Of a stretch of 64,000 bases of DNA, positions 1-64,000 are shown one piece after another. How positions within the stretch are numbered: position 1 is the stretch's first letter; every line of letters starts with the position of its first letter. Both the position numbers and the translations under genes were made by a program. Under the pieces are notes generated by a model. It worked only from the letters and a program-made list of their open reading frames with translations. It did no database searches and was not told the origin of the DNA. The stretch is from Omphalotus guepiniiformis (taxonomy: Eukaryota; Basidiomycota; Agaricomycetes; Agaricales; Omphalotaceae): contig JAQOOI010000017.1 in NCBI GenBank assembly GCA_028554645.1, forward strand, positions 806,001 through 870,000, read 5' to 3'.

Positions 1-1151
1 TGGAAAGCAAAGTTGCAGAAAATGTCGAAACCATAGATCACTTGCGAGAAGAGCGTGCTGGACTAGCCGCAGAGTACAAGGCACTACAACAGCGCTTTTC
101 TGAAATATCAGAGGTCAGCAGAACCTTCGTCAATCGCGAAAAACAAGTTGATGGTTTTCTCTGAAAGCATGCTAATCGTCTTCAAGAACGGCAAACCTCT
201 TCTCAGACGGTTCACGACAAGCGTCGGCATGAACTAGACCTCCATATGATCGAAATTGAAGATCTCCGTCGAGCCCTATCGGAGCGCTCAGCAGACCTTC
301 ACCATGTAGAGGCCGAGAAGAATCGGATTGCAACAGAGCGAAGTAATGTTGCGCAGACTGTTGCTTCCCTAGAGGCGGATCTCAGACGAGTGCGGAAGGA
401 TGCTGAAGCATTTGGCCGTGATTTGAAGCTCCTCCGAGCAGAGAAGGAGAGAGTGGAGCTCAAGCAGAAAGAGGAGCAGTCAAGAGCAGAACGAATCAAG
501 AAGCAATCGCAGGCGCAGATTCGCTTGTTGACTGAGCAGCTGGACGGACAAAAAATGAAGACGCTTCATGCACAGGAGGAATTCGAGAAGCATGTCTGCA
601 AGATGTGAGAAATCAAGTGACTTGTTTTTCTCGTGATGCTGATTGTGTACTAGGGACGATCGTCAACTGTCATCACTAAAGCTTCAACACAACAAGGAAT
701 GTAAAGGACTCATCGTGCAAATACGCTATTTGAAAGCGAAGTTCACAAGGGAGTCTATGCTGCGTTTCGACCTGGCGTATCAAAAACAATATTTGCTAGT
801 CTTGTTGGCCAGCTTTGAGAAAAGGTAAGCGGCGAACGATGTGGCTCGAACTACAAAGTGAAACCTACTCTTACCAGCGAGCGAACTATCGTGGCCTCCA
901 TAGCGAGGATCGGTTATCCCGTGGGGCCACCTCCGCCCAAGCCAAAACGGAAACTGAAGACCATTGTGCTAGCCGTTGTTTTCCTTACTCGTACAAGGTG
1001 AAGTTGAGTTTGAGTGCGTTTTGTAGGTATGGCTGACCATCTCGGCAGACAAGTAAGTGAAGAATGGAGCAAACACAACGCGTCCAAGCAAGCTATCGCC
1101 GCTGCTTTGCAAGATGTTCGGCAACGGAGGACCGCTACTACGAATTCTTGA
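1..1151 (+). CDS. Spindle pole body / centrosomal coiled-coil protein with C-terminal PACT domain (3' part; 5' end outside window)
   Basis: Only the C-terminal part is present. Residues from positions 3-604 form a charged, heptad-like coiled coil rich in E, K, R, L and Q. After an intron at 605-653 comes a PACT (pericentrin-AKAP450) region: 'AKFTRESMLRFDLAYQKQY' then 'LLVLLASFEKS' and, after introns 825-877 and 998-1048, 'RIGYPVGPPPPKPKRKLK' and 'SEEWSKHNASKQAIAAALQ', ending in TGA at 1149-1151. The PACT domain anchors pericentrin and fission-yeast Pcp1 to centrosomes or spindle pole bodies and recruits gamma-tubulin complexes; that role is inferred here from the family. The frame contains a TGA at 162-164, which an intron such as 147-206 (GT...AG, 60 bases, frame-preserving, with a CTAAT branch site near 172) would remove, although its donor GTTGAT is weak. 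The domain call is firm; the first intron is uncertain. Confidence 0.78.
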
Positions 1152-1279
1152 TTGTCACATCGCTTTTGATTTACTTTATTCAGATCTTTTCCTGATATTA
1201 TGTTCATGTTCTCCTGTTATGATAAATGTACCCTGTACCCTAGTTTAAACGAGTTCTGTGTCGCTTGTAAGAATCATCA

Positions 1280-2347
1280 CTAGTCGGCTTGTTTGTCAGT
1301 CCCTTGATTCTTGCGCTCTGAGAGTACGCGGTACGTATTTTTCGAGAAGACATACGAAAGGCCACTCCATACCGTAGTGCCTGCGACTATCCATCTATAT
1401 GAACGTCAAATACGATGCCTTTATATGTTGGTAAACAGGTACACATTGTAATCCTAGCAAAGGAGCTTGCAAGTCCCAAGGGAGGATAGGACTGAATGCT
1501 GTAGTACCCATCAGAAGAAGTTGAAGAGCGGTGTTGACCTTCTCCAGAGTTAATAGTGCAGTCGGAATATAGGAACAGCTCATACCTTGCTGATTTCGGT
1601 GGGATGAACCTCTGCGGATGGTATCGAAAAGTCCCAGTACCGAACAAAATTTTTCTGCCAGTTGAGATCAGCCAAATTCCAGATGCGACCTAGGCCGACT
1701 TACGGGCGGCGGCAATGATGTATAACGAATGTAAAACGCCGAAATACTAAGGAGTACATCTCGGCCTATGATGAGCACTGCAAGAGGTACTGGAACCAAG
1801 CTTTCAGTCGGGTACGCGTGAGACTAGTCGTATGAACACGTAGGGGTAGCATGCCCTTCATCGTTAAAGTCACCGTCAATGTGGTCATGAGCGCCTTGTC
1901 AGCTGCAGGATCCAGAATTGTTCCAAGGACAGAGTTCATCTTGAAACGACGGGCTAGCCAACCGTCAGCCTTATGGGTAGCTTTCAGATTCAACTGAGCC
2001 CTTTAGAAACATGAACAGCAGACCAAATCTGTGAGTCCCGCATAGACCAAAAGAGAAGTCGCGAGATAGAAATGATTCTCTAGTATGGACCATCCTATGA
2101 CAGGACAAGCCAATATTCGCGACGCGGTTAGGAGGTTGGGCAGTGTGTAGATGTTTTCTCTTAGCGCGGTAAGCCTGCGCCTAGGTTCTTGTTGTGTTGA
2201 GAAACTTGAGATAAAAACGAGTTTACGTCCATGCTGGAAATCGAAAGCTTTCTCGCGATATAAATAAGGATTGAGATGAGGATGGAGAGAAACACAGGGG
2301 TTTCGAAATAAACGAATTGGCAAGCAGCTACGGACGAAGAATGTCAT
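1280..2347 (-). CDS. CRD1: Cardiolipin synthase (CDP-alcohol phosphatidyltransferase family)
   Basis: This enzyme joins phosphatidylglycerol and CDP-diacylglycerol to make cardiolipin in the mitochondrial inner membrane. Six exons by my reading: complement 2347-2024, 1969-1840, 1789-1704, 1654-1586, 1538-1445 and 1386-1280, giving 269 residues. The CDP-alcohol phosphatidyltransferase motif D-G-x2-A-R-x8-G-x3-D-x3-D is spread over the first splice junction: 'TDLADGWLARRF' then 'GTILDPAADK'. The start 'NIYTLPNLLTASRI' and the hydrophobic segments 'LLVYAG' and 'PLAVLIIGRDVLL' fit the family. I chose the ATG at 2347; the open frame upstream has no further ATG. The N terminus is rich in R and S with few acidic residues, as expected for mitochondrial import. 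The C terminus 'GTTVWSGLSYVFSK' resembles yeast Crd1. It lies divergent to the MFS gene, 320 bases away. Confidence 0.88.
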
Positions 2348-2667
2348 AAAGCAAACGCGGTACCCGTGAGAATCTCTGGTTTTCCAGCTCAGGTCACGAT
2401 GCACGCAATCAAACTTGGACTGCTACTATCGCTAGTGGCTCTCAGTGCACGATATGCTAATGTTACGTGCTTCAGTTTCATGTTTTTCCTCAGCCTTACA
2501 TTCCCCGTCAACTTTATCTACTAACTAACCAAAAGAGCTACATATGTTGCCACGACTTGCACGGAGATGCGGAAAGACCTGATCACCTGGGTCATTCAAT
2601 AGGGTCTGGGCAGAAGTTCAAATAATGAAGCGTTTTGCTCTTGTCTAGACAAACTCGCTCTATCGTC
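2348..2667. promoter_or_regulatory. Divergent intergenic region between cardiolipin synthase and MFS gene
   Basis: About 320 bases separate the two divergent start codons, so both promoters must lie here or overlap. I see no open frame that looks coding and no clear TATA box. Confidence 0.4.
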
Positions 2668-5088
2668 ATGTCCAACGCGGTGGGAACCGAAAAGTACTAT
2701 GGCCACGACAGAGCTCACCTCAAACTCGAACCAGCAGCGTCCAATTTAAGCCCAAAGCAACCATCGCTGATCAACCCTCGGGCAGAGAGACGTCTCGTCA
2801 GGAAGCTGGACTTTACAATTCTGCCATTGTTTACTTTGATCTGTGAGGTCAAAGCCCGGAGTGTACTGATAGTCTGACGCGAGCCAAAAGTATGTAGACT
2901 GTACAAACTTCATTGATAGGTGAGTCGTCATTGATTGCTTGTGGCTTCTCTAACGAGTCCCTCTAGGACGGCAATCGGTGAGATTCAGCTACAGTTCCAG
3001 ATATACAGGTTCTACTAACAGTGGCGGGTTTGGTTTCCAGGAAATGCCAAGATTTCTGGCTAGTCTCGTCACCACTCCACTGTGTTCTCGTCTGACCTTT
3101 ACATATTCAAAGGCATCGAGAAGGACTTGGGAATGGTTGGCTTTGACTATAATATCGCCCTCACGATCTTTTATATTTTTGTAAGCTGAAGCACTACTAG
3201 GCTCATGCGATGTTTATGAAGGAACCCCAGTATATTGCGGCGGAAATTCCTTCGAACCTTGCTTTGAAGCGTTTCGGATCTATATGGATTGCGCTTATGG
3301 TAATCAGCTTTGGTGTTGTATCCATTGGAGCGGCGTTTGTCAAGTCCTTTGGCGGTCTGATTGCTACCAGAGTTTTCTTGGGTATGGCTGAAGGAGGAAC
3401 ACTGGTGATTGTTCAACTAGAACTGTTCACCTTCCTACTAACTCAGATCAGTCGGGTCTAGTATACGTTCTTGCCAGGGTGCATCCCTGCCGTCCTATTG
3501 ACTTTCAGCCGTTAATCTAAAATTTGTTTGTTTCAGTATTATCGTCGCTCAGAACTCGTGCTTCGAGTTGGAATATTCTTTGGATTGTCACCCGCTCTAG
3601 CTGGCGCATGTGAGTAGCGTCGATTAATTTGGACCTGTACACTGTTTACATCGATGTGAAGTTGGCGGTTTACTTGCCTCTGGCCTCTTGAGCATAGGTG
3701 ACATTGGTGAGGTCACCACTTGGAGGAAGATTTTTCTTATTGGTATTGTTTATCTGCTCGTTCTTAGCACGCAACCCACTGACATCCTCACAGAAGGTCG
3801 ATCTATCTCTATTTTTTTTGTCTCAAACCGGGGATAATCTCCGATACATAGGCATAATTACAACCGGAATTGGTCTTCTATGCATCTTCTTTCTGCCTGC
3901 GGACCCGCAAGTAACTCGAATGTTTAACGAAGAGGAACGTGCTCTTGCTCTTGCGCGCCTAGATGCTGATCAAGCTGTTGAAACTCATGGGCGGAAGGAG
4001 AAAACGAGCTTGAAGCTGATTCTGAGATCATTCAATTTCAATGTGATATCTCTCCATTTCTTGATTTGAGAGTCAGAAGCTTATACAATTTCCACAGACA
4101 TCGCTTTGCGCATTTGCCTATCTTCGTTAGCCTTCTGAATCTATTTCTATTGACAAGCTTTTGATCACTTATCGAATTCATTAGTGGTAAACATCTCTTT
4201 CCAGGGACTCAGTCTATTTATGCCTACTGTGATTGCGACTCGTAAGTGCGTATGCTAGTCCGCGGATCCTGATTCTCAACCAGTTGGTTTATTTAGTTGG
4301 TTCTTTCAGCGAGTATCCAACCTCGGAGCTTTTCACGTTATTTTGACATTCTTATCCTTCAGCTACCGTTGAATCGCAGCTCCGGACCGTTCCCCCCTAC
4401 CTCGTTGGTGCAGTCTGGGCCGTCTTCTGCGCATACTGGAGCTACCGAGTCAGGCAACATACAACGCCACTCGTCGTCTCAACACTGTTCATGGTTCTTG
4501 GGTATGCTATTGCTGTTGGGACGAGGAATCCACATGCTAGGCAAGCAAGGATGTACTCTGGATCTTCCCGAAACTCTGAGTTCGGTACAGATACGCAGCT
4601 TGCTTCTTCTCAATTATGGGCGGAAGCAATACGGGACCTATGATATTGGCATGGGGGACGGCCAATGCCGCACCAGATACGGTGAGAGCTGTAACGACAG
4701 CTATCATTCCTGGTGAAATGCGTTTCTCGTGGGATGAACCTTCAAGAATCGCTAACAAAACGTTTGTAGGCATCGGGGCAGCTGGATCAGTCATCGCGTA
4801 CGTTACCCTTTCTTTCTTTCTTCATCCATGATCTGTGCTTCCACGTTTTGATCTCGTAGAGTGTGGACATACCTCCCCACAGACGCACCAAACTATCACA
4901 AAGGGAACTCACTGAACCTCGCTACGACGAGTACTGTGTGTGTACTTGTGATTACTGGTTTCCTTTACATACGATGGGAGAATGCAAAACGTGCACAAGG
5001 CGAAAGAGATCACCGGCTTGAAGGTAAGGATGCTCGACAGATTGAGGAGTTGGGGTATCTGCATCCGGACTACCGCTACCAAACGTGA
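2668..5088 (+). CDS. MFS transporter, anion:cation symporter (Dal5/allantoate-permease) family
   Basis: A plasma-membrane proton symporter of the fungal ACS family, whose members carry allantoate, nicotinate, pantothenate, tartrate and similar organic anions; the substrate cannot be told from the sequence. The N-terminal tail 'RRLVRKLDFTILPLFTLIY' leads into TM1, 'NFIDRTAIGNAKI'. Further on come 'PSNLALKRFGS', 'GMAEGGTLSGLVYVLARYYRR' split over an intron, 'FGLSPALAGAFGGLLASGL' split over an intron, and the long loop 'EEERALALARLDADQ' that precedes the C-terminal six-helix half. The last exon ends '...EELGYLHPDYRYQT'. The start is the ATG at 2668. TM1 is assembled from very short exons (2891-2919, 2967-2977, 3041-3058; see finding), and the donor of the intron near 3059 is non-canonical in my reading. 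The frames downstream stay open, so I treat the gene as intact. Confidence 0.8.
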
Positions 5089-5472
5089 AATGTCGATTGA
5101 TTGATGTTAGGTTTCTTTACTGTATCTTGTACAAGTACGATCCTGCTTAAAGCAGTTGCTCGAGTGACTCAGTCTGACCGTGCGATTTCATCCAAATATG
5201 TCTCACGGCAGCTTTGGTCCAAGTCTGACTGCGCAGCAGTGCTGAGCGAGTATTGAGAACAGCGAATAGGGAATCGATGCACATCGGTATAGTAGACAGT
5301 GTGGTACTAGTAGTAGTACATGTCAAAGATGCTATGATTGTGGTGGTTCCTGGGTGACAGCAACCGTACCGCAACGCCGCAAAAAGTACAAGTTCGTCAG
5401 ACTAATGAGAGGCTAATCTGAGCTCGTAGCACTACAGAGCCATGGAAGCTGATAACCTGCTCACCTCTTCTC
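5089..5472. other. Intergenic, nothing recognised
   Basis: Convergent 3' ends of the MFS gene and the small gene at 5473. Short frames here carry no family signature. Confidence 0.5.
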
Positions 5473-5949
5473 TCATTCAGGAACCCTTTTTACCAAAGGT
5501 ACTTTCTGATCTACATTATCAAACACCTCTTTCGAAATCATCTCCTCAGCTAACATCTTTTCTAGTAAATCTCGAATCCAGACGCGACAGCCGTTCTTCG
5601 TTGACTTTTGAACAAACTTGAGCCCCCGAGCAAGCCGCAGTAGCCTGTCACGCTGAGCACGAGTAAATGTTCCAAGCTCAAAAAGTTCATTATTACGATG
5701 AAAGGCCATTGTTTGTCGCTCAGCACTGGGGGTAGGATTGTAATATAGTCCCGAGCTATTCTGATGCAGTTGCACGATCTGAAGAACGGGCAGCGAGACA
5801 CGAGTACCGTTCGGGGTGACGCTAACGTCAAATCCGTTGAACCAGTATATGAGTACATGGCGGGAATTCTCTTGAAACTCCTTGCCAGCCGCGTGGAGGA
5901 AGACTTTCTTGTCGACGTCTCTATCGGGATGCCTGCTGTACCAATTCAT
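5473..5949 (-). CDS. Small hypothetical protein, 158 residues, single exon
   Basis: I do not recognise this protein. It has an ATG start at 5949 and an uninterrupted 158-codon frame ending in TGA at 5473-5475. The N-terminal half is beta-rich in pattern ('HVLIYWFNGFDVSVTPNG', then 'RVSLPVLQIVQL'); the C-terminal half is helical and basic ('TRAQRDRLLRLARGLKF') and ends with 'CRVWIRDLLEKMLAEEMI'. The layout (a W/Y-rich strand start, a middle 'nG' turn, a late C-R-x-W block) loosely recalls small uncharacterised fungal families such as DUF7770, but I cannot establish that. No signal peptide or membrane segment is seen. It lies isolated between two gene-poor stretches. The balanced residue composition and ATG favour a real gene over a chance frame. 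Confidence 0.5.
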   Translation of the reverse strand: MNWYSRHPDRDVDKKVFLHAAGKEFQENSRHVLIYWFNGFDVSVTPNGTRVSLPVLQIVQLHQNSSGLYYNPTPSAERQTMAFHRNNELFELGTFTRAQRDRLLRLARGLKFVQKSTKNGCRVWIRDLLEKMLAEEMISKEVFDNVDQKVPLVKRVPE

Positions 5950-7348
5950 GGCTGAATGAGGAAGATAATGTTCAAACTGAACAATGTGGCTGTTGAAGAT
6001 CCATGCTCACTGTCAATTGGCAATTCTGTAGGTCCAGTTCGTAGAAATCGGTAGTTACGCTGAGAAGAATGCCAGCTGAGATAGATGCCAGCAATAGCAA
6101 TGAGAGCATGTATTCTTACCTAAAGCCATATCTCGGCCCACCTTATCGAATCAGTCCTTGATGTTATTTGCCGACAAAAACGAGTATGTAACCATGAGGC
6201 GGCCACAATTAGTTGACGGTACTTGTAGGTCCTTGTATGCGACTGTGTATGCTGAACTTTTTCTCAAGCTCACTCTCATTCGCTACTGTAACGCTCACTG
6301 TATGAACATGGCTTCAACTTCTTGTTGAGATGATAAAGCTCAAACTGGGACACGAAAGTCTGGGAAATAGGGGTGGCCACAAGAGACACGGGACGATCTC
6401 CTTGACCTGAAGGGCAAGAACAAGAACCACCGGGAAATCTGACGGAGATCGCGACGCTAGAATTCCAGGCCATTTGCCTATGCAAGTACTTGTTCACACT
6501 TCACGTCGACCAACAACACCAGACACATTCGTGAAGCATGTGTTCAAGTTATTCTGCAGGGGGACGGGATTCGATGCTCAGCTGGCGGAGCAGCTGAGAG
6601 GCAGATACTCTGGAAAGGTCTGGTTCGAGTGTATGATGCCTTATTCCTACTTGAAGTATGCCATCTCTTAGTGACAGTCCACAATGACCCACGTCGAAAG
6701 ACCCTAGTCTCTTCAGCCTAGGTGTATGATCCTGCAAAAAAAAAAACACTGGGACCTCACTCTTCTTACTGGACAGCTGCATGAACAGCGAGGCAATACC
6801 GAACTCACTGGAATGTTCCCTTTCACTGGCGGTAGAGCTCCTGACTGAGAGGGAGGGAAGGGACATGTAAAACGATGAGATCGCCATGAACTAGAGACCT
6901 TCATATGGGTCTTGCTGTGGCTTGTCTTACGTTACATTTGTTCGCCACGACGACCTGTGATAAGTCGGATTCCAACCATGATTGGACTAAGTGCCGAACG
7001 GAAGATGACCTTCTGCACAGTCTGGGTCATTCATCGCTAGTGAGAACAAAGCTCAAAATGACTGGAAGGAAGAAGTTCGGATTGCGCTCTATTTGCTGGC
7101 GTAGGTGACGGGACGCGCGAGACAACAAGGCTAGAATTGATGCTGTAGGACAAACAATCTACCGAGGAAGAAGACAATCTGACGGAGGTAGGTATATCTC
7201 TAAGACTTAAGGAATGTGGTGATGCCTTACTTGTTCCGGTACTTCCCTACACGACAAGCTGGTGGTTTTAAAAATTCGAGTTCTCTCTTTTACACAATTT
7301 GTCTGGTCACCAACGCAAATGCACTCTTTCTTTACCCACAGCCGTTTC

Positions 7349-7378
7349 CGTGTTCGTCTTGTCCGTGTTCGCCTTGTC
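7349..7378. repeat. Two tandem copies of a 15-base unit
   Basis: CGTGTTCGTCTTGTC is followed directly by CGTGTTCGCCTTGTC, one mismatch between copies. No function is evident. Confidence 0.8.
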
Positions 7379-7661
7379 TTTATCCTAAAACTCTCTCTGA
7401 TCAATTGCCAGTGGTCTCTGTTCTGGCGCGAGGAGATATCGGTTAGACTTATGGGCATCTTTGGCTTGTCTGTATGAAGGTAGTTAGTATATAAGTTATG
7501 AGAATACATTCATCTTTGGACACCAGGAATATGGGGAGTATGGCAAGGTCTGACTGACACATATATGATACAGAAACAGGTATTCGAGTCACAAGACACC
7601 GTGTTAGTGGTCAGCAATCTCGCTCACTGCCGGAGGGACCCACAAGCAAGGAAGCTTACGA

Positions 7662-7679
7662 CTTGAGCTTGAGCTTGAG
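7662..7679. repeat. (CTTGAG)3 microsatellite in BTB gene leader
   Basis: Three perfect CTTGAG hexamers end 32 bases before the ATG at 7712. The reverse-complement unit (CTCAAG) recurs at 12531-12547. Confidence 0.75.
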
Positions 7680-7711
7680 CCCTTCCCTCGCTTTTCATCC
7701 TCAGCATAATC

Positions 7712-8650
7712 ATGACAAGCGCAGAAACGACCTTCGAGGACTTCAATCTGCCACCGTTCGATCACCCCTCTGGAGATGTGATCATCCGTTCGGAAACCAG
7801 TAAATTCGATTTTCGAGTTTGCAAAGCTTTCCTTGAATTCTCTTCGCCACTTTGGCAAGGCATGTTTAGTGCGCCTGCCATAGGCGACAAGCAGAACGAG
7901 ACGAAATATGGGTTCCCGATCATTCCTTTAGAGGAATCGAAAGAGACATTGGAGCTACTTCTTCGGTTTGTCTACCCTCCCTCACTTGCGGAAGCACCCA
8001 CTCTCGGTACAATCGAACGCGGAACGGGTGTCTTGGAGGCGGCGAGGAAGTACTGCATGGAAGGAGTGGAAAAATATATCTGTAAAGAGCTGATCAGGCT
8101 CTTCCTCAAGGACGAACCTTTGCGTCTCTTCGCAATCTTTTACCGACATCGTCTTCGTCCTGAGATGATGATAGCTGCCAGACAGACTCTCGCCGAGCCA
8201 CTTCTTGGACAAGAGTATTTCCACGAGCTCGAGTTCATGAGTGCGGGTGTATACCATCGACTGCACGATTATCACCAGCGATGTGGGCGAATTGCTGCTA
8301 CATTGACCGTTAACTTTCGATGGATCAAAGATAGATCATACGTTTGGTTCCAGTGTTATGGAGGTGCCAGTGAAAAATTACCCCATGTACTCACAAACCC
8401 TCCTTGTTCAAGTTGCAAGTGGTGGCTGGACTTCATGCATGCAGCAAGAGTCCCATTGATGGAAAAGCCGGCACCAGCTACCGTACAGGATTGCGCAGAG
8501 GGAGCCATACCGAAAGCTTGTGCTGCCTGCAAGAACTGCAGCTTTAAAGTTTTAAAGGACATGAGAAGGTTCTGTCAAGAATTTGGGGCAGAAATAGACA
8601 GAGTAGTTAGCAACGTGAGCCAGTTTCACTTTGAGCTCAAAATCAGCTAA
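7712..8650 (+). CDS. BTB/POZ domain protein, 312 residues, single exon
   Basis: The N-terminal 130 residues follow the BTB fold as found in agaricomycete expansions: 'DVIIRSETSKFDFRVCKAF' then 'SPLWQGMFSAP', 'ETLELLLRFVYPPSLAEAP' and 'VLEAARKYCMEGVEKYI'. The C-terminal part has 'HDYHQRCGRIAATL', the YHQ-x-C-x3-AA block shared with the second BTB protein at 21878-22903, and a Cys-rich stretch ('NPPCSSCKWW', 'ACAACKNCSF') that could bind a metal. BTB domains mediate protein contacts, often as Cullin-3 adaptors. These fungal family members are mostly uncharacterised, so the role is unknown. The start ATG at 7712 is the first in frame. It lies 312 bases upstream of, and in the same direction as, the ribonucleotide reductase gene. 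Confidence 0.8.
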   Translation: MTSAETTFEDFNLPPFDHPSGDVIIRSETSKFDFRVCKAFLEFSSPLWQGMFSAPAIGDKQNETKYGFPIIPLEESKETLELLLRFVYPPSLAEAPTLGTIERGTGVLEAARKYCMEGVEKYICKELIRLFLKDEPLRLFAIFYRHRLRPEMMIAARQTLAEPLLGQEYFHELEFMSAGVYHRLHDYHQRCGRIAATLTVNFRWIKDRSYVWFQCYGGASEKLPHVLTNPPCSSCKWWLDFMHAARVPLMEKPAPATVQDCAEGAIPKACAACKNCSFKVLKDMRRFCQEFGAEIDRVVSNVSQFHFELKIS

Positions 8651-8819
8651 AACGTTTGACTTTTTAGGTGGAACTACAAATCGAAATATGAAGCTAGCTC
8701 ACAGAGGAATTCCTACAGGAAGCGGGAGTCCCATTGGAATATGAAGAAAGTGTAGTATAGTATGTAGTTCAGGAATGGTAGTCGATGTTGTGATGAGTCA
8801 ACGCTGAGCAAGCCACCGC

Positions 8820-8826
8820 TTGGCGC
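8820..8826 (+). promoter_or_regulatory. E2F-like site TTGGCGC upstream of ribonucleotide reductase
   Basis: TTGGCGC lies 137 bases before the ATG at 8963. E2F/SBF-type factors drive S-phase genes such as this one in many eukaryotes. A 7-base match alone is weak. Confidence 0.25.
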
Positions 8827-8962
8827 TTATGTTATCCGCTTTTTTTCCCAGTCTTTTTGTCAACTTTCAAGTTCCCTCCAGTCCTGCTCCAGTCCTCCCC
8901 ACAACTGAGCAGAGTAACAAAACCTGCTCGCCTCCTTAAGGTGGTAAAAGTAAAGTTCAAAG

Positions 8963-11900
8963 ATGGCTGCTTATGTCTTCAAAAGAGGTACTGTACTCAT
9001 TAAACGTGTTGCTACTTTCTCTTTCTAATACGCGTCGACACCGCAGATGGGTACGTGTCTTTTCTAGCGCGTTCGGACGCGTCAAAAGGGCTATGTACTT
9101 ACAAATTGCTATCAGTCGAAAGGAGCGTGTTCGATTTGACAAGGTTCTACCATTCATTTAGTCAGTCTTGGTTTCCGCTCACCTCGTCTCTAGATCACGT
9201 CGAGGATCGACAAACTCTGTTACGGACTTGATATGAACTACGTCGATCCCATTGAGTTCGTGAACGCTTTGCGCGTCTCATGACTCTACTTACCTTCGAC
9301 CATTTCAGGGTGACTCAGAAAGTTGTTCAAGGAGTTTATCAAGGAGTTACTACAGTCGAGCTTGACGTGCGTTCTCTTGCACAAGCCTATTTCAATACCC
9401 TTGTTTCTGACTACAAAATCCTATAGAACCTTGCCGCTGAGACCGCTGCGTATCTTACAACAAAACACCCTGATTATGCCATTCTTGCCGCGCGAATCGC
9501 TATCTCAAACCTCCACAAGGAGACGAAGAAGAACTTCTCTGCAGTAATCAAAGATCTATACGAGTATAGTGCGTGTTTTTCTTTGATATTCTCAAAGACT
9601 GCTCTCAACTTATGATAACTCATCATTGCACAGTAAACCCCAAGAATGGGCGTCCGGCAGGAATGATATCTCAAGAGACGTACGAAACTGTTCAAAGCAA
9701 TCGCGAAGCTCTAGACTCAGCTATAATATACAACCGTGATTTCAATTACAACTTGTAGGTTGAGCAAGTTTATCGTGATGGAAATGGACTTACTAGGTGC
9801 AGTTTCGGTTTCAAAACACTAGAACGCTCGTATCTTTTACGAATTAATGGGCGCGTAGCGGAGCGGCCTCAGCACATGATAATGCGTGTCGCCGTTGGCA
9901 TCCATGGAAGTAACATAGAGCGGGTCATTGAGACGTACAACCTCATGTCTGAACGCTACTTCACCCACGCTTCGCCTACTCTCTTTAATGCTGGAACTCC
10001 TCGGCCCCAGTTGTCTTCATGCTTCCTTGTTTGCATGAAAGATGACTCTATTGAAGGCATCTACGATACTCTCAAAAACTGTGCCATGATTAGCAAAACC
10101 GCCGGTGGGATCGGTTTGAATATTCACAACATTCGAGCATCTGGGTATGTTGTGTTGCATCTTTCATCTTTCAAACCCGTATTGATCGTTCCTTCATTAG
10201 ATCATACATTGCTGGAACTAATGGATACTCTAATGGTATCGTTCCTATGCTTCGCGCTTATGATGCTACTGCTCGGTATGTCGATCAGGGGGGAAATAAA
10301 CGTCCCGGTGCCTTCGCGATCTATCTAGAACCTTGGCATCCTGATATCTTCGACTTCCTTGATCTGCGTAAGAACCACGGCAAAGAGGAGAGTCGAGCTC
10401 GTGATCTTTTCTACGCTCTTTGGATTCCTGATCTCTTGTGAGCTTGCTCGTTTTCCATTCTTTTTTTTCCGCTGTTGAAACGTTATCAGCATGAAACGAG
10501 TGGAAGCCAATGGTGAATGGTCGCTGTTCTGTCCGAACGAAGCGCCTGGCCTTCATGAAGTCTACGGTGCCGAGTTTGAAGAACTGTACGAGAAATACGA
10601 GAAAGCAGGGCGCGCTCGCAAGGCTGTCTCTGCTCAAAAGCTTTGGTATGCTGTACTCGAAGCTCAGATTGAGACCGGTGGACCGTTCATGGTATACAAG
10701 GATGCCGCCAACTGTAAGTTTTACGCCTGCTTTGCCTACCTCTCTAATAAACTTCGGTTCACCCATAGCCAAATCCAACCAAAAGAACCTGGGCACAATA
10801 AAGTCTTCGAATCTTTGCACAGAAATCATAGAGTATTCATCTGCGGACGAAACTGCCGTCTGCAACCTCGCTTCTCTTGCCCTACCCACCTTCATTTCCA
10901 ACGGCAAATACGATTTCCAGAAGCTGCATGACGTGGCGAAGGTCGTCGCGTTCAACCTTAATCGCATTATCGATGTGAACTTCTACCCGATCCCCGAAGC
11001 GCGTCGTTCGAACATGCGACATCGCCCTATCGGTATCGGTGTACAGGGTCTCGCTGATGCTTTCATGGCTCTTCGGATGCCGTTTGACTCGCCCGAGGCA
11101 AAGGAGCTCAATCTCAAGATATTCGAGACCATATACCATGCAGCCCTTGAAGCCAGTACCGAAATTGCCGCTACGGATGGTCCGTATGAGACTTTTGTAG
11201 GAAGTCCTGCCAGTCAGGGTGAGCTTCAGTACGACATGTGGGGCGTTACTCCAAGCGATCTTTGGGATTGGGCCGCGTTGAAGGAGAAAATTGCCAAGTA
11301 TGGGCTGCGAAATTCACTTGTGACAGCACCTATGCCGACGGCATCGACGAGTCAGATACTTGGGTTCAATGAGTGTTTCGAACCCTACACCAGTAACATC
11401 TATACTCGTCGTGTGCTTGCCGGTGAATTCCAGGTCGTCTGCCCTTGGCTGCTCCGCGAGCTCGTCGAACGAGGTCTGTGGGACGACGATATGAAGAATA
11501 TTATCATCGCGCACCATGGTTCTGTTCAAAACATACCTACCATACCTGACGACATCAAAGCGATCTACAAAACAGTCTGGGAGATCAGCCAAAAGAAAGT
11601 GCTCGACCTTGCGGCTGACCGTGGTGCCTTTATCTGTCAAAGTCAAAGTCTGAACGTTCACCTGCAGGCGCCGACTCTTGGACAGCTCACAAGTATGCAT
11701 TTCTATGGGTGGAAGAAGGGCCTGAAGACAGGGATGTATTATCTCAGGACACGACCCGCAGCGCAGGCCATTCAGTTCACAGTCGACCAGAGCGTATTGA
11801 AGAACGCCAAGTTGCAGCAAGCACAGGCCGCAGAGGCCAGAAAATCTGCCGTGCCACAGACACAGACTCCGAAGCCGGTAACAAGTATCGGATCTGCTAT

Positions 11901-12153
11901 CGGATCTACTGGGATAGCTTCGTCGCCTGTCGTGAACGGATCTACTGGTGCTTCCTCTTCATCAACTGTTCCGGCACCTCTTTTCACCGCTAATGATGGC
12001 GATGCAGCGCTCGATGAGAGGACGCGGAGAGCAGCCGAGGCTGACCCGGAGTTTGCCGCTGCGTTACAGAGGCAGAAAGACCGTGAGTTGGAGGAGGCGA
12101 AGTTGTTATGCTCGATTGAGAATAAGGAGGCGTGTTTGATGTGTTCGGGCTGA
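8963..12153 (+). CDS. RNR1: Ribonucleoside-diphosphate reductase large subunit (class Ia R1)
   Basis: This enzyme makes deoxyribonucleotides from ribonucleoside diphosphates in the cytosol, as a complex with the radical-bearing small subunit. Splicing 8963-8987, 9048-9051, 9116-9143 and 9194-9259 gives the N-terminal ATP cone '[19 protein letters not shown]' followed by '[10 protein letters not shown]'. Core motifs follow: the redox cysteine in 'PQLSSCFLV', '[11 protein letters not shown]', the loop '[13 protein letters not shown]', the thiyl-radical site 'SSNLCTEI' (N-x-C-x-E type) with its partner in '[11 protein letters not shown]', and '[18 protein letters not shown]'. The C terminus ends in the redox tail C-L-M-C-S-G, after a low-complexity linker of about 90 residues rich in Ala, Ser and Thr. 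The long last exon begins near 10766. The intron at about 9260-9318 is my least certain junction. Two ACGCGT boxes lie in the first two introns. Confidence 0.95.
9031..9036. promoter_or_regulatory. MCB-type box ACGCGT in intron 1 of RNR1
   Basis: Perfect MluI cell-cycle box. In yeasts MBF binds such boxes to give G1/S expression of RNR1. Here it sits inside the first intron, 17 bases from the 3' splice site. Confidence 0.35.
9077..9082. promoter_or_regulatory. MCB-type box ACGCGT in intron 2 of RNR1
   Basis: Second perfect box, within the palindrome GACGCGTC, 46 bases from the first. Confidence 0.35.
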
Positions 12154-13970
12154 GCGTTCATTGCCGTATTCAGTGGTAGTCATGCGGGGCAGGTTGCATT
12201 CATTCACTGTTCAGTAAGTATGTTTGTTTGCTCATCCGACAGATGTATTTCTATCGTATGCATTGGTTTTGTCAGGCATCGAACATTTGTAATTTCTTGA
12301 TAATCATCACATACATTTACCCCAGAGTCCCAGAGAGTCTAGCTCTGGTGTGACAGTAAGTGTCAGCTGTATGTAAATACCGCAGTAGAGTTGCTGTAAA
12401 GCAAGTATCATCTGATGCAAAGCGCTTGACTTTTCCGCAGGATGATTTTCGGGAAAATGACTCAGCGCTATTGAAAGTTGTCGACTCTGTTGACCGGTGA
12501 ACCGCTGACCAGTCCTTGGATTTTGGAATTCTCAAGCTCAAGCTCAATTGTTCTGCGCAAAGTACCTGATCGGGGAACCTGGGCCAGAAGGTCAGCTCTA
12601 TATGTCAATCTTTTCCTCATATGAACTCACAAAACATCTAACTTCCCCTATCCTCCAAGATGCTCATCGAGCCTCAACGTCAAAAATTCAACATCGAGGG
12701 GCATCGTCGATCAATTGGTGGGTTCAACAAGTCCAATGGTAGGTTCAACTGATATTTCGGCGGCCATCTTCACGCTCTTTCAACCCCCCGATCGTGTCAG
12801 GGAGAACACGGAATCACAGAAAATTTTACCAGCTTGGACCAGGCGACATAGAACACGTGAAAGGCGTTAGGCGTTGGAATTGGATTAAATTGTGGTGTTA
12901 TGACAGCGGGGTAAGTACTAGACCTGGAGTACACGGGCTAAATTGTCGGAGCTGAGGTCAACCTGGAGCGCTGGAGCCATGGAACCAGATTTATACCAGA
13001 TATGTACTTCAGCGACTGCCTCCGACTGCAGGGCGCGAATTTAGAAATTAGCCTATAGCCTGAAAGGAGACGAGCTTTTCCGCGTCTCCGTCTCCAGTCC
13101 CGGGTCTCATTAAGTGTCTATCATGAAATTTCGAGGTCTATCATACGACTCTTATCACTGCGACACAATTGAATACTATCAAAGACGGAGGCTGGTAATT
13201 ACTCCAGAACGTCGTCAACGAGGTCAAAATTACTTCACGAGTCTTCCACATGCAACTCCAGGGCGTAAACTGTATATGGTCGTCATTTGCGGTGCCAGGT
13301 TTACGGTTTGAATAACCTGTAACGTTTGATACTTGACTCGGATGTGGGGAACCACGCGAAAGGAAATATATTCTCGATGTGGCTGCGCGTCCATGAGAGT
13401 AATCATTTCATCTTCGGAGCTCCCCGGGTGTCCCTACAGAAACGACAGCGAGCTTGCAGATGACCCTGAAGCGATTGCAAGCTCCGAAGTGCCAGCAGCG
13501 CAACTCAATATGATTCACAGCACGTCAATTTGCGAGAAGTAGTACACAGCAAAAATGAAGAAGAAATGCGAAGCAGCTGTTAGTATATCTACTACATTCG
13601 GTCGGAACAAGTGAGATAATTAGGAAAAATACTCAGCAAATGAAGCGGACAAATCTAATGGAGGTAGCTCAGCGGGATATGGGCGGGCCTGAGGCTGCCG
13701 AATAATTACATAAGCTACGGTGTTCCGGAGCGGTAGAATACATGTAGCGTGTTTGGAGTATCTCTCATCTCCCCTACTTACCCCCGCCGCTCATCGTCTC
13801 CAGTGTTGAGCTCTCTCTGTTTATCGGCGAGCTCAAATTCAATTACAACAATTAGCCTCCATTATCCCAAACTGAACTCTTTAATAGTGACCTTCCCATC
13901 GCCACCTTTTAATACTTAATCCGACGTTGTCGGTCGCGTCTCCTTTCTTCCCCCCTTTCTTCCCCCATTC
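12154..13970. other. Intergenic region, 1.8 kb
   Basis: Holds the 3' untranslated region of RNR1 and the promoter of the Reg1-like gene. Frames of about 60-75 codons show no family resemblance. CTCAAG repeats lie at 12531-12547. A pyrimidine-rich leader (13940-13970) precedes the next ATG. Confidence 0.5.
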
Positions 13971-16900
13971 ATGTCAAATTATCTCCCTGTGCTATTGGTT
14001 TCGGTTGGGGCAAATGCTGTTCCCGACGATTCCTCTCTCTCTACGCTACCCAGAGGCCAGGTCGACTATCTCAGTCATGATTGGCAGGAGGAGGATGTCT
14101 GGCGTTCATGGCGCAAGATGACGAGGCAGAAGAACGAAATCGCGAATGGCATGCGGTTGGAGAATGCAAGTTGGAGGACATGGTGGAAACAGCGAAATAA
14201 GCTCAAGACAGTCACACCAGAGACACTTAACTGGTCAGTTCCTTTCTGCTACTTCGTCTGTGCAAGATCTATGCTAATGAAAATTGCTCATTCTGGTCCG
14301 TTAGGCTGAAGGACTCTGATGTAACCTGGCTTTATGGTCCCCTTCATACTGCGGTAGACTGGTCCCCACCACCGAGGCCAAAACCTGATCAGACCGAACA
14401 TCAACCCGCTTCAACCCAAGACCGTCTCGATCTATCCATTCCGAAGCAGAAATCTATACTCAAATACCGAAGTATAAGTGAGATGCTTACAAGCGACCTT
14501 CCTAGTCCGCTCTTTAGTCCAGACGAGAGCGAGAACGAGTCAGAGGACAAGTCAAGACCTTTGTTTTCTAATGGTGACAGGGAAGACCGGGATGCTTCTC
14601 AGCAAGCCTCAAGTCCCAAACGTCCATACCTCCTTCATACGAAATCCGATACTCATATCAGCCGGTGGGGTCCAAATAGGTCCTTCCGAAAGGATTCTCC
14701 TCCTCGCGTCGAGCCTCCTGGCAGCACAGTCAGCTCTGGTGACGCCACATCTCCCGCAGGTGAGGCTACCCGCCTCGCTTCCAGTCACGTGGACAGTGCG
14801 TCAGACTTCAGTCAACATTTGACGGCTCAAGGTGAACAATCATCATCAAGTTCTACCACGCCTTCCCCGCGGGGAACTTTAAATGAGCTGGGGACTCAGC
14901 CTTCATCATTATCACAAGGGTCCGCTTCGAGTAAGAAGAAACATATTACATTTAATACGTTTGTCGAACAGTGCATAGCGATTGACAAACCCAAAGACAC
15001 TGGATTTGTCGGCGGGTCTCATCATGGCACTGATTGGCACGACCGTGAAGACGATAGTGCATTTGTTGATGATGATGGGTTAGTCCCTTTCACTTTGATA
15101 CATTGATGAATTTGACCCTCATTCATCTCGAACAGATATGATGAAGATGGTGAAGACGGCTTTGATGCGGATTGGGGTCTGGATGAATGTGCTATAGGCA
15201 CAGATTCCGACTCTGAATTTGACGAAGATATCTTCATACAAGATGAAGATGACGATGAAGACGACGGTATCATTCAGATGCGTTCGCGTAGCAGTAGCAA
15301 CAGTAAACCCAAACCCAAAACCCCAAGATCTAACTCGAAAGTTTCTACCTCCTCATCATCCTCTGCATCCACTACGACATCATCCGGTGACTCCTACTCA
15401 TCATCTGCATCGACTTCTGGCCCAAGCGGTCAGTCTTCCTCCCCCGCCCGTAAAACAATACCTTCCAGTATCCGACGTCGCAGACGTAGCGATGGCCCGA
15501 ATCACATATCACTACCTCGTCGAGGCTCTTCGTCGCATGGTCTGTTCCGTCCATCGTCTTCGAATCTACTAAGTGGGAGCAGCGGCCATAGTTCTTCCGA
15601 CAAGGATTCCCAGCAGCCTCAGCAGCCAGTTCACGTCAGCATAGCTCCTATAGCTCCTACAATGCTCAAGATCGGAGGCAATACGTCTTGGGATGGTTTT
15701 GGTGTGCATTCTCATCATCACCATCGCGGGAGTTCAGGCGCGTGGATGGAAGGATTTGGCGATGAAGGTTACAGTGATGATGGTGGTGCTGGTCCGGGTG
15801 GCGCGAGGCTGTATTTTGGTGGGAAGAGTGGCAGTGATAGCGATGGTGTTGGGACACCTCTAGAGTTGGTGTATATGCCGCCGAGTGGGAGATACGGAGG
15901 TTCTGGTAATGCTCGACCAGGCCGGTCAAATTCGAATACGAGTTTAAATGGCGAAGAAGCGGAGGTTGAACTTAGAGAGAATGTGAATGAGCGGTCAAGT
16001 ACTGCTGACCCGCGAGAGAATGGGGAAGAAGAGAGTATGGAGGAGACAGATGAGAATGGAGATAAGGTGTACCGACATCAGGGAGCTTACTTCTCTACAG
16101 AGCCGACTCAGGAGGGTGTGATTGGTCCGCATACGCCCACTGTGCCCATTGTGGTGCGGACGCCTCCTGCTATCGATCAAGGACGTGGTAGCGATTCGGA
16201 GAATGAAGCCGAAGAAGACGCCTATGACTATTTCGGAGGACCTGATCTAGGAGAGGACTTTGCTACGCGGAAAACGCGATCGTCTGCGAGGCGCAAGTCA
16301 TCGAATGGAACACCAGGAAACATACGCACTGATGGTACGAGCCTCCAGCGAGGTACTTCGAGCCCAAGCTTCAATGGGATTGGGGAGCGTGATCAGGGTA
16401 TGGGTGGCGCGGGGCCGCGCCAATCTAGGTCTAGGTCCAGATCAAGGTCTCGTACTCCTTCGCCTTCTTTTGTACCAGCTTCTACTACTTCCGCTATCAC
16501 CGTCCCTGGACGAACAACTAGCCCTTCTGAGCAAGGTGTATCGTCGCCGCAGCTTTCCTCGTCATCGTCACTGTTGTCACCTCCCACACGTGGGCGCGTA
16601 CCAAGCATTGCAGAACCCCAGCAGACGGCTTCGACATCCAGGGGTAGATCTTCTACAAGGTCATCGACGTCGGCTTCGGATAGAGAACATTCACGATCCA
16701 ATCAAAGCTCTCCTATAGGGAGTTTGTCTCCCGATGGAAGTTCTATCGGTATAGCAATCGGTGCCTATGCTAATGGACGTGGGGGTGGCGATAGGGAAAA
16801 GGAGCGAGAGCGCACAAGTCGTGGTGGGGAGCGGGGGCGCGAGCGGACGGAGAGAAGGCTAAGTCATAGCGTAAGCCCAGACGCTGTAGAATCCGTGACT

Positions 16901-17428
16901 GCTGTGCAAGGCAGGGTGGCGAGTTCCTCTGCGTCAACGTGTTCGTCAACGTCCAGTACACGGACGCTCATGCCTCGGGTTGGAGCAGACGCGTCCGCTG
17001 TAGATGAGGCATGTTTATCGCGCATTGCGATCCCCAATGATGTGAGGAACGCGGAGGAGGAAGCGAGGTCATTGCACCCCACACCTGCCAACTCACCAAC
17101 TATCAGTATGCGTGGTGCCGCCCAAGCTATTGCACGGATGAACAACAGGCCACCGATAAGTATCCCCGATCCACATTTATCCTCCCCAAGACTGTCCTTC
17201 TCATCGCCGTCAGCTGATGCTTCCCCCTCTTCTCCTGCATCCTCCACTTCTCCTTCGTCGCCGAAAGACATCCTGAGTCATGGTAGAACATCCTCTGGCT
17301 CTCTGCAGTCAAATAAGAGGTCGAGCAAGGATGGAGTAGACGAGACAATTATAAGCAAGGCAGCAGGTATAGTAAGCTCTGCAGGAGCCTATCTTGGATG
17401 GTGGAACAATAATGGTGCATCTGCCTGA
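13971..17428 (+). CDS. Reg1/Hex2-like regulatory subunit of protein phosphatase 1
   Basis: Three exons (13971-14233, 14305-15078, 15136-17428) encode 1109 residues. The N terminus carries the conserved block of the fungal GATA-like/DUF1752 family, 'SWRTWWKQRNKLKTVTPETL' followed by 'NWLKDSDVTWLYGPL'. The middle has 'ILKYRSISEML' and, near 14933-14986, 'KKHITFNTFVEQCIAID', which matches the Reg1 block (RHIHFN-x-RVEQC-x-A) that includes the PP1-docking motif. In yeast, Reg1 brings the phosphatase Glc7 to Snf1 for glucose repression; I infer a comparable role. The rest is low-complexity: acidic runs, Ser/Pro-rich stretches and an Arg-Ser repeat (16418-16455), plus 'VYRHQGAYFSTEPTQ'. The C terminus 'ISKAAGIVSSAGAYLGWWNN' is a conserved-looking hydrophobic end. 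Length and disorder fit Reg1 proteins. Exact orthology is not proven. Confidence 0.72.
16418..16455 (+). repeat. Arg-Ser dipeptide repeat in the Reg1-like gene
   Basis: Degenerate 6-base repeats (tctagg/tccaga/tcaagg) encode four to five consecutive Ser-Arg pairs, followed by 'TPSPSF'. Such runs are typical SR-kinase substrates. Confidence 0.6.
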
Positions 17429-17983
17429 AGTTTTATGTGAAAGCCATGTGTAAACCTCATGTTTTTCCATCAACTCTTTTTTGACGACTATTTGCTTTTT
17501 AGTGCACGATATGGGCACACTTTCTGTTGCACAATCATCTCTATCTTTCTCCGCATCAATGTGTTATTCTTTTAATGCCATATTTTCATTTCGGTTTTCA
17601 CTGTTCATTTGTGTTGGACTGTCCCCGTTGTTTGCACTGCCCATTCCTTTTTGATCAACCGTCCTATCTTACACACATACTTTCTCTTGCTCAACTTACG
17701 TTTACTGTAATTGGGGCGTGTCCAGTACATGCTGTATACATTGTGTTTTTATTCTACCTGCGGTACATAGGTTCTCTTGAAACAAAGCATTAACCCTCAC
17801 GAGTACAATTTGAATTCGAACGAAAAATATAATTTGCTGTCCATGAGTGAGCCATTCATTGCGTCGAGGATGGTGATCAGTTATCTTAGAAGAGTAAGCA
17901 CGGTGCATTGATCTTGTTATCTAGTTCCAATATATTACAGGGTCCTTCTTTGCTTGTCACATTGACAGACCATTTGCTCGAAC
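17429..17983. other. Convergent 3' intergenic region
   Basis: AT- and pyrimidine-rich spacer between the Reg1-like gene and the MFS gene on the other strand. No gene is seen. Confidence 0.5.
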
Positions 17984-20881
17984 TCACATCGTGTATCTGT
18001 ATCCGCTCCACTCATCACCCTTCTCCCTCTTCGCGTCAAGCACGGTGGCGTATCTCCCATTCTTCGCATTACCAGTCTTTTCGTCGCCAATAATCTCATC
18101 CCTATCGCCGCGGTCGCGCATCATGTTTTCCCTCCGAAGGGCCAACATGAAGATCGTAGAGGATATTAACCCTAGCCCAATATACAAGAGCACCAGTCCT
18201 GTTCACACATATATCAGTCCTTCATAATCTTGGAATTTACCCGAAAAGAAAAACGTTGACGGACCGTGTCCTGCGAATGATAACAGAAATTAGTAAAAGA
18301 ATATTCTTGAATGTAGACAAACAAATGTACCTAGTGGATACCAAGGCTGATCTTTCGCGCGGTACTAATACATAACTTCAAGATGGAAGATCGATGGAGG
18401 AGGAGTGGAGTAGAACGTACGACATTGGAACTAACTGCACCGTTTATATTGCCGCTAGAATAAGTACATAGTGCCAATAAGCAACCAAGGCGTCGTCTAA
18501 TGATCACGCGGACCCCACTCACAAGCTAATCACCATGGCCAAGGTCACGCTGCGCTTGTAGGAGCCTTCTACGTTGTTCGAAACCCAAGCACTAAACGAC
18601 AACCAGTCAACGCGCATATAGCGACTATAAAGGGCATCGAAACTCACATGGAGTTGGCTAACAAAAGAAAAATCGGGTTGTAAGCAGGTTACTTCGAATT
18701 CAGGCCAAGTGCACTCACGGATAATTGGATAGATCCCACTGTGTGATTCACCAATTCAACGGGACTCCGCACTACTAAATGAAGAATACAGAAAATGACG
18801 CACCAGGCTGCGAGGTAAACTGCGAAATAGGATAAAGCAGCGTTTCTTGAGGCGATCAAGATTATGTATCCGGCGGCACCTGTATGTAGAGAGTTGGGAA
18901 ACAGGTCGACGCTCTTCAGCACGAAATTAAATTAACCGGCTTCTCTACTCACCTAGGCACAGGAAGATCCTATAAAATGGCATTTAGTTTTCCGAAGCAA
19001 AAGATGCACAGCCAAGGAAAAAAAGCATACAGATTAAAGTAACCTCTTCTACCCCAGCGATCTGCCAAGAACCCAACTACACAGGTAATTACGCAAGCGA
19101 AGACATAGACTGGGACCGTCAGCAAATTTGCGGGAGTGGCCTTGAAACCTGTTCCGACGTCAGGAAGGGTGAGTAGATTTTAGAACGAAGAGCGCACCGA
19201 GCTAAGCAACAGTGAGCATAGACAAAAATTTATAGGATGCCGAAAACATACCTGATTGATAATTGAAGGCAGGAACAGCGAGAAAGCGTACTAGATGGCG
19301 ATAGAAGTCAGTAACACATAAATTCAAGAGGCCTCGCCTCGAAGGCGTTGATACAAACTAAAGGCATATCTGCGCCTACGTAGACCATCACTGTCAGAAG
19401 TTGTCAGAAGCCTTGCTATATCAAGTGATATTCATCAGTGACATACTGCCAATCCATGTCTTCCAATCTAGAAGACTCTGAAAGATGTACTTTAGTCTGA
19501 GCTTTTCGCCAGCGGCACTGAACTGGTCGTCTTCCTGAAGACGTCGGACCACAACGGTTCTTTCTGCTTCGGACAAAAACTTGGCAGTGTCCGGAAAGTC
19601 CTGGATGATGAAGAAGGAGAGAACGCCAGCTATAACGGTTGCTAACCCTTCAAGGATGCTTATAGTATTCCATCAGATCTAGAGCAAATTCGGAGATTTT
19701 CTGAAGACCACGTACAAGATCCAAGCCTAAGGCAGAGATGTTGCTCAGTCAGTGAGTGACACATAACAACTAGACATTCTCGGACTTACCCAGGCAGGTT
19801 TGCCTCCTATTCCATCCATATTGGAGATCGCAGCCTTGGATCGGGTTGAGGGCGAGAGCAATGTTCATTCAGTAAATGTAACTTACCGCCAAAAGGCCAC
19901 CGAAAGCGCCAGAGACCGTGGCAGCTGAGAAAAACACGGCAGCACGAATACCAAACTCGGAGCGTTTGTACCAGCTGTGAAGACAGGGATGAGGGTGCAT
20001 AACAGCGTAGTAGAAAGCAAACATCTCGTACCACGATAGATAGTAATTGACACCAGGGAACAACCCTGCTTCCATCATTCCCAACATCCACCGCATCCCT
20101 GAAAATGAATCGTATGGTGAGAAATTACCCTAGAGAAGAAATGCACAGTACAAACCCATGAGGCCACCGAAGTTGTGTACAAGCCCTTGAACAGTCTATC
20201 GAAATAGTTGTAAGATCCGACTAGCGCGGTTACAGTACAGGTAAATGAATTCACCATCATGATACCCCATAACAGCATGAGAGCTGACAGCCAAAGAGAT
20301 GGCCGCAGTCTCTTGAGGAACACGTTCGAGGGAACCTGCATATGAAATGAATACACGTTCTGCCAGTAAAGTGGTGATTACAGCGCACCTCGAAAATCGA
20401 GTAGCTGTGGGGTTGAAGAGTTCATTCAGCCCTAAGTCTTCGAAGGGGAGTTAGAGATCTCGCACCTGAAGAAGAAGATTGTCAATGCCAGTAGGTACTG
20501 GGTGTCCGTTATTCCAAGGTCCCTTTCCATGTTGTATAGCTGCAAGGTGTTATGAGAGTACAATGAGACTGCGCTGCTTGCTAGGAGGCGTTATGAGTCC
20601 TAACCTTGGCGCTGGAAAACCCTTGAGCAGATCATCAGGAAGACAAAGCTCTCCACTCACTTTCCAATACTTGTCCGGTCCAGGAAACTGAGCAAATACA
20701 AGAAGGATAGCCATGGAATAAGCGCGATATCGATTTTACGAATTAGTTTGCGTTCATTGACGTGGCTGACATCGATATGTTCGTTGTAAATGGGTGTTTT
20801 GTGTTCGTTAGCTTGAATAGAGGCAACGTCCTTCTCAGAATGAGAGGAAGCTGAAAGTGCAACCTTTGGTGATGGATCCAT
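17984..20881 (-). CDS. MFS transporter, Dal5/allantoate-permease-type (second copy of the family)
   Basis: Another ACS-family proton symporter for an organic anion of unknown identity. The ATG at 20881 starts 'MDPSPKVALSASSHSEKD'; the frame upstream has no ATG. Seen in order over at least ten exons: 'ERKLIRKIDIALIPWLSFLY', 'LLSFLDRTSIGK' (TM1), 'EVPSNVFLKRLRPSLWL' (TM2 region), 'WGIMM', 'MRWMLGMMEAGLFPGVNYYL', 'WYKRSEFGIRAAVFFSAATV', 'SGAFGGLLA', the loop 'EAERTVVVRRLQEDDQF', 'ACVITCVVGFLADRWGRRGY' in the C-terminal half, then 'GNINGAVSSNVYR' and a final helix before a basic tail. The family motif V-P-S-N is present. Compared with the carrier at 2668-5088, TM1 is encoded by one continuous exon. 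Exon edges in 18200-19500 are approximate. Confidence 0.82.
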
Positions 20882-21877
20882 TGTCAAGGTGCGATGGTGT
20901 CTCCGAACAAAGGTACGGACCGATGTGGCGAACTATTCAGCCACATTTTACGACTTAGTACTTATATGAAGCTGTAAGTCGCCAGCTTAGCTATGAATTA
21001 CGGTATAAGTATCATAACGGAATGAATTCGTCCCTGGATGACTGCAATAGCCCCACGGTACACCCCGCGTGCGAGAATCGGGAACTGTGTTGGGGAAGAG
21101 TGGGGAATGTGATAGCAATCTATAGACCCATCAACAAGCCGAGTCGATGGGAACAGGCGCGTCTCGGTCACATGTCCGCAAAAAAATCAAACTTACCGTC
21201 ACGTTTACAGCCTCTAGTCTCCGTTTAGCTGTTGACCATTTGAATAGTCTCTTTTTCGGTGTAGTTTTAGCAGATATAAGCCAGTATGAGCCCATGACAC
21301 CAGTGAAGCCTAATTCGATGAGGTCACGCTTATCTCGCTAGCCATGTGCCAGCATTTTTTCAACCTATAAACTGGATCCTTGCACCGAGAATTTGTAAGT
21401 AAAACAAAAACATCCTTGTGATACAGAATCGTCGCACCGAATTTGGGACGAAAATTTCGGTCCCTTCAACCGGTACCCCAGTTCTGGTGCTTCCTTGAGT
21501 GCGGCAAAGGTCGGGTCCTACAAATAGCTGGACTTTGCTCTCTCGCGCGCAAAGTACTTATCAGCATCTCCTGCATGGATGCGCTACATCCATCTGCCTA
21601 TGAGCATGTACCGGAAACACACGGACATAGAAGTTCTTCCGATAAGTCCCAAAATAGTGCTAATGTCGAACTTCAGACGTATTTCAGACGTATCACCGGC
21701 GTGGAAGTGTATTATTAGCGGCAAGTAAGAGATCATAAACAATTGACACGTTTCGTACATACATTTACAGATTGAGTTCACTGCAATCCAAATTACAATA
21801 CGCTATGATTTGAAGATAGGTTGTTACTCGGGGAAGTTGATATTCAGTGATACCTATAATTGGAGATCTAATTAGTT
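20882..21877. other. Intergenic region, 1.0 kb
   Basis: Promoter side of the MFS gene and 3' side of the BTB gene. Short frames only; no recognisable domain. Confidence 0.5.
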
Positions 21878-22903
21878 TCACTGCATACAACTTTCAGCAA
21901 AGGTATCACGTACTTCTGTAACGCGTTCTTGTATTCTGGAAGCTAGGAAAGACAAGAATTTGTGCAAATCGAAGATCATGTGTACCGAGTTTATTGCGCA
22001 CTGGGGGCAGTCCCTTTTAGCATTATGAATGCGCTCCCGCATCAAGTCCAAATCCATGATTGAAGCCTCGCACGGACTATCCTGAAATTTCTTCCCAATG
22101 TCGTCCAAGTAACAGAAAAACCATGTCGGGACTTTCAGATGTCGAGGCTGTCGGGAAAATGGAATTGAACCCACAACCGCTACATCTTGACGTTTGGCTA
22201 GACAATTAGAAGTATGTCCGGCGTCAGAAACGAGCAGATCGGGGATGTGATTTCGGTCGATTAGATCGCGAGTGCCCGGTGGCGACCTCGCAAAGTTCCT
22301 TAGCTCAAGCGCAGCCTTTGCAGCAACATCGCGACAGCTCTGATGGTAGTTCATGAGACAAGAGAAATGATAGGCGCTAGATCCTTTGATTTCCTCTTCA
22401 ACGAAAGTTCGTCCGTAAAATGAGGTGCAGGTGCTCAAGGTGAGAGAGTTCTTCGCACTTGCCGTACAGACATCCTTCCATCGTCGCCTTGCACCTATGA
22501 GAAATACCTCGTCGGGCTTCACTTTCGCCACATTCGAAACAAGGAGCGCATTGCGGAAGCTCTCTATGACCAAGTTATTGCAGCAGTACTTTTCAAGAGC
22601 TTCCTCTACTGCGAGTATATGAAGAATGTTGTGGAACGACACCGGTGGTCCGGGGTAGCACAATGTTAGCATTGTATGCAATACATCGTGCTTTTCTGGG
22701 AGTGGCGCAACCGGAAAACCATCTCGAGTTTCCTCGGCGAAAGTATGTGCACCAAAAAGACCCGCAAGACCTTCCAAGCTATGCTCTATAAATGCGCGGA
22801 GGACGAAGAAATCAACACCATCCGTTGAGCGAAGGACGATGTCCGATGGAGTATTACTGTCGAAAGGGGCATTAGCCGTAGAAATGCTAGATTCACTTTC
22901 CAT
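21878..22903 (-). CDS. BTB/POZ domain protein, 341 residues, single exon
   Basis: Paralog in type of the protein at 7712-8650. The BTB region runs from 'DIVLRSTDGVDFFVLRAFIE' through 'GFPVAPLPEKHDVLHTML', 'TLCYPGPPV' and 'AVEEALEKYCCNNLVI'. A middle block 'MNYHQSCRDVAAKAALELR' matches 'HDYHQRCGRIAATL' of the other copy. The C-terminal part has C-x2-C in 'RDCPQCAINSVH' and a helical end. The open frame extends upstream to 23014, but the ATG at 22903 ('MESESSIST') is preferred because the BTB fold starts soon after it and the upstream residues look like translated leader. BTB proteins are protein-interaction adaptors; the partner is unknown. It is divergent to the RNA-repair gene, 369 bases away. 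Confidence 0.8.
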   Translation of the reverse strand: MESESSISTANAPFDSNTPSDIVLRSTDGVDFFVLRAFIEHSLEGLAGLFGAHTFAEETRDGFPVAPLPEKHDVLHTMLTLCYPGPPVSFHNILHILAVEEALEKYCCNNLVIESFRNALLVSNVAKVKPDEVFLIGARRRWKDVCTASAKNSLTLSTCTSFYGRTFVEEEIKGSSAYHFSCLMNYHQSCRDVAAKAALELRNFARSPPGTRDLIDRNHIPDLLVSDAGHTSNCLAKRQDVAVVGSIPFSRQPRHLKVPTWFFCYLDDIGKKFQDSPCEASIMDLDLMRERIHNAKRDCPQCAINSVHMIFDLHKFLSFLASRIQERVTEVRDTFAESCMQ

Positions 22904-23272
22904 GTTCTTTCGTCTTCGTATCAATTCAAGCAAGCAAGTGTGCAAGAAGAGTTTCCAGACCGAAGCCTGCGCGAGAGTTTGAGGCAGAAGTACTTGCACT
23001 TCCCACGATCTCATCTCAAGCTAAGCTTTGACCGCAACCTTGGACCACTAAACTGAATTTATCGTTAACAGAATATGTCGTACATCTGGACGAAATGCGT
23101 AGATGTTAGGGAAAGCTATTCGCAATACGTACCCAGTGCAAAGTCGGAACCGGCTATGTCCTTTGAAACGAGTCACCCCACGCCAGCACTTCATATATAC
23201 CCCTGGAAGTCACTACTTATTCCTTCAATCATCTCTTGAGCCGAATCTTGTCTGCAATTCTTATATCGAATC
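22904..23272. promoter_or_regulatory. Shared divergent promoter of BTB gene and RNA-repair gene
   Basis: The two start codons face away from each other across 369 bases. A TATA-like 'tatatac' lies at 23193-23199, about 75 bases before the ATG of the repair gene. Confidence 0.4.
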
Positions 23273-25852
23273 ATGGATAGAATCAAGCTTCTGTCATCCC
23301 GGGGGTTTCTGGGTCTCTTAGGACCTGGTATCGACGAATTAGCATCTACAGCTCTGGAATCGATTTCCCAACCCATATGTGCTTCAAAAGCAGAGACATC
23401 GTATCATGTCACGGTTTTAAATAAAGCAGAGCTTCAGAACGTAAAGTTATCTCCAGAAGAAATACACGCCCTTCGTCCCGACACTAGTCGCGTTTACAGC
23501 GTCGGTGTCGGCGGGAACCCCGCGAAAGGCATCCATTTCGCTGTGATCATTTGGGCAGAAGGTCAGCTGCTACGTAAACGACTGGGACTACTTCCAAAGC
23601 ACTTTCACATCACATTAGGCCGTCAGGATAACCATGACGTGGACAAAAGTATACACTCCCTACTTCCAGGGCAATTTCCCGAATCACCTCATCTGGACTT
23701 ACTCGACCATCTGATATTTACTCTCCACATCTTTGCCGACTATTCCACTGCCCAGAAATACTCTACTGATCTCATCTTGGCTTTTCCGAGCTCATTCAAA
23801 GGCTTCTTGCGGCTTGCCGATGCCGCATCACAGAGCTCGCAGTGGAAGCTTGCTATGTTGTCATATGCATGTGCCTATGAGCGAGCGTTCGACAGCAAGA
23901 GCAGAAACTACTGTCTCCAACAATTACGAAAATGTAGCGAATATTCAGAGTGGGCTTGTGTATTACAAGCTCTCGAGATGAATCAACTGCCTCACGAGAT
24001 CGCCGCGACCTTGGTTGGCCCTTGGACGGATGACTTGAAGGGATCCATTAGCGATCTCGTTATGAACCCCGCTCTTTACTTGGAATCTCGGGTCGCGTTG
24101 CATGTTCCGATCCTCACAGGGTCTTCCGTCGCGTTTCACAGACTCCCCCGCTTTTTCCGTTGGATAGTTCCTTTTCACCTTGCTGCCATGTCTACCCCAC
24201 GGAATGAAGATGATATCGCACTGCTCATTGCGATAGGTATTCGTACTGTCCTGACACTGACAGAAGAGGAGCCTCTGCCTCGTCATTGGTTTGAAAATAA
24301 ACCCATATCCAATATCTTCCTCCCTGTACCAAATTATTATCCTCCTTCTATCGAACAAATGGACATTGTCATGCGACTTGTGAACGACGACTCCAAGCTT
24401 CCGTTGTTGGTTCATTGTGGGGGCGGTAAAGGACGTGCTGGAACAGTGATAGCTTGTTATCTTGCCGCTTATGGCTTCAGCAAACCCAGGCCGGGACAGG
24501 ATCATCCCGAAATGTCAGCGGCAGAGGCAATATCTGTACTTCGTAGTTTTAGACCTGGAAGTCTGGAGACCGCCCAACAAGAAGCATTCGTGTCAAAATG
24601 GTGTAGTACCATCTGGAAGCGACAATCAGTCCATCCTGATCTCCCTTCCGAACCGCCTCCTTGCTCTCTAGTGTTTGAAGGCTCGCTCGAAAAAGAAGCT
24701 AACCTATTCGTACTGGTCGGTCTGCCTGGGTCTGGAAAGTCCTGGTTCTCCCAGGCTTTATCGACTAGGGATCCCAAAGGATGGACTCGCATCTCACAGG
24801 ATGAGGCTGGTAGTAGATCGTTCTGTGAGACCGAGATAGGCTACGCTAGGAATAACAAGGTCTTACTGGATAGGTGTAACACCGCTGCGTCTGACCGCAA
24901 GATATGGCTCAGTTTGGCATCAAATTGGGCTCGTCATCCTGTTTGCATCTGGTTCGATTATGAACGAGATTTATGTGAATCGAGGGCACAGACGAGGAGT
25001 GGGCATCCTACACTTCCTCCTGGAAATCGAGTACGCAATGCGGTGGATCAAATGGACCGCGTTTTTATACGTCCAAATCTGGAAGAGGAGTTCAAGACCA
25101 TTGTCATAGTAAGATCCTTCGCAGCCGCTTATGATCTTGTAGTTCGACTTTCCCCACCACTCGGTATCTACAAATTTCCTCGCACTTCGCACTTGCTCAA
25201 TCTGGGTGCTGCTACGTCGGACGATATAATAAACAATTCACCACTCCCTTCATCTGAGCACGTCGTCATCACTGAAAAGATAGACGGAGCAAACATGGGA
25301 TTCTCACTGTCTTCGGATCGTTCACAGATCGTTGTGCAGAATCGGTCGCACTATGTAAACCCCTCTAGTCATGAACAGTTCAAGAAACTTGGCTTGTGGG
25401 TTGATCGTCATCGTGAAGATCTGTACAGAGTATTGGACCGAGATGAACATTTCGCTGAACGATATATACTTTTCGGAGAGTGGCTCTCAGCTACCCATTC
25501 AATACCTTACACTCGCCTGCCAGACCGGTTCATAGCATTCGATCTGTACGATCGAAGTACGGACACGTTCATGGACAGACAGGCTCTCAAAGCTTTACTG
25601 GAACCTACGATGATTGCCATTGTTCCTGTAATTCATGAGGGCTTGATGCCTTCAAACGAAGAGCTCGAAGAAATGGTTCAGAAGACTTCCAAATACTGGG
25701 ATGGTCGTGTAGAAGGCGTTTATATCAAATCGGAGAAGCAGCATCGAGTGGTGTGGAGGGGGAAGGTAGTCAGAGCCGATTTCATATCAGGAAATAAGCA
25801 TTGGAGTAAAGGCCATTTGCAATGGAATGGGTTTACTTCCGAGGATGTGTAG
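23273..25852 (+). CDS. Four-module RNA repair protein: 2H phosphoesterase, Cys phosphatase, polynucleotide kinase, RNA ligase
   Basis: One uninterrupted exon of 859 codons, unusual here where most neighbours are split. In order: residues about 40-120 carry two H-x-T motifs, HVTV at 45-48 and HITL at 112-115, the active site of 2H phosphoesterases; 150-240 is helical; 290-445 is a Cys-based phosphatase with the CX5R loop 'HCGGGKGRAGTV' (C382, R388); 475-615 is a P-loop kinase with Walker A 'GLPGSGKS' (483-490), 'RISQDEAGSR' and 'LLDRCNTAASDRK' as in polynucleotide kinases; 630-840 is an RNA ligase with 'TEKIDGANMGF' (nucleotidyl lysine K669), 'FGEWL' (734-738), 'FIAFDLYD', 'EGVYIK' (814-819) and 'WRGKVVRADF'. 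From the families: the 2H domain opens 2',3'-cyclic phosphate, the phosphatase removes a phosphate, the kinase phosphorylates 5'-OH, and the ligase seals. The whole pathway is inference. No signal peptide is seen. Confidence 0.88.
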   Translation: MDRIKLLSSRGFLGLLGPGIDELASTALESISQPICASKAETSYHVTVLNKAELQNVKLSPEEIHALRPDTSRVYSVGVGGNPAKGIHFAVIIWAEGQLLRKRLGLLPKHFHITLGRQDNHDVDKSIHSLLPGQFPESPHLDLLDHLIFTLHIFADYSTAQKYSTDLILAFPSSFKGFLRLADAASQSSQWKLAMLSYACAYERAFDSKSRNYCLQQLRKCSEYSEWACVLQALEMNQLPHEIAATLVGPWTDDLKGSISDLVMNPALYLESRVALHVPILTGSSVAFHRLPRFFRWIVPFHLAAMSTPRNEDDIALLIAIGIRTVLTLTEEEPLPRHWFENKPISNIFLPVPNYYPPSIEQMDIVMRLVNDDSKLPLLVHCGGGKGRAGTVIACYLAAYGFSKPRPGQDHPEMSAAEAISVLRSFRPGSLETAQQEAFVSKWCSTIWKRQSVHPDLPSEPPPCSLVFEGSLEKEANLFVLVGLPGSGKSWFSQALSTRDPKGWTRISQDEAGSRSFCETEIGYARNNKVLLDRCNTAASDRKIWLSLASNWARHPVCIWFDYERDLCESRAQTRSGHPTLPPGNRVRNAVDQMDRVFIRPNLEEEFKTIVIVRSFAAAYDLVVRLSPPLGIYKFPRTSHLLNLGAATSDDIINNSPLPSSEHVVITEKIDGANMGFSLSSDRSQIVVQNRSHYVNPSSHEQFKKLGLWVDRHREDLYRVLDRDEHFAERYILFGEWLSATHSIPYTRLPDRFIAFDLYDRSTDTFMDRQALKALLEPTMIAIVPVIHEGLMPSNEELEEMVQKTSKYWDGRVEGVYIKSEKQHRVVWRGKVVRADFISGNKHWSKGHLQWNGFTSEDV

Positions 25853-25981
25853 CGTATATGATAGTAGGGTTTGTAACGCACACCAATAGACGTACAACTT
25901 CCCTCTGCATCCGAGAGTATCATTGTGAATAAAAGAAGACTCGTAAAATAAGGGCCAACTATGTACCAAGGCTCCCAAATA

Positions 25982-28900
25982 TCATTCACCTCCAGCCATC
26001 TCCAACAACTGCTCAATACTCTTCCCCAAATCATTCTCATTAGCCTCCAATACCCATTCAACGACCTCAGTATCAACAGCAGGGAAGATCTGAATCAGCG
26101 TTTCCCTCGCAGCCTCCGTAGCCCTCGAGTGTGCCGAGTCAATCTCTGCTTGCATACCAGCTATATCCAAGTCTGCCTCTGTACCCGCAGTCCCAGGCGT
26201 AGCAGGGCGCGATGCATACGAGGGAGACCCAGGCTGATACTGATAAACGTACTGCGGATCCACAGCTTGACCATTCCAAGACCCTGGCCGAAAGAATGAC
26301 TGCCCTCTCGGAGGAGCCTGTAATGCCTGGGATGGTCCTATAGCGAGCGGTGAATTGGTGTACGGCGCTTGACCGGGCCTTGGCCGTGAAGGCGTATCCT
26401 CTGGAGAATAACCCGGGGAGGTCATCCCTTGCCCTAAGGCTTGTGCTTGTGCTAAATACCCACCTGGTGAAGGAACTCTCTTCACTCGAGGTTTATATGG
26501 CGTTTGGATTGGCGGGGGTTGACTATCTGCTGAAGGAGCAGGCGTTTGAAATCCGCCTATCCATGGTGCAGGTGACGAGGAGCGGGAATCGGGCAGACTT
26601 TGGCTGGCTATTACTTGAGTTGTATTTGGGTGCGACCTAAAAAACGGGAAAAATGACTCAATGCGCGTGTTTGAAGTAGAAAGACAAACTACATACCATG
26701 AAGGTATTGTGGGAGCTCCAGTCCCAGGCGTACCAAACCGAGAGCTCCCTGCATTTCTCTCCCCATTCGAACTGAATGGATCCTCAACCATATCCAGCGC
26801 CTCATTAAAAATCCTACTGATCGCGTTTAAAGGCTTACTAACCGCATCGCCAGTCTTGCGCAAAAGCATACGGGCATCCTCTGAAAGCTGCAGTGCTATG
26901 GGTGTCGATGCTCCTGAACCCTGCGTGAGAGGTAATGAGAGCGGCTGTGCAGACTCTTCACCAGCATGGGGCGAAGCTGTCTTGCGTGGTGTAGACATGG
27001 ATGATATGGATGACGATGATGATGAAGACGAGGAGGACGATGTAGAAGAGACAGAATTGATAGGTCCAGGGTAAGGTATTGCCGGTGAACCGTCAGCAGA
27101 CAATGGGAGATTTTGTATTGCAGTTTCGACGTTTCTAAAGGTGTACCGGGCGGTGAGTACAGTCAAACTGATCGAAAATTGGTATCACTGACTTTTCAAA
27201 CTCCTCTTGCGTTATATTCGACAACGAGGTGTGATCCATGGTCTCGATGAACTGCACTGCGCCCATCTACATACACCGTTCGCATTCACAAGTCAACGAC
27301 GAGACGAGGGAGGTCATTACAGTGAAAATACTCATCAAACTGGACAAATAATATCCAGCTTCACTCTGCAGCTTCTCGGGGTTCCGAAAACGGTTGATGA
27401 ACCTTTAACAAGGAGAAAGAGGTCGTTAGCAAATGGTTCTTATGAAAACAATATCCAACATACTCAACATTCGAAAGCAAATTATCTGGATTTGCCTTGA
27501 GCACCACAAAGATGAGTATAGGCACAAACGAATCTGCACCCTCGTCTGTTCGTAAATGTCGAATTAGACCTATATTGCGAGCAACTAGTCAGCATCAGAA
27601 CAAAGGACAGTGAGGAGCAAAGAAGAAGGGATTGAGGATGGGAAGGACGTGAAAAGGAGAATAGGAGGCAAAGGAATGGAAAGGGACAGAGGCGGACCAA
27701 AGATGACCTTGCAACAGTTGAGGATGCATATAAGCTTATCTCGTGGTGCCTTGTAATGATTTATCTTGAGTAGCTCTGTCCAAGATATTAGCTGTTGTCT
27801 TACCATAAGCTTCAGCACTTACCTTGCTCAGCAAACATCAAAAAACCATTACTCCCTTCTCCTACAGGCACGTCCAAATGTTCCTCCCGGATCCACCCAA
27901 ACAATGCAATCCTCTGTGCCAACACCCGATCTCTTTCCAAATCGTCTGCAGTGACAGGTCTCCTCGGTGCTCCCGTCAAAGGATTTATATCCTTGACAAC
28001 TGCAGGTGTAAAAGTGTACTGATAAAGCTGATTCATAACCAACTTCTCCATGCCCTCCATAGCATTATCAAATTCAGCATCAGACGCGCTCTTCCACGGC
28101 TCGCAAAGGCGCATTTGGTTAGAGATAAAATTGAGGAAATCATTGATAATCTTGATTTGGTCGTTCACCGTGAACGTCCGTTTCGCGAAATTCGTGAGGA
28201 ACCTGTTCTTACACGGTTATGAATGAATAGAAGAAATGTGACTATTCCACGTACGATTTAAGATATTTAGACACCGGCTCTGCACTGCGCAACTTCATCT
28301 GATCCAGAAACTTCTGAAAATCAAACGACGGCTCTCCGCCATTGCCTTGTGTCGGCGAAGTCATTCTTGACTGCTCATTGCTTCCTCTCGAGTTGTTCTC
28401 ATTGACATTTGACGGTGTCCCAACCCTCGATCGATTAGGCGTCGAAGACGACGACTCTCCATCCTGGGTTTGGTCTTGCTGTGTAGCAAAATAAGACAGC
28501 GTATTGGGAGAAGGTACGGCTTTGGCCGTGTCAAGTGATACCGGGCGAGAACGCGGCGTTCCGACAGCGGAGAGTGCGGGGATAGAGAAAGATCGTGCGA
28601 GAGCTGCTAAAGAGGAAGGAAAACTTGATCCTAGCGAGTGTGTCGAGCGGTGCGTTGGTGTATGAGGGGCATCTTTTGACGGAGGAACAGGCGGAGGTGG
28701 GGAAGTTGTTCGATCGGGTGAAAGTGGTGCTGGTGGGTGACCTTCACTCCTTTCCCAAGCCTTTCGGGCATCTTCTTCTTCTCGATCCGCTAATGGATCA
28801 AATTCGTCTAATATGTGAGTGGGTGGTGGACTGTGCAGTGTAGGGGGTGGTAAGGTGTCGGGATCAGCAGCAAGGCCTGCTGTGATAGACATGTCCATCG

Positions 28901-29246
28901 TCGATGGATCAGGTGTATGTAACGAATGATGGACATTCTTTTCCTCGGCAGAAATCCTATCAACTGCGAGGACGTCTTTCTCAACATCTGCGGCAGCCAA
29001 CTCCGTCTCCTTTTTCGATAATGCGTTCTGAGACTGTTGAGCAACGTCCGACCAAGGGTTTGGGGAAGCAGCTATTGGTATCAAATCCTTGTTCATCAGC
29101 GATTCCGCATCTACAGTCCCTGTGTATTCTTTCTCCTCCGGCTCAGATATTCGTAAGCGTTCGAGTGAGGGGGCATTGTCGCTTGCTTCCGCGACCTCAG
29201 ACTTCTTTGGATCGATAGCTGTTGCGGAAGTGACAGGAGACTCCAT
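25982..29246 (-). CDS. VPS9: Vps9-type guanine nucleotide exchange factor for Rab5, with CUE domain
   Basis: Activates the endosomal Rab5/Vps21 GTPase in endosome and vacuole traffic. The ATG at 29246 opens an acidic, Ser/Pro-rich region of about 300 residues. Next comes a helical bundle ('FDFQKFLDQMKLRSAEPVSK', 'QIKIINDFLNFI') and the VPS9 domain: 'GMEKLVMNQLYQYTF', 'DRVLAQRIALFGWI', 'INHYKAPRDKLICILNCCKV', 'GADSFVPILIFVVLKANP', 'LLSNVEYVNRFRNPEKL' and 'GYYLSSLMGAVQFIETMDH'. The conserved D and P of 'ADSFVPIL' and the Y of 'GYYLSS' are present. After a Ser run and a Pro/Ser-rich linker, the last 45 residues form a CUE ubiquitin-binding domain with 'QIFPAVDTEVVEWVLEANEN' and 'LLEM'. Domain order equals yeast Vps9. 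At least five short introns interrupt the middle. The 3' end converges on the RNA-repair gene, 129 bases apart. Confidence 0.9.
26999..27048. repeat. GAT/GAC/GAG trinucleotide run (poly-Ser in VPS9)
   Basis: Imperfect gat-gac-gag triplets on the + strand read as a run of more than ten serines in the VPS9 gene on the other strand. Likely variable in length between strains. Confidence 0.65.
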
Positions 29247-30233
29247 GAATGCGTCCAGTGAGAGCTGTTCCGGTTGGTCAAAAGTGATATAAATCTCTCA
29301 AGGATGGCAATCTGACTATACAGTTAGTGCATACTATAAACAGGCCAAATGTGAAATTCATACGATCTGGGAATCAGCCTTCTCGACCTACGAACGGAAA
29401 CTGCGTGTACTCAATGAGAAAACTCTGACTATATTCTATCTGACTCACTCTTCCAGATTCTCCAAGTGCTCTAGAGGCACTGCAAGGTGGACCACGCGAT
29501 GGTAGTGGCGTCAAACTTGACACAAAAGGTTCAAGATACCGATGCGACGTATGTGGAGATTGCGAAAGGCGCGGCGAGAGTAGAACGTCCGAATCACAGT
29601 AATAGTATGATAATAGGGAGGAAAGCACCAGGAGAAGAAGAGGCACGTGCTACACGCGTATTGCTGCTGTGCTGCGCTTCAGCTTCAGCTTCAGCGCCGG
29701 CGCCCTAACAAATTTAATTTATGTAATTAAGTAATAGAAATCTAGAACTTCCAATGACGTTTATTTCTGGGAATACCACAATGAAAACAGAAAACAAAGA
29801 GAGCATACGGGAAAAAAGGAACGGAATACTTATAAATACATAAGTCAACAGAGTTACTGCATAGCCAAGTATCACAACTTCAAGTTGAACTCCTGATGAG
29901 TATCAGATACAAGCAGGACAGACTTGAGTAATAAAGAAAGAAAAAAACCAAGAAAAAAAGGGAAAACGAGAGACAGATTCAAAAGAAAGGACTGCTCCTC
30001 CATTGGAGAGACTTCATTTTTACATGCAACTGGGACGTGACAACGTCCTGTGCTACACGTTAGATTTTAGTCGCAAGAAGCGACTTGCCAAGCATCATTG
30101 CTCATGGCCATATTGGCGCAAGAGCATCAACACAATCATTCCAGGGCTCAAGCGCAGCCCTTCATCACCAACATCCATTCTTCAGATCCCCCTACCCTCA
30201 TCCCACCGTCATTGCTTCCCTTCACTTATAACA
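29247..30233. other. Intergenic region, 1.0 kb
   Basis: VPS9 promoter and 3' side of the gene at 30234. A (GCTTCA)3 hexamer repeat lies at 29676-29693. No gene is recognised. Confidence 0.5.
29676..29693. repeat. (GCTTCA)3 microsatellite
   Basis: Three perfect hexamers followed by a GC-rich 'gcgccggcgcc' palindrome. Confidence 0.7.
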
Positions 30234-31448
30234 TCACCGCCTTGAACGCCAAGTAGTTGGACCGACAACCCTCATTCTCACTCGTTCTCCATCTATCACC
30301 CGCTGACCATCTTCCTCGACACCAAAGGTATCGAACGAACCAGAAGTGGATGACCGACGACGTCCAGAAGGAGGCTGCTCAGGTTCGTACGCGATCACTT
30401 CTGGCCAATACCCATAGGGTACTTGCGCGGAACTTCGAGTTCTACCCCAATTATACAACCGAGGCGAAACTGAAGGAGGTGGAGAGGGGTTTATCGAGCC
30501 TGACTCAGTCAATGGCACTCGACGAGGAGGTGTCCCTGGGGGCGGAGGGACCCGGAAAGATAACGGAGAAGTTGATTCGTAGTCATTGGAAACGGAATTG
30601 AGATGTGTATTGAGGGAAGGTAGACTCGAGTGCTGTCGGGAGGGTGAGTTGAGCATAAAACTCGGAAAGTGATGCTCTGCACCGGGCGTAGCAGGTGCCG
30701 AGTCGATTCCCGTGGGTGAATCCGAACGAGAACTGGAGGACGAGCCAGAGGCAGATGAAGAGGATGAAGAAGTCAATCCGAGCTCAGAAGCGGTCGTGGA
30801 TTGTCTGAGCAACGAAGGAGCGGAGAGTAAGGGGAGATACAGTGGGTCGTATGAATGGGACAGCGGAGGCGGACTATCTGGCGGACGCCTATTCTCCCTC
30901 TCTTCTTCTTCTTCATCATCCGAGATTGTGAGATCGACGATATCTGAAAGGTTCGAATCACGGCGAACAACGCGGCGTGTCGTCGAGGCTTGTGTTTCCT
31001 GAGATGACCTCTCGGCTACTTCTGAGAACGTAGGCAACGAGCCACTCCTCAGATTGCGTCCGACTCTCGTAAGTAGCTCAGCTAGAGATTCCAGTTGGCT
31101 TGGGTCTCTCATGAGCTGAGGGTACGCGTCGGCAAGGAGTTGTGCAGGATCATCTGGTCCAACAGCCATTGGGCTCTGACTACCTCTGGCACTCCTCTCA
31201 ATAGCATTATCGAGTATCATATCCTCACTAGCCTCACTCGAGAGGTCAGTAGTCGGAACCGAGGCTTCAGGATCAATGAAAGCTTCATATTGAGCGTCAA
31301 CGAAGAACTCGTCAGAATCTGGGTCGAATGGGTTCGAAATGCTCCATTTTTCGTAGCCTCCTTGTGGATGGTGAGATAAATGGTCTGAAGACGGATCCTT
31401 GATAGCAGGAGAAGAGGAAATCGTTTGAGAAAAGAGTGCACGACCCAT
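30234..31448 (-). CDS. Ser/Pro-rich, probably disordered protein with a SUMO-interacting-like motif, 404 residues
   Basis: I do not recognise a family. Single exon, ATG at 31448. The first 130 residues contain a plausible helical segment ('DPAQLLADAYPQLMRDPSQL', then 'ESLAELLTRVGRNLR'). Around residue 170 lies 'SDIVDLTISDDEEEEE', a hydrophobic core followed by Ser and acidic residues, the form of a SUMO-interacting motif. The rest is low-complexity: a Ser run, many S/T-P sites ('SPTGIDS', 'PPPPGTPPRR'), and a C terminus with 'YNWGRTRSS', 'YGYWPEVIAYEP' and a basic end. No membrane segment or signal peptide is seen. A nuclear regulatory role would be a guess. The frame is long, has a clear ATG, and lies between two well-supported genes on the same strand. 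Confidence 0.65.
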   Translation of the reverse strand: MGRALFSQTISSSPAIKDPSSDHLSHHPQGGYEKWSISNPFDPDSDEFFVDAQYEAFIDPEASVPTTDLSSEASEDMILDNAIERSARGSQSPMAVGPDDPAQLLADAYPQLMRDPSQLESLAELLTRVGRNLRSGSLPTFSEVAERSSQETQASTTRRVVRRDSNLSDIVDLTISDDEEEEERENRRPPDSPPPLSHSYDPLYLPLLSAPSLLRQSTTASELGLTSSSSSSASGSSSSSRSDSPTGIDSAPATPGAEHHFPSFMLNSPSRQHSSLPSLNTHLNSVSNDYESTSPLSFRVPPPPGTPPRRVPLTESGSINPSPPPSVSPRLYNWGRTRSSAQVPYGYWPEVIAYEPEQPPSGRRRSSTSGSFDTFGVEEDGQRVIDGERVRMRVVGPTTWRSRR

Positions 31449-31692
31449 GGTTTGGTGTGTTTTTTAGAGAATGTTGTGATGATGCGGGGCAGACGCGTCT
31501 ATATCTCAGCTATTTTTTTCTGTGCGGAGTTTAGCGGCGTAATTATATATGGTATGTTGTTCTCACGATTCTGAACCTAACCGGACCTGGCGGGCCACTA
31601 CTCAATTGCTGCAGGTTGTCAAGCCACCGACAACAGACTCGGACAATGAGAAGAAAAAACTTCATTCGTTCGAACAATACGAGCCCAAACCA

Positions 31693-33339
31693 TTAACCCC
31701 ACCTCGCATCAAACTTTCCAACACTCTCTGCCAAGGCCCAAGCACACCCAGCATTTTCACTCCCACCAGAGACCATAACCACACTATACGAATCCTCAAC
31801 ATCCCTTGTGGGATCTCGCACCGGAGGCGAAGCAATACCCCCAGACGCTGGACTCTGAAACTTGGGCGGAATATAGGAAACGGGACTCCAGGTACACATA
31901 TGGCACGTCACACTGCAAAATTGATGAGTACCCTCCCGTTGCGACAGGTATTGTCTAATAATGAATGTACGAGGGACCAGAGTCAGATTCAGCTGACAGC
32001 TCGAATAGATAAAATAGCATGGCTGCTTACGATACAGTATCCATCACGGCCCGTACGAACGAGGAGCTGAGGAATCCAGTCCAGCTTATGTGAGTGATAG
32101 ATCCAACCACTGAGGGCGAAGGGACGTCGTAGAGCGCAACGAATGGATCCACACGATCGTTGGCTCGAAGCCTATTAGTTAGATGTAAGCCGATGATACA
32201 TGGTAATCGCGGTGAAGAATAGAAGTAGTAACTTACCGTTGCGCACCCAACCCCGCCATCCCGACCCATTCAAACAATGCCTCCATCGCATCACTCCAAT
32301 CCTCATCCTCAGCTTCGCGTTGTTTCGCTGGACGAGGTGCTAATCGCACAACCGGAATCTTAACATCATCTGTTATCCGTTTTCGAACATCGACTGATAT
32401 GACGCGATTGCTAGTACCACCGAGCTTGAGGAACGCCGTTTCAAGTTCTGAGAGATGTAAAATGTTCACAACACGGATTCACGCGTATTCAAATAGTCCC
32501 CTCACCTTCCGACTCGGATTCCGAAAAGCACAGAACATCCCATGAAGGAGCACTAAGCTCCAAATTACGCTCGCGCGCTCTCCTTTCGTCCCACTGCTTG
32601 AAAGCCAAAACTCTTTTTTGTCTCTCTTTGACCGATTCAGCATCCTTCGCATACAGTGAGATTGAGATCACTGTGCTAGAACAATTTTGCAATTAGCCCT
32701 TATGTTAACAATAACGTAGACACGATAGGAAGCCCCCAAATGACTTGTCCAGATCCGCACGTACCATGTCTCTCATCTCCTTGTTTCCCTTTTCCTTTTG
32801 AGAACCCCACTTTCTTCCCGACTAGACCCAGCTTCTCGTACGTGTCTTTACAAACAGAAAGTGTCAGGACGCCTCGGTAATCGATACACCATAGATCTTC
32901 CGAGTCTAAGCCTGAACCAACGCTAAGAATCGAGAGACCGCTGTAAATAGAATTGTCAATTCATGTCATCTAGCCTTGCTCGCGTTCAACACGCACCTTC
33001 GCGTATCATACGAACTGATAAACCCAGCATGGGCAGCTCCCTCAACAACCTTTGCAAGGCAAACCTTTCCTTGCACGTATCGAGGCGCCTTGAGTGACTT
33101 TTCAAGATCGTTTTCCAGAGCACTGCTTGTCGGGAATATCACATCGATCTGTTGAATAAAATAATAAAACAAAAAGGAACTTTGTTGTTAGTTTGTTTGA
33201 ATGAGAATGGGGCAATTCGTGTTTCACGTTCTTGTTGAGTGAATGGATGACGCAGGGCCAGATGCTTTAGTTTTTGATCTTGTAGACTGCTGCCTGTTGT
33301 GAGCTGGACGCGTTTGTGTTCAACAGGAGTTACATTCAT
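31693..33339 (-). CDS. RNase P/MRP protein subunit, Rpp40-like
   Basis: Part of the RNase P/MRP ribonucleoprotein that processes tRNA and rRNA precursors in the nucleus. The pattern over several exons fits the Rpp40 family: 'QIDVIFPTSSALENDL', 'GFISSYDTRRSGLSILSVGS', 'DLWCIDYRGVLTLSVCKDTY', 'EKLGLVGKKVGFSKGKG' (the K-x-T/D-x-Y-E-x-LGL-x-GK block), 'VISISLYAKDAESVKERQKR', 'SWDVLCFSESESE', 'EALFEWVGMAGLGAQR' (the E-x-L-x-EW-x-G block) and 'VVGSITHISWTGFLSSSFV', ending in a Ser/Gly-rich tail. Assignment rests on motif order, not an alignment. The ATG at 33339 ('MNVTPVEHKRVQL') is my best start. The junction between it and 'QIDVIF' (about 33150-33230) could not be fixed with consistent phase. The terminal exon at 31693-31911 is less sure. 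Confidence 0.65.
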
Positions 33340-33646
33340 GAGAGGATGGTGGATGTAAATGTACAAGGAACAACTTTAAGCGCCCACTGCAGTATGCCTC
33401 TTCTCCTAAAACGTTCTAACGATCTTCAAGGCCAAGATATTTGGTTTACAATTTATATTACAACCCCAAGCAAGGAGTACTAAATGTAATTATACAATTG
33501 AATGTGCGTATGTCTTCTATAGATCTCTAAAGGCTCTGGCGTCCCGACGACCAAGTGGTATAAGAGCCTATGATCCAGGATTGCCAAAAAAAAAAGCATG
33601 ATTCAAAAATGCAACACGGATTAAGTACGCGAACCAAAAAAAATCC
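33340..33646. other. Intergenic spacer
   Basis: 3' untranslated region of HMG-CoA synthase and promoter of the Rpp40-like gene. Nothing else is seen. Confidence 0.5.
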
Positions 33647-35314
33647 TTAAGCAACAGGCGCCTTGACGTATTTACGCCTGAACTTGGAGTCGACGCTGGC
33701 GAGGTAATAAGCTCCGGGCCAGATGTTGTCCACAGATCCCTCCGGCTCGTAGTCTTTCGCGTTGTGGTTCTTCTCGCGGAGCTAATAAAGAGACATGCCC
33801 ACGTCAACATAATGTGGTTTTAATGTATAAAATGTTTACTCACAGCAAGAGCATCCACGAAGTCCTGGCAAGGCACAACCTTCATCGCAGCAAGACGTTT
33901 CGTCAAATCCATCTTCTCCTTGATATCCGTCGTGTCCCCCTTCACTCTCAGGGCGAAGAAACTCGCCGCACAACCAGAGCCGAACGCATACAAGCTAACC
34001 CTCTTGTCCTTGAACGCCGCAGGCTCAACGTTGCTCACAAGCGACGCGAGACAGCCGTACAAGCTACCAGTGTACATGTTACCCAATCGCTTGGAGCAAG
34101 CCATTGCGGGATCCACCTTCTCAGCAAAGCTCTTCTTACCGAGCGAGATGAAGGTCTTCTCTACATTCTTGTCAGAGAGCGAAGCCTTTCTAGTCAAGCT
34201 GCGGAAAGTCTCTGCATCTGCCGGAGGAAGACTGGCGAACAAGGGGTTTTGCGGCGAAGCAAGGAAATCGTTGTAGAGCATGCGAGCATGACCTTTGACG
34301 GCCTGCTTGCCGTAGGGGCTGTGGAAGATGGCGTAGTCGACGGAGTCAATCGAGAAGCTGGACTCGGCGTGTCCATTTGCATGGCCATTGAGTGCGGCTC
34401 TCTTGGCTAATCTGGCAACCTTTTCGCGGTAAGCAGTGTAGGCTTGGTCAAGAGCCGAGGTGTAAGTAACGACCGAGACTGGTCCGTCAACCTCGGGGTA
34501 TTCCGAGGATAGGTTAGGCTTGTAAAAGTCGTATGTGTTCGACATGTAGTTCCCATGAACGGCTGTGTGAGAATTGCAAAGTAGTCAGTAAGAAGCAGAT
34601 TGCAGATCTAATACGTCAGAACTCACGTTCAAACACAATAGGCGCACCAGGCCCAATGAGCATGGCGACGGCACCTGCTCCACCAGCAGGACGTGCAGCA
34701 CCCTCAGCGTAAACTGCAATGTCACCTGCCACGACAATGGCATTCCTTCCATCCCATGAACTAGACTCGATCCAGTTAAGCGCGTTGAAGAGAGCGGCGG
34801 TGGATCCGTAGCACGCATTCTTGGAGTCAATACCCTCAATGTCGTAGTTGCCAGACTCCGCGAACAAGTCCATGAGAGTGGTCTTGACCGACTTTGATTT
34901 GTCGATGATAGTTTCTGTGCCGACATCGATGCGACCGATGGATTTTGGGTCAACGTTGAACTTTTCAAGAAGTCCGGAGACAGCTGCGAAGGAAGGATCA
35001 GCATACAAAAACGCGTTTTGCAGGTTGTACCGGTACATACCATTCAACGCGAAAGAGTTGATGTCCTCACGGTCATCGGGCCATGCCATGTATTCCTGAC
35101 CAAGACCGATGGTGTATTTTCCTTTGGAGACACCGTCAAACTCCTCAAGATCTGCCTCAGAGATGCACTGTACCGATTGAATCGATAAGAATTAGCTGGA
35201 ATGTCGATCGAGAAGAAGACATACACGGAGGGGGAAGTAGACCTCCATTCCAAGGATACCGACATCCTTAGGACGAGGAATTTCAGCAGCGACGGGAGTA
35301 AGAGAAACGGTCAT
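33647..35314 (-). CDS. ERG13: Hydroxymethylglutaryl-CoA synthase
   Basis: Condenses acetyl-CoA with acetoacetyl-CoA to HMG-CoA, the step before HMG-CoA reductase in the mevalonate and ergosterol pathway. The ATG at 35314 gives '[20 protein letters not shown]', then 'LGMEVYFP'. Family motifs: '[11 protein letters not shown]' (catalytic Glu region), '[18 protein letters not shown]' (nucleophile Cys), '[20 protein letters not shown]', 'YCFHSPYGK'-type block seen here as 'AIFHSPYGK' (catalytic His), '[15 protein letters not shown]' and '[17 protein letters not shown]'. The end '...[20 protein letters not shown]' closes at TAA 33647-33649. Four exons are apparent, with introns near 33787-33845, 34548-34625 and 35168-35226. 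The protein is about 480 residues, the usual length. A TATA box lies 62 bases upstream of the ATG. Confidence 0.95.
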
Positions 35315-35375
35315 TGTAGATGATAGACAGAAGAAGAGGATGGGGAGTAAAGGAATGATATAGAATTAATCAAGG

Positions 35376-35382
35376 TTATATA
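35376..35382 (-). promoter_or_regulatory. TATA box of HMG-CoA synthase gene
   Basis: TATATAA on the minus strand, 62-68 bases before the start codon at 35314. Position and sequence fit a core promoter; no transcript data are available. Confidence 0.45.
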
Positions 35383-35448
35383 GGCGAGAATATATATCAG
35401 ACGATGAAAATAAAAAACAGAGTAAAAACGAAATTCGAATATGGTACG

Positions 35449-35458
35449 ATCACACCAA
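35449..35458 (+). promoter_or_regulatory. Sterol-element-like ATCACACCAA upstream of HMG-CoA synthase
   Basis: Resembles the SREBP/Sre1 site ATCACCCCAC at 7 of 10 bases, about 135 bases upstream of the start. Sterol genes are known Sre1 targets in basidiomycete yeasts. The match is imperfect. Confidence 0.2.
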
Positions 35459-35459
35459 C

Positions 35460-38400
35460 CAGCTTGCGCCCAAATTTCCAGCGCTTCTCTTTTGGGCCAA
35501 GCCGTCTACTCTTCTTCTCTTTACATCTCCCTGTTTCTCAACCTTGTTCCTTTGCTTTAACTCTCTTCTGTATTCACTACTCGGGGTTACCTCAAACAAT
35601 TCCTATGTCTCGGTTTGAATATTTTTTAGATCTTATCAGGAAATAAGATATCGGGCACAATATCATCGATTCACGCTTCCCGATATCCTTTTCCTATTCG
35701 AACGCCTACTTTGGAGCGAATCTACTTTACAAAAATACACACATAATGTTCATGGCGGCAGATGACCCTCTTACTCTCTTTTACCCTGTACCAACGCACC
35801 CGCGTAGACTAGTATAAGGTTCTATTGTCGACTTTCGTACGTATTCAGTCCGCTGCCATCAAATGAGCAAAAATCATAGGGCTCAATAGTGAGACATGCG
35901 GCCGTAAAGCTTCGAGTTACTCGTCGACCTCGATCTCCCGAGCAGAAACTCCGCATTTGTTACTCTTGTTTCTTGAAGACAAATGAGCTGTTGTCGGACG
36001 TATTGTGACGAAGAAGAGGTATGAATAGGTATGAATTCATACACATCATATGTTTCATTCTGCATTAGATCTTTCCTACCGGCGGCGTGCTTGCGGGACG
36101 AAGAATCGCCGCGGACGTTTCTCCGCCGATCGCGGCGGCATCTCTGCTGTGCTACTTCCTACAGAACAGTGCATAAATTGCTTCAGGTTTACAGATGCAA
36201 CTGTTTGAGGCTGACCTGACATGAACATGCAGATTGTTCTGCATCATCCTACCTCAATCAAGTGCTTCATTCATTTTACATACATTCACCATGTGTAGGC
36301 TTGAGTGCGGGAAGGTTAGTATGTATTGATTCCTGCTGGATTCCTGCCTGCTTCACATCGCTTGAAGCTACCTCAAGGCTGAGATATATATTTGATCTTA
36401 TCCTGTGATAGAAATATCAACACCTGTTGAGAGGGACTGCCAACGCATCAAACATACTAACTGGTAATTTATTTCTCTGACACTGATATTCTCACTGTAT
36501 CTTAGTCCCAATAGCAATACTTACAGTCTTTCATGATAATATCATGATTCAAAACTACCCTGCCACCCCTCTCCTTTCCCCTTTCACTCCCTCAGGGTCA
36601 GGTCCAAAACTACCGGATGTAGATAGGTTATCAAAGGGGTTGACTCCTGTCATGCCTACTGCACCCTACATAACTTGGGCCTGGGCCGGAATATAACTAT
36701 GTAGCTGCATAGTACGGAGATATGCATCGCTCCCAGCACATCTTGACCAAGACCAGTCGTGAGACTGCTCGCTGTCAAAGCTCTGGTCATCTTGCACAGT
36801 ATCAACTTCAACCAGTGAGAGGGTTACAGATGATACAAAGCGAAATGTTTCCACGTACAGCGTTATGGGCAGACCGCACGTATAACCTACTGGTACCTGG
36901 AGCCCAACAAATGAACGCGACAAATGGTCCACGACGCAAGGTTAAATTCAAACCTTGAATTTAAAGTTCGCTGGAATGTCTTTTGTTACTCCAGTGGAAG
37001 TTGATACTACAATGTTTAGCACGATGGTCACTGTCAATCCGTCAGTATTTCGAGCTATGCCCATCGTTCTAGCGCTAGGCAGACAACGATAAAGATAGGA
37101 CGATCCACACGAAGTCCTACCTGGTCATATCATTAGCCTAGTGGCACCACTCCAATGTGACTCTTTTAATTGACTTGTTCTGTTGGACCCATTCTTCTCT
37201 GCGATGCCGTTTCATTAGACGTTCGGCGTTGTCTTTCTTCGTGCATTCAACCTGTCTGGCGTATCCTCTACACCAAATTCATTCATTGATGATAAACATA
37301 TGTAGAGCCATTGATCACTAGAGAAGGGGGAGTGTCCACTGTCTGTAAACCTTGATATCGATAAAGCGAAGGTACGTGCGACCCGTTCTAAACCCTGCAT
37401 CATCGTTCAGCCAGCTGGCATGAACCCACATACATATCGCCAACGACCACTCTGCACCCAGCTCATCGGGAGAATCTTCGACTTCTGCCACCCACAACAC
37501 AAGGACATCCGTTCTTCGGAGAAGAAGCCTGAAATCAATCTCCTCAAGAAGTTCTTCGAGTCTCCACGTTTTGCGTTCTCTTCGATCTCCACATGACGCC
37601 TGATGGCCAGATTTAAACCTTCGGACTATTAGACGGAGCCGATTGTCGATGGCTTCGTCAACGTCTCCGATGGTAGACTACTTAGTTCTGTATTCAGATA
37701 CATACCATGTAAAGAATCAATTTTCTCCATAATTTGTGAAACATGAAAGCATACCTATTTAATGTCGGCTGCTTTCCACGCGTGTGCGCTGTGTCATCTC
37801 ATTTAATTGCTTTTGCATCCTACAAATTGACCGTTTTCTTGCATGTGCGTTGTCGACCAGCTCGTCCTGCAGATACGACGATAATCCGACTGAGAGAATC
37901 CAGGTACGATGGATGCCACCGAGTCTTGGAGCGAAAACGAGCCTACTTCAGCCAATCCGTCTTGCAGCTTTTAGTGTGAACCCAAGGGAACATCCTCGGA
38001 AACATATTGATGGACAGCGGTGGTGCGGTGGTCTCGTCATCAGGTGCATCCAGCAAAGCAATCGAGTTGACCTAGCACCACGAACGCAATGACACGTCAA
38101 GAGTCGAGAAGCGAGAGGTGTCGCTTGAGTGAGCCCGCAAATTTCAGAGTGGCAAGCATATATAGTGCATAGACGGAGTCAAGCCTGAGCTTGAACGAAT
38201 ACGAGAAGCAGTGAACGATATGCCGCCTGAGTTTCTATCATCGATATATCGCGACGCTCCATTGGGCACTGAGATCTGAGAGTCGAATTACTACAATTTG
38301 CATCTTGTTGGCTACCTTTTCATGAATCGTCTATTGACCTTGAATGAAACTCTTCTTGGTGAGTCAGTTGTGAAGCTTTCAGCGCTCTACAGCATAGTAA

Positions 38401-38477
38401 GTCACGTGGAAGGGTTAACGCCGGTCGCAGGGTGCGCGGCATTTCTTAGTTGGACACTTTCAACTGCATGCTAAAGA
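35460..38477. other. Gene-poor stretch, about 3 kb
   Basis: Longest gap in the window. It has AT-rich runs, many short frames on both strands and no recognisable transposon protein, terminal repeat or tRNA. One open stretch on the minus strand (37318-37677) is listed separately. Confidence 0.5.
37318..37677 (-). pseudogene. Possible relic coding fragment (unrecognised), about 119 open codons without a usable start
   Basis: The minus-strand frame is open stop to stop. Its residue composition looks protein-like: 'GDVDEAIDNRLRLIVRRF', 'TWRLEELLEEIDFRLLLRR' and 'VLVLWVAEVEDSPDELGAEW', ending '...RFIDIKVYRQWTLPLL'. The first ATG is 70 codons in. Adjacent frames on the same strand also run long, which can mean frameshift decay. 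I do not recognise a family. It could equally be one exon of a missed gene or chance. Confidence 0.25.
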
Positions 38478-39829
38478 ATGTCCTCCACTACCACAACCGA
38501 ATCACCTTCCACTCAGCTTCCACCTATTGATACAGAATTAAGAACCCAGGAAATTGAAACAATACCTTCTATCCCTTCAGACGCGACGTCCAAGCCAGAC
38601 AATGTCAATGACCCTACTTCGCAGAACTCGAACTCAGAGCCCGAGGCCGAGCCCGACACACCTACATCCTCAACAGATTCTTCCAACTCTTTCACAACCG
38701 TAACAGCGGACATATCTTCGTCTGCAGTTATCGTTGATCGCCCTTCTAGCTCTGATGTACTGGCCGAGCTCGATATTTCGTCGCGGAGAAGTAGTTCTAG
38801 CTCGATACATGTTCCTTCTGTCGAAGTCGTCTCTCCTGGGGGCACTGGCGCTGTCGCTAGTTCTAGCAATACGACACTTGAAACACCTAGACCACCAAGA
38901 TCATTGGGGCGCAGTGTCAAGCCTCGCAAGGCTTCTTTGACCCACCCGGAGCAAGGGTGGGACGATGGAACGGTCTCTGATGGTAATGTGTTCGAATATA
39001 AGACAGAGCAGGAGGTTTCCCGACGTAAGCGCTACATTAATTCGTGAAATTCGTACTAAGGAGGTTTACAGGTGTGACATATACCGAGAAGAAAGTAATA
39101 GAGTCCATGAGTATGGCATACGAAGGGAACTGGATGTTCTCCAAGGTCTTTAGCGAAGGTGCATACATGGCTTCTGGTTTTGTGCATATACTGCCACGGG
39201 GTCGAAAGGGTACGAAGAACGTGAAAGACAACACATATGTACGTGAAATACATTCTGGACTATGATCACTACGAATAACGCTCTTTTAGATCTTTTTTGT
39301 AATTGAAGGCGCGGTGAATGTCAAGATACACAATACCGCCTACATCCTTTCACCCGGTGGATCATTCACTGTTCCCAGAGGTAGAGCAAATAATTGCCAC
39401 CAGTCCCGGACTCTCTTCTTCTAACTAACTGTCCTTCTCATAGGCAATACGTATTCCATTGAGAACATCTCTGAACGAACAGCTAAACTCATGTTTGCGC
39501 AAGCCCGTGAAGTCACAGTGGGCGAACAGGAAGACCCTATACGGCTAGTACGCGGTCAGCAAACGAGGTACCTCCCTGCTGCTCTGCCCACATCCAAAGT
39601 CGTCATTCTGCTCGGATGGATCTTCGAGCGCTTGCTCAAGCGCTTCGTCAAATACCGCAAGGTGGTCCTGGCATGGTATCTCAAGTCGGCGATGCTGGTG
39701 GCACGCCATGTGAAAGGCCCTAGAGCGTACCTCGCGTTCTTTGTTTTGGGTTTTTTGTTTAGGAGTTTAACACCGTCTAAAGGGTTACTCCCGAAGATCA
39801 ATATCCAATTCATAGCGCCTGAAAAATAG
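38478..39829 (+). CDS. CENP-C/Mif2-like cupin-domain protein, short form with hydrophobic C-terminal tail
   Basis: Four exons (38478-39024, 39072-39238, 39290-39380, 39444-39829) encode 396 residues. The first 170 are Ser/Thr/Pro-rich and look disordered. Then 'PRSLGRSVKPRKASLTHPEQ' and 'GWDDGTVSDGNVFEYKTEQE' lead into a cupin: 'VTYTEKKVIESMS', 'MFSKVFSEGAYMASGFVHIL', 'KGTKNVKDNTYIFFVIEGAV', 'NTAYILSPGGSFTVPRGNTY' and 'SIENISERTAKLMFAQARE'. This is the order and spacing of the Mif2/CENP-C C-terminal dimerisation domain that holds the inner kinetochore together. The protein is shorter than usual fungal Mif2. The CENP-C motif that binds CENP-A nucleosomes is at most degenerate. About 100 extra residues follow the cupin, with two hydrophobic stretches ('VVILLGWIFERLL', 'AYLAFFVLGFLF'). 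Confidence 0.75.
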
Positions 39830-40087
39830 GGCCCGCCTCGTTTTCCTCTTCGTCGATTGCGGCTGTAATGTGTATAGTATCTTGTGTATATATCTTAGTA
39901 GGGATCTAGCCCGTTGTATCTATGATAGAGTATATCTGACATGATTTCAAAGAGTTTCAGCTATGCGAGTTTTTGAAAGACGAGTATCGAGTTTGACCCA
40001 GAGGAGGTACTTTGACCGTACAGATAGAAGACTACAAAGTGTACATTTTATACAAACCACCGCTAAATTCATATACATAGCCATCTC

Positions 40088-43000
40088 TCACTCTTGTGTA
40101 GGCTCAACTGCATCAGATTCGACACCAGTTCCTTCCTCTTCTTCACCGTCGCCTCCTCCATCCGTTTCCATTTCCTGCTGTGCCTTCCTATAAAAGAAAA
40201 CGATTCGATAAGAGCTCAAACGACTGTGAAGCGGCGTACCTGAAAGCTTCACGACACTCATTTCTGATCGAAGTATTCTTCCATCGTTGTCGACGGGAAG
40301 TAGGCGCTAACAGATCTTCATCCAACGCTAAAAATTCATGCCATGGTTAGCGCTTCAGATTCAGAAGTCAGCGGAAGAGGCAAGACACACCACTGTCTTC
40401 CCCCAACATCTTCAATTTCCCAGTGTCGACGTATTGCCTACATACATACATGAGTGAATAATCGCCCTTCAAAGGGAACAACAAGGGGGACATACCAAGA
40501 CTGTTGCTTATCGAAGAACCGCACAAAGTACATCTTGGCCTCCTTTTTCTTCTTCTTTTTTACATTGTCGGCAATTTTCTTGACACCTTTAGGTATTTTG
40601 GGATCATCACGTTCGAATACCACCGCAGGCCACCAAGGGAAGGTATCTATAGGTGACTGAATCAGTATCACAGAACACGTTGCGGGGAAGGAGAGTCGAA
40701 GTATCTGCTTTAGCCCAAACTAGCGTGCCACCTTCCAAATCCTGTCCAGGTCCAAGCAGAATTGCTCCCGGGTCTGAATCTTGCGTCGTCGTGGCAAGAA
40801 CAGATGAAGATGTCTGAGCTTCTTTCTTGATTAAGGGCCCGGAAGATGATTGACCGGCCTGAGATTGGGAAGCTTCTTTTCCCCGCGCGCCATCGTCTTC
40901 ACTTAAAGAGCTAAGGTCAGACTCGGCTTCACCTTTGTCGGCCTTCTTGACAACCGATGAAGACGAAGGATCTGGAATTGCAGGCTCTGCATCAACATCA
41001 AGAGCAGATGTTGACGGTTCTGGTTCTGGTTCTAGTCCTGGTTCTGGCTCAGTAAAGGAGGCGGCTTGCTTCAACCTTGCCCTCTCCGCCTTTCGCCTCA
41101 GGTTTTTCTCTCGCCGCGTCGCAGGCGAGTCCAACTCCTCGATGATTACTTTGCCGTTAGCGCGTATGACAGTCCCAATAGGAGGCAAGCGTCCCTCTTC
41201 GATGTACGACAGCGGGTTCTCGAAAAGCTCATCATCTATTTTCATGATGTCCTCCGATGATGGTCCAACCTGGGTATCTATTTGGGTATCCAATGGCAGG
41301 TCATTGACGGGCTGACCCTGATCCACGTCCATTTGCATAGATTCATCCGCAGCAGCGGCCGCTGCGGCCTGTGACAGAGCGCGTAATCCCACGGGTACCG
41401 ACACAGCATCGCTCCTTGATGATTGTGGTGCAGATATTTGCCCATCAACTGTGGCGCTCTCACCATGCTCCAACGTCTGATTATCCTCCTCCGTCGTACT
41501 GAATACAGACAACCCAGACGCGGCACGATCAACACGCATTTTCTTTTTAGGCGGAGGCACCGCAGGTCTTTCCGCTGCAGGAATTCTACCCCCTCTCTTT
41601 TGATCAGCGGGTAAAATCCAACCAGCGTTGAAGTATTTGAAGGAATGTTGCTTGTCGACGTCCTCCAGAAGACCAGGATGTGAAGGTAAAGGCTCTGCTA
41701 TAGACTTTTTTGACCTGAGAGAATGGATAGCGGAAGAAGTCGATGCACCAAAGTCTTCGCCACTGAGTGATGAACCAGATATCGGACTAGCCTCCACACG
41801 TCCTGAACTCCTCGTTCGAAGTTTTCGCGATTCAGGCGGGATTTGAAATTGTCCTTCGAGGCCAGGAACTCTATCTTTCGCTGTACGGCTTTTTGGGGCT
41901 TTGCCTTTACGAGGTTTAGGAGGGGCAGGCGGCGGCGGCGGGGGTGGAGGCTTGAAGACGGGAAACTCAAAGCTGAAAAGTGAGGAAATAGGGTCGGTGT
42001 TCAAAAGGAGAGGGATGTCGTCCTTCACAGCGTCGAGAGAGAAAAGAAGTTCGAGCAGTTCGAGAGGAGGTTCGAGATCGCCGATTAGGGAGACCGAAGG
42101 TATAGCAGATGGAACGGGAGTTGGATTCTCGACTTTTGTCTCGCCATCGGCTTCAGCGTGGGCCTTGCCTTCTGAGCTAGCCGGAGGAAGATATTTCGTC
42201 GTGGAGAGACGTTCAAGACCTTCTAGTATAGGCCCTGCAGCATTTCGTATCTTCCCAGCAGTCTTGTAGAAAGGCGTTCCTGGTTTATTATACAGCATTG
42301 CGTTGTCCAGCACGAGTTCTATGTCGTCCTGCGCTACTATGAACATTGGAAAGAGGAAGTAATCATGAAAATCTCGCACCTTGAAATCCTTAATGTCCCA
42401 ATACTCGTGTTTATCCAATCTCTCGTCGATGACAGTCCAACACATCGGTCGAGTGATGATATCAAAGTAATCAGGTACTTCAGCTTTGCTGACAGGATTC
42501 TTGAAGTAATCGTTCTTGTCAAGCCTTGATAGCATCAAGTTCAGGAAGATCATCTGAAAGTCATGCAAAGAAACTCACCCTACGATACGCTCAAAAGCAA
42601 GCCGAAGCGGAGGCTCGTGAGGAAACAGACAGGTTGAGAATATCTCCTGAATGATCTCCAACTGCTGTTGTTTCCTAGTCTCCCGCTTCCAAGTCAACTT
42701 CGTGAGCTCGCGTACAGATTCGAGATCTTTTTGCAACATCCGCAATTGCTACATATGACCCCAACAATCAGTGACGCGACACGCTGATAAAGATTCTTTG
42801 CTCACCTCAAGCTTCATAGCTCTTTCTTCCTCACTCTGTAGTTTATTATTGGCACCATTAGCCGTCCAAGGCTCGAGGTGAAGCCTCTTGAGCAACGGTG
42901 CGCCTCGCCTAGCTTCTCGCTTCAAGCTCCAATACCGACACACCAAGAGGAGAAAATCATATTTCTTCCTCAGCACTACCTTGGAAATGTACTGAGAGAT

Positions 43001-44487
43001 ACGATCGACAATGATGTTCGGGACGAGCGGTGGACCGGGTTTATACGTCTTTGCATACGCCCGAGCCGATTTCGATAGTTTAGAAGGATGGAGCTCGTCC
43101 TCTTCCTCTTCCTCTTCGGCTGCAAGAGCGGCGGCACGGGCGTCTTGTTGCTCTTTCTATCAACGTTATGAGATATGAATGAATTCATCAATGATAGAGA
43201 GAGCTTCACCGGAAGGTGTTTATCACAGTAGCAGGTAAGCGTTACTGATTCAGCCGCCGTACTTTTCATTGGCAGAAGAAGCTTCTCCTTGCGCGCGCAC
43301 GTAGTATGAAAGGCGAGGAAGCAAGAGGTCTTGGCACATTGAATGCAAGCACCTTCGCGAATATCACAAATACTACACCTCTGTGTTTCGAGTCAGAAGG
43401 ATGTCAAGAGTAAGGATTCAGAGAGCGTACCAGCTTCCACCGTTGCTTAGATATCTTCTCTACACCTGTTACAGGTTCCATGAACACTTCATTGGCGACG
43501 CGTGTTTCGGGCACCCAGATAGCGCAAAGTAGATGCACCCACTCTCCATTGACGGTCTGTTTGAATGCTCCACCCTCGTTGGGGCAGAGTATACATGACT
43601 ACGAGCGAGTTAATCTGCTGACTTGACGAGCATTAAGCGGGACACGTACAACAGGATTCTCTGGGGAAACAGTACACTTCCGGCAAAGCCATTGTCCCTC
43701 TGGAATGTACGGTACTCCATAGCAATCTGCCACCACGACAAACTTGTGAGCCAAGACCTCGTATTTCAAAACCTGACGACACACCTTGATGCACCGCGAG
43801 ATTACACCCGTCACAGAATACGATAGCATTACTATTCTCTCCTTCAGAGTCATCGCAGATTGCGCAAGTAGAATCCTCCGACGGCATTGCAAAGTCTGCT
43901 TTCGGGATATTCTTCGTCTGATGAAGAGATCTTGAGCATCAACAGAAGAGAATATAAGAACACAGAACGCACCAAGTCAAACCATTCCTTCTCCAGGCGG
44001 TCCATGATTATCTCGAAAACTTCATAGGACACCTTATCCACCTGCTCCTTCTTCCTTTCTGCATTCAAAGCATCGAGCCACTCTTTATCTGGAATATGCG
44101 TTGGTGAACGTCGTCAACTGAGGTTTTACGAGCAACTTGCCTTGCTCATCCATGTCATATTCGACCTGCCTCGCCAAATCGATTTCAAGTGGCTCTAATA
44201 CACATTTAAGAACATTCGCAGATATATCCAGCATGAAAGTGCGCACCGATATGCCGAATATAATACTCTGGTCGCTGGAAATCCGAAAAGTCGTTGTCTG
44301 CGCCAAACCACCCAAGTTAGCCCACACCCTCAGATAGTACCGGTTGTCTGGACATACAGCCATAAGAACGAGCCTGTTGGTCATGAACACCATTCTTCGG
44401 TGTTGAGAAGTCGTCTTCCACTTTCTTGAAGGAAACTTTGGGTAGTTCGGGGACTGGAGATGCGCCGCGAGTACCACCGCGAGCCAT
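40088..44487 (-). CDS. BRPF/Nto1-like chromatin protein: PHD, extended PHD, bromodomain, PWWP
   Basis: Scaffold of a MYST-type histone acetyltransferase complex (NuA3 in yeast, MOZ/MORF-BRPF in animals). ATG at 44487. In order: an EPL1-like N terminus ('[20 protein letters not shown]', '[16 protein letters not shown]'); PHD finger '[20 protein letters not shown]', '[20 protein letters not shown]' and 'LCRKC'; zinc knuckle and second PHD ('[14 protein letters not shown]', '[12 protein letters not shown]', '[14 protein letters not shown]', 'FHTTCARK'); a helical region; bromodomain '[14 protein letters not shown]', '[20 protein letters not shown]' with the acetyl-lysine Asn; a long disordered linker with an AT-hook-like '[11 protein letters not shown]'; and PWWP '[20 protein letters not shown]', ending '...VEPTQE' at TGA 40088-40090. 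About ten short introns. The domain set is firm; naming it Nto1 is by architecture. Confidence 0.88.
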
Positions 44488-44726
44488 GTTGGTAATAGAC
44501 GGAGATACTTAGGAACGATATCAAGCGACAAAGGAGGAAAACATTCTTATTGAGGATTTACTTATTCAAGGTGTGTAAAAGAGGGGTGGAAGAGCAAGTT
44601 TATCGAAGTTGACATTATTGATTGGAGGCGCTGGCCAGTGGCCGGCGCTAACTACGGTGTACTAGGCGCTTACTCCAAAAATCAACCACTCACTCTTTTA
44701 CATGTTGCCAACGTAATCTAATCGTT

Positions 44727-45918
44727 TCATAGAATAATCTTATTCACATCTCCCAGCAAAATATTGTCAATCAACCGAGTCTTGTCAACCCACATCGCAC
44801 CGCTCAATATTACTCCAGCTTCTTCCTCCAACACCTTTGAATTCTTTGTCAAATCGTCAGGAACCACCTCAAAATTTGTAGAGGTATTCATCTCGATATA
44901 ATCCAGCTTAATCTTCACTTCAAGACCTTCCTTGTTCGCCTGTTCACTTCGACTGAGAACCAAGTCTTGCGCGGCCTGCAAGCATTCGTGCTTGGTCCGA
45001 CCCGCCTCCCAAGCTTCCTCGGCCTTGCGAAGAGCAGCGTAAAGTGTTCCAGCAACTCTCCTTCCTGAAGAAGACAAATACGTATTACGAGAAGAAAGTG
45101 CCAGGTTATCGTTGTAGTCGGAAGAAACGTCACGGGCAGTTGGTACTATGTGCAGGTTATTGGGAGCCGGATGAGACAGAAGGAGATCAGTGACGAGACG
45201 ACGAAGGAGTAGAGCTTGTTGGATGTCCTTTTGTCCAAAATATGCGTTTGTCGGCTGGGGTACGATTAGTGCATGTCTTTGCCTTAAAGATGCGCAGACT
45301 AACCTCGACTGCATTGAACAGTTTCGTGACGACTGTCGCAACGCCTCGGAAGAAGCTAGGTCTGCTCTTCCCTTCCATCTGGTCTCCATAACCTTTCACC
45401 TCTACAAAAGTCCCTCGTTGTGAAGCGACCTCTTGACTGATACCAGCAGGATACATTTCCTTTACAGTCGGAAGAAAGACAGCAGAAGGTGTTCGGGTTA
45501 CACTCTCGGACAAGACGAACTTTTGTTCAGCGAGTAGCCGTAGGTCATGCTCAAGAGTGCGAGGATAGGTCGCTAGATCTTCGTGAGGCGCAAATTGGGC
45601 AGGATTGACAAAGATTGAGAGAACAGTCAGGTCGTTGTCTTGTAGAGATCTGCGAACTAGAACGTTGGTCAGACAACCTGCACACACCGGATCAAAAAAG
45701 CACATACCCAAGCTCAAATGACCTTCATGAAGGGCCCCCATAGTCGGTACAAAACCGACAGATTTTTTCTCGTCGAGAGCCTTCCGCCGCCACTCCCGAT
45801 AAGAGGAAACAGTAGTGAAAATCGGAATAGAAGAATGAGGCAAAGTGGATGTAGACATTGCACGAAGAGTCATGCTACGAAGCAAGGTGAAAACTGGAGA
45901 AAGTATTGTGGATAACAT
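44727..45918 (-). CDS. PAN6: Pantothenate synthetase (pantoate-beta-alanine ligase)
   Basis: Joins pantoate and beta-alanine with ATP to make pantothenate, the precursor of coenzyme A. Motifs of the PanC family: 'VGFVPTMGALHEGHLSL' (HIGH-like nucleotide site), 'LTVLSIFVNPAQFAPHEDL', 'YPRTLEHDLRLL', 'VKGYGDQMEGKSRPSFFRGV', 'ATVVTKLFNAVEPTNAYFGQ' and 'KDIQQALLLRR', 'RDVSSDYNDNLALSSRNTYL' (the D-GLA-SSRN block with D-N-L-A) and 'LDYIEMNTSTNFEVV'. Introns lie near 45660-45710 and 45255-45305. Alternative in-frame ATGs are at 45918, 45873 and 45858. The first gives an N-terminal extension 'MLSTILSPVFTLLRSMTLRA' that looks like a mitochondrial presequence; 45858 ('MSTSTLPHSS') is nearest the core. 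I list the longest. Confidence 0.9.
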
Positions 45919-46163
45919 ATCTAATATATGCTCCAAAGTAAGAAAAGGAAAATGGTGCGACGCGTATGGCGAAAATCATCGATGCATGAGGAAAGAGACG
46001 GGTTTCTGTTGGTCCTTGTGTAAGCGCCTGTATTATGTAATACCAGTTCCTGATCCGCCCATGCTCAGCGCTGCGTTCAAAAGCAAGGCTTACATTAGTT
46101 TCTGAGTATCCTGGAGGAAGTAACGACTGACTTGGCAAACAAGGAAACTGGAAGGCAACACGT

Positions 46164-47112
46164 TCACGCTACAGTGATGGTGAGCTGTGTCTCGTCTACC
46201 CGTTTCATGCTTCGCAGTGCCCAAAATGCGAAATTATAATCATCCGTATATCCAAATCCACGTTGCTCATACGCCTCACCATAAAACACCTTCAACTCGA
46301 AATGGCCTTGGAAAACTTCCAGTAACCCATCGTCTTCACATTCGTTTTGCCTGACCCAAGCACACCACATCTTCAGTTGACCGAACCCGTCGACAATATC
46401 ACCTATACATCCTTCGCCTATTATACGTGCGCCAGCGACTATATGCGGGCCTTTACAGATGCATGAATGCGGCGAAAAGGCTGCCCTTTGTTGGTCATCC
46501 AAGTAAGGGGCAGTATCCACGACACGAATGTCAGAAAGAGCGACATCTAGGCATTCCCTATTTAAAGGGTCCCGAATGTCAACCGACCGCATGAGACCCT
46601 CTCCCGACAGATCATGGCTGTCTAGCCGAGGAATGAATATTTGGGCATTGCTGGTGGAAGTGGATTGGGATATGTAGAGCGCCCTAGCTATCGCATTGAG
46701 ACGTGCTGGATTATTCTCTGCTGAGCCGGTTTGCTGTGAGCTTGGTATACTAGAAGATGTCCAAAACAGATCGAAACTTCCAGAAAGTTGAGGTGGCTCG
46801 ACGCGTTTCTGCGAGGCTTTCCGAATGGGTAGAGGTTTTATTGATCGTGGTACCGTTTGGTTGTAGTTTGATCTCGAGGAAGAGCACGGCTCATCATGCT
46901 GTTTATGTCTCTGTAGCACTGAATAAATCAGTAGGCATTAAAAGATTCTACCAAGGTATACACACCGTGCCACTCGAAGTAGTACAGAACTCTCCCTTTG
47001 AGAAGGACACGAGCCTCGCTCGCTTGAAAGGTCTCTCCTCGGGTATACAGTCACGGTCATACCATTGGGGTTGATTGCGAATAGGCATTCTCGTAAAACC
47101 TAAGTCTAACAT
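46164..47112 (-). CDS. Hypothetical protein, about 295 residues, two exons
   Basis: I do not recognise a family. Exon 1 begins at the ATG at 47112 ('MLDLGFTRMPIRNQPQWYDR', with a second ATG at 47088) and includes a basic 'ERPFKRARLV'. An intron with donor GTGTGT at 46969 and acceptor before 'RHKQHDEPC' restores a single frame to TGA at 46164-46166. The C-terminal half looks folded: 'LDVALSDIRVVDTAPYLDDQ', 'HSCICKGPHIVAGARIIGEG', 'GQLKMWCAWVRQNECEDDGL' and 'FEGHFELKVFYGEAYEQRGF'-like text seen here as 'QGHFELKVFYGEAYEQRGF'. The start could be nuclear-targeting (KR-rich). Tail-to-head with pantothenate synthetase, 245 bases apart. Confidence 0.6.
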
Positions 47113-47581
47113 GGATGCGAATGAAAGCGCCTCGCAAACCCGTGTCGCGCTCGGACGCGTGGACAAACCTGGTGCAAACACGCTCAGCGCTTATATTAGC
47201 CCCGGGCCGCGGTCCTACTCTCAACCTAACTTCGACTTGATACCTGTAAGTATCTTGCGCAAAACCACACAAGGTGGGTGCATCAAGCTCGGGATCAACC
47301 TAAGCTATGTACTTCCACTGCACGGCTGGAGAACAGTATGGTAATAATATGTCCATTTCAGTACTACTCAGGCCTGACTCGTCGCAGGAGCCTAATCCAG
47401 TAAGTAACACCTTCACTGACCTCGCCACGAACTCGCCACAAATACTTGCCTTCATTTCCATCGCCACACATTTTCTGTAAGTATAAGAAGCCAGACTTCA
47501 AGGAATGTTAGAGCACAACCAGCAGCCTCTTCCGTTCTCGTTTTTCTTTGCCTAAATAGCCCTGCTTTTACTTGCTCTACG
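47113..47581. promoter_or_regulatory. Divergent intergenic region
   Basis: 469 bases between two divergent start codons (47112 minus, 47582 plus). A palindromic 'gccccgggccgcgg' GC-rich patch is at about 47200-47213. No clear TATA. Confidence 0.35.
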
Positions 47582-48123
47582 ATGCCTCGTCAAGTATATC
47601 TTCTCGTCAGCGGCGGGGGCCTTTTCAATTCCCATTACTCATTCTGGATCCCCCATCCCACTGATGTAGGCTATGGGACTATTGTCCATGTAGTTGGCAA
47701 TGTGTTGTCCGGATTTCAATTCGAGATTGTTCATTACCATGATATTAGTAGGAGCGCCACTTCTCGACGATGCTATCTCTTGGGAGATGTCAGCTCCGTG
47801 CACTTGGAGGGCGACTACGGGCGGGTTTATGGAAGAGATACCGTAACGGTGAATCGTTTTGAGAGAATAGCGTCCAGTGTTCCTGCTCCGCCGGGTTCTT
47901 TGCAGTCATCTTCCAGCAATATGGTATGCTTTTATCTTACTACTTCTTCATGAGTCAATGACGTTGCATATATTCACGTTTCAACTTTCAACAGTCGCGC
48001 GCAAGGGTACCTCAAAGGGGCAGCTGTCAGACGTGGTTGGCGCAAGTTGTTGAAGTACTTATCATAGCTGATGTGCTGCCTGAAACTGCCCGAGAAGTTG
48101 TAAGAAATGCGCCCGTTAACTGA
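47582..48123 (+). CDS. Small uncharacterised fungal protein A (paralog of 49745-50271), 156 residues
   Basis: Two exons, 47582-47923 and 47995-48123. The N-terminal domain reads 'MPRQVYLLVSGGGLFNSHYS', 'FWIPHPTDVGYGTIVHVVGN' and 'FQFEIVHYHD'; then 'CYLLGDVSSVHLEG', 'FERIASSVPAPPGSL'. The second exon gives 'CQTWLAQVVEVLIIADVLPE' and ends at TGA 48121-48123. The same blocks occur in the protein at 49745 (H-x3-PHPT, GT-[IL]-[VI]-HV-x-G, FE-[RK]-IA-[SA]-SVPAP, C-Q-x-W). The pattern (a strand with H-W/H-Y, then PHP and GT-x-HV-G, a late C-x-W helix) is that of small fungal proteins of unknown function, possibly DUF6914-like. No signal peptide or membrane segment. Confidence 0.7.
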
Positions 48124-48484
48124 GGAGCACTCATGATTACACTCTCGAAGTTGCTAATGTGTAAATTTAATGCCCTGTTCTGCTTAAGAGGGTCTAGTAG
48201 CGACATTGTGTTCTGCTTCTGTTTTGTTTTGTAATAATAGCAATAAGATCTTACTTTCATGCTAGAATACAGAGCACTAAGGTAAATTTGAATGGATAGC
48301 GCGTAAAGAAAACACCCGTGTCATTGATAAGAATCAAGCAGGTTTATACCGACTGCCAGAGGACTGCATTGAGGCTACTGTACGTCAATTTTCTTTCTGT
48401 CAAGAAAGGATTTATATATTATCATAGGTGAACTTGTTCTTGTAACGTACCTAGAAAAACGGCTTGCCCTTCTAAAGGCAGAAA
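48124..48484. other. Convergent 3' spacer
   Basis: Between paralog A and the APH-like kinase on the other strand. No gene is seen. Confidence 0.5.
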
Positions 48485-49438
48485 CTAGAAATGCAGAGAA
48501 GTAAAGAAATTCCATGCATTGTATTCGTCATCTGTACAACAGTCGAGGAAGCGGTCCAGATAGTTGACAAATTCATCCCACCCAGAATCAGGTCCGGGAC
48601 CCTTCCATAGGACCCATTTCGCTTTGCAGAATTCCCAATAACGGGGATACCATCCCGATTGAAAGAAATCGATGAGAGCAGTAATCTGGATTGGGCGCCC
48701 ATCGTCTGCAGATGTGACCATAATATTGGCGCGATTGAGATCGTTTTGAGTAAACGTCAACGGTCCTTGTTTCGACAAATATTGGTTCCAAAAATCTGGT
48801 GGATATTCCACCTGTTTTTCGCGAGCGTAGAATTCCCAGAAATCATCAGATGAGTTAAATGGGCCGATCGGGCGTTCGACTCCTGCGTAGAATAGAATAT
48901 CTTGTACTGGCTGTCGACCGATATGTCCTGTTTAAATCATAAGTTAGAAGGAATACCAGGACCTAAAACGTTGTTACAAACCAACAAAGAGATCACTGGG
49001 GTCTTGACGAAAGCGTCTTAGAGAGCGCATGATAGAATTTAGCTGTTCACAGACAGAGATCCTCTCACTTTCCATTAGAGAAGGCCAACGATCCTCCAGC
49101 GTGACACCGGGAACGATGCTCATATAAATGAAAAACTCTCGACCTTCGTGCCGCCATCCAAAGACTTCGGGAACAGGAACCTCCGGTAAATATCGACGAA
49201 TCGCCCATAAGCACTGTCCTTCTGCAATGCTGGTGTACTCATCGTACTTGACAGCAACTCCAATGGAGTGGAATAAAGCTACCCTCTTTCCCTCTTTGAC
49301 CATAGGTTGTGCTAGAACCTCAGCAGGAGTAGGCAGAGATCCCTTTTTCTGCGTGAAGAAGGAGGAATTCTCGAATACGAGGTTGTCCCCAACGGGCAGG
49401 TTTGAAGGATCTATGATAATGGGGCTTTGAGAAGACAT
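48485..49438 (-). CDS. APH/choline-kinase-like phosphotransferase (aminoglycoside phosphotransferase superfamily)
   Basis: Two exons joined by an intron near 48928-48982; start ATG at 49438 ('MSSQSPIIIDPSNL'). Motifs of the kinase-like fold: 'GVAVKYDEYTSIAEGQCLWA' (ATP Lys and Glu), 'VPVPEVFGWRHEGREFFIYM' and 'SIVPGVTLEDRWPSL' (hinge), 'LSKQGPLTFTQNDLNRANIM' (catalytic loop with D and N) and 'ITALIDFFQSGWYPRYWEFC' (metal-binding D). The usual H-x-D before the catalytic Asp is Q-N-D here. Such genes are expanded in mushroom-forming fungi; substrates are unknown, and similarity to antibiotic kinases does not imply drug resistance. It sits between two related small genes, divergent from the second by 306 bases. 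Confidence 0.85.
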
Positions 49439-49744
49439 ACTGTGGCGCACTGTGGCGTGTGGGCGACTCTGAAGTGCATAGTACTTATTCTTCCCACGGG
49501 CAATTACAGTCGAGTTTCTGCCAGGTGGAGCGGCAAATTGCCAGGCGTTGCTAAAATACTCCAAGTATCATTTGGGGCGCATCTTGGATTGTTGTACAGA
49601 TAAAGAGTACAACGCGTGGAATTACTTTCACTGCCTGCATTTTTGATTCCCTGTGTTATGGTTGGCGCCAAAATGACGAGCGCTAATTTCTACCTAGGAG
49701 TTTAACGCAACCTGCCCCCACAGACTCCCCCACGGACTTCCACC
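49439..49744. promoter_or_regulatory. Divergent promoter of APH-like kinase and small paralog B
   Basis: 306 bases between divergent starts. Contains a near-direct repeat 'actgtggcg' at 49439-49458. No other signal. Confidence 0.35.
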
Positions 49745-50271
49745 ATGTCCCGCGAAATCTCCATCCTCGTCTACCATCGAGACCTCTTCAATGCGCACTG
49801 GTACATCTACGTTCCTCACCCTACCAAACACAAAATCGGCACCCTTATCCATGTCACCGGAAGTGTGGCGCAAGGATTCACACTTCAATTCAAACGGCAT
49901 TGGGATCTCGCTGCTACGTCCTCCTCGCACACGTTATTCCCCATAGGCAGCGTAGATGTATCTTATTTGGGAGAGGATGCAGATGAGCTTGTTATTGATT
50001 CGGAGCCAAGGAGTGAATTTGAGAAGATCGCTGCCTCTGTGCCGGCTCCGGGCCCGTCCCTTCGATCCTCTACTTCGACGGTTAGCATTTAAATGTTCAT
50101 GCCTCCACTCGGTTTACCCTGACTTATCGATATCGTTTCGAATAGCGCGTCGTAAAGATTGAACAGAAGGATTGCCAGTGGTGGGTGAAGCAAGTTGTCG
50201 ATACAATGATTACTGCCGGTACCTTGCCACCGAGTGCAGCTGAAGCCGTCGCTAGTGTACCGCAGCACTGA
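49745..50271 (+). CDS. Small uncharacterised fungal protein B (paralog of 47582-48123), 153 residues
   Basis: Two exons, 49745-50080 and 50146-50271, with the intron in the same position and phase as in paralog A. The start has a good context (CACCATG). Blocks: 'MSREISILVYHRDLFNAHWY', 'IYVPHPTKHKIGTLIHVTGS', 'FTLQFKRHWD', 'LFPIGSVDVSYLGED', 'FEKIAASVPAPGPSLRSST', and in exon 2 'CQWWVKQVVDTMITAGTLPP'. It ends at TGA 50269-50271. Sharing of intron site and motifs with the gene 2 kb upstream shows a local duplication. The role is unknown. Confidence 0.72.
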
Positions 50272-50468
50272 ACGAAGGGAAGGACAAACATTAGTTTTCA
50301 ATACGACATACCTTCAGTTTGACCTAGTGATCGTACGCTTTCATTTTTCGAAAGCCGAGCAAGATCTCAAGGAACCAACAATGTAAAAATGGTGTAAACA
50401 GAGGTATCACAATTAAAGAATCTAAGATATCATACTTATTCCAACAAAACCCATCATAACACGATGGC

Positions 50469-52558
50469 TTACATCCTCTCCAAAGGCCTAAGAGTCAATA
50501 ATCTCATACTAGCAGCCAAGACCTCCCTCGCAGACTCATACAACCACATCCTAGCCCTCGCCTTCTCCACATCCTCCTCACCTTTAACAACCACCGTCTC
50601 CCACGCACTCGAAATCGCATGACTCAATCTAAATGCGAACGTTACTACGCCGCTCGGTTCGTGCGTCTTTAGAGCTGTTTTTACGACGTCGGGGTAGCTA
50701 CCGAGTAGGAAGACGATCTCCCGCGCGTGTGCGGATGTGGTGAGGGTTGTGATGTCTATTTTTGAAGGCTCGGGTAGAGGGAGTAGGTGAGGGTTTTTAC
50801 GACCGATTGAGGCTAGTCGGACGTGTGCGTATTGGAGGTAGGGACCGGTATCTCCTTCGAATGATTTCATTCGGTCCCAGTTGAATGTGTAGTTGTTTAT
50901 CCTGTGGGGCCCGGCAGAGGTTCGGTGAGTCCAGCGGAAAAACAGTCTGAAGGAGGGGCACTTACCGTTTGGCAGCCATATCTTGGATTTTAACACCAGA
51001 GATACCTAGTTCCTGGCTGACCATCTCTGGATCTATAACTGCATCGTATTTCTCCTTGTTCTTCTGCATCTGCTCGTGCATCACCTGCGCGGCCTCCTTA
51101 ATTATTTGATCGAGGAAGACGACTGTACCCTTTCGAGTACTCATTCCTTGAACCAGACCATAGTTCACATGAACGAGGTCTTTTGCCCAAGGGAATTCCA
51201 TAAGCTCGAGAACCTTGAAAAATTGCGCGACGTGTAAATCTTGCTGAGAAGAGATGACATAGATCATTTTGTCAAACTTGTATTTCTCGTATCGTTCCAT
51301 TGCACCGCCAATATCTCGAGTGAGATATATAGAAGTTCCGTCTGCGAATGGGATTAACGATGGATAGGCAAGCAGATTTGGTATGGACGTACCCTTCTTT
51401 CGAACAACTGCTTTGCCCAATTTATAATCCTGCAGGTTAACCAACTTGGCACCTTCAAAATCGTCAATGAGACCCTTCTCATTCAAATGAGTCACAGCCT
51501 TTTCTATCGATTCCTTCCCAACCATACTCTCTCCATGATACACATCAAAATGTATATTCAACCTCTCATACTCTGCTTCGTACTTCTTGATACTCAGTTC
51601 CCGCCAGACTCGCCAATTCGACAAAGCAGTTTCATCCCCGTCTTCCATCCGACGGAAGAACTTGCCAGCCTCAGTTTTAACTTCCGGATCAGCTTCAGCA
51701 TCTTTGTTGATTTTGACATAGATCTCGTAGAGGTGGTGAATAGGATCTTTCTCTAATTCTTCTTTGGAGCCGTATTTCTCAAAGCCGACGGCGATGAGAC
51801 CGAACTGAACAAAATTGCAAGTCAGGATGGATGCTATAACGACAAATGAATGTCTAGATACCTGCGTTCCCCAGTCACCGAGATAGTTCATGTTAACGAC
51901 ATCCCATCCACAGGCTTTGTATACATTGGCAAGGAAAGAGCCAATAATTGTACTTCGCAAGTGTCCGACATGGAAAGATTTGGCGATATTCGGTGAAGAG
52001 TATTCTATGATAACCTTCTTGCCTTTCCCATAAGAATTTGTGCCGTATTCAGGTTTGCCTGAAGCAGTGGAGTGGGTAAGGGTGTGTACTTGATTCAGAA
52101 TTTCCCGAGTAAGAGAAGTAGTATTGAGTTGGAAGTGCAAGAACGCTTTGTCGTGGGTGACAGAAGCAACAAAGTCATCAGCTTGAAACTTCCACGCAGA
52201 TTAGTTTCAACGACATTGCTAGATTAAAATAGATACTGACCTGGTCAATGACCTTCTTTGCTAGCTCGTCTACCTTGCCCGGTAGTCTGAACCTAGGCAA
52301 GGCAACAGTGAAATCAACACCTTTCTTTCCATAGTCCACCCCAGAGTACGCCTGTTCAAGAGTGAGAGGTTCAAGTGCCTCGGATACTCTTTTTGCTATT
52401 GAGATACGAAACGCGTCGAGGATACAATTTGAAGGGTCGGTGTCTGGCACTTTTGGCACTGAAGGTAATGAGGAAGCCATTCTTTTGGTGAAAAGAGGAG
52501 GACGAAGAAGTAATGATACAAGTGGACGACGGATAAAGGAATAGAAAGCCAGTTTCAT
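50469..52558 (-). CDS. Arginyl-tRNA synthetase, class I, probably both cytosolic and mitochondrial
   Basis: Charges tRNA-Arg. Class I signature 'SPNIAKSFHVGHLRSTIIGS' (HIGH as HVGH), then 'GWDVVNMNYLGDWGTQ', 'YGLVQGMSTRKGTVVFLD' (the KMSKS equivalent M-S-T-R-K-G), the anticodon-binding DALR-like end 'NWDRMKSFEGDTGPYLQYAH' and 'ISSAWETVVVKGEED', ending '...LRPLERM' at TAA. Introns lie near 52150-52240, 51805-51870 and 50905-50980. Two in-frame ATGs exist: 52558 gives 'MKLAFYSFIRRPLVSLLLRP' plus 'PLFTKR', an Arg-rich, acid-free stretch fit for mitochondrial import; 52480 gives 'MASSLPSVPKVPDTDPSN' for the cytosol. The start is divergent to the NAD(P)HX dehydratase gene, 127 bases apart. Confidence 0.93.
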
Positions 52559-52685
52559 AAACAGAGCATCGATAAGATTTAAATATTTTTTGCCAAAGTT
52601 GGATCGAGTCAAGTGAGTATGCTTACGTGATGAAGATTACAGATTTTGAAGCGTGCAATTACGTCATATCTCTATATCTCCCTTC
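52559..52685. promoter_or_regulatory. Compact bidirectional promoter
   Basis: Only 127 bases separate the ArgRS start (minus) from the NAD(P)HX dehydratase start (plus). 'ttaaatatttttt' at 52579-52591 is the only AT-rich core. Confidence 0.4.
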
Positions 52686-53967
52686 ATGCCAGTTCCTCGA
52701 GCACTCTTTGAACAAATCAAGCAACTAATACCACCTCTCAATGGTACTCTTCACAAGGGTCAATCAGGTAAATCCTTCCATCTCTTTGACAAGCATATAA
52801 TTGATGAAATTCAGGTAGAGTCGGTGTACTTGGTGGTGCATTAGAGTATGTAACTTTGCACTAATTGTCCATTCTAATTGAAACGATATAAACCAGTTAC
52901 ACCGGTGCACCATTTTTCGCTGCCATCTCAGCTCTCCGATTCGTACGTCTCAGTCCCTATACTTACCAGCTTTGACTGTATATTTCATTCTAGGGCGCAG
53001 ATCTATCCCATGTAATTTGCTCACCAACAGCAGCACCAGCTATCAAATCCTATTCTCCAGATCTCATCGTTCATCCAATCCTACGTGAAGACTCGTACGT
53101 TCATCACCTCTCATCTTCAAATTCTCCCTCACTCACCCACCCACACACCCAGCTCAACAGATAAAGTAAAACCTGAGCTCAAATCCCTTCTTTCTCGTTT
53201 ACACGTCCTCGTCATCGGTCCAGGTCTCGGACGCGAACCATACATGCAAAACTTCGCCAAGCTAGCATTATCCCTCGCTCGCGAACAAGGGATGTTTCTC
53301 GTTCTAGACGCAGACGCGCTTTACATGGTCGGACAGGATATATCTCTCATCAAAGGATACCGCCGAGCAGTCGTCACCCCCAACGTAGTCGAGTTCAAGC
53401 GTCTCAGTGAGCAAGTTGGTGTTGATCCGAGTACACCTACTGATCAACGCGCGGGGCTTATATCGAGGGAGCTCGGTGGAGTTACTGTGTTGCAGAAGGG
53501 CGCGAAAGATTTGATTGCGGTTGATACGACTGGGGGTGCAGCTGATTTAGAGCAGAGTCATCTTGGAGGGAGCGATGCTGCAAAGGAAAAGTCAAAGGAA
53601 ACCGTTGATGTTGATACTGAGGGTGGACTGAAGAGGTGTGGTGGTCAGGGCGATATTCTCAGTGGTAATGTTGGGACATTCTTAGCCTGGGGAAAATGTT
53701 ATGAAGATGGCGCATTTGGGTTTGTCTAACCTCATGAATCCCATGCCCACTGCTAATGTTTCCTGCAGAGATAAGAAAATTGCAGCTTCAATGATGCCTC
53801 TTCTGGCCGCAGTAGGTGGGAGCATGGTAACTCGTACAGCCAGTCGTCGAGCATTTTACAAAGAAGGACGAAGTGTTGTAACCCAGGACATGCTTGGGGA
53901 AATCGGTAAAGCCTTCGCAGAAGTTTTCGGAGAAGAAACGCAGGGGCAGGATAAAGGTCGACTTTAA
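52686..53967 (+). CDS. ATP-dependent (S)-NAD(P)H-hydrate dehydratase (metabolite repair)
   Basis: Converts damaged NAD(P)H hydrates back to NAD(P)H with ATP; eukaryotic CARKD type of the YjeF C-terminal/ribokinase-like family. After the ATG at 52686 ('[20 protein letters not shown]', 'TLHKGQSG'), splicing yields '[19 protein letters not shown]' and '[20 protein letters not shown]', then '[11 protein letters not shown]', '[14 protein letters not shown]', '[12 protein letters not shown]', '[13 protein letters not shown]' (the TPN-x2-EF motif), '[16 protein letters not shown]', '[20 protein letters not shown]' (the GGQGD-x-LSG catalytic loop) and '[20 protein letters not shown]'. Six exons with short introns (one at 53719-53768). 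About 30 extra acidic residues sit just before the GGQGD loop, expanding a usually short turn. Confidence 0.93.
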
Positions 53968-54109
53968 CAATGTATCCAGTATTTCATGTAGCATTTAGTA
54001 ATTAATTCGAATAAAACCAGAAGTTTTGTGTCATAATCTGGGGTGCTATGTTACATTCCGTTTCGTGCAGTTCATATTTCTATCGTGTATGTCAGGTCAC
54101 TTCAAGATT

Positions 54110-56135
<2,026 letters not shown>

Positions 56136-56350
56136 CGATGATGGAGCTGAAGATGTGCTGGAAAAGGGGATCTTATATACTTAAATGGATTGCACTTACC
56201 GAGCACGTGACTGTGTCGTTTTTGCCGCCCCTGAAGCGCTCAGGCCTGCTCAGTAAACTCTTGCGTGTCTTCTTGTGAGACAATTGCTTCTTTGAAGCTC
56301 AAGGCTCGATATTTATACCTAGCTTTGACGCACTCTTTCAATCATTAAGT
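56136..56350. promoter_or_regulatory. Bidirectional promoter of PGM and CAX4-like genes
   Basis: 215 bases between divergent starts. 'tttatacc' at about 56312-56319 is TATA-like for the plus-strand gene. No other motif is recognised. Confidence 0.35.
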
Positions 56351-57321
56351 ATGTATGGACAAAATACCGAAAGTCCAGGTGCAACAACATCGCTCGACCT
56401 GACCCACGTTCTCTGTATGTCTCCATGTCTCCACGTCGACGCAATTCAACTGGCAATGACAATCTATCCTCTTTCAGATAACGATGACTCGCTGTTCTCT
56501 CTTGGGCTGGCCTTAGTGACACTAAGTCCAATACTGTTGATGGTAGGTAACTCCTTTTGTATCACACGAAATTTCTTGGGATGGGATACATGAATACATC
56601 TTTCAGCCAGCATATGCAGTCCTGGCAGTCCAAACTCGCGAATACCTCATCATCACGATGTGGGCGGGCCAGTGGGCATGTGAAGCTCTGAATTGGGTGC
56701 TAAAACACACCATAAAGCAGGAGAGACCCATTGGTGCGTACTTTGCACCCTTGCTAATGCTAGGTGCGAGTGATCATTGACAGCGTCTAGATAGTCTTGG
56801 GAATGGCTATGGTTTCCCTTCAAGTCACAGTCAATACATGGGGTATTTCTCGACATTCTTAATATGTCACTTGTATTTCCAACAACGCTTCTCCTCCACG
56901 GGATACGTCTTCCTTGATCGTGCATGGCGGATGCTCATGTACCTCGGAATTTCAGGTTGGGCCTTTGCTGTAGCATATTCTAGGTTCGTGTCAACATTCC
57001 TACACTGTTCTTGACGATTCTGAATGTCGTTCCAGATATTACTTGAAGTATCATACCCCGCATCAAATATTCTGGGGATTCGGGATAGGTTCGCTCTGTG
57101 GAGCCGCCCTATACATATGTGCAGAGATTATTCCCAAAAAGCAGCCTACATCCATACTCGGAAAGTTCAAGACCTTTCTGATATCCAACCCACTTTCTAC
57201 GTGGCTGCAGATTAGAGATGGGTGGGCAATATGGCCTGATGGTGGGCGAGAAAGTGAATGGTTCAGGTGGAGAACCGAATGGGATAGGCGTCAAAGGGAG
57301 ATTGAACAGAAGAAACTCTGA
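56351..57321 (+). CDS. CAX4: Dolichyl-diphosphate phosphatase (PAP2 family)
   Basis: ER membrane enzyme that recycles dolichyl diphosphate to dolichyl phosphate for N-glycosylation. Exons from 56351 ('MYGQNTESPGATTSLDLTHV') join over short introns into several membrane segments ('LFSLGLALVTLSPILLM', 'LMYLGISGWAFAVAYS', 'GFGIGSLCGAALYICAEII'). PAP2 motifs: 'KHTIKQERP' (K-x6-R-P), 'GFPSSHSQYMGYF' (P-S-x-H) and 'SRYYLKYHTPHQIFWG' (S-R-x5-H-x3-D/Q, with Gln in the last place as in Cax4/DOLPP1). Length about 245 residues, as usual. Ends 'RRQREIEQKKL', a basic cytosolic tail. Stop TGA 57319-57321. Confidence 0.9.
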
Positions 57322-58643
57322 AGGGTTTGCTCGAGGTTAGTACTGATCCTATCATCATGGTCCCTAATGAATGATTAATCTGAATTTAGACCAGTTCAGT
57401 AGATGAACGACAGGTGAAATCATACATCATAAAGTATGTATATACATGGCTATAGTGCATGCCCAGCCTCTGGCTGAGTGGGTCCCGTCCTGTGTAGTGA
57501 CCGTCGGAACAAGCGAATGCCAGCGCTGTGCAAGCCTGCAGGCTGGCACTGGCAATGTGCCTGGTAGCAATTGTTGACTATACGAAAGGTGGAATGCTGT
57601 CAAGCAGGCAACTTTACACGACACACTTACGATTAACGAGTTGAGAAAGTTCCGCAGTCGTACAGCATTGCTACTCGAGTTCAGGCTCGCAGTACATGCA
57701 TGAGAAACGAAAGCTCGGATCGACAAGAGTATACTGCCATCGATATGTTGAACTTCAACCTACTTCAACCAGGTCGGGATATTGTCTGGACCGGTCGTCC
57801 AGAACTAAGCGGTTTACGCTTGCATGTGGGCGTTAGTATGGTCGCAGTTTCCAAGCCTACATACATAGTGATCCATATGAAGGGCATCGGACCTCGTGTT
57901 TGCGAGGTGCACATGTGCTTTTTTTGCACCCAGTTTAGGCAGTACATTGGCCAGCCCTTCAACTTCTTTCTTTCTTTCTGAATTCATGAGCTTGTTACAG
58001 TGGGTATTGTGAAGAGAAAAGTTGTTCGCGAATCGCAAAAGACTCAGCAGAGAATCAGTGCAACTCCGGGCCCCGTCTCGGTGTTCGGCCTTGTTCGGCG
58101 TTCTCTGCAAATTTTCAAGAGGTTGTTGATAAAGGCATCTCCATTTAGACTCCATAGAACCGAGCCGATAAGCCATCTATGAGTGCTAGCAAAAATTTCA
58201 CCTTTACAAGAGTACTTGCTGCCACTGGACGCCTGTTCCAAGTAATGAATGGTAAAACAACAATAATGAAGGTACGATACAAAGTGAATTGAGAAAACAA
58301 ATAGATGAATCCAGACTGCGGTTTCCAGCGATTACGGTACATGCGATCGCTATGCCATCAGAGCCATTGTGCGAGTGGCAACTTGCAAGCGCTAATTATG
58401 GAAATCCACCGCTACGGTCCACGCACAAAATTTGAACAATGGAGTTGTTATAAACACTTTGTATTTCTATTCTTTTGCTTTCTTTACTTTCCCCTGCTTG
58501 GTTCCCTTTTATTCTCTCCCCTGCCATTGTGGTGAAATCCGTCGACGTCGAAACAAAGTCTTTCATTTCATTCATAAGTAACTACAAGGTTGCTCTCACT
58601 CCCTCTCTCTATCTAGTTCTCCCTCGACGGTCACTGCTCTTCA
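57322..58643. other. Intergenic region, 1.3 kb, with pyrimidine-rich leader
   Basis: No gene is recognised in 57322-58440. From 58460 to 58640 the plus strand is strongly pyrimidine-rich (runs of cttt, tctct, ccct) directly before the GH16 start, a pattern common in highly expressed fungal promoters. Confidence 0.5.
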
Positions 58644-59819
58644 ATGAATTCTCTCTCTCTTTTTATTCTCTGCTTGCCTCTGCTCTCACTAGCTGGGAAC
58701 TCTCATACAAGCGGCTTTAGTCGGAGACATCATGCTCGTCATGCCTCTCACGTTCGTAGGACCACCTACACCATGCAGGACTTTTATCAGGGCCAAGATA
58801 TCATAGAGTACGTGCCCACTTGAACTCTCCTGCGTCTCCCGGCCCGTCCTAACAGTTTGTTTGCCAGCAAATGGGATTTCTTCACTGAATCCGACCCCAC
58901 TCACGGTCTGGTTGACTATCAATCCCAGTCCGATGCTGTGTCAAAGGGACTCGCTTTCGTGCAATCTGACGGAACCACCATTCTGAAAGTCGACAACACC
59001 ACCCAGCTGTCATCGGGTTCGAACCGCGCTTCAATTCGGATCAGCTCGCCAAACTCTTACAATCAGGGTCTTTTCATCGCCGACTTTTTCTCCATGCCTC
59101 ATGGATGCAGTGTCTGGCCTGCGTACTGGTAAGTCACCTCGCACGCTTCTCGCACGATGGTTTCTCAGGGTTGCCCGTTCTCCAGGTCTGTGGGACCCAA
59201 CTGGCCAGATGGTGGTGAAATCGACATCCTTGAGGGTGTTAACACGCAGACTGTGAACCAGATGGCCTTGCACACTTCTAGTGGATGTACTCTCGCTTCC
59301 ACAGCCGCCAACCTCGTTACTAGCAAGCTTGGAAACTTGAACTGTGCTACCGAGAACGGCGACAACACCGGCTGTATCTTCTTTGCCAATGATACCCGTT
59401 CTTTTGGCCATGGTTTCAACATGGAAGCCGGTGGTGTGTTTGCTCACTTGTGGAATAGCGACGGTATCACTATCTGGTTCTTCTCTCGCTCCGAGATCCC
59501 TTCGGATATCACCAACAAGAACCCTGATCCTACTAGCTGGGGAACTCCGGTTGCGTTCTGGGCCGACACCAACTGCAATATTAGCGAGCATTTCTACAAT
59601 CAGACCTTGCAGATTGACACTACCTTGTGTGGTGATTGGGCAGGCGCAGCTTTCACTGGAGCTTGCGGTGGTACTTGCGCTGACTTCGTGGCCGAGCCTT
59701 CTAATTATGATTGTAAGCATACATGATGCTTATTCTGTGTTTTTACCCAAGTACTCACCTTCCTCTCTCTAGACGCACGATGGGCTATTAACAACATTGC
59801 CGTATACCAGCCTTCATAA
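58644..59819 (+). CDS. Secreted glycoside hydrolase family 16 (endo-beta-1,3(4)-glucanase-like)
   Basis: Four exons (58644-58807, 58868-59128, 59186-59712, 59773-59819), 332 residues. Signal peptide 'MNSLSLFILCLPLLSLAG', then a His/Arg-rich stretch and the mature domain: 'YTMQDFYQGQDIIDKWDFFT' start, 'ASIRISSPNSYNQGLFIADF', 'GCSVWPAYWSVGPNWPDGGE', catalytic motif 'GEIDILEGVN' (E-x-D-x2-E nucleophile and acid/base), 'NQMALHTSSGCTL', 'SFGHGFNMEAGGVFAHLWNS', 'WADTNCNISEHFYNQTLQID' and 'CGDWAGAAFTGACGGTCADF'. Six or more Cys suggest disulphides. GH16 enzymes of this fungal clade act on laminarin-type beta-glucans in cell walls; the exact substrate is inferred. Confidence 0.93.
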
Positions 59820-60733
59820 GGCATCCCGCACGAATATACGAGCACACCGTCCATACGTGTATCAATAGCATAGCATCGACTTAGAAGCATCTCAGCATCT
59901 CAATACCTTATTCCCCCTTTTTTTATATCCTTCTTTGCGGCATTGTATTCTCTGGGTATCATCTGGGCATTTACAACTTATCGTTTACGATAACAGAGCT
60001 AGTCTCCCAATGATTTTTCGCGTTCGGCATTAATGATACCCTACCCCCCTAGCTAGTCTATAGATTCACGATATACCTAACTGGGTATGGAGCTAGTCTT
60101 CTCTTTTGTCTTTGACCCGTTACATACTTCCACGGGTGCCATGTAGCAGTAGTTCTACCGAACTATTCATTCATTTGAGCAATTATAAATTGACACCTAA
60201 ATGCTTTGATCGAAACTCAGCTGAAACTTGGAAGCTTGAAATGAAGTTCGAGCACGACAGAGCGAGAGTCGGACCTCTCGCTGTCGGGATCGAGGAAATT
60301 ATTCCTAATTCCTAAATACACGTTGAACGAAGTTAGTCGACTGGTACACCATGTTCCGTGTTTCAGGCTGGCCCGGGGGTGCTGTTAGCGAGTCATCCGA
60401 TTCTTTCACAGTCACCATCATCGACGAGAGTACTTAGGTAGTCCGGAAGCCACCGTGCCCAACTCGGGTAGCGGGTTATGGAGCGAATGTATGCTGACCG
60501 CACAAAATAAGAGATCGGAACGAACTACTTCGAAAGTCATTCAGCTAGCAGGAATGCGTATTCCTTCAGGCTTCAAAGCTTCAAGCTTCAGTGATTGATA
60601 GTTGATTGATTGGGATATTCGCTAAGATTGCCGCCGGCAGCGCCACATTCTGTGTTTGATCAATGAGCGTTCTATTTCAGTAATATATGCGCTGTATACA
60701 CTGGTATAAGTATCCGTAAGTCCATTGCTGCAT
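59820..60733. other. Convergent intergenic region, 0.9 kb
   Basis: 3' sides of GH16 and the O-fucosyltransferase-like gene. Simple 'aagctt' and 'gattgat' echoes near 60570-60615; no gene. Confidence 0.5.
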
Positions 60734-62510
60734 CTACAAAAACCGATTTGAAACTGCTTTTATCCCTTTAGCTAACCGTAGCATAATAATATTCGCTGAC
60801 AGACTGGAGAACTGTCATGAAAAAGTGTTAGTGTGGTGGTTTTGAACAGACAGAAGCGAGAATGCACCGACCCCGTTGCCTACAAAAACTTCAGCCTTTT
60901 CCGCGATGGCCATGTCGACTGCCATCCCAACATGCGTCTGCTCAGAGTCCAATACCAAGTCATAAGTGTTTTGAACCCCTTCCCAGCCATCCTCCTTCAG
61001 CTTTTCGCTCAACTTTGAAAGCCATGATTTCCATCCGTTCGATAATAGATAAACTTTCTTCAGTGAAGGATGTTCAATCCGTACTTGATGTAATCTTCCG
61101 ACGATTTGATCAATGTTTGGGAAGCAATGCTGGAAATAATACGACTGGATTTTGTGTTCGTCTTCCTCCGTTCTTTTCTTTGGAAATAGAATGTCGGTGG
61201 TAGACGAATCAGCCTCCTTGGTACGTTTGAGCCATTCCATGAGATCAAACTTGTCAGGGAGTTCCTCAAGCTGATTCATGCCCATGTAATTGGCCTGCCA
61301 CTGACCCAGTCGTCGACAATGCCGACTGAAATCACCCCGCCTAAGATGAACAGCGACAATGCCGGAAAGAGTTGAAGCGGCAGAGAAATCGTATAGAGGC
61401 TTCGGATTGGAAGGCTGGAGAATTGCGAAATTGCGCGTGATGGCGGACTGGACTAGGGGAGACCATTTGAAATCTGCAAGAATTGGAGACCCTTGAAGCG
61501 ACGGCATAATAGAGAGAATCCTTTTGCTTCCGAAGAGGCTACGAGGGAAATTTTGTAAGCCAAGAAAAGCAACTGCATAGATACAGAGGTCTTACTCCAT
61601 ATCAAATATTTTCTTCTCTGTCGTGTCGATGACGACGCAAGGTTCGTCTCTGACCTTATTCAGAGCATCTACCCACCACGCTAATATCTCATCCGCCCCT
61701 TTGCCTGCATTCTTGTCGACCGGTGCGCCTACCGAGCTCAGAATAACTATCTCATCTGGAAGACAAATCGTCTCGAAGAAATCAAGACTAACGGAGCGCT
61801 GTGATCGCGGGTCGTCACCGGACACTGGACCACCCGCAGAGGGGCCGGATATGAAGGCATTTAGAGGTATCCGGGATGGCCGCAGGCCGAGATCATAAAT
61901 AGTGTAGGGAAAGGGCGACTTCGACCAGACATAGTCCTGAAATACGAACGATCGATGCGTCATATGGGCGAGGTAGGACATCAGGATGCTGTAGGACATG
62001 AGGCCAAAGTCAATACTTTAAATGGTGGAAGCCACGGGTTGGAAAGAGCACTCACATTTCCTGCAAGACATTGTTCAGTCCATGCCCCCACAACGCTCCC
62101 TCGAACTTCAGATACTTTCCTCTGTGTCTCCTCTCGCGTGAAACCTCGCTATTGCCTGCTCTTGACGTCTCGAATACAGCTTCTGTATGATTATGTTGTG
62201 GGAGGTTTCTCTCGTACAAACGAATGTCTTCATAACTTGGCGGAATTCCGGATGATAATACAATCAACACAAGAACGACGGGGATTACTATGATTAGGAT
62301 GGCCAGCCGCCGGACTGTCAGGGTGTGTTGAATGAAGTAAAGGAATGTGTATATTGATATGGGAGGTCGCTGTCGGAAACGTCGCGAAGTGGAGGACGTG
62401 GATGCAGAAGAAGATTCTCCGTTCTCAAGGTGATCGCTCTGGAGATACTTGTAATCGACCATCCGACGGTTATGGGTCGAAGGTGTGAAGCCAAGATCCT
62501 GTAATGCCAT
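60734..62510 (-). CDS. O-fucosyltransferase-like type II membrane protein
   Basis: ATG at 62510 gives a cytosolic N terminus of about 60 residues and one signal anchor ('LAILIIVIPVVLVLIVLSSG'), then a luminal domain. It starts with 'GKYLKFEGALWGHGLNNVLQ' and 'MSYLAHMTHRSFVFQDYVW', the opening of O-fucosyltransferase folds in fungi. It includes 'GIVAVHLRRGDFSRHC' (the H-x-R-R-G-D GDP-fucose site), 'VYLLSNGWKSWLSKLSEKL' and 'AVDMAIAEKAEVFVGNGF'. A final intron (60812-60871, phase 0) leads to a 78-base exon 'FSSLSANIIMLRLAKGI', the usual D-x-F-[IV]-GN-x-[FW]-SS-x2-[SA]-N end of the family. Stop TAG at 60734-60736. Donor sugar and acceptor are not proven; family members in agaricomycetes are mostly untested. 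Confidence 0.8.
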
Positions 62511-63532
62511 ATCTAATGACGACCGTGACTCGAGAGGTTGCTAGAGGATATCGCTAGTAAAGACGGGAGGCAAGAATGGAAAGTATACCAGAAATCCAAG
62601 GCTAGCGTATTTAAACTCAAGCCTAACAACGAGGCTGAAAGAAGGTCAATTGCGGGTTGGTTATACATACTAGCGATACTGCGGCTGAACATAGCGATTG
62701 TACTGCGCTTGCACTTGCATGATGGCAAACCACCCCTTTTCCGCGACCGATGTATCCCAGGGATGGGACGCTCAGTGTTTATCTCCGTCGGACCACAGCA
62801 GTGCAGACGATATGGAAAGAGAATTGAATATCTCGAGTCGTCCTTGAGAAAAACTTTTTGATGTACAACATCAGAGATCTTGCCATCTCAATACTCTAGT
62901 GATCTGGCATCAATTCAAGCCGGGCTTGGAAGGACTTGGAGAGTTGATCTTGAGCACCACACTATCAACGGGGAAGTTGTGCTTGACCTGTGACCCTGGA
63001 CAGCCCTGGACCGGGCTCTTTAAAAAATACTCGAAGTGCAGTGTGCCTGAGTATGACCCGCGTATGACGCAAATGCAGAAGAATAAACCTGAAGCTCAAT
63101 TAAGCCATCGTTGATACAGCACAACAATTCCAGAGTTCCAGGGGAACTTCTATGGAACAGAGAAGCTGAGGCAAATGCTGTCAGATGCTGCCACGTCTGC
63201 GAGTTCGTCAGGCTCTCAAAGGGAAGATGTGTGCAGATTCGAAGAGATTTTGCAGATACTTATGAAACCCACCAAATCCAGCCGCCATTTAGCATGCGCA
63301 AAATGTATCTGAAATGGGACTTTTGCAATTAAATCTGTCCTTTTTTTCGCCGGAGGAATATCTGTCGCTCACCTCCATGAAGCCTCAAACACATTATGCC
63401 TTCTTAGGTCAGATCGGAGATCCAGAGCCCAGAGGTCCAGCTCTTCCTTCGCATCTGAATTGCATCCTATGTATTTGTTTGTCTGGTTCATAGAATCTGA
63501 AATATGATACAAATGAAAGTCCGGCAAGAAGG
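62511..63532. other. Intergenic region, 1.0 kb
   Basis: Promoter of the O-fucosyltransferase-like gene and 3' side of PEX7. Frames of 60-107 codons lack family features. Confidence 0.5.
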
Positions 63533-64000
63533 CTAAAGCCTATAAATATTCAGTTTGCTGTCCCATGCGCAGCTTGCTAGGACACCTTCTTCGTACAATG
63601 ACCATGCGCAGCCAACTACGAATTCAGTATGACCGTCATGGATGTGACGTAGTTGAGGTTGCGGGCCGTTTGATGTCGTACTCCATCTGATGAATCATGT
63701 TAACGGTAAAACCAACAAAGTCAGAAAAGCGTGCTTACACTCGGCATGTCATATCGTAACTCGCACTCGCTAGGATGTCCGCCCTATGTGGGCTCCATTG
63801 CACCTTTCTAATGGCATATTCATGTCCAGGAAGAGTGGTCTCGCATAGCCCGCCGACCTGACCAGTCTCGCCCATTTTTACCATACGACAATCCCAAACT
63901 TTCAGCATTTTATCGACACTTCCGCTAGCGAGCACAAAAGGCCGGTACTTGTTCCAATCAAGAGATAACACTTCAGTACCCGATGCAGGAACGGTGAGGA
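63533..64000 (-). CDS. PEX7: Peroxin-7, PTS2 import receptor (3' part; N terminus outside window)
   Basis: WD40 propeller that carries PTS2 proteins to peroxisomes. The window holds the last repeats: 'LSLDWNKYRPFVLASGSVDK', 'MLKVWDCRMVKMGE', 'TLPGHEYAIRKVQWSPHRAD' and 'ILASASYDMTCRVW'. After an intron at 63687-63738 comes 'HDGHTEFVVGCAWSLYEEGV', 'LASCAWDSKLNIYRL' and TAG at 63533-63535. 'WNKYRP', 'GHEYAIRKV', 'SYDMTCRVWD'-like and 'GHTEFVVG' are the PEX7 signature blocks rather than general WD40. About one third of the protein is seen. Confidence 0.9.

Follow-up and report, generated by a model that had tools for sequence, protein, structure and literature searches.

A probable Swiss Army Knife-type enzyme for RNA end healing and sealing, encoded by an intronless gene of Omphalotus guepiniiformis

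Introduction

The fusion of RNA repair domains described here has been recognised before, since Pfam names two of the domains 'Swiss Army Knife' (SAK), a name that is said to originate with Burroughs and Aravind in Nucleic Acids Res. 2016. The CDD name 'HAD domain in Swiss Army Knife RNA repair proteins' also appears in a table (PMC7765460). No experiment on the SAK family was found in the literature searched, and no description of a 2H-helical-PTP-kinase-ligase architecture was found there either, in a search that was limited and does not amount to there being none in print. In the fungal tRNA ligase Trl1, as in the protein analyzed here, a ligase, a kinase and a 2H-type phosphodiesterase are joined in one chain. 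Among phosphatases of the PTP type, VHZ is described as having Glu134 for its primary general acid, with Asp65 subservient to it, and Mce1, DUSP11, Cdc25, PTEN and Siw14 are given as PTPs without a WPD motif (PMC9038691).

We analyzed a gene in a 64,000-nt stretch of O. guepiniiformis contig JAQOOI010000017.1 (the window). The initial annotation could not tell whether its exact architecture had been described; the Pfam names show that it has been recognised. Its product (P0001) is a SAK-type protein.

Results

The gene occupies positions 23273-25852 (+) of the window as an uninterrupted frame of 859 amino acids plus a stop, which upheld the proposal of a single intronless 859-codon gene. The open frame has 870 codons, so that the start ATG lies at most 11 codons from its beginning. 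In a protein search of its own genome (42.5 Mb, 80 contigs) the SAK gene was the sole match. A chance reading frame was rejected, as the Pfam and homologue matches are far beyond chance. From the N- to the C-terminus, Pfam recognized 2H-SAK (PF22547; residues 12-121, 63.4 bits, 3.1e-17), PTP-SAK (PF22784; residues 292-440, 205.7 bits, 4.9e-61), an AAA_33 kinase (best stretch 524-598, 44.1 bits, 3.2e-11) and RNA_ligase (PF09414; residues 662-824, 120.3 bits, 1.2e-34), all above the curated cut-off, which is 27 bits for each of the four. The order first suggested, i.e., the reverse of that in Trl1, was thus found, and the named motifs were present in the translation: HVTV at 45-48 and HITL at 112-115 (H45, T47, H112, T114) and C382-R388 in the N-terminal half, and GLPGSGKS at 483-490, KIDG at 669, GEW at 735-737, EGVYIK at 814-819 and RGKVVR at 829-834 in the C-terminal half. 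The AlphaFold model of the full chain, a prediction that the initial annotation had proposed, was confident (pLDDT 93.5, pTM 0.89).

The 2H phosphoesterase domain (residues 12-121; 23306-23635, +) retains both H45 and H112. It is followed by a TPR-like helical domain (residues 141-260; 23693-24052, +) that has no Pfam match and had been overlooked; its conserved residues include D145 (144 of the 147 rows with a residue), H146 (142/147), R180 (146/147) and K192 (147/147), and with this part included the full order is 2H-helical-PTP-kinase-ligase. A structure search with the N-terminal part gave no match at E<=0.001; no 2H fold was among the structure matches listed, which is uninformative because TPR chains filled the list. 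The DSP/PTP phosphatase domain (residues 292-440; 24146-24592, +) has VHZ/DUSP23 as its nearest solved fold. The polynucleotide kinase domain (residues 474-612; 24692-25108, +) carries its P-loop at 483-490 together with D510, R571 and R575. The RNA ligase module (residues 625-857; 25145-25843, +), with K669 as the predicted nucleophile, stops shortly past motif V. Rnl2-type ligases have an additional C-terminal domain, and the module is too short to hold one. From its domains and motifs, P0001 is probably a SAK-type RNA end-healing and sealing enzyme, and we set the probability of this reading at about 0.7.

Among 7994 candidates scored in a protein search with P0001, 563 were homologues at E<=1e-3. 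The best 120 of these were mostly of the same length, most with 95-100% query coverage, and the species named among them were agaricomycete fungi (e.g., Moniliophthora roreri, 65% identity). When the profile was weighted to distant ligase relatives, a second search gave 595, of which the best 120 were still mostly from the same mushrooms; full-length relatives were present among these 120 in Rotaria socialis, Adineta ricciae and Rotaria sp. (47-49% identity) and in the moss Ceratodon purpureus (44%). With our own profiles the bdelloid rotifer and moss relatives have the domain order of P0001, and Pfam was concordant for the two that were scanned (P0256 and P0276). As this order is kept at 44-49% identity, the fusion is a maintained unit. 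The alignment used below has 163 rows (P0001, the best 120 of 563, and 42 new ones from the best 120 of 595), in which mushrooms are over-represented and taxa were taken from source names that many rows lack.

A search with the ligase domain, limited to lengths of about 132-420 aa so that full-length SAK proteins could not show up, listed relatives from Phytophthora, Adineta steineri and Adiantum by their names, and one Phytophthora protein (P0236) also carries PTP-SAK. In a ligase-domain tree of 141 rows, 131 of them distinct (20 SAK-type, 10 of these without an organism name, 80 bacterial and 41 viral; L028-L032 and L151-L200 excluded), all 20 SAK-type rows fell on one side of a single branch (SH-aLRT 94). 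The other SAK tree took 22 of the first 121 rows and excluded P0244, P0254, P0265 and P0266; tree supports are SH-aLRT values from short searches. Shorter proteins (559-605 aa) that lack the 2H and middle matches, three of them from named rotifers (P0247, P0264, P0282), interleave with the full-length ones in the tree, and since they may be gene-model fragments they were excluded from the evidence for 2H loss. A SAK protein without a 2H match was also seen in Kwoniella dejecticola, a yeast-like basidiomycete (P0243). It was placed among the agarics in one tree but, in the ligase tree, basal to the mushroom-rotifer group, a conflict that may reflect transfer, contamination or tree error.

We then turn to the phosphatase active site. 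Ordinary PTPs are slowed by loss of the WPD-loop acid, and also when the Ser/Thr that follows the P-loop Arg is replaced by Ala; P0001 has the two changes, which count against the reading as an end-healing enzyme. When P0001 was aligned with VHZ (4erc), N354 (24332-24334, +) was found at the site of Asp65, the WPD-loop acid, E432 (24566-24568, +) at that of Glu134, and A389, which directly follows the P-loop C382-R388 (24416-24439, +, with A389), at that of the Thr after the P-loop Arg; Asp65 and Glu134 were numbered by counting along the 4erc line of the alignment. The Asn at the usual position of the acid had escaped the initial annotation. Position 354 is N in 157 of the 158 rows with a residue and D in the remaining one (gap in 5), and C382, R388, A389 and E432 are invariant in all 163 rows, as are K489, D510, R571, R575, K669, R691 and E736. 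Hence, the Cys, Arg and Glu134 equivalents of a VHZ/DUSP23-type enzyme are present (C382, R388, E432) and the WPD-loop Asp65 is not, and the family seems, from its alignment, to have lost the secondary acid of VHZ and retained its main acid. A dead phosphatase was rejected, the Cys, Arg and Glu being invariant. Nothing on a site with a kept Glu and an Asn in the WPD loop was found in the literature searched, with searches that were not aimed at the phosphatase site of this family.

The 2H site behaves differently. After removal of 24 of the 163 rows, in which the 2H region was short or position 45 or 112 was a gap, both histidines were present in 124 of 139 relatives and lost in 15; one row without His in a broader list of 16 (P0095) has a gap at the site and is outside the 15. 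On a quick tree of the phosphatase, kinase and ligase columns these losses required a minimum of 12 changes, and the substitutions fall inside recognisable motifs. In the same 139 rows C382, R388 and E432 of the phosphatase and K489, D510, R571 and R575 of the kinase were unchanged (139/139), and the chosen ligase residues were unchanged in 138, the exception (P0117) being a gap and not a substitution, a pattern that favours the self-contained healing-and-sealing logic proposed initially. The median identity to P0001 was 45% for the 2H domain, 43% for the middle part, 69% for the phosphatase, 65% for the kinase and 64% for the ligase. The 2H step thus looks optional at the level of conserved residues; with its histidines lost in 15 of 139 relatives, the opening of cyclic ends would not always be carried out by the SAK protein itself, and the obligatory four-step chain that had been envisaged has to be relaxed.

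The odd phosphatase site and the recurrent 2H loss together suggest either a central phosphatase with an optional 2H step, or the opening of cyclic ends by another enzyme in 2H-less species, for which the CPD of Trl1 is one candidate. A tentative variant, which we consider doubtful, is that the phosphatase (Glu-only E432, Asn in the WPD loop) is the main 3'-end healer of SAK proteins, maybe opening 2',3'-cyclic phosphates as well, with a 2H domain that is optional and was repeatedly lost by mushrooms. That the phosphatase does not heal ends at all, and instead serves to bind phosphate ends or to remove a different group (for example a 5'-triphosphate or another phosphoanhydride), is unlikely. 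The conservation of Asn354 (157/158) and Ala389 (163/163) would suit such a role, WPD-less PTPs exist (PMC9038691), and precedents without a WPD-loop acid are PFA-DSP1, which acts on inositol pyrophosphates, and the RNA triphosphatases Mce1 and DUSP11. However, Glu432, which matches the primary acid of VHZ, is invariant, and given the fusion with a kinase and a ligase, end healing is the simplest use of the domain. Furthermore, the WPD-less PTPs also include Cdc25 and PTEN, whose substrates are monoesters, so that the absence of the motif leaves the substrate unfixed.

The ligase matches also support the preferred reading of P0001 as an RNA end-healing and sealing enzyme. The best solved relative by profile was a Naegleria RNA ligase (E 9.9e-5), and the solved relatives by fold included Naegleria, trypanosome editing and archaeal RNA ligases and 1s68 'RNA Ligase'. 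It is quite improbable that the protein repairs nicks in DNA or RNA-DNA, as might be proposed because many homologues carry the database name 'ATP dependent DNA ligase', the kinase matches include the mammalian DNA-repair PNKP, the Naegleria RNA ligase is 'nick-sealing' according to its PDB title, and a viral protein matched by fold bears the name putative DNA ligase. Against this, all ligases among the PDB matches listed are RNA ligases, the DNA ligase 3qwu gave only E 0.074 by profile, and the 2H domain, which acts on RNA ends with a 2'-OH, indicates ends of that kind.

A search of the same genome for separate Trl1 and Tpt1 genes, as had been advised, found Trl1 exons and Tpt1-like loci. On C76, the Trl1 exons for ligase, kinase and CPD follow one another in that order on the minus strand (184347 to 181745), and Tpt1-family matches are at three C18 loci, at ~805 kb (partial), 934 kb and 941 kb. 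The latter two Tpt1-family loci are ~6 kb apart on opposite strands. The PF09414 ligase has one match only in the genome, the SAK gene. Two more partial PF09511 matches were seen beyond the Trl1 locus (L114:1185-2483 on C60 and L115:2133-2837 on C39). The usual tRNA-splicing gene set is present and separate from the SAK gene, which makes a replacement of the tRNA ligase by SAK unlikely and goes against the unconventional (HAC1-type) or tRNA splicing role in place of Trl1 that had been thought of. That P0001 stands in for Trl1 as a backup ligase in tRNA splicing or HAC1-type splicing is improbable, as its domains cover three Trl1 activities but Trl1 exons and three Tpt1-family loci, one of them partial, exist in the same genome.

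The ligase has bacterial cousins with neighbours of their own. In the best 80 of 452 bacterial ligase loci, chosen by likeness to the SAK ligase and so favouring one group, the ligase was the sole match of five SAK profiles in 79, and at one locus (L110) a frame next to the ligase matched the kinase profile. A HEC-03A-like gene lies on the same strand, adjoining or overlapping the ligase frame, in 70 of the 80 (L033-L112; reference L095:3005-5675), a HEC-03B-like ATPase is nearby in 73 and a BrxHI-like helicase in 13 (reference L095). HEC-03A and HEC-03B are a candidate anti-phage pair, and such neighbours connect the bacterial ligases with candidate anti-phage islands. Among the loci, PADLOC was run on the genes of L095 and L086 only, and no model matched the L095 ligase; Pfam has no family for the L095 HEC-03A. 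The sequence of that HEC-03A may be read as a PIN-type nuclease, and the genes may form a nuclease-ATPase-ligase defence unit that has repair built in. The passages on HEC/HEC-03 seen in PMC12988326 and PMC13356809 make no mention of an RNA ligase. A conflict-related history of the ligase fits these observations, without being proved by them. A PADLOC-modelled defence gene was rejected as the identity of P0001, which has no PADLOC match.

Two scans of IMG/VR contigs (16 loci, and 80 kept of 100, partly the same contigs) did not find the full SAK architecture. The first 16 loci had the ligase profile only; the 80 had the ligase alone in 74 cases and the ligase with a separate kinase frame in 6. 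Two giant virus proteins in BFVD, A0A3G4ZM97 of Terrestrivirus (859 aa; E 3.1e-63, 930 columns, TM 0.25) and A0A2H4UUE0 of Bodo saltans virus (649 aa; E 4.3e-38), match much of the P0001 model at 24-26% identity.

Around the SAK gene, nine frames of the window were scanned, and nothing among them pointed to a mobile or defence cluster; five of the nine lacked a Pfam match. The four with matches (10510-12153, 25982-27166, 40607-42568 and 50962-52140) gave ordinary families, namely ribonucleotide reductase, a CUE domain, a bromodomain and a class I tRNA synthetase (R type). A synteny with PfkB, taken from the fused models P0050, P0113 and P0278, was rejected, as the tail of P0278 has no match in the window; for P0050, P0113 and P0041, matches in the window were confined to the region of the SAK gene.

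Discussion

From its domains, a course of reactions can be proposed for P0001. The substrate would be a broken RNA with 2',3'-cyclic phosphate and 5'-OH ends, its binding perhaps aided by the TPR-like domain. The 2H domain would open the cyclic phosphate, and the VHZ-type phosphatase would strip the remaining monophosphate via a Cys382 phosphoenzyme, its general acid likely being Glu432 and not a WPD-loop Asp. The kinase would phosphorylate the 5'-OH, and the ligase, adenylated at Lys669, would join the 3'-OH to the 5'-P, so that no 2'-phosphate would be left and Tpt1 would not be needed. All the reactions, the RNA substrate and the order of the steps are inferred from the domains.

If the parts work as suggested, a single polypeptide would convert the ends that many ribonucleases leave into a sealed RNA, with no need of Tpt1, in a fungus that has Trl1 as well. 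This would be a second RNA repair pathway alongside tRNA splicing, and which RNA it acts on, and after which nuclease, becomes a testable question. The phosphatase would also add RNA ends to the known chemistry of PTPs without a WPD-loop acid.

Compared with Trl1, the domain order of P0001 is reversed, a phosphatase and a helical domain are added, and the families differ (PF09511, PF08303 and PF08302 in Trl1; PF09414, AAA_33 and PF22547 in P0001). The three Trl1 families were not listed for P0001 with HMMER filters that drop most matches at E>0.1, and have matches elsewhere in the genome; the order ligase-kinase-CPD is not that of P0001, and a Trl1 fragment was rejected as the identity of the gene. 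Bacterial Pnkp and animal PNKP likewise hold a kinase and a phosphatase in one chain, and bacterial Pnkp also carries a ligase, but the phosphatase of P0001 has the PTP fold, and P0001 scored far below the NCBIfam cut-offs of both (TIGR04075, bacterial Pnkp, 22.4 vs 750 bits; TIGR01663, PNKP, 31.4 vs 502.8 bits), as well as below that of Rnl2 (TIGR02307, 18.5 vs 197.15 bits). The Mucorales kinases solved as GDP complexes (9d8a and 9drz) are, unlike P0001, single-domain chains of 165-176 residues. VHZ/DUSP23 differs in that its Asp65 is replaced by Asn354 and its Thr after the P-loop Arg by Ala389. The agreement is with the SAK proteins: P0001 has 2H-SAK with two HxT motifs and PTP-SAK with CX5R, i.e., both SAK-named domains, together with the kinase and the RNA ligase in the same chain, and no feature was found that sets it apart from them. 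Two details, the Asn354/Glu432 phosphatase site and the recurrent loss of the 2H histidines, were not seen described in the literature searched.
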